From IMG/VR virus record IMGVR_UViG_3300034418_009934, positions 1 through 24,505 of that record: 24,505 bases of DNA. One strand, given 5' to 3'. Below, piece after piece: positions 1 to 24,505 of this stretch. A program made the position numbers and the translations under genes. The notes beneath the pieces were generated by a model. That model was not told the DNA's origin. It did not search any database and saw nothing but the letters and a program-made list of their open reading frames with translations. Within the stretch, counting starts at the first letter, position 1, and each line of letters begins with the position of its first letter. This DNA is from a virus.

Positions 1-1
1 A

Positions 2-49
2 GATGTAAACCAAAAGCTCTTTGAGGTAGCGAAGGAATTCGCAGCATAA
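2..49 (+). CDS. 3' end of an upstream gene, product unknown
   Basis: The first bases read as an open frame ending DVNQKLFEVAKEFAA followed by TAA at 47-49. It is in the same orientation as every other gene here, and a strong hairpin follows 21 bases later, as expected at the end of a transcription unit. The start lies outside the window. Only 15 residues are visible, helical and charged in character, which is too little to assign a family. The call rests on frame, position and the following hairpin. Confidence 0.55.
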   Translation, partial: DVNQKLFEVAKEFAA

Positions 50-70
50 GAGCACTGCCATGTTGTTTGA

Positions 71-100
71 GGGGGGAGGAAGAAAACCTCCCCCCAATTT
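71..100 (+). terminator. probable intrinsic terminator
   Basis: GGGGGGAGG at 71-79 pairs perfectly with CCTCCCCCC at 87-95 across a seven-base A-rich loop, and AATTT follows. A nine-pair, almost all-G/C stem is conspicuous in such AT-rich DNA. The T tract is short, so termination may be partial. It separates the gene ending at 49 from the cluster that starts at 117. Confidence 0.7.
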
Positions 101-116
101 CAATTATACTTACTAA

Positions 117-305
117 ATGTCTATCAATAAAAACCCCTATACCATGAGTACTAAAGACGTAGTTGAAATGATTTTATCAAAAGCTGATGATTTTGAGTTG
201 AGAAGTGAAGTACGATCTGAAGCTATGGCTATCTTAAAAGAAAATCCTAATATTGATACAGGATCTGCTTATCTAATGGCTGCTATTGAATGGGATGTTG
301 CTTAA
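117..305 (+). CDS. small hypothetical protein (62 aa)
   Basis: A 62-residue acidic, mostly helical protein with no recognised family, transmembrane segment or cysteine motif. It begins 17 bases after the terminator hairpin, so it is likely the first gene of its transcription unit. The leader CAATTATACTTACTAA carries no Shine-Dalgarno sequence, as for its neighbours. A second in-frame ATG at codon 10 (position 144, MSTKDVVEMI) is a possible alternative start. The stop is three bases before the next ATG, so translation is probably coupled to the RNase H-like gene. Function unknown. Confidence 0.7.
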   Translation: MSINKNPYTMSTKDVVEMILSKADDFELRSEVRSEAMAILKENPNIDTGSAYLMAAIEWDVA

Positions 306-308
306 TAA

Positions 309-758
309 ATGCATTTTAGAACAGTTAATAACCAAATTGTAAATCCTATTTCTTATACTGCTAAGATTATACAGGATAACCCATTTGCGGAAATTCATAT
401 TGGGACAGATTCCCAACGTAATGGAGAGGGTGTTTGTTATGTCACTGCTATTGCTTATCGTTATCCTATGAAGGGTGTGCATTATATTTATAAACGAATT
501 CAAGTTCCTCCTATTAAGGATAATTTTACTCGTTTATGGAAAGAAACAGAAATGTCTTTAGATATAGCAGAAAAAGTTTCTCAAAACTTTCCCCGACTCC
601 AACTATCTATAGACATGGATTATAATGACGATGAATATTATGCTAGTAATAAATTAGTTTCAGCTGCTAGAGGGTGGGCGAAGGGTTGCGGATATAAAGC
701 TAATATAAAGCCACATAAACAAATTGCGACGAGAGCCGCAGATTACCATTGCAAATGA
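309..758 (+). CDS. RNase H-fold nuclease-like protein (YkuK/DUF458 family)
   Basis: The 149-residue protein looks like the YkuK/DUF458 family of RNase H-like proteins. A first beta strand ends in IHIGTDSQ with the acidic residue D34, followed by a strand rich in aromatic residues (about 42-62). Acidic residues follow at about E79 or E81 in a helix, then IDMDYN (D102, D104). The C-terminal KPHKQIATRAADYHCK (D145) resembles the family's closing motif. Four such carboxylates would form a two-metal site for RNA or RNA/DNA cleavage. T4's own RNase H is a FEN1-type enzyme, so this is not its homologue. The substrate is unknown. The stop overlaps a possible 25-codon frame (ATGA). The family call is from motif reading only. 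Confidence 0.7.
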   Translation: MHFRTVNNQIVNPISYTAKIIQDNPFAEIHIGTDSQRNGEGVCYVTAIAYRYPMKGVHYIYKRIQVPPIKDNFTRLWKETEMSLDIAEKVSQNFPRLQLSIDMDYNDDEYYASNKLVSAARGWAKGCGYKANIKPHKQIATRAADYHCK

Positions 759-832
759 AATACTGGACATATACAACAACTATAGAAAACCTAGAGGTTA
801 ATTATATTTATGACCCGAATGGACATAAATAA
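755..832 (+). CDS. possible 25-codon ORF bridging two genes
   Basis: An ATG at 755 overlaps the stop of the RNase H-like gene (ATGA) and opens a 25-residue frame, MKYWTYTTTIENLEV...GHK, ending at 830-832. It runs 23 bases into the next gene in another frame. The ATGA overlap is the coupling arrangement seen elsewhere in this genome, and the stretch 759-809 is otherwise uncoded. The peptide has no recognised family. It could equally be a chance frame in the leader of the next gene. Confidence 0.3.
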   Translation: MKYWTYTTTIENLEVNYIYDPNGHK

Positions 833-1247
833 AATATTTGGTGCTTTTGATTCTGAAAAGGATGATAATGGTTTTCCTATACCTAAATTTATAAAGAATA
901 TAGAAGAAAATCATCCCAAGTATTATTTAGGTATGTTTAAAAAATTAATAAACAACCACCTTAGCTATCAAAAAGGATTAATCCAAATGTTTCAGGCAGC
1001 TGATCCTAAATTAGATATGGGAGATATCAAAGCTGCTGGGGAGAATATGTTATATAATAGGGCTTGGGAATATATTAAAAATTATGATTTAAATGATGAG
1101 TATTCTCAAATTACTCTAAAAAAATCTAAATCCGTTGAACTAGAGCATGCATTTGTATCCGCTATAGTTTATTTTGAAAATCAGGAAGAGTATGAAAAAT
1201 GTGCTTTTCTTAAAAAATTCCTTGATTTTTTAGATTCCGTTTCGTAA
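810..1247 (+). CDS. hypothetical protein (145 aa)
   Basis: A soluble, helical, charged protein that I do not recognise. The last third contains EEYEKCAFLKKFLDFL, a short helix that superficially resembles the UvrB/UvrC-type E-Y-E-x-A/C-x-x-L-R/K motif; I would not assign function from that. Two starts are possible: ATG at 810 (MTRMDINKIF), which is itself part of an ATATTTATG sequence, or ATG at 819 (MDINKIFGAF), which fits a more usual leader. It lies in the small pre-late cluster with the RNase H-like and HD proteins, so a nucleic-acid or regulatory role is plausible but unproven. Confidence 0.8.
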   Translation: MTRMDINKIFGAFDSEKDDNGFPIPKFIKNIEENHPKYYLGMFKKLINNHLSYQKGLIQMFQAADPKLDMGDIKAAGENMLYNRAWEYIKNYDLNDEYSQITLKKSKSVELEHAFVSAIVYFENQEEYEKCAFLKKFLDFLDSVS

Positions 1248-1270
1248 CTTCAAATTAAATTTATGTAAAA

Positions 1271-1465
1271 ATGTATTTTAGAGACCACATTACCAAAAAA
1301 CTCGAGAACATCGAGGCAAAATTAAAGCACATCGAATTCCATACTACACGAGGGAATAAAGATGAGATTATTAAGACTAAAGAACAGTGTGAAGATTTAG
1401 TTGAGGAGATTAAAGCAGCAGTTCAACGTGAGCCTATGACTCCCAACGAACAAAACCGAGTATAA
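1271..1465 (+). CDS. small coiled-coil protein (64 aa)
   Basis: A 64-residue highly charged peptide with heptad-like spacing over residues 5-52 (KKLENIEAKLKHIE, then KEQCEDLVEEIKAAV), predicting one or two amphipathic helices. It has no recognised family. Its stop shares a base with the ATG of the following HD-domain gene (TAATG), so the two are probably translationally coupled and may act together. The A-rich leader TTATGTAAAA has no Shine-Dalgarno sequence. Function unknown. Confidence 0.75.
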   Translation: MYFRDHITKKLENIEAKLKHIEFHTTRGNKDEIIKTKEQCEDLVEEIKAAVQREPMTPNEQNRV

Positions 1466-2235
1466 TGCTTACAGCCGAACAAATCCAATCTAATTGGGAA
1501 GAATTCTGTGGGAATATTAATGCTCACATTTCTTCACCTCGCAAAGAAAAACTTCTTGAATTTTATGAAAAATATGCAGATCGCATTATGATGATGCCTG
1601 CTGCTCATAAAAAAGAATACCACAACGCTTTCCCAGGTGGTTATGTTGAACACGTTAACCGAGTAGTTCGTTGTGCTCTTAAACAGGCCAAATTGTGGGA
1701 AGAAGAAGGAGCAGATATGTCTACCTTCACTACTGAAGAACTCGTATTTTCTGCCATTAATCATGATCTTGGAAAAATGGGAGACGAAGAACATGAATCT
1801 TATATCCCTCAAACTGATAAGTGGAGAAAAGAAAAATTAGGGGAAGATTACATGTTTAATAAGCAAGTCCCATTTGCTTCAGTCCCTGATCGAGGTTTGT
1901 TTATGCTTCAATTACATGGTGTTCAATACTCATTTAATGAGATGATAGCTATCCAGACTCATGATGGTTTGTATGATAATGCTAACGAAAAGTATCTTAA
2001 GGTGTTTATGCCCGAACAAAAACCACGTACTTCACTTCCCTACATTCTTCACCAGGCAGATTTAATGGCTGCTCGTATTGAATTTGAACGTGAATGGTTA
2101 CCTAAATTTAAAAATCCCGTGCCTACCCAGGAAGAGAATTTTACATTGTCGAAAGAATCTAAAAAATCAACAAAAGACAAAGCACTTTCACAACTTGAAA
2201 GTAAAGGACTTAAAGATTTATTTGATAAACTATAA
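1465..2235 (+). CDS. HD-domain metal-dependent phosphohydrolase
   Basis: The 256-residue protein carries the H...HD...D signature of HD-superfamily phosphohydrolases. H63 is in FPGGYVEHVNRV, H100-D101 in AINHDLGKMGDEEH, then H166-D167 in IQTHDGLY and D199 in ILHQADLMAARIE. These residues bind the metal centre that hydrolyses phosphate esters, typically of nucleotides. The C-terminal 40 residues are lysine-rich and probably disordered. Actual substrates (dNTPs, cyclic nucleotides, signalling nucleotides) cannot be read from the sequence. It overlaps its neighbours by one base on each side (TAATG), within an operon ending in the sigma factor. Eight of its nine arginine codons are CGN, unlike the virion genes downstream. 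Confidence 0.85.
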   Translation: MLTAEQIQSNWEEFCGNINAHISSPRKEKLLEFYEKYADRIMMMPAAHKKEYHNAFPGGYVEHVNRVVRCALKQAKLWEEEGADMSTFTTEELVFSAINHDLGKMGDEEHESYIPQTDKWRKEKLGEDYMFNKQVPFASVPDRGLFMLQLHGVQYSFNEMIAIQTHDGLYDNANEKYLKVFMPEQKPRTSLPYILHQADLMAARIEFEREWLPKFKNPVPTQEENFTLSKESKKSTKDKALSQLESKGLKDLFDKL

Positions 2236-2513
2236 TGGAAATTATTATTATAAGTATATTAGGTGTATTGGTTGTAGCCCTCGGGTTTACAACCTTTAAC
2301 CTTCTCAAGAAAAACGAAAAGCAGGAAGATATTCTTGCTAGTTATATAACCTATCTCGATCAATTTAGTAGAATAATAGAACTCTCAGATGAAAAGCTTA
2401 AAAAAATTGATGAACGAGGAATTTTTAAGAGTGATGATGAGATAGGGTTCATGTATGAGCAAATCAAAGAACTACAGAGAGTTCTATCCAATTTTAGGAT
2501 AGAAAAATTATGA
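2235..2513 (+). CDS. small membrane-anchored coiled-coil protein
   Basis: The 92-residue protein begins with one strongly hydrophobic segment (residues 2-22, EIIIISILGVLVVALGF) followed by KKNEK, which suggests an N-terminal signal anchor. The remainder is a charged helical region (about 30-90) with coiled-coil spacing. No lipobox or enzyme motif is visible. It overlaps the HD-domain gene by one base and the sigma gene by four (ATGA at 2510), so it is co-expressed with both. It could tether a partner to the inner membrane; a lysis or spanin role is possible but not supported by any motif. Function unknown. Confidence 0.75.
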   Translation: MEIIIISILGVLVVALGFTTFNLLKKNEKQEDILASYITYLDQFSRIIELSDEKLKKIDERGIFKSDDEIGFMYEQIKELQRVLSNFRIEKL

Positions 2514-3247
2514 GCACATTACCCCCAAGAAAAAGAAAGAAAAAAACAAAAAATCAATATTTTACCCAAGCAACAGAAGATGCTATAGTAAGATATAATA
2601 ATTGCGGTGACCCCGAAGAGCGTAGTGAGATCTATCGTAAAGATATTCACTATGCTTTTTTTAAACTCACCGAAAATATAATCCATACTTTTAAATTCTA
2701 TTATACCGAAGTAAGTGATATTGAGCATTTACAACACGAAGTAATTACGTTTTTATTAGATAAAATTCATTTGTTTGATCCTACACGTGGGGCAAAAGCA
2801 TTCTCATACTTTGGGACAATTGCTAAACGATATTTGATTATACAAAATACTAAAAACTATAAGAAAAGAATAGATAAGGCCCCAGTCGAAGAATTACATC
2901 ATAATTTAAAATACTCATATGATATAGATTATGATCCTATGGAAAAAGATAGGGATTCTATTTTTATGGATGAGTATGTAGATTATTGCAATTCAGTTCT
3001 TCCTGAACTATTCCCTAAATTAAAAGATGCCCAAATAGCAGATGCTATACTATCTATATTTGCTTCTAGAGAAAATTTAGATGTATTTAATAAGAAAGCA
3101 CTTTACATTTATATAAGAGAAATAGTAGATGCTAAAACCCCACAAATTACTAAAGTAGCTACTAAATTAGGGGTAATTTATAAAGAACACTATATCTTTT
3201 ATAAAGAACACGGATATACTAATTTTGAGGATACCTCATATTTATAA
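2510..3247 (+). CDS. 55: late-transcription sigma factor, T4 gp55-like
   Basis: A 245-residue sigma-like protein. It has a basic N terminus (PRKRKKKTK). A sigma region-2-like segment (about 45-115) ends in HLFDPTRGAKAFSYFGTIAK, which matches the core-binding and -10 recognition helix of sigma-70 relatives and of T4 gp55 (known family: F-x-P-x-R-G, then an aromatic-rich helix). A longer C-terminal helical domain follows. T4 gp55 is about 185 residues, so this version is longer. It should bind host RNA polymerase core and direct phage late transcription. It lies immediately upstream of the virion genes and overlaps the preceding gene (ATGA). Its last codons contain the first copy of the ATATTTATAAACA motif. 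Alternative: a generic ECF-like phage sigma factor. Confidence 0.82.
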   Translation: MSTLPPRKRKKKTKNQYFTQATEDAIVRYNNCGDPEERSEIYRKDIHYAFFKLTENIIHTFKFYYTEVSDIEHLQHEVITFLLDKIHLFDPTRGAKAFSYFGTIAKRYLIIQNTKNYKKRIDKAPVEELHHNLKYSYDIDYDPMEKDRDSIFMDEYVDYCNSVLPELFPKLKDAQIADAILSIFASRENLDVFNKKALYIYIREIVDAKTPQITKVATKLGVIYKEHYIFYKEHGYTNFEDTSYL

Positions 3248-3250
3248 ACA
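3238..3250 (+). promoter_or_regulatory. ATATTTATAAACA motif before the virion block
   Basis: ATATTTATAAACA overlaps the stop codon of the sigma gene and ends eight bases before the ATG at 3259. The same 13-mer or a near variant precedes several other genes. On the plus strand it contains TATAAACA, one mismatch from the T4 late -10 TATAAATA; on the minus strand it contains TATAAATA exactly. It is a candidate late promoter or translation-start element. The orientation and role are inferred. Confidence 0.4.
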
Positions 3251-3258
3251 AAATAAAT

Positions 3259-3600
3259 ATGGGACAATTAGATAAAAAAATATTTGGTAGGAAAAAATTC
3301 TCTGATATTTTAGAAGAGATTTATCTTAACCAAAAGAAAAAAGAAGAGCAGATTTCTACCCTTATATCTGAGTTGAAACCTTTAATTCAAGATATTGGGG
3401 ATGCTACTTTGGTTGTACCACTTTTAAAAGAATATTTGGAAATTTCTGTCAAAAATGATGAGCAACTCATTAAAATGGCTACTATCATCCAACGTGCTGT
3501 AAATAATGAAGGGCAAGATGATGGTAATTTTGGTATGACAGAAGATGAAAAACAACAGTTATTGAATGAAGTAAAGAAATTCAAAGACGATAAAAAATAA
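3259..3600 (+). CDS. small helical protein, first gene of the virion block
   Basis: A 113-residue, charged, mainly helical protein (MGQLDKKIFGRKKF start, then long amphipathic helices to about residue 85, and an acidic/lysine tail). No family recognised. It is preceded by the ATATTTATAAACA motif, and its stop shares a base with the ATG of the spike gene (TAATG). Its place at the head of the baseplate cluster suggests an assembly factor or minor virion component rather than an enzyme. This is inference from context only. Confidence 0.75.
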   Translation: MGQLDKKIFGRKKFSDILEEIYLNQKKKEEQISTLISELKPLIQDIGDATLVVPLLKEYLEISVKNDEQLIKMATIIQRAVNNEGQDDGNFGMTEDEKQQLLNEVKKFKDDKK

Positions 3601-4784
3601 TGCCTAATCTAGAATATGGCATATCAGGACTTTCTCAGGGAATATTAAATGGATTTGATACCCCTTCTACTCCTACAACTAGAGAAATTTTTTCTAGTAG
3701 AGTAAAGGATATTATTCTAGATCAATCCCACCCAGAATTTAATAATTATGGTGAATGGGCTTCTATAGGTGTAATACTAATTGAGAATGTTAGTCAACCC
3801 ACTACTAATAAAGCCGTAACTCCTGTTTACCCCCTATTTCCTAATATAAAGCATTACCCCTTAATTAATGAAATTGTAACGGTTTTATCTTTACCTTCTA
3901 TAGGATTAGAAACTAATACTGCTAGCTCACGTTTATATTATTTACCTCCTACTAATATTTGGGGAAGTCAACATCATAATGCCATACCAGGAAGTTCTGA
4001 ATTAGCACCTTCCCAACAAAAGGATTATGAACAAACTTCCGCAGGAAGTGTAAGAAAGGTAACTGATGGAGGGACTGAGATTAATTTAGGAGATATTTTT
4101 ATAGAACAACTTGGTATAAATCCTCTTCAACCTTTTGAAGGGGATCATATTATAGAAGGAAGATTTGGTCAATCTTTACGATTTGGAAGTAGTGAAGGTA
4201 AAGATCCCATTACTAAGATTAGGAATGGGCAAGGGGAAGTTACTACTGAGGGGTGGACTACAATTGAAGAAAATATAAATGAAGATAAAGCTTCTATTTA
4301 TCTAACTTCAACACAACAAGTTAATTTAGAACCTAATATCTTTAACTATAACTCATATCATACGGCCCCAGAGGTAATTAAAGATTACTCATCTAATCAA
4401 GTTTTGATTAATTCTGGGAGATTGGTATTAAATGCAAATATTGATAGCGTCTTACTAAGTTCAGCTAAATCCATAAATTTAAATTCACAGGATTCAGTTA
4501 ACATAGATAGTAAAAATCAAGTTATAGTTAATTCACCTAAAATTTTATTAGGGGATAAAAATGCTACTGAACCTCTTTTGTTGGGAAATCAAACAGTAGA
4601 CTTATTAAGAGATGTATTAACCTCTCTTCAATCTACAGTTACTCAACTTTCAGTTCTAACCAGCCTCCCTCCAGGTACTTCTTTTGCTCCACTTAATATA
4701 GAAGCAGCTTCTACTTTACAAAGTTTAGCTACAGCTTTAGCTAGATTAGAGTCCTTAAAATCTCCCAATAATAAAACATTGTAA
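3600..4784 (+). CDS. 5: baseplate central spike protein, gp5/gpV-like
   Basis: A 394-residue protein with the layout of a contractile-tail spike. An N-terminal OB-like domain (about 30-125) contains two beta segments (GVILIENV, NEIVTVLSLP). The linker motif IIEGRFGQSLRFGSS (185-198) is characteristic of gp5/gpV/VgrG proteins. A C-terminal beta-helix (about 262-330) has alternating strands, e.g. VLINSGRLVLNAN, SINLNSQDSVNID and VIVNSPKILLGD. A final coiled segment follows (LLRDVLTSLQSTVTQL). No lysozyme domain is present, unlike T4 gp5 (575 residues), so it resembles the simpler gpV type. It would sit at the tip of the tail tube and pierce the outer membrane. One-base overlaps with both neighbours. 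Confidence 0.82.
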   Translation: MPNLEYGISGLSQGILNGFDTPSTPTTREIFSSRVKDIILDQSHPEFNNYGEWASIGVILIENVSQPTTNKAVTPVYPLFPNIKHYPLINEIVTVLSLPSIGLETNTASSRLYYLPPTNIWGSQHHNAIPGSSELAPSQQKDYEQTSAGSVRKVTDGGTEINLGDIFIEQLGINPLQPFEGDHIIEGRFGQSLRFGSSEGKDPITKIRNGQGEVTTEGWTTIEENINEDKASIYLTSTQQVNLEPNIFNYNSYHTAPEVIKDYSSNQVLINSGRLVLNANIDSVLLSSAKSINLNSQDSVNIDSKNQVIVNSPKILLGDKNATEPLLLGNQTVDLLRDVLTSLQSTVTQLSVLTSLPPGTSFAPLNIEAASTLQSLATALARLESLKSPNNKTL

Positions 4785-5533
4785 TGGCTTCTTCTAAATT
4801 ATTACAAATATTTGCTAAGCAGACCACCCAAACTCAAGAACGTTTGCTCACCCAAATAAAAGGATTACAAAAACAATTTCCTGAAGCTGGGTGTCCTACT
4901 AAGGAAGTTTTACTAAATATAATTAATAAGAGAAATGCTTTAGCAAGTGGGATTAATCAGTTACAAAATCAAGCAGTAAGTGTAAATAGAACGAGTCAAA
5001 TAATAGATAATATTACAACCCCAATCCCTCCTATAATAAATCTTATAAAACTTTTACCTCTTCCTACAGCCTTGCCTGGGGTGACAGCGGGGAATATTAT
5101 TATAGCAGGAGATGTATTAAGTGATTTAAAAGATTTAGTTAAAAAATATAATACTATAGGAGAAGGATTTGGAGTATTATATAATTTTGTTCTTAGAGTT
5201 TTAAATGTTGTAAATAGCCAAATTAAGATTTTAGACACATTAATAGAAAAATGTGCTAAAGAACTTGAAATTCCATATGAGGTAATAAATGGTGAATTAA
5301 ACTCATTGGGTAATGAAACTTTAGAAAATTTATCAACTACAATATATAAGGGTTTTACATTCGAAATAAAGTATGCTAAATTAAATGAAACCCCCTACCC
5401 TAAAAGATTTGCCCAAGCCCGTAATTCAGCAGGGTTAGTAACTTTAACAAGTGATGAATCCTTTGCATCCGACCCAAACGTATTAATAAACGAATTAAAA
5501 TTTATAATTGACACCCAAAATTTAAAAGGGTAA
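4784..5533 (+). CDS. putative virion protein, unknown (249 aa)
   Basis: I do not recognise the family. The N-terminal 75 residues are helical and polar (QTTQTQERLLTQIKGL). A hydrophobic, glycine/proline-rich middle follows (about 78-110, PIPPIINLIKLLPLPTALPG), which could be membrane-active or a buried structural segment. Further helices end in KRFAQARNSAGLVTLTSDES and a short helix. Its position directly after the spike gene and before gp25/gp6, with a one-base overlap to the spike, suggests a hub or tail-tip component. No enzymatic motif is visible. Confidence 0.75.
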   Translation: MASSKLLQIFAKQTTQTQERLLTQIKGLQKQFPEAGCPTKEVLLNIINKRNALASGINQLQNQAVSVNRTSQIIDNITTPIPPIINLIKLLPLPTALPGVTAGNIIIAGDVLSDLKDLVKKYNTIGEGFGVLYNFVLRVLNVVNSQIKILDTLIEKCAKELEIPYEVINGELNSLGNETLENLSTTIYKGFTFEIKYAKLNETPYPKRFAQARNSAGLVTLTSDESFASDPNVLINELKFIIDTQNLKG

Positions 5534-5541
5534 TAGATATA

Positions 5542-5554
5542 ATATTTATAAACA
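5542..5554 (+). promoter_or_regulatory. ATATTTATAAACA motif abutting an ATG
   Basis: The exact 13-mer ATATTTATAAACA ends at the base before the ATG at 5555. If TATAAACA at 5547-5554 were a T4-type late -10 element, the transcript would begin at or inside the start codon. The very short distance therefore argues either for a leaderless transcript, for a downstream start, or for a translational rather than transcriptional role. Confidence 0.4.
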
Positions 5555-5878
5555 ATGAAATCACAAGCATTTAAATCATTAATTAAAGAAGCAGTAAAAG
5601 AAGCTATCCAGGAGGAATTGAAAGAAGTTTTATTAGAAGCTGTAAAAGCTCCAAAACAAGTTAATACTTATCAACCTGTTAATGAAACTTTGCCCAAAGC
5701 TTCCCCCCAAATAAGTGAGGATAGAAGAGCAAAATATGCTAATATTTTAGGAGAAACTGCCCAACAGTTTACTAGTCAAGATGTTCAAAAATTCAACCCT
5801 CAAGGTGCTATGCCTGGTGGGGATCTTCCCAAGGGAGATTTAGGAATGGATCAAATCATGGGTTTATTAAAAAAATAA
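5555..5878 (+). CDS. small helical virion-associated protein (107 aa)
   Basis: The first 35 residues form a strongly amphipathic, charged helix (SLIKEAVKEAIQEELKEVLL). A proline/glutamine-rich linker and a glycine-rich tail (QGAMPGGDLPKGDLG) ending in a short helix follow. No known family. The bipartite design (helix, linker, terminal helix) fits a small adaptor or assembly factor in the baseplate cluster. The ATATTTATAAACA motif lies directly before its ATG. The stop is three bases before the gp25 gene. Confidence 0.72.
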   Translation: MKSQAFKSLIKEAVKEAIQEELKEVLLEAVKAPKQVNTYQPVNETLPKASPQISEDRRAKYANILGETAQQFTSQDVQKFNPQGAMPGGDLPKGDLGMDQIMGLLKK

Positions 5879-5881
5879 TAA

Positions 5882-6307
5882 ATGGCAATAGAAATAGGAA
5901 ATATACCAGCATTTGACCAGGATCCTGTAGTAGGAATTGGTTTGGCCGTTCCTTTTCAATCCTCCGCTATCTCAGGTTCCGATTCTGTTTTTAGAATTAA
6001 TTATACTACCGCTGAGCAGATTAAGTATAACATGATTAATTATTTTCTTACAAGTAAAGGTGAGAGAGTTTTTAATCCTAATTTGGGTAGTAATATAACA
6101 GGGTATGTTTTTGAACCTAATGATCCTAATACTACTGAGGTTTTAAAGAAAAATATTGAAGATGATATAGCTTTAATATTTCCTATGGTTAAATTAAAAA
6201 AAGTTACAGTTACATCTGATCCCGAATATCATAATATGACTGCTCAAATATTTTATTCGGTATTTTCTAGTTTAAATGAATTTATAGAATTTAACGTACC
6301 ATTATAA
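5882..6307 (+). CDS. 25: baseplate wedge protein gp25
   Basis: The 141-residue protein matches the gp25/TssE family (T4 gp25 is 132 residues). The family core is at residues 50-77: NMINYFLTSKGERVFNPNLG, then GYVFEP. A strand-rich end follows (LKKVTVTSDPEYHNMTAQIFYSV). In contractile tails gp25 joins gp6 and gp53/gp7 at the inner wedge and starts sheath polymerisation. It shares a base with the gp6 start (TAATG), the same gene pairing as in T4. Confidence 0.93.
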   Translation: MAIEIGNIPAFDQDPVVGIGLAVPFQSSAISGSDSVFRINYTTAEQIKYNMINYFLTSKGERVFNPNLGSNITGYVFEPNDPNTTEVLKKNIEDDIALIFPMVKLKKVTVTSDPEYHNMTAQIFYSVFSSLNEFIEFNVPL

Positions 6308-8223
6308 TGCCATACGATTTAATAACTGATAATAACGGGGTTAATAGAAATATTAAATATATTAATAGGGATTTTTCTGATTTTAGAGCTAACCTTATTG
6401 AGTTTGCTAAAACTTACTTCCCTAATACTGTTACGGACTTTAGTCCTACCTCTCCTGGGACTATGTTTATCGAAATGGCATCTTATGTGGGTGATGTATT
6501 ATCTTTTTATACTGATAATCAAATCCAAGAAAATTTTATTCAGTATGCTAAACAAGTAAATAATTTATATGATTTAGCCTACATGATGGGATATAAACCC
6601 TCAGTAACTAGCGCTGCTTCTACAGATGTAGAATTTTTCCAAACAGTGCCTGCTGTTTATAATACAACCTTAGGTCAAAATGTCCCTGATTTTAGATATG
6701 CTTTAGTTATAAATGAAAATACAGAATTATCTGGGGGGGAGGGAAATAACTTTATAACCCAAAATAGAGTAGATTTCAGTGAATCTAGCTCTTTAGATCC
6801 TACTATAGTATCAGTATATGAAATTTCGGGTGATCAACCTATTTCATTCTTATTAAAGAAAACCACGAAAGCTATATCAGCCACTATTAATATAACTACA
6901 ATTACTGTAGGAGAACCTGAAAGGTTTGCTACTTATAATTTCTTATTACAACGTCCTTTAGGAATTTTAGATGTTACAGATAGTGATGGAAATGAATGGA
7001 CTGAGGTAGATTATTTGGCCCAAGAAACAGTATTTGAGACCATAAAAAATACTAATCCTTTCCCTAATGATCCTAATACCCAAAATGATGTCTCAGAAGT
7101 AGATAATCTTTTAAGGCTAAAAAAAGTACCCAGAAGATTTACAACTAGATTTCTCAGCAGTAATAATTTAAATAGTGGTTCTGCTACATTACAAATTCAA
7201 TTTGGTGCAGGTAGTGTGGATGATTATGATGAACAAATTATCCCAAACCCCAATAATGTAGGAATAGGTTTACCTTATACTCAAGATAAACTTACTACAG
7301 CTTATTCCCCTTCAAACTTTATGTTTACAAAAACATATGGAGTTGCTCCTTCTAATACTACTCTAACTATAAGATATTTAACAGGGGGAGGAATTGGATC
7401 TAACATTCCCGCTAATACTTTAAATACTGTTAATACTACATCCAACGTATTATTTGCTACGGACAACTTAGATTCTACTTTAGCTCAAACTACTTTTGAC
7501 TCTTTAGCAGTAAATAATCCTAATCCTGCTACTGGCGGGGGGAATGGAGATTCAGTTCAAGATTTAAGGGTGAATTCCTTAGCTAGTTATGCTTCCCAAT
7601 TAAGAAGTGTAACCCAAGAAGATTACCTTATTAGAGCTTTAAGTTTACCTTCTCAGTATGGATCCTTAGCTAAAGCTTATATAGAACCCCAAAAACAAGA
7701 CTCCCTCCTTCCAGGTGAAAAGGCTTCTATATTAGATTTATATGTTTTAGCTTATAATGATGATAAAAAATTAACAAGTACGTCTAATGCTTTAAAACAA
7801 AATTTATCTACATACCTGTCTCAATACAGAATGATAAATGATTCTATTAGAATTAAAGATGCCTTTGTTATAAACATAGGAGTTAACTTCGAAATTGTAG
7901 TATTACCTAACTTTAATAGTAATGAAGTACTTACTCAATGTATATCTAAATTAAAAGAGTACTTTAATATAGATAATATGCAAATTAATCAACCTATATT
8001 AATTAATGAATTATACTTATTGTTAAATTCAATAAAAGGAGTTCAAAATGTTAAAAAAATAGATTTTGCAAATAAAGTAGGAGAAAGTTTAGGTTATTCA
8101 AAGTATGCTTATGATATAAGTGGAGCTACTGCCAATAATGTAGTTTACCCTTCACAAGATCCTTCAATTTTTGAAATTAAATTCCCCAACACTGATATAA
8201 AGGGTAGAGTAGTACCATTATAA
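6307..8223 (+). CDS. 6: baseplate wedge protein gp6 (baseplate J-like)
   Basis: The 638-residue protein is close to the length of T4 gp6 (660) and follows gp25 as in T4. The N terminus has the family signature: YINRDFSDFRANLIEFAKTY (18-37), then FSPTSPGTMFIEMASYVGDV (45-64), a helical dimerisation segment that leads into the J-like core. A central motif, ASQLRSVTQEDYLIRALSLP (about 427-446), is the typical baseplate-J hinge, and a C-terminal domain follows with IDNMQINQPILINELYLLLN. It forms the inner iris ring of the baseplate that opens on infection. Only one of its 18 arginine codons is CGN. Confidence 0.93.
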   Translation: MPYDLITDNNGVNRNIKYINRDFSDFRANLIEFAKTYFPNTVTDFSPTSPGTMFIEMASYVGDVLSFYTDNQIQENFIQYAKQVNNLYDLAYMMGYKPSVTSAASTDVEFFQTVPAVYNTTLGQNVPDFRYALVINENTELSGGEGNNFITQNRVDFSESSSLDPTIVSVYEISGDQPISFLLKKTTKAISATINITTITVGEPERFATYNFLLQRPLGILDVTDSDGNEWTEVDYLAQETVFETIKNTNPFPNDPNTQNDVSEVDNLLRLKKVPRRFTTRFLSSNNLNSGSATLQIQFGAGSVDDYDEQIIPNPNNVGIGLPYTQDKLTTAYSPSNFMFTKTYGVAPSNTTLTIRYLTGGGIGSNIPANTLNTVNTTSNVLFATDNLDSTLAQTTFDSLAVNNPNPATGGGNGDSVQDLRVNSLASYASQLRSVTQEDYLIRALSLPSQYGSLAKAYIEPQKQDSLLPGEKASILDLYVLAYNDDKKLTSTSNALKQNLSTYLSQYRMINDSIRIKDAFVINIGVNFEIVVLPNFNSNEVLTQCISKLKEYFNIDNMQINQPILINELYLLLNSIKGVQNVKKIDFANKVGESLGYSKYAYDISGATANNVVYPSQDPSIFEIKFPNTDIKGRVVPL

Positions 8224-8232
8224 AAATAAATT

Positions 8233-9357
8233 ATGGCAGTATATAAATTATTCCCAGAAAAAGACTCAACAATCTATTCAGAATTCCCCTCTATGAATAC
8301 AGGGTTGGATGAAATATTGGAAGTTTCTACTTTTTATAATTCTATCTCTCCCGAAGTAAGCAGATACTTAATTAAATTTTCTCAAGATGAAATTAATGAT
8401 TTACTAGAAAATAAAGTTGGAGGTAACATATTTCAAGTTAATTTAAGAAATTATATAGCCAATATTACAGGAATTAATGCTAATACCACTCTAGAAGTAT
8501 GGCCCATCTCAGGTTCTTGGAATATGGGTACAGGGAGGTATTCAAATAATCCTATTACTACTAATGGGGTTTCTTGGACTTATAGGTCAAGTGAGGGAGT
8601 AAATGCTTGGCCCACTTCTTATAATACTTATGTAACTGCTTCTTATAGTGGATCTAACACAGGAGGAGGAACATGGTACACAGGTTCTTCTTTAGGATTA
8701 GAATTGACAGCTTCTCAAGTATTAAGTTACTCAAGCGAAAAAGATTTAAATGTTGATGTTACTAATACTATATTAACTTGGTATAGTTCATCTGATAGTA
8801 GGGTAAATAATGAAGGATTTATAATTAAACAAAGCAACAATGATGAATTTATAGCAGATAGAAATAGTGTTACTACTGTAAAATACTTTTCTATAGACAC
8901 CCATACTATATACCCACCGCAACTCGAATTCAAATGGCAGGATTACATATATAACACTGGTTCATCGTCTAATACAATTATTAATACATCCCGAATGATG
9001 GCTACATTAGATAATAATGCCGGTACTTATAGAAGGGATAGTGTTGAAAAAATTAGGATTAATTCTCGACCTCAATTTCCCCAAAGAGTATTCCAAACAA
9101 GTTCGATTTATACTACAAATTATTATCTCCCCACAGCTTCATATTATGCTGTTAAAGACTTAGATACTAATGAATTTGTAATTGATTTTGACACAACTTA
9201 TACTCAAATAAGCGCAGATAGTGAAAGCAGTTACTTTACTCTCTATATGAACGGGTTGGAACCAGAAAGATATTATCAAATTTTAATTAAAACTAATATT
9301 GGTGGTGAAACTTTAGTATTAGATGACAATTATTACTTTAAAGTTATAAATGGCTAA
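8233..9357 (+). CDS. virion protein with DNRLRE/CBM96-like domain
   Basis: Residues about 8-235 look like a DNRLRE (CBM96-like) beta-sandwich domain. DSTIYSEFPSMNTG comes near the start, then RYLIKF, a strand NTTLEVWPISGSWNMGTG, the ITTNGVSW element and DLNVDVTNTILTWYSS. NEGFIIKQS and closing PPQLEFKW complete it. This order is the family's pattern, best known from extracellular and cell-surface proteins. The C-terminal part (236-374) is a separate beta-rich domain ending YYQILIKTNIGGETLVLDDN. Lying between gp6 and the 1207-residue wedge protein, it is probably a peripheral baseplate protein, perhaps carbohydrate-binding. It occupies a place where T4 has no such domain. The family call is from motif reading and not confirmed by a search. 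Confidence 0.68.
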   Translation: MAVYKLFPEKDSTIYSEFPSMNTGLDEILEVSTFYNSISPEVSRYLIKFSQDEINDLLENKVGGNIFQVNLRNYIANITGINANTTLEVWPISGSWNMGTGRYSNNPITTNGVSWTYRSSEGVNAWPTSYNTYVTASYSGSNTGGGTWYTGSSLGLELTASQVLSYSSEKDLNVDVTNTILTWYSSSDSRVNNEGFIIKQSNNDEFIADRNSVTTVKYFSIDTHTIYPPQLEFKWQDYIYNTGSSSNTIINTSRMMATLDNNAGTYRRDSVEKIRINSRPQFPQRVFQTSSIYTTNYYLPTASYYAVKDLDTNEFVIDFDTTYTQISADSESSYFTLYMNGLEPERYYQILIKTNIGGETLVLDDNYYFKVING

Positions 9358-9733
9358 TCATTCTACACATAATTCAGGAAGTGAGCTAAAGTTAAGTAAA
9401 AAACTTTATAATAAATCAGCTTACCTTAATACTATTAATAATTCATTTACTGAGTTACTTCCTGTAGTACCGGTTTCTCCTGTGGATGATGTAAGTGTAG
9501 GAGAATTTTTCCAAATATATGATAATTTATTTTATGAAATTCCTAAAAAAGGAGAAGTAAATTCCCATGAATATTTAATTAAACAAAGTACAGATTATAT
9601 AGGAGCTCAAGATGTTTCTAATGAAATACAAGCTTTATTAGACGAAATAACATTTTTAAGAGAAGAAAATCTTACTTTACAACAAAATATTATAGATCTA
9701 ACAACAGATGATAACACTAACACCACTCAATAA
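9350..9733 (+). CDS. putative baseplate-associated coiled-coil protein (127 aa)
   Basis: No family recognised. The N-terminal half is polar with SAYLNTINNSFTELLPVVPV, the middle has FFQIYDNLFYEIPKKG, and the C terminus (about 88-118) is a coiled coil (EIQALLDEITFLREENLTL). It overlaps the upstream gene by 8 bases and the downstream 1207-codon gene by 26 bases, the longest overlap between well-supported genes in the window. It may be a small partner of the large wedge protein. Function unknown. Confidence 0.72.
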   Translation: MANHSTHNSGSELKLSKKLYNKSAYLNTINNSFTELLPVVPVSPVDDVSVGEFFQIYDNLFYEIPKKGEVNSHEYLIKQSTDYIGAQDVSNEIQALLDEITFLREENLTLQQNIIDLTTDDNTNTTQ

Positions 9734-12700
9734 CCCCGAGGGAGTAACCCAACAAGAATATAATTCTTCCCAAGAGGTACTTATTCCTGTGGTGAATTCT
9801 ACTTCAGAATTTAACCCTGTTACAGATAAAGTAATTTTTTCTGTTGAATCTCCTACTGCTGAGTTGTTAGATAGTAGACAGATTTATAAGTATACTATAA
9901 GAAATTATAAAAATACTTTAAATGAAAATGAAATTTCTTCAGTAGTAGTATATCCTGAAAATGATGCCAAAGAAACAGGGTATGATGAAGGTAATTTTAA
10001 TGTTTATTATAATTTTTATAGAACAGGGCTTAAATCTGATGAATATAAGTTTTTTATTCAAGAAATTTCTCCTAGTAGGACTGAATTAAGGCTTTCTGTA
10101 AATAATGTTTCTAATGAAGAGATTAGTTCTTTAGTACAAGAATTTCAAATCCAATTAGAAGGTATAGATTTTAAAGATTTTTACATACAAGTAAAAGGGA
10201 GATATTATATAGCTAATAATATCTTATTAGATACTACTTCAGTTCCTAATACTATTTTAATAAAATTATATGAACCTTTACCAACCTCAATTACTAGAAA
10301 TACTCAATTACAAGTAGTATTTGAAGTAGCTGAGACTGTAGGATTTAATATAAACTTTCCCCCTATTCCTATTAGGATAGAAGAGGATATAGAATATATA
10401 AAAGGTCCCAACTTTAGCTACCAATTATCAGATCAAGTAAATAATTCAACTTTAGAGCAAGATTATAATTCTTTAATCAATAATAATCAATTAACTTCTT
10501 CTTATAATGAGTTAGAAAATATTTTAAATCAAAAAGGAATTAAAGTTAATATAGATTATTCTAATTTTGATAACTTTATTCAATTTAGTTCTGCTGAACA
10601 AAGATTAAGGAATTTTTATTATAAAGTAGGGCAAATAGAAGAATATAATACTAATATAGCCCTTATAAATTCTATTACAGGTTCTACCTCATCCTCTTTA
10701 CAAACATCTTCTAGTAGGACTACATATGAAGCCCAAATAACAGATATAATAAAGAATTTTGATGGATATGAAAATTATCTCTACTACACCTCAGGAGCTT
10801 TGGCTTATCCTAAATCAAATTCTACTCAACCTTATACTTTACAATCTACAGGAAGTAGTGAAGTATTAACTTGGTTAGGAAGTACAAGTGAAACTTCTAG
10901 TAATTATGGGGGTAGATTACTTACAGCATCTTTTTATGATGATGAAAATCAAGATAACTTATTAAATACTATTCCTAATTACTTAAGAGAAGATCCTGCT
11001 AATGCAGGTTATGAACTTTTCTTAAATATGATAGGTCAACATTTTGATATAATTTATTCATATATTAATACTATAACAGAAAAATATAATGCTGATAATA
11101 GGTTAGATTATGGTATATCAAAAGATTTAGTTGCTGATGCACTAAGAGGAGCAGGATTAAAATTATACCAAAACAACTTTTCTTCAGATAATTTATATTC
11201 AGCATTATTAGGGATAAATGCAGAAGGAAATTTATTACCCCCTACAGGATCAGAAGTAATTGAAACTTATGTTACTGCTTCTAATAGTGCAATTCCTTTA
11301 GAAAATATAAATAAAGAAACTTATAAACGTTTATATCATAATTTACCCTATATTTTAAAGAAAAAAGGTACCGTTGAAGGTTTAAGAGCTTTAATTAACT
11401 GTTTTGGTATCCCCGATACTATTTTAAAAATTTCTGAATTTGGGGGGAAAGATAAAGATAACTCAAATGATTGGGATTATTTCCAAAACAAATTTAATTA
11501 TGCTGCTTACATTAGTAGTTCATCGCCTAATAGTAATGTAGAAATAAACTGGAATGTAAATAATAATTGGAATAGTTATGGTGATAATCCTGAATCTATA
11601 TTTTTTAGGTTTAAATTAGAAGATACTCTCCCCTCAGAAAATAAGTATAGTATAGTTTCTTATAACGAAGGAGCAGGCCTATTTTATCTAACTTTAGACT
11701 ATACTGGATCTGGTTATAGTAGTGGGTCCTACCCAGGTTCAATTCCTTCTGCTTCTAAGGATTATGCTACTTTATCTTTATGGAATAACACTACTAAACT
11801 TACTAGTATTGATGCTCCTTTTTATGATGGGAATTGGTGGGGAGTTCATGTTGCTAGAGAAGGAGTATTTACAAATGCAGAAGTGGTTTTAAGAGCTGCT
11901 AATTCTATATATAATGGGAATGATGGGTTTAAAATAGGATATGCTACTAGTAGTATTATTATAGATGATTTCCAATCATGGATTAATCCATTTTTTGCTA
12001 AAATTAATTTTTTCTATGATAGTAATATTAGTGTTCCCTTAGGGGGAAATAACTATTATGGGTTAACTGGATCCCTTCAAGAAATAAGATTTTATAATGT
12101 AACTCAAAGTGAAGCTACATTCCATGATTATGTAATGAATCCTTATTCTATTGAAGGCATCAATTATTCATCATCTGCAGATAATCTTATATTTAGAGCT
12201 CCCTTAGGAAGTGATTTAAATACCTCTACAGGTACTTTGGTTTCAATTCATCCCAAAATAACAGGTTCATATGTTACTAATTCATTTAATAGTAATAGTA
12301 ACTATACTGTTAATTCTGGTGTGGTTTTTTATCCCCAAACCGAAACTATTTATTATGATCAACCTGCAGTAGGTATTAAAAATCGTATTTCTGAAAAGAT
12401 TAGGACCCAAGAGTTAAGTTTACCTTCAACTGGTGATACTTTATCTCCTTATAGAAGCATTCAACAAAACTACCCCCAAAGCAGTAGTGCCTATACCAAA
12501 GATATTAATTATGTTGAAGTAGCACTTTCACCCCAAAACGAAATTAATGATGACATTAATGCTAGTTTAGGATACTTTAATATAGGGGATTATATTGGAG
12601 ACCCCCGCCAATTCACATCAGCATCTACTTCATATCCTGATTTGGATAGATTACGAGATTCTTACTTTGAGAAATATTATAAAAATTATAATTGGAAAGA

Positions 12701-13331
12701 TTATATAAGACTTATTAAATATTTTGATAATTCTTTATTTAAAATGGTACAAGATTTTGTACCTGCAAATTCAGGGTTAGCTACGGGAGTTGTAATTAAA
12801 CAACACTTATTAGAAAGAAATAGACAACGCCCCGCACAAGTTGAATTTTCTCAATATGATTATAGTTCTTCTATAGAATCTGGGTTTATAAGTGGGGGAA
12901 CTGGGGGTACGTTTAGTGAATTAAATGTATTAGGCAATAATCCTGAAGGTCAATCCCAGGGTTATACTAATAAATTGGCTCCTTTTGTTACCCAAAGTTG
13001 GACATATGATGTAGATACTCAATTTGGACCTCAAATATTAACTCAATCTACTCAAGATGAATTTTATAATGGGGAATTTAGCGGTAGTAATTTTATAGCT
13101 ACTACAGGGGAATTAAATGATGAAAATACTTCTAAAAAACCATCTGTTATAGAAATTAATTATGATATTATATTTTTTACTAGTAGTGTAACCCCTTTAT
13201 CTCCTTTTACTAATCCTTCATCAGCACCCAATCAAGGTGAAATATATTTATGGTATGATACTGGAAGTTATGTTAATCCGGGACAAGGAAATCCTACTAG
13301 TGAAACTCAATTATCATCTTTAGGGGGATAA
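9708..13331 (+). CDS. large baseplate wedge/tail protein, gp7/gpI-like with LamG-type insert
   Basis: The 1207-residue protein sits in the T4 gene 7 position (T4 gp7 is 1032 residues). Residues 1-310 are beta-rich repeats. Residues about 420-580 resemble the gpI/gp7 wedge core: LREDPANAGYELFLNMIGQH, then RLYHNLPYILKKKGTVEGLR and ALINCFGIPDTILKISEFGG. A lectin-like LamG/concanavalin-type domain follows at about 605-815 (SIVSYNEGAGLFYLTLDY, then LTGSLQEIRFYN). A second conserved helical block is at about 980-1040 (YFDNSLFKMVQDFVPANSG, IKQHLLERNRQRP). No later in-frame methionine occurs for several hundred codons, so ATG 9708 is chosen despite the overlap. It probably bridges gp6/gp25 to the peripheral baseplate, with the lectin-like insert exposed. 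Confidence 0.72.
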   Translation: MITLTPLNNPEGVTQQEYNSSQEVLIPVVNSTSEFNPVTDKVIFSVESPTAELLDSRQIYKYTIRNYKNTLNENEISSVVVYPENDAKETGYDEGNFNVYYNFYRTGLKSDEYKFFIQEISPSRTELRLSVNNVSNEEISSLVQEFQIQLEGIDFKDFYIQVKGRYYIANNILLDTTSVPNTILIKLYEPLPTSITRNTQLQVVFEVAETVGFNINFPPIPIRIEEDIEYIKGPNFSYQLSDQVNNSTLEQDYNSLINNNQLTSSYNELENILNQKGIKVNIDYSNFDNFIQFSSAEQRLRNFYYKVGQIEEYNTNIALINSITGSTSSSLQTSSSRTTYEAQITDIIKNFDGYENYLYYTSGALAYPKSNSTQPYTLQSTGSSEVLTWLGSTSETSSNYGGRLLTASFYDDENQDNLLNTIPNYLREDPANAGYELFLNMIGQHFDIIYSYINTITEKYNADNRLDYGISKDLVADALRGAGLKLYQNNFSSDNLYSALLGINAEGNLLPPTGSEVIETYVTASNSAIPLENINKETYKRLYHNLPYILKKKGTVEGLRALINCFGIPDTILKISEFGGKDKDNSNDWDYFQNKFNYAAYISSSSPNSNVEINWNVNNNWNSYGDNPESIFFRFKLEDTLPSENKYSIVSYNEGAGLFYLTLDYTGSGYSSGSYPGSIPSASKDYATLSLWNNTTKLTSIDAPFYDGNWWGVHVAREGVFTNAEVVLRAANSIYNGNDGFKIGYATSSIIIDDFQSWINPFFAKINFFYDSNISVPLGGNNYYGLTGSLQEIRFYNVTQSEATFHDYVMNPYSIEGINYSSSADNLIFRAPLGSDLNTSTGTLVSIHPKITGSYVTNSFNSNSNYTVNSGVVFYPQTETIYYDQPAVGIKNRISEKIRTQELSLPSTGDTLSPYRSIQQNYPQSSSAYTKDINYVEVALSPQNEINDDINASLGYFNIGDYIGDPRQFTSASTSYPDLDRLRDSYFEKYYKNYNWKDYIRLIKYFDNSLFKMVQDFVPANSGLATGVVIKQHLLERNRQRPAQVEFSQYDYSSSIESGFISGGTGGTFSELNVLGNNPEGQSQGYTNKLAPFVTQSWTYDVDTQFGPQILTQSTQDEFYNGEFSGSNFIATTGELNDENTSKKPSVIEINYDIIFFTSSVTPLSPFTNPSSAPNQGEIYLWYDTGSYVNPGQGNPTSETQLSSLGG

Positions 13332-13346
13332 AAAATAAAATAAAAA

Positions 13347-14366
13347 ATGGCAGCAGCACCACCAGATAATCCAAATTATGGTCAAGTCTTTACTAAAGGG
13401 GTAAAATATATAAAAATCCACAAATTAGACAAGGACGGGGAGAACTATGGACCCCAATTAGCTTCTGCCGATAAAATTAAAATAAATTATAATGATATTG
13501 GATCCGTCCAGTATGATATATTAACTACCCAACAACAAGGGGATTATTACTTAATGGGAATTATTCCCCAAGAAAATACTTCTTCTTTAAATAATGTTAA
13601 AGATTGGGGTGTTAATTTAGTAAAATCTCCTCTTTCTGAGACTATGAACCCTTTTGATGTTGTTGTTTTTAACAATGATAATCAAGGTATAATGACAGTA
13701 GTAGGAGGAAATGGGGGAGGATATTATAATACTATTAGTGGGTTATATTCATTTAATTTGGGTAATGTTCCTCTTTCTGTTACTTCTAGTATATCTGTAA
13801 CTTCAGTAGTAGGTTCTCCAATTTATATTTCTGTTTTGATTCCTTCTTCTAGTGTTGATGCTTGGGTAGAAGGTCTTCCTCCTAACTTATGGGAAGTATA
13901 TGGGGTACAAGCTTTAAATGCTATACCTATAAGTGGGGGAGGTGGGGTGTATACTGTAGAAAGTAGTTTAAATGATAATTTTGGGGGAGATTTTTATATA
14001 GGAGGAGTTAATTTAGCCTTTTCGGGCAATTCATTTACTCTTATGTATGTCTACGAAGAGATAAATCAAGGCCAATTACCCTTTGATTCCTCTGATGAAG
14101 GATTGTTGAATATATATCCCGAAGTTAATAATTTTGCCTATTCCGATTATAATGCTATATTAGGAAATGCTACTATTCCTCAATTTTCAACAGTTTATCA
14201 AGATGTAGACTATGCTAGTAATGGATTTATTCCTATTAATTTTGATTTAATTACTAGCGGATCAGCAAGAAAAGCCCAAATTCAAGATTCAAATTATACT
14301 CAAGCAGGATGGACTAATGGTAGGTATAATGGAAGTAAAAATAGTTCAACAGATTTTAATCAGTAA
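13347..14366 (+). CDS. putative virion protein (339 aa)
   Basis: A beta-rich protein of unknown family. The N-terminal third (VKYIKIHKLDKDGENYG, then YYLMGIIP) looks like a small globular domain. The middle is glycine-rich beta (GGNGGGYYNT, PISGGGGVYTVESSL). The C-terminal 80 residues (YNAILGNATIPQFSTVYQDV and a Ser/Asn-rich end) have the low-complexity, aromatic-spaced look common in tail proteins. Leader AAAAATAAAATAAAAA-ATG. It lies between the gp7-like and fibre genes, so a peripheral baseplate or tail role is inferred. Confidence 0.72.
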   Translation: MAAAPPDNPNYGQVFTKGVKYIKIHKLDKDGENYGPQLASADKIKINYNDIGSVQYDILTTQQQGDYYLMGIIPQENTSSLNNVKDWGVNLVKSPLSETMNPFDVVVFNNDNQGIMTVVGGNGGGYYNTISGLYSFNLGNVPLSVTSSISVTSVVGSPIYISVLIPSSSVDAWVEGLPPNLWEVYGVQALNAIPISGGGGVYTVESSLNDNFGGDFYIGGVNLAFSGNSFTLMYVYEEINQGQLPFDSSDEGLLNIYPEVNNFAYSDYNAILGNATIPQFSTVYQDVDYASNGFIPINFDLITSGSARKAQIQDSNYTQAGWTNGRYNGSKNSSTDFNQ

Positions 14367-14371
14367 TAAAA

Positions 14372-15838
14372 ATGCCAACAGCACCATCAACAACTCCCCA
14401 ACAAATTCAAGTAAATGTTACTCTTGAACAGGAACAATTAAATAATTTTTTAGGACCTGTAAATGGAGCTTTGGGGGGTTTACCTGTAGCCGAAAGGAAC
14501 CAGGATTATTTTCTTATTTATGAAGGAGCAGGTGGAACAGGTCCTGAAATTATAGATGAAACTGCTATTTTTATCACATATCTAGTAGATTCTAAAGGAA
14601 ATGTTAGTAAACCTTCTGAAGATTATGACTCATTATATAATTTAATTCAAAATTTTGAAGTTGGAAAAAATGTTATTATTAGAAATGACATAGCCTCAGC
14701 TATTAATAACCAAATTGGAGGAAAACAAAAAATTACAGGTATAGGAAGACAATTACCTTTATTATATTCTCAAACAGGATCAAGTGCAGGAGCAAATGTA
14801 GATTTTTTAGACTTTAATAATTTAACAAATCAAGAGGGTACACCCCGTATGGAAGGATGGTTAAATAGAGGAATTTATGATCCTACCGATAATAATTTTA
14901 ATACTGTAACAAATTATAATAACCCTCCAATTTCTTCTCCCAATCCAATTGTCGCTAATTTCGATCCGGTAGCGGGTACTTATACTGTTATTTCATCTGG
15001 GGTTGGGGATATTCAATCTGTTTTTTTTCAAGTAACTGTAGGATTTAGGATTGCAGCTGCTGCAGGGGTTCAAAATAGAAATGCTTCTATAAGAATAAAA
15101 AGAGATTCTACTGTAATAGGAGAAAAAGAATATACCATACCAGGAAATAATACTTCTCAAGCTCAAACTTATAATTTTGAATCAGACCCCCTGACCGTGG
15201 GACAATTATCTCCATTTTTTACTTCAGGAAATCCTGTCTATACTGTTGAAATTCAATTTGATGATGCTAATGATTGTACAGCGGATTTTATCAATTTTAA
15301 AATTATAAACCAATCTCCTCAACCCTCAAATCCTATAGTATCTCCTAATTATTGGGAAAATAATTCGGGCAATAATTTATGGATAACTGCTTCCTCTAAT
15401 TTATCTATAAATTACGGAAATGTTCAAAACTCACAAAATGTTTTAGATTCAATTGAAAGTGGTTTTAATTTCTCACCAGTTATAACTCCTTTTACTCCCC
15501 AACCAGGAGATAGAATTAGATTTGAATATAATAAATCAACTGATTATACAATTTACGAAGTAATAGAACCAAGTGGAGCTGTTGATGGTTTATTAAAACT
15601 AAGATTAAATACTTTAATTCCTAGTGGAGTTAATTTAAATAACTTTATAATTCATAGAGTAGATTCAACTGATCCTGTTTATGTAATAATAAATGTTCCC
15701 AAACAAAATTTAGTTTCAAATTCGAATCAATTTAAAGGGGTTTTACTTCCCGAATACCCAACTAAAGAATTAAAAAATAATTTAGATAATATTCTTTTAA
15801 ATTTAAAAGAAAAAGGAATATTACCTAATGAAAATTAA
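14372..15838 (+). CDS. putative virion protein (488 aa)
   Basis: I do not recognise the family. The N-terminal 140 residues form a helical/beta domain (VNVTLEQEQLNNFLGPVNGA, then DSLYNLIQNFEVGKNVIIRN). A beta-sandwich region at about 175-310 contains IKRDSTVIGEKEYTIPGNNT and VYTVEIQFDDA, resembling the jelly-roll or Ig-like modules of tail proteins. The C terminus is a beta domain with a final helix (TKELKNNLDNILLNLKEKG). Five bases separate it from the previous gene. It ends 36 bases before the next gene, a gap holding two copies of the ATATTTATAA motif. Confidence 0.72.
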   Translation: MPTAPSTTPQQIQVNVTLEQEQLNNFLGPVNGALGGLPVAERNQDYFLIYEGAGGTGPEIIDETAIFITYLVDSKGNVSKPSEDYDSLYNLIQNFEVGKNVIIRNDIASAINNQIGGKQKITGIGRQLPLLYSQTGSSAGANVDFLDFNNLTNQEGTPRMEGWLNRGIYDPTDNNFNTVTNYNNPPISSPNPIVANFDPVAGTYTVISSGVGDIQSVFFQVTVGFRIAAAAGVQNRNASIRIKRDSTVIGEKEYTIPGNNTSQAQTYNFESDPLTVGQLSPFFTSGNPVYTVEIQFDDANDCTADFINFKIINQSPQPSNPIVSPNYWENNSGNNLWITASSNLSINYGNVQNSQNVLDSIESGFNFSPVITPFTPQPGDRIRFEYNKSTDYTIYEVIEPSGAVDGLLKLRLNTLIPSGVNLNNFIIHRVDSTDPVYVIINVPKQNLVSNSNQFKGVLLPEYPTKELKNNLDNILLNLKEKGILPNEN

Positions 15839-15846
15839 AAATAACA

Positions 15847-15873
15847 ATATTTATAAGCACATATTTATAAACA
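15847..15873 (+). promoter_or_regulatory. tandem pair of ATATTTATAA-type motifs
   Basis: ATATTTATAAGCA (15847-15859) and ATATTTATAAACA (15861-15873) lie 14 bases apart in the 36-base gap, with the second one base before the ATG at 15875. This is one of only a few true gaps in the virion block, and the motif fills most of it, so a control function is likely. The 14-base spacing is about 1.3 helical turns. It is the strongest single case for this motif. Confidence 0.45.
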
Positions 15874-15874
15874 A

Positions 15875-16534
15875 ATGGGATACTTAAATAATTCAGTAGT
15901 AACAGTAGATGCTATCTTAACAAATAAAGGTAGAGAACTTTTAGCACGTGGTGATGGTTCCTTTAGAATCACCCAATTTGCTCTCTCAGACGATGAAATC
16001 GATTATACTTTATATAATCCCACTCATCCTTCAGGAAGTGCTTTTTATGGTCAAGCAATTGAGAATATGCCTTTATTAGAAGCTTTCCCTGAAACTACTC
16101 AAAACTTAAGATATAAATTAGTAACTTTACCTAGGGGTACTGCTAAAATGCCAGTATTAGATGTAGGATTTGCTTCTATTACTTTAAAACAAGGTGCTTC
16201 ATTAGCAATTACTCCTCAAACTTTAAATTATCTAGGAAATAATCAAGTATTTGAAGCTAATGGGTACACTGTTACTATTGCTGATGTAAGGGTATTAAAT
16301 ACTTTCAATGGGGTAGGTATACAGACTGAAGAAGCTATTCAATTAAACCAAACTGAAACATTAGGAACTAATGTATCTAAAACAGTGGTAGGTACTACTA
16401 TTAATATGACTGCTACTACTGTTAATACATTATTTGGTTCAAATACTGAATTAAATACCTCTCTTCAAATAGTGGGAAGAGATAGTGGAGCAAGAATTAC
16501 AGTTCCCTTAAAAATTACAAAAACTAACACATAA
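15875..16534 (+). CDS. conserved-type virion structural protein (219 aa)
   Basis: The N terminus (YLNNSVVTVDAILTNKGREL, then GDGSFRITQFALSDDEIDY) matches a type I have seen in T4-like environmental phages as an unnamed structural protein. The sequence alone does not tell its T4 equivalent. Residues 40-125 are mixed beta, and the C-terminal 90 residues are threonine/asparagine-rich beta strands (TVVGTTINMTATTVNTL). Preceded by the tandem motif pair; its stop shares a base with the next gene. A tail or baseplate-surface component is the best guess. Confidence 0.75.
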   Translation: MGYLNNSVVTVDAILTNKGRELLARGDGSFRITQFALSDDEIDYTLYNPTHPSGSAFYGQAIENMPLLEAFPETTQNLRYKLVTLPRGTAKMPVLDVGFASITLKQGASLAITPQTLNYLGNNQVFEANGYTVTIADVRVLNTFNGVGIQTEEAIQLNQTETLGTNVSKTVVGTTINMTATTVNTLFGSNTELNTSLQIVGRDSGARITVPLKITKTNT

Positions 16535-17586
16535 TGTCATTTAAAAGATTCGACTCAGAAGATTTTCTAATCAGTGCAGATAGTATTACTGCAGGAGCAT
16601 GGACAAATAATGCTCCTACTTTAACAGAATTTTATTTTTCTTCAGTACAAAAAAGTTCCACTAGTGGTAATTACTATTTAAGTGTATTCCAAACTGAGCC
16701 TACCTTGACAGGAGCTGAAGTTCAGTTTAATATAGCATTTGGAGATTCAGCAGGATCTGGTTCTGTAGCTTATGATCCTGGGATTCCTGGGAGGTCTTAT
16801 ACTTCTACAGTATTTGGTCAATGGCAAAATATTGTATTAGGTGATGAAAATACTAATTTTATCTTTGGGGGTATAACTCCTACTACTCAAAGTTTTTACG
16901 TTTTATCTGTTGATAGAGCTAGATTTAAAGGATCTATATTTCCCGGAACTTTAGATTTAAGAATACAAAGTTCTAGCACAGGAGGGAATTTTGACTTAAG
17001 ATTAACTGATAATAGTAACGATTCAGCTACTGTAATTTATAATGAAGCCGGAAGAGTATTCCAAATTGTATCGGGATCTGCAGGAAGTGCTGTGGGTACA
17101 GGTGCTACACCTTCAAATGCTGTAGCTAATGGAATGACAGTATCAGGTTCTTACGGATTATTTTTGCCTGATGTGGGTGCTATTATTTTAAATGCTTCTG
17201 CTTTAGAATTAGAATCAACAGATGGAGGTGTAGGGTTAGCAACATTATATAATTCTAATACTGCAGATGATAACCCATCAACTTTATTTACAGCTATTTC
17301 AGCTTCGGGTACCTTTACTTTAAATAGTCAAGAAAATATAACTTCAGATTATGTTTTTGTAAGAGCTAGAAATTCAGAATTTAATTACTCTGCTAACCCT
17401 TCATTTATTTCAGGTTCTACAGGTGAAGTACTTTATAATGATTTTATAAATTCTCCACAGACATTTATTACAACTGTAGGGATGTATAATGATAATAATG
17501 AATTACTAGCAGTAGCTAAATTATCTAAACCTCTTAAGAAAGACTTTACTAAAGAAGCCCTTGTTAGAGTTAAGTTAGATTTCTAA
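16534..17586 (+). CDS. virion protein A of a tandem pair with shared C-terminal module
   Basis: The 350-residue beta-rich protein has no family I can name. Residues 1-270 are beta strands with Gly/Ser turns (FDLRLTDNSNDSATVIYNEA, then VSGSYGLFLPD). The C-terminal 75 residues (EFNYSANPSFISGS, then FITTVGMYNDNNELLAVAKL) are clearly homologous to the end of the next gene's product. This suggests a shared attachment or oligomerisation module with different N-terminal parts. All its arginine codons are AGA or AGG. Start chosen at the ATG sharing a base with the upstream stop. Confidence 0.75.
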   Translation: MSFKRFDSEDFLISADSITAGAWTNNAPTLTEFYFSSVQKSSTSGNYYLSVFQTEPTLTGAEVQFNIAFGDSAGSGSVAYDPGIPGRSYTSTVFGQWQNIVLGDENTNFIFGGITPTTQSFYVLSVDRARFKGSIFPGTLDLRIQSSSTGGNFDLRLTDNSNDSATVIYNEAGRVFQIVSGSAGSAVGTGATPSNAVANGMTVSGSYGLFLPDVGAIILNASALELESTDGGVGLATLYNSNTADDNPSTLFTAISASGTFTLNSQENITSDYVFVRARNSEFNYSANPSFISGSTGEVLYNDFINSPQTFITTVGMYNDNNELLAVAKLSKPLKKDFTKEALVRVKLDF

Positions 17587-17589
17587 TGA

Positions 17590-18690
17590 ATGAGCTACTT
17601 AAAAACACTCAAAAGTACAGATGTAGTAATAACCCCATTTGAGGTTAATAAGGGATTTTCTTTTACGGGTAGAAGGGTAGTTTCTTTATCTCCATATGGG
17701 GGTGCTGAGTATGGAACAGGTAGTTATGGGCAAGAAGTTGTATTAGGAGATACAATAAATAGAAATTATATAGATAGATTTTTAGCAGTTAATACTACTG
17801 AAGATGGTTTTTTAAATTTAGGTACTGAACCTGTAACAGGATATTTTAATACCTATTATCAAAAATTAGTATATAACTCAGTTAAACAACTTTATTATTC
17901 TAACTTTACTACATCCCCAACAGGAGATTCTCCTTCTACTGCTAGTTTAGTACCAGGTGTTACTTCTGAGGGTGATAGATTAATTGGCCCTTCTACTTCT
18001 CAAGGAAGATTTTATAATTTTCCCCAATCTACTTTAACTCCTAATAGGGAATTTCCTGTTGAAGTAAGTGAAGCTATAGGAGTAATGTCTATTCCATCTA
18101 AATTATATGGTAATTATATTCAACCTTCTTCTTTTAATATAAGATTTGGATCTAATTCATCTGGGTCTACTTATTATGATATAGTAGATGATGGTGAAGG
18201 AAATTTATTATTAGATAACCAACATTGTGGAAATATTATATATAAACAAGGAATAGCTACTTTAACAGGTAGATTTGTTACGGGTTATGGGGGAGATATT
18301 TATGGTATAGGCGATTATGGAAGTAGTGGATCTCTTTTTTCTAATGATCCTGAATGGGTTAATGATTTTGTTACTACTAGAAATATTAGCTGTTCATTTT
18401 CATCATCCTATGATATATACGAAACTCAATATAAATGTACTATAAGAGCAAATGAATATAATTATTCATTAAACCCTAGCTTATTAAAAACTTTTGGTAA
18501 TAATGAAATTATTATTTCTGGAAGTAGTGAATACAAAGATTTTGTAACTGGTTCAGATTTTTCCCCATATGTTACAACAGTAGGTTTATATAACGAAAAT
18601 CAAGAATTATTAGCAGTAGGAAAATTATCTCAACCTCTTCCTACATCACAAACCACAGATACCACCATACTTATAAACATAGATAGATAA
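17590..18690 (+). CDS. virion protein B of the tandem pair
   Basis: A 366-residue protein. The N-terminal 75 residues (VVITPFEVNKGFSFTGRRVV, YGTGSYGQEVVLGDTIN) and the middle (YNFPQSTLTPNREFPVEVSE) are specific to it. The C terminus repeats the module of the preceding protein: EYNYSLNPSLL, then YVTTVGLYNENQELLAVGKL. An ATG at 17586 overlaps the upstream stop but gives only a short frame, so ATG 17590 (MSYLKTL) is the start. The two genes probably descend from a common ancestor or share a mobile module. The last codons contain an ATACTTATAAACA motif. Confidence 0.75.
   Translation: MSYLKTLKSTDVVITPFEVNKGFSFTGRRVVSLSPYGGAEYGTGSYGQEVVLGDTINRNYIDRFLAVNTTEDGFLNLGTEPVTGYFNTYYQKLVYNSVKQLYYSNFTTSPTGDSPSTASLVPGVTSEGDRLIGPSTSQGRFYNFPQSTLTPNREFPVEVSEAIGVMSIPSKLYGNYIQPSSFNIRFGSNSSGSTYYDIVDDGEGNLLLDNQHCGNIIYKQGIATLTGRFVTGYGGDIYGIGDYGSSGSLFSNDPEWVNDFVTTRNISCSFSSSYDIYETQYKCTIRANEYNYSLNPSLLKTFGNNEIIISGSSEYKDFVTGSDFSPYVTTVGLYNENQELLAVGKLSQPLPTSQTTDTTILINIDR
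18667..18679 (+). promoter_or_regulatory. ATACTTATAAACA motif variant before first fibre gene
   Basis: ATACTTATAAACA lies in the last codons of the upstream gene and ends 15 bases before the ATG at 18695. It differs from the consensus by one base. Because it is inside coding sequence and has a mismatch, it is a weaker case than the copies at 5542, 15847-15873 and 20378. Confidence 0.25.
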
Positions 18691-18694
18691 TCTC

Positions 18695-18934
18695 ATGGCA
18701 AAACAATTAAAAAAAATATTCGATCCAAGTGTTGATGAAGTAGTACAAGATTTTACTATTAATTCATGGCACGTTTCTCAATCGGTAGATGCTCTTACTG
18801 GAGCTGAGGATTATGATATTACTATAAGTGGCAGTTTAGAAGTTGAAGGGCCTGTAAATTTTACAGATTTAGCCAACACTTCAGGTGTAAATAAGATATT
18901 AGTATTAGATGGTACATCTGTAAAAACCCAAGCT
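18695..18934 (+). repeat. direct repeat, copy 1: fibre N-terminal coding region
   Basis: The first 80 codons of the two fibre genes align without gaps. I count 63 of 80 identical residues, and 51 of 59 over the first 59. This stretch pairs with 20390-20629. The N terminus of tail fibres normally docks to the baseplate, so conserved ends with divergent tips fit two fibres sharing one attachment site, or two types competing for it. Confidence 0.85.
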
Positions 18935-20362
18935 GGGGGTGCAGATGGCTCATCTGGTACTTCTGGAACATCAGGAACATCGGGAACAGGTACTAATGGT
19001 AGTTCAGGTACTTCAGGTACTTCAGGTGTTTCAATAGCAGGACCTGCAGGAAATGATGGATCATCAGGAAGTTCAGGAACTTCAGGTACTTCTGCGGGGT
19101 CAACTATAACAGGATTAAATACTCAAGTTTTATATTTTGATGGAGATGATAATCCTGTAGGGGATCATAATCATACTTGGGATAAAATAAATGGTTCATT
19201 AAGAATTATGACTACCCAAACTGATGATACATCTAGTTTAGCTAATTTAATTTTGGGTAATGCTGTATCTCAAAGTTTATTAACAACAGGAGCATCTCCT
19301 AGAGATTTAGCTGTAATTAAAGGTATTAACCCCTCAGGTTCTGCAGGGGTTCATCATAGTACTATCAAATTCAAAACAGATGGAGATTGGTCATTTAAAG
19401 GAGGAATATATGAATCACACCCTTCTGCAATTGAATTTAATACTTGCCCTGCAGGGACCTATCAAGTTCCCCAACCCGGCCTAAGAATAGATTCTAATCA
19501 ACAGATTATTTTAAATGGGTACAATAATACAAATGGGTATAGATTTGTTTCATCTAGTAATGTAGAATATAATTTAGCGGTTGATGAGAGTGGTAATGTA
19601 ATTATGGCCCAACCTACAGGAGGAACTAGTCAAGATTTAGGAACTGTTGATATGTGTACTTACTATAATAATATGTCAGGGTATACTATAAATACTTTAG
19701 GGCAAGTAGGAAATGATATTGTTACTGTAGGGGATACTAACCCTGCTAATATTTCTTTAATTCAAATAGGATATAGCACTAATGCTACAAGACAAAGAGC
19801 CCTTAAAGCTTTACTAGCTCCTGATGATTATGGTAATTCTAAGGCTACCCGAATTGAATTTAGAGCAGGAAATACACCTAAAAGTACATGGACTATAAAT
19901 TCTATTACTGATAATACTGCTAATAGTAAATTTGTATTAGCTGTAACTAATACTACTGTTGGAGGAACCCTAGTTAATAATAATTCTGTTAGTGAATTTA
20001 ATTTAACAAGAGGAGGAGATATCAATAATAATAACTGGTTTGTTAAATTAGATAATAATATTAATAATGCTGTGATGGATAATCTTAATAATCCTAGTAC
20101 GGCTACTATTGATGTTTATTGGGATATTTCTACTTCATTCCAATCTCAACTACAAACAGGAGATAATATTATTATTACTTCAAAACCTAATGTAGGAGAT
20201 ATGACTTATAATTATACTTGGTATAATAATGGGAACCTTAATGGTATAGGTTTAGGAGCTATTAATAATGGTGAACCTTATATAATGAAGTTTATGTATT
20301 GGAATATAAGTGCTGATAATGATTATGGTTTAATGTTATTAGGAAATAGAAGTTATGCTTAA
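18695..20362 (+). CDS. tail fibre protein 1 with short collagen-like tract
   Basis: A 555-residue fibre-like protein. The N-terminal 80 residues (MAKQLKKIFDP, SWHVSQSVDALTG, DITISGSLEVEGP) are near-identical to the next gene and probably attach to the virion. A Gly-X-Y-type tract (about 82-133; GTS, GSS, GPA and GND triplets with two interruptions) would form a collagen-like trimeric shaft. A middle domain (HSTIKFKTDGDWSFKGG, then LRIDSNQQIILNGY, YNLAVDESGNVIM) is shared with the second fibre. The C-terminal 200 residues are specific to it, except a closing FMYW motif common to both. Receptor binding by the C-terminal half is inferred from the family layout. Confidence 0.82.
   Translation: MAKQLKKIFDPSVDEVVQDFTINSWHVSQSVDALTGAEDYDITISGSLEVEGPVNFTDLANTSGVNKILVLDGTSVKTQAGGADGSSGTSGTSGTSGTGTNGSSGTSGTSGVSIAGPAGNDGSSGSSGTSGTSAGSTITGLNTQVLYFDGDDNPVGDHNHTWDKINGSLRIMTTQTDDTSSLANLILGNAVSQSLLTTGASPRDLAVIKGINPSGSAGVHHSTIKFKTDGDWSFKGGIYESHPSAIEFNTCPAGTYQVPQPGLRIDSNQQIILNGYNNTNGYRFVSSSNVEYNLAVDESGNVIMAQPTGGTSQDLGTVDMCTYYNNMSGYTINTLGQVGNDIVTVGDTNPANISLIQIGYSTNATRQRALKALLAPDDYGNSKATRIEFRAGNTPKSTWTINSITDNTANSKFVLAVTNTTVGGTLVNNNSVSEFNLTRGGDINNNNWFVKLDNNINNAVMDNLNNPSTATIDVYWDISTSFQSQLQTGDNIIITSKPNVGDMTYNYTWYNNGNLNGIGLGAINNGEPYIMKFMYWNISADNDYGLMLLGNRSYA
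18938..19093 (+). repeat. Gly-X-Y coding repeat, fibre 1
   Basis: Short in-frame nine-base repeats of the form GGT-ACT-TCA encode mostly GTS and GSS triplets. Two interruptions (TN, and IA before GPA-GND) break the period. It is shorter and less regular than the tract in fibre 2. It is protein-coding, not a CRISPR or regulatory repeat. Confidence 0.8.
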
Positions 20363-20377
20363 AATTAAAATATAACT

Positions 20378-20389
20378 ATATTTATAAAC
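20378..20389 (+). promoter_or_regulatory. ATATTTATAAAC motif abutting the fibre 2 ATG
   Basis: ATATTTATAAAC directly precedes the ATG at 20390, whose A completes the 13-mer. It lies in the 27-base gap between the two fibre genes, with no Shine-Dalgarno sequence. As at 5542, the motif leaves no room for a conventional leader. Confidence 0.4.
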
Positions 20390-20629
20390 ATGGCAAAACA
20401 ACTGAAAAAAATATTTGTTCCTACTACAGATGAAGTAGTACAAAATTTTAAAATACAATCATGGCACGTTTCCCAATCTGTGGATGCCCTAACGGGGAAT
20501 GAGGATTATGATATTACTATAAGTGGTAGTTTAGAGGTTGAAGGACCTGTAGATTTTACAGATTTAGAAACTACAACAGGTCAGACTTCAGTTTTAGTTT
20601 TAGATGGTACTTCTGTAAAGATTCAAACA
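20390..20629 (+). repeat. direct repeat, copy 2: fibre N-terminal coding region
   Basis: Ungapped partner of 18695-18934 at an offset of 1695 bases. Nucleotide differences are spread through the copy, many of them at third positions, so the duplication is not recent and the protein end is under selection. Confidence 0.85.
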
Positions 20630-22252
20630 ACTACTTTAGGTACTTCAGGTTCTTCAGGCACTTCTGGTATTTCAGGTACTAGTGGTTCTTCAGGTTCAAG
20701 TGGAACTAGCGGAAGTAGTGGTTCATCAGGAACTTCAGGTTCATCAGGTTCTTCAGGAAGTAGTGGAACATCAGGTTCATCTGGCTCTTCAGGAACATCA
20801 GGTTCTTCAGGCTCAAGTGGAACTAGCGGAAGTAGTGGTTCATCAGGAATTTCAGGTTCCTCCGGTACTAGCGGAACAGATGGAGCTGATGGAGTTCCTG
20901 GAACTTCTATTACAGGTACTCAATACCAAATGATATACTTTAGTGCTACAGATACTCCAACCGCTACTAGTAATCTAACTTGGAATGATTCTGCTAACTT
21001 TTTTAATGTTGTAGGATTTACTAGAATTTTTAACCCAGTACCTACTTCAAATCCTACCTTACAATTACAGACTGGCGTAGTGAATGTAGAAACAGATACT
21101 TTATTGGGATCTTTAGTGGGTTATAATGGTTGGGAAAGCAATACCAATTATTCACCTTCTATAAAATTTGAGGGTGATGGAACATGGAGTGGTACTTTTC
21201 CTCCATCATACCCCACACGAATTGATTTTCTTACAACAGCAGAAGGTGCTTCTGCAGCTTCTACACGTTTAAGAATTAAAAATAATGGTCAAATTATACT
21301 TTCTAATTACACAGGAACTAATTTTATAGAAACCCCTACATATAACTTAGCGGTTACAGGTACGGGGAAAGTAGTTAGAGAAAGTAGAAATTATGCTGGA
21401 AATAATTATAGTATTGTTAATCCTGATAGGGTTGATTATAGAAGTACAACTGTTAACCTTTTAAGACCCGATGGGGATACAGGTACTGATGTTTATTCTT
21501 TTGAATTAGCTAGTAATATTGTTACTGAAGTTCCTCTTGATGGTGAAGTTTTAATTCAATCTTTGACTAAAGCCCTAAACGGAAGAATGAAAATAGCTAT
21601 AAATGACAACTCAGCTTCTTTTGCTTCTTCAGGTAGTAATAGTATTGTACCTATTTCAGGATCACAATTAAAAATTGGAGAGGGTTCTACTAACTATGCT
21701 ATATATAATATAACGAACGTTACACACTATAGTGATGCCCTAATTCCTTATGTTGATTTAATAGTAAATTATGATAGTGAAGTAGGATCTTCTGTATTTA
21801 CTAATAGAGGTAATATCACAGGACATTTTAAACTTTCAGGTGACGCTCATTATCTTTTAAGTAATTACTATACAAGACTTACTCTAGGTAATCTTTCAGA
21901 GGATCAAGATTTTTTTGCCTTTGGGGTTGATGAAGATTTTAGAAATACCTTAAATTCTGGGGATGAGTTAATTGTAGATGCTAAGTGGTTTAGCGATATT
22001 AGTTTTGGTACTAGTGGAAATGCTGTTGATTTACTAGCTGAATTCACTTACAATCAGGGATTACCTTTTAAGAGACTTAAATTGATAAATCAAGATGGAG
22101 GTGCTAATTTAGCACAAATTAGTAATACCCAAGGAAACTGGGGAAGACCTATACAAATTAAATTTATGTATTGGGAAAGGTCTACTGATGAATGGGGGTT
22201 ATTACCTACAGCAATTCAAGATTATAGAGACGCTGCAATCGTCCCAGTATAA
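20390..22252 (+). CDS. tail fibre protein 2 with long collagen-like tract
   Basis: The 620-residue paralogue of the preceding fibre. It has the same N terminus (63 of 80 residues), then 30 consecutive Gly-X-Y triplets (residues 84-173), nearly all GTS or GSS, ending GTD-GAD-GVP-GTS. The homologous middle domain follows (YSPSIKFEGDGTWSG, LRIKNNGQIILSNY, YNLAVTGTGKVV). The C-terminal 270 residues are distinct (VPLDGEVLIQSLTKALNGRM, then IKFMYWERSTDEWGLLP), with only the FMYW motif shared. A trimeric shaft with a receptor-binding tip is the likely design. Most triplets lack proline, so shaft stability must come from other contacts. Confidence 0.85.
   Translation: MAKQLKKIFVPTTDEVVQNFKIQSWHVSQSVDALTGNEDYDITISGSLEVEGPVDFTDLETTTGQTSVLVLDGTSVKIQTTTLGTSGSSGTSGISGTSGSSGSSGTSGSSGSSGTSGSSGSSGSSGTSGSSGSSGTSGSSGSSGTSGSSGSSGISGSSGTSGTDGADGVPGTSITGTQYQMIYFSATDTPTATSNLTWNDSANFFNVVGFTRIFNPVPTSNPTLQLQTGVVNVETDTLLGSLVGYNGWESNTNYSPSIKFEGDGTWSGTFPPSYPTRIDFLTTAEGASAASTRLRIKNNGQIILSNYTGTNFIETPTYNLAVTGTGKVVRESRNYAGNNYSIVNPDRVDYRSTTVNLLRPDGDTGTDVYSFELASNIVTEVPLDGEVLIQSLTKALNGRMKIAINDNSASFASSGSNSIVPISGSQLKIGEGSTNYAIYNITNVTHYSDALIPYVDLIVNYDSEVGSSVFTNRGNITGHFKLSGDAHYLLSNYYTRLTLGNLSEDQDFFAFGVDEDFRNTLNSGDELIVDAKWFSDISFGTSGNAVDLLAEFTYNQGLPFKRLKLINQDGGANLAQISNTQGNWGRPIQIKFMYWERSTDEWGLLPTAIQDYRDAAIVPV
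20639..20908 (+). repeat. Gly-X-Y coding microsatellite, fibre 2
   Basis: 270 bases encode 30 uninterrupted Gly-X-Y triplets. Synonymous codons vary (GGT/GGA/GGC, TCA/TCT/AGT/AGC), but a 37-base stretch beginning at about 20696 recurs exactly 117 bases (13 triplets) downstream from about 20813. This shows that the tract grew by in-frame duplication. An alternative frame stays open across it only because of the repeat. Confidence 0.88.
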
Positions 22253-22260
22253 AATAAAAT

Positions 22261-22710
22261 ATGAATTGGTTATATAATAAAAAAGAAATTACAAATATAT
22301 CAGAATTCCCCCTTGGGGCATTCGGGTTTATTTATGTAGTAATTACCCCCGAGGGTAAAAAGTATGTTGGTAAAAAAGCGTTGTATCACAATCGTAAACG
22401 AAAACTTACAAGAGCAGAATTAAAAGAACAATCTGGTCGAGGGAGAAGAAAATTAAGTGTAATTGAGAGTAAAGAAAGCGATTGGAAGACATATTATGGT
22501 TCAAATAAACATTTAAAGGACCAAATAACTAAAGGTGAAGTTACGCTGGAAGATTTGGAGAAACAAATTATCGAAATAGGTTTTAATAAAAAACATCTTA
22601 CATACTTAGAAACTAAATACCTATTCCAGCTAGAAGTGTTGGAAAATCCTGATTTGTACTATAACGATAATATTTTAGGAAAGTTCTTCACCTCAGACTT
22701 TGATTTCTAA
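22261..22710 (+). CDS. GIY-YIG-type nuclease
   Basis: A 149-residue protein with a GIY-YIG-like core. FGFIYVV (21-27) is followed by KKYVGKK (33-39), the spaced FIY...YVG pair of the fold. A basic region (HNRKRKLTRAEL, GRGRRKL) comes next, then WKTYYGSNKHLKDQI and LTYLETKYL with E117 as a possible catalytic glutamate. T4-like phages carry many GIY-YIG enzymes, some homing endonucleases and some unclassified. There is no DNA-binding extension as in Seg enzymes, so it may be a stand-alone nuclease. It lies between the fibre and primase genes and begins 8 bases after the fibre stop. Confidence 0.7.
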   Translation: MNWLYNKKEITNISEFPLGAFGFIYVVITPEGKKYVGKKALYHNRKRKLTRAELKEQSGRGRRKLSVIESKESDWKTYYGSNKHLKDQITKGEVTLEDLEKQIIEIGFNKKHLTYLETKYLFQLEVLENPDLYYNDNILGKFFTSDFDF

Positions 22711-22734
22711 ATTTTTTATCGTATATTCACTTAC
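22711..22734 (+). promoter_or_regulatory. AT-rich leader of the primase gene
   Basis: The 24-base gap ATTTTTTATCGTATATTCACT...ACATG carries a TATAT element and a T run with no hairpin. It marks a shift from fibre/nuclease to replication genes. A weak resemblance to the leader at 102-116 (TATACTTAC versus TATATTCACTTAC) suggests a shared early or middle promoter, but two short examples are not enough to define one. Confidence 0.2.
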
Positions 22735-23658
22735 ATGATAAATCATCTACTAGTAACCCTAGTTGATTCCGTTTTAGGAAAAGGTAACCAAACTGCTAGA
22801 GGCAACTATGCTTACCATTGTCCCTTCTGTAAACACCATAAACCTAAATTAGAGGTCAATTTTACAGAAAATAAAAAAGGACACAACCCTTGGCATTGTT
22901 GGGTATGTAACACCAGGGGAAAAACCATTCCTAATTTACTTAAAAAAGCGGAAGCATATGATAAAATTGAGGAAGCTAAAAGATTAATACCTCAGGGTTC
23001 ATTTGTTGAAGAAACAATATTAAAACATGATTTATTCCTCCCTAAAGAATTTACTCGTTTCATAGATAAACCATCCAGCTTAATGGCTCGACATGCTCTT
23101 GCTTATTTAAAGAGTAGAGGAGTAACTATGGAAGATATGATAAAATATAATATGGGGTATTGTGAGGAGGGAGAATACCAAAATATGATTATTATCCCAT
23201 CATATGATGCTCAGGGGGATTTGAATTATTTTACAGCACGAAGTTTCGAAAAACAACCATTCCGTAAATATAAAAACCCATCAGTATCTCGCGATATTGT
23301 GCCGTTTGAAATGTTTATAAACTGGGATAGCCCGTTGGTATTGTGTGAAGGACCATTTGATGCCATAGCCATCAAACGAAATGCTATCCCGCTTTTAGGA
23401 AAAAATATACAAACAAACTTAATGAAAAAAATAGTATCATCTAAAGTAGAAAAAATATATATCGCTTTAGATAGTGATGCTATAAAATCTGCATTGAAAT
23501 TTTGTGAAATGTTTATGAATGAAGGGAAGGAAGTCCACTTATTAGAAATGGACGATAAAGACCCAAGTGAACTAGGATTCAAACGTTTTACTGAACTTAT
23601 TCAAAAATCGGTTCCATTAACTTTATCCGGGCTTTTGAGTAGAAAACTAGCACTATGA
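22735..23658 (+). CDS. 61: DNA primase, T4 gp61-like
   Basis: A 307-residue primase of T4 gp61 type (342 residues). A zinc-binding domain has paired CxxC motifs: C29-PF-C32 in HCPFCKHHKP and C55-WV-C58 in WHCWVCNTRGK. A linker follows, then a TOPRIM domain with E205 in LVLCEGPFDAIA, D246 and D248 in IYIALDSDA, and MDDKDPSE (about 272-279). These acidic residues bind the metals for RNA primer synthesis. It would act with a gp41-like helicase, not present here. Its stop overlaps the next ATG (ATGA). Seven of twelve arginine codons are CGN. Confidence 0.9.
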   Translation: MINHLLVTLVDSVLGKGNQTARGNYAYHCPFCKHHKPKLEVNFTENKKGHNPWHCWVCNTRGKTIPNLLKKAEAYDKIEEAKRLIPQGSFVEETILKHDLFLPKEFTRFIDKPSSLMARHALAYLKSRGVTMEDMIKYNMGYCEEGEYQNMIIIPSYDAQGDLNYFTARSFEKQPFRKYKNPSVSRDIVPFEMFINWDSPLVLCEGPFDAIAIKRNAIPLLGKNIQTNLMKKIVSSKVEKIYIALDSDAIKSALKFCEMFMNEGKEVHLLEMDDKDPSELGFKRFTELIQKSVPLTLSGLLSRKLAL

Positions 23659-24419
23659 GTACTATAAAAAAACATTATGGTCGAATATTAGAAATATCCG
23701 ACGACCACAAACAAATTACCCTACCAGATGGTAGATATTATCAACGAAATGGGGAGTATTACCCCTCAGTAACTTATGTATTAAGTCACTATCCTAAAGG
23801 TAAATTCTTTGAAGATTGGCTTAAAAAAGTAGGATACGCTTCAGAATATATTGTTAAAAAAGCAAGTGAGGAAGGTACTCAAGTTCACGAAATGATTGAA
23901 GCTTATCTTAATGGTGAGGAATTAAAATTTTTAGAACATGGGATTCCAATGTACGATCCTAATGTTTGGCAAATGTTTTTACGATTTGTTGATTGGTGGG
24001 AAGAATACAAACCAACATTAGTTGAAGCAGAAGTTCATTTATTTTCGGATGAATTAAAAATAGCAGGTACTTGTGATTTAGTTTGTGAAATTGATAATGA
24101 ATTATGGATTATAGACTTTAAAACTTCTAACCATCTCCAAACAACATATGATTTACAAACAGCAATTTATGCTCAATGTTTTGAAGAATGTTATGGTAAA
24201 AAAATAAATCGAGCTGGTGTTTTATGGTTAAAGTCTTCTAAGCGAGGTCCTAAAAAAGGTAAAATGCAAGGTAAAGGATGGGAAATGTATGAATCATCTC
24301 GAACGCAAGAAGAAAATTTAGACATTTATAGAGCAGTTCGTAAATTATTTGATTTAGAAAACCCAAGCCACAAACCAGCATTTACAGAATTCCGAACCAC
24401 AGCTAAAAGAGATTTGTAA
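23655..24419 (+). CDS. PD-(D/E)XK exonuclease-like protein, RecB/Cas4 type
   Basis: A 254-residue nuclease of the RecB/Cas4/PDDEXK_1 group. Motif I is GTQVHEMIEAYL with H78. The active site has D141 in AGTCDLVCEI, D154-F-K156 in LWIIDFKTS and the C-terminal Q168-x3-Y172 in YDLQTAIYA. This order matches RecB-family exonucleases. No cysteine cluster as in Cas4 iron-sulphur nucleases is seen. The role is probably DNA end processing in recombination, repair or host DNA degradation. The ATGA overlap with the primase suggests joint expression. It is followed at once by an ATATTTATAACA motif. Confidence 0.82.
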   Translation: MSTIKKHYGRILEISDDHKQITLPDGRYYQRNGEYYPSVTYVLSHYPKGKFFEDWLKKVGYASEYIVKKASEEGTQVHEMIEAYLNGEELKFLEHGIPMYDPNVWQMFLRFVDWWEEYKPTLVEAEVHLFSDELKIAGTCDLVCEIDNELWIIDFKTSNHLQTTYDLQTAIYAQCFEECYGKKINRAGVLWLKSSKRGPKKGKMQGKGWEMYESSRTQEENLDIYRAVRKLFDLENPSHKPAFTEFRTTAKRDL

Positions 24420-24430
24420 TATTTATAACA
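24419..24430 (+). promoter_or_regulatory. ATATTTATAACA motif variant at the last gene
   Basis: ATATTTATAACA begins on the last bases of the nuclease stop codon and lies 11 bases before the probable GTG start at 24442. Its invariant part ATATTTATAA is the same as in the other copies. It extends the motif beyond the virion block. Confidence 0.3.
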
Positions 24431-24441
24431 AATACTTTGCT

Positions 24442-24505
24442 GTGAAATTGTACGATATTTTAAAAGAAATACAAGGGAGTCCCAAAGCTATAATTTTAGC
24501 AGGGG
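24442..24505 (+). CDS. 5' end of a probable P-loop protein (partial)
   Basis: From GTG 24442 the frame reads (M)KLYDILKEIQGSPKAIILAG and runs off the window. No in-frame ATG lies between it and the upstream gene, so GTG is the likely start. The ending KAIILAG looks like the strand leading into a Walker A loop of a small kinase, such as those that follow nucleases in phage genomes. The diagnostic GxxGxGKS would lie just beyond the end, so the family is a guess. Confidence 0.5.
   Translation, partial: MKLYDILKEIQGSPKAIILAG

Follow-up and report, generated by a model that had tools for sequence, protein, structure and literature searches.

In phage T4, the baseplate protein gp7 is present in one copy per wedge and six per baseplate. 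In cyanophage A-1(L), the loop Val129-Glu151 of gp32 and an insertion domain of gp31 are reported to anchor the long tail fibre (PMC10966104), and in type VI secretion systems (T6SS) the proposed gp7/gpI counterpart TssG anchors a TssK trimer at each of loops 1 and 2 of its sheet (PMC6300606). The wedge protein Gp119 of Vp4 (Herelleviridae) carries carbohydrate-binding folds, which its homologues Deep-Blue Gp177 and A511 Gp105 are described as lacking, and host cells were decorated by GFP-Gp119 but not by Gp177 (PMC11406892). In the evolved Dit of siphophages, a core tail-tip protein has a carbohydrate-binding insertion that reportedly aids adsorption (PMC10688798). Here we analyze a predicted wedge protein with a LamG-type insert, encoded in a window (the whole stretch of DNA analyzed) of 24,505 nucleotides from IMG/VR record IMGVR_UViG_3300034418_009934.

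Results

The open reading frame (ORF) at positions 9708..13331 on the plus strand encodes 1207 amino acids (aa); its alignment with close homologues starts at residue 1, and we judge it to be real. Upstream lie gp25/W-like and gp6/J-like genes, which place it in wedge-type gene company; the gp6/J-like protein shares 45.7% identity with a protein of Flavobacterium phage immuto that is annotated as a baseplate wedge protein. Between the gp6-like gene and the 1207-aa ORF lie two genes (374 and 127 aa). The features are as follows:

5882..6307, plus strand: gp25/W-like wedge subunit (Pfam PF04965, 3.6e-8; phrog_261, 4.6e-18)
6307..8223, plus strand: gp6/J-like wedge subunit (phrog_219, 1.9e-14)
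9708..13331, plus strand: probable gpI/gp7-type baseplate wedge protein with a LamG-type insert, 1207 aa
9708..10727, plus strand: N-terminal region, aa 1-340, common to insert-less homologues
10905..11462, plus strand: core helices, aa 400-585, with KGT at aa 553 and the post-KGT strand ISEFGG at aa 575
11490..12362, plus strand: predicted LamG/pentraxin/ConA-type sandwich, aa 595-885, an exchangeable module
12510..12842, plus strand: conserved block, aa 935-1045, with the return strand VEVALSP at aa 936 and the FVPAN helix at aa 1017
12891..13328, plus strand: variable C-terminal tail, aa 1062-1207
13347..14366, plus strand: ORF of 339 aa, the last ~80 residues of which match the C-terminal end of long-form wedge proteins and form a detached C-terminal module

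The last of these, the next ORF after the wedge gene (13347-14366), ends in the C-terminal module of the same wedge protein, in detached form.

Fold of the insert

AlphaFold confidently predicted a LamG/pentraxin-type sandwich at aa 595-885: within model residues 191-480, 27 of the 29 ten-residue blocks had a mean pLDDT of 60-94, and the other two had 44 and 38. Foldseek matched the insert to 6w4q (1e-5), 3mw3 (2.8e-5), and 1lho (5.5e-5), and the best VIA match (Z 15.3, rmsd 3.9, 207 residues) is that of a ConA-type beta sandwich; the VIA rows were mostly PAPP-A, pentraxin, and laminin/neurexin-type LG domains. A lectin-like domain had been proposed at about aa 605-815, and these results find it there, with wider boundaries. 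None of 28 insert sequences matched a LamG Pfam family at E≤1, and neither the sequence families of Pfam, PHROGs, and NCBIfam nor a PDB sequence search recognized the insert. The LamG assignment is a claim about predicted fold alone, without sequence-family membership.

The probable gpI/gp7-type core

In the model of the LamG-bearing protein, the core and the second conserved block had pLDDT values mostly below 60. For the model of an insert-less homologue, Foldseek ranks 1 to 5 in the PDB were all contractile-tail baseplate proteins, each match being weak (best E, 0.098), and rank 1 was "wedge protein gp32" of A-1(L) (PDB 8kea_c). VIA likewise gave low scores for this model (best Z 5.9, all below 8, with an rmsd of 17-19 Å for several matches). 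Residues 702-896 of the 1004-residue chain of T4 entry 5iv5, which we take to be gp7, aligned with it over 91 residues at 3.6 Å (Z 3.2). The likeness of the core to solved contractile-tail baseplate proteins is weak but consistent, and its gpI-like assignment draws on the scores of this second model together with gene order and motif register. The initial annotation had put such a core at about aa 420-580, now refined to aa 400-585; structure prediction and comparison, on which it had staked both the core and the concanavalin-type fold, contradicted neither. It had also set apart a second helical block at about aa 980-1040. The conservation of this block is upheld (aa 935-1045), but its separateness is not: aa 400-585 and aa 935-1045 are best read as one unit in which the second block completes the gpI-type fold (a fold of helices, a KGT helix, a beta-hairpin, and a P-A/S-R helix), since in insert-less relatives a linker of 45-76 aa is all that separates it from the core.

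Sequence comparisons of the core were uninformative. Pfam Tail_P2_I (PF09684) was above its cut-off of 20.6 bits in 0 of 4 records (12.7 for the L003 homologue) and had no match at E≤1 among 73 core sequences, and we do not claim Pfam membership. Profile-profile comparison of the wedge protein with T4 gp7 was not significant (probability 0.1-0.2%); P2 gpI against T4 gp7 also reached just 0.1%, with a gpI profile that included one wrong-ORF row. As gpI fails the same test against T4 gp7, sequence-profile comparison is blind here. The gpI profile comprised P2 gpI and 11 relatives (80 P2-type loci were left out as near-copies), and its wrong-ORF row was replaced for a second comparison. With the corrected rows, the top-scoring local alignment for the core fell on KGT but was not significant (E 0.03, probability 1.6%), compared with 0.63 for the N-terminal region and 0.61 for LamG as controls; the first profile, with the wrong-ORF row, had given 0.066 for the core, 0.25 for the N-terminal control, and 0.64 for the LamG control. 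Searches of the core against Pfam, PHROGs, NCBIfam, and the PDB by sequence found no informative family, one of the 73 core members matching an unnamed PHROG at 7e-4. One of the family searches returned Fib_succ_major in L216, a chance-level match in L003, and nothing else. At the Fib_succ_major inserts of L216 and L254, a search of these loci for a diversity-generating repeat found no direct repeats of at least 50 bases.

Insertion point and insert-less relatives

The insert was present in 25 of 96 thinned homologue rows and absent from 71, a count to be read with the fact that two of the three scans were seeded with insert-less homologues; the domain is missing from sister lineages, and the insert-less relatives include one cultured phage. 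Flavobacterium phage immuto lacks the insert; among the records recovered, Microcystis phage Mel-JY01 and its host form the sole cultured pair with a likely, though weakly supported, LamG insert. Between core and block, the linker measured 45-76 aa without the insert (64 measurable rows) and 310-423 aa with it (25 rows), so that a segment of ~350 residues with a lectin-fold domain replaces a linker of ~50 residues. We rejected the insert as a chance or assembly feature, given its presence in 25 of 96 thinned rows in one discrete size class. The insert enters at the hairpin that follows the KGT helix, with the post-KGT strand on one side and the next conserved strand on the other; by motif order this point matches the loop of A-1(L) gp32 that helps to anchor the fibre. 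No loss of LamG was seen within the LamG clade (23 rows), which would also fit a structural role.

The long branches L002 and L003 were considered as proof of one origin for the insert, which we did not accept. A LamG profile built without them missed both at default filters; with filters off, it found L002 at 5e-5, against 0.77 for the best of 400 shuffles, and L003 at 0.13. By blastp of the same pieces, L002 scored 6e-6, yet 175 of 400 shuffles gave some match at E≤1.

Exchange of the module

The LamG module has been swapped in place among related phages, without the scaffold. In three groups, which were named for the tests after the trees had been seen, the trees of LamG disagree with those of the core and the N terminus. 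LamG of L012/L052 groups with L033 (support 100), whereas their core and N terminus group with L005 (98 and 99), and a conflict of this kind recurs for L005 and for L018, the L018 core test being marginal (p 0.049). A fourth conflict, in L046, was not rejected by the LamG data (p 0.073). For L052, the best seven relatives of each flanking gene tested do not include L033; in L018, the fourth gene downstream goes with the LamG type (75% to L016), as a docking partner would. Across 44 close pairs, median identity was 0.64 for LamG versus 0.89 for the core; the fastest region was not LamG but the C-terminal tail (0.44).

Discussion

Our results make it more likely than not that the 1207-aa protein is a gpI/gp7-type wedge subunit of a contractile tail with a swappable, close-range adhesion module of lectin fold. 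A lectin-like domain that is swapped among relatives, and that sits at a loop which helps hold a tail fibre in a solved relative, points to the tail itself as having an integral part for host attachment. A subunit of this type would be expected in the (gp6)2-gp7 trifurcation. As in A-1(L) gp32 and T4 gp7, each wedge would display one LamG copy, six per baseplate, presumably pointing to the cell surface, where we infer that the domain binds sugar, its target being perhaps a host glycan or glycoprotein. The module might then add close-range adhesion beside separate fibres. A broader proposal is conceivable, although we lean slightly against it: the fibre-docking loop became an exchangeable receptor-binding domain through which the wedge partly sets host choice, and the scaffold is a general display platform, its hairpin loop carrying LamG, two further loops carrying Fib_succ_major domains, and its tail carrying propeller, BACON, and Hint-type domains.

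Because the LamG domain sits at a loop that helps hold the fibre in A-1(L), a docking role must be weighed, and the main alternative is an enlarged docking platform for a fibre or another baseplate protein, without host contact. The chain position shared with the gp32 loop that anchors the long tail fibre (PMC10966104), the TssK trimers held by TssG loops 1 and 2 (PMC6300606), the lack of LamG loss in the 23-row clade, and the downstream gene of L018 that follows its LamG partner are all consistent with docking. We nevertheless consider it unlikely: LamG was exchanged in L052, yet neither the upstream ~375-aa gene nor the downstream genes follow the LamG partner (the fibre genes are further downstream, beyond the loci compared). 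Alternatively, the domain could be passive, filling a gap in a large baseplate as a spacer or decoration with no specific ligand. Such a role would agree with the want of a family match implying ligand binding and with the existence of insert-less relatives, one a cultured phage; repeated exchange of the LamG domain alone is hard to explain in this way, and we hold a spacer to be improbable.

The protein could also be another large LamG-bearing baseplate protein, not of the gpI/gp7 type, as might be argued from the nonsignificant profile matches to gpI and gp7, the Tail_P2_I results (0 of 4 records above cut-off, no hit at E≤1 in the 73 core sequences), and the two genes between it and the gp6-like gene. 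This appears very unlikely, given that Foldseek ranks 1 to 5 were all baseplate entries headed by a wedge protein, that the KGT motif is in register with gpI, and that the sequence test, which gpI itself fails against T4 gp7, is blind.

If the wedge subunit does carry an adhesion module, host choice would be partly encoded in the baseplate core of many phages, a large and mostly uncultured group, and part of it would lie outside the fibre genes, the normal basis of host prediction. Because nature has added, omitted, and exchanged the module at a single loop, a ready comparison set would be available. The insertion site would also connect phage wedges to the T6SS, where loops of the TssG sheet hold TssK, a receptor-binding-like protein.

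Comparison with known systems

T4 gp7 is a large gpI-type wedge protein, as the 1207-aa protein probably is, and 91 residues of the 5iv5 chain taken to be gp7 align at 3.6 Å; it differs in being encoded directly after gp6, sequence profiles do not connect the two, and to our knowledge it has no LamG domain. A-1(L) gp32 is the best Foldseek match of the core and has its loop at the same position by motif order, but its 191 aa and 23-residue loop leave no room for a lectin domain (PMC10966104). The loops of TssG are, as reported, peptides and not domains, and they belong to a secretion system (PMC6300606). Among the papers listed by searches of the open-licence PMC literature, none describes, in its title or the opening of its abstract, a gpI/gp7-type wedge protein with a LamG domain.

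For wedge proteins, Vp4 Gp119 is a published case of a carbohydrate-binding module, comparable to the lectin-like fold predicted in the 1207-aa protein (PMC11406892). By that paper's naming, Gp119 is another wedge subunit (BW3, A511 Gp105 type), its folds are CBM16-like and xylanase-CBM-like, and the part of the paper available to us describes no in-place exchange for it (PMC11406892). The evolved Dit is a further precedent, in which the module is also present or absent among relatives, although it concerns non-contractile tails, a distal tail protein, and lactococcal hosts (PMC10688798). Given these two precedents, the LamG-bearing wedge is a new variant and not a new kind.

Results

The wedge gene and its neighbours

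The wedge gene lies downstream of a gp25/W-like gene (Pfam PF04965, 3.6e-8) and a gp6/J-like gene (phrog_219, 1.9e-14), whose product shares 45.7% identity with a Flavobacterium phage immuto protein annotated as baseplate wedge protein; two genes, encoding 374 and 127 aa, separate the gp6-like gene from the wedge gene.

Features of the window around the wedge gene
8233-9357: 374-aa protein between the gp6-like and wedge genes; no Pfam match over the cut-off
9708-13331 (+): wedge protein ORF, 1207 aa
13347-14366: 339-aa ORF after the wedge gene; carries the detached C-terminal module

An ORF of 372-378 aa occupies the place of the 374-aa gene in 23/23 homologous loci compared. At E<=1, neither Pfam nor PHROG yielded a match for the wedge protein itself; tblastn recovered six phage records (four Flavobacterium immuto, Microcystis phage Mel-JY01, and one 484-kb uncultured phage), and relatives are encoded by 63 distinct IMG/VR loci, one of them with a protein identical to that of the window. 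Further along, 18695-20362 and 20390-22252 encode two paralogues that begin much alike and contain GSSGTSG-type repeats, and 22735-23658 starts with a CPFC...CWVC pattern suggestive of a primase-type zinc finger. Two immuto ORFs that lie further on in the shared gene order bear the annotations tail fiber and tail spike; together with the window paralogues, these annotations suggest that the window phage probably has separate fibres.

Folds of the core and insert

The initial annotation had proposed a gpI-like core followed by a LamG-type lectin-like domain; structure comparison bore out the latter and gave weak but consistent matches for the former. The core was compared through a model of immuto aa 338-772, which lacks the insert (73 sequences; mean pLDDT 69). 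Foldseek listed 21 structures for it at E<=10 and none at E<=0.001; weak as these scores are, ranks 1-5 were all contractile-tail baseplate structures (A-1(L), phiKZ, Pam3, P1, and a Streptomyces injection system), and the phi812 baseplate accounted for three further matches. No VIA match of the immuto core model came up to Z 8: A-1(L) 8kea_c ("wedge protein gp32," encoded in Nostoc phage A1) was matched at Z 5.9 over 165 residues but with an rmsd of 17.3, and T4 5iv5 chain BJ at Z 3.2 over 91 residues and 3.6 A (residues 702-896). T4 gp7 is among the proteins in this entry, and from the length of chain BJ (1004) we take it to be gp7. Profile comparison of the wedge-protein family with gpI reached a best E of 0.03, falling on the KGT motif, and comparison of gpI with T4 gp7 likewise failed; sequence profiles are therefore blind to this relationship. 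Taken together, gene order, the motif register, and the concordance among top matches favour a gpI/gp7-type wedge protein over other readings. The protein was not assigned to Pfam Tail_P2_I.

In an AlphaFold model of the window protein (aa 400-1062; 32 sequences; mean pLDDT 57.8 overall), the insert was confident and the rest poor. Foldseek returned 16 matches at E<=0.001, the first being tailspike 6w4q, with neurexin and SHBG LG domains among the others. VIA matches covered aa 595-885 (model 196-486); the best was PAPP-A (Z 15.3, 207 residues, rmsd 3.9), followed by 4dqa, pentraxins, and laminin LG domains. None of 28 insert sequences matched LamG Pfam families at E<=1, so the claim is limited to fold: the insert is predicted to be LamG-type by fold, not by sequence family. 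BFVD includes long uncharacterised relatives from uncultured viruses (e.g., A0A218ML37; 697 alignment columns, 30% identity). Across the loci profiled (see below), matches to an insert profile were confined to wedge proteins.

Presence and site of the insert

In five loci (L001, L058, L060, L064, and L066), the segment at aa ~588-893 is absent and both flanks align. When all loci were scanned with one profile each for N-terminus, core, insert, and block, 158 proteins had core and block, 51 with the insert and 107 without (copies of one contig fetched twice included). The 154 that also had the N-terminus were thinned at 88% identity to a set of 96 rows (25 with the insert, 71 without); these counts are not frequencies in nature because two of three scans for relatives were seeded with insert-less sequences, one of these keeping 80 of 580. 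The core-to-block linker measures 310-423 aa in the 25 rows with the insert and 45-76 aa in 64 without; the other seven, all without, were set apart since their block match starts late, and L216, which is among these, bears a different domain at this place. The KGT motif (aa 553) and GG strand (aa 575) coincide in the window and insert-less L001, and the return strand falls at aa 936 and aa 636, respectively.

In gp32, KGS at 107-109 is followed by a stretch at 129-151 and then by FEILLPR. By this order of motifs, and not by superposition, we read the window's insertion loop as the likely counterpart of gp32 loop Val129-Glu151, so that the LamG domain would occupy the same point in the chain.

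Other domains on the scaffold

The scaffold accepts domains other than LamG, at two other loops and at the C terminus.

Other domains in relatives (locus coordinates; the three C-terminal tails are those of insert-less proteins)
L216, 4754-5356: Fib_succ_major (Pfam 7.5e-44), just past the return strand
L254, 3395-3982: Fib_succ_major, 55% identical to that of L216, inside the core
L258, 5042-8434: C-terminal tail, WD40-type match
L260, 5036-7543: C-terminal tail, BACON match
L210, 5087-7099: C-terminal tail, PT-HINT/Hint-type match

Three loci (L036, L051, and L054) carry another insert, some 65-70 residues long (aa ~520-590), in the loop that has the Fib_succ_major domain in L254. The three C-terminal tails of L258, L260, and L210 were those matching at E<=0.001 among 10 long ones scanned; seven had no match. 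Over its last ~80 residues, the window's 339-aa ORF matches the C-terminus of long-form wedge proteins (L016: 57.5%, 7e-24); this ORF carries the wedge protein's C-terminal module in detached form. Downstream sequence was long enough for comparison in 20 of 24 sequences (window plus 23 loci): the separate ORF was present beside 10/10 wedge proteins without a C-terminal module match (window included) and absent beside 10/10 with one.

Exchange of the LamG module

Mapped onto a tree built from N-terminus, core, and block, the LamG label required 2 changes versus a shuffled mean of 22, and the insert may have had one origin; LamG rows L002 and L003 are long branches. Within the window's LamG clade (23 rows, support 98, no insert-less row inside), LamG trees contradict those of the other regions. 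L012 and L052 have LamG domains like that of L033 (support 100) and cores and N-termini like those of L005 (98 and 99); the LamG grouping fails on the core data (AU p 9e-4; N-terminal data, 0.033), as does the core grouping on the LamG data (p 4e-47). The L005 LamG groups with L007-9 (97), in conflict with core (p 2e-8) and N-terminus, and that of L018 with L013/L016 (100), against the N-terminus (3e-4) and marginally the core (0.049); the conflict for L046 is weaker (LamG p 0.073). As groups were named after the trees were seen, these p values are indicative.

Identity of L012 by region
To L005: N-terminus 0.76-0.80, core 0.86, LamG 0.21-0.58, block 0.85-0.96
To L033: N-terminus 0.33-0.38, core 0.49-0.64, LamG 0.64-0.72, block 0.76-0.78

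The gene upstream of the L052 wedge gene is 83% identical to that of L005, and its first downstream gene is nearest that of L005 (66%), L033 having no separate such ORF; for the other four downstream ORFs, L033 is absent from the seven best relatives. In L018, the gene upstream goes with the core partner (83% to L007), but the fourth one downstream goes with the LamG partner (75% to L016). Over 44 close pairs, median identity was 0.89 for core and block, 0.73 for N-terminus, 0.64 for LamG, and 0.44 for the C-terminal tail; LamG is therefore not the fastest-diverging part.

Discussion

A domain that is swapped at a single site, independently of its scaffold, is as would be expected of a tropism part, a role that the insert may have; sugar binding is a putative function. 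A real rival is that the insert serves as a fibre-docking part. According to the A-1(L) report, the long tail fibre is held in place by gp32 loop Val129-Glu151 together with the insertion domain of gp31 (PMC10966104); TssG of the type VI secretion system, proposed as the gp7/gpI counterpart, is described as having two sheet loops, each anchoring one TssK trimer (PMC6300606).

For an adhesive insert in a tail protein, evolved Dit proteins offer a precedent (PMC10688798). The closer of the two precedents is wedge protein Gp119 of Vp4, which has CBM folds absent from its homologues and is reported to decorate host cells (PMC11406892). Compared with both as described, the window case differs in fold, subunit, and insertion site, and in the exchange of its domain in place.
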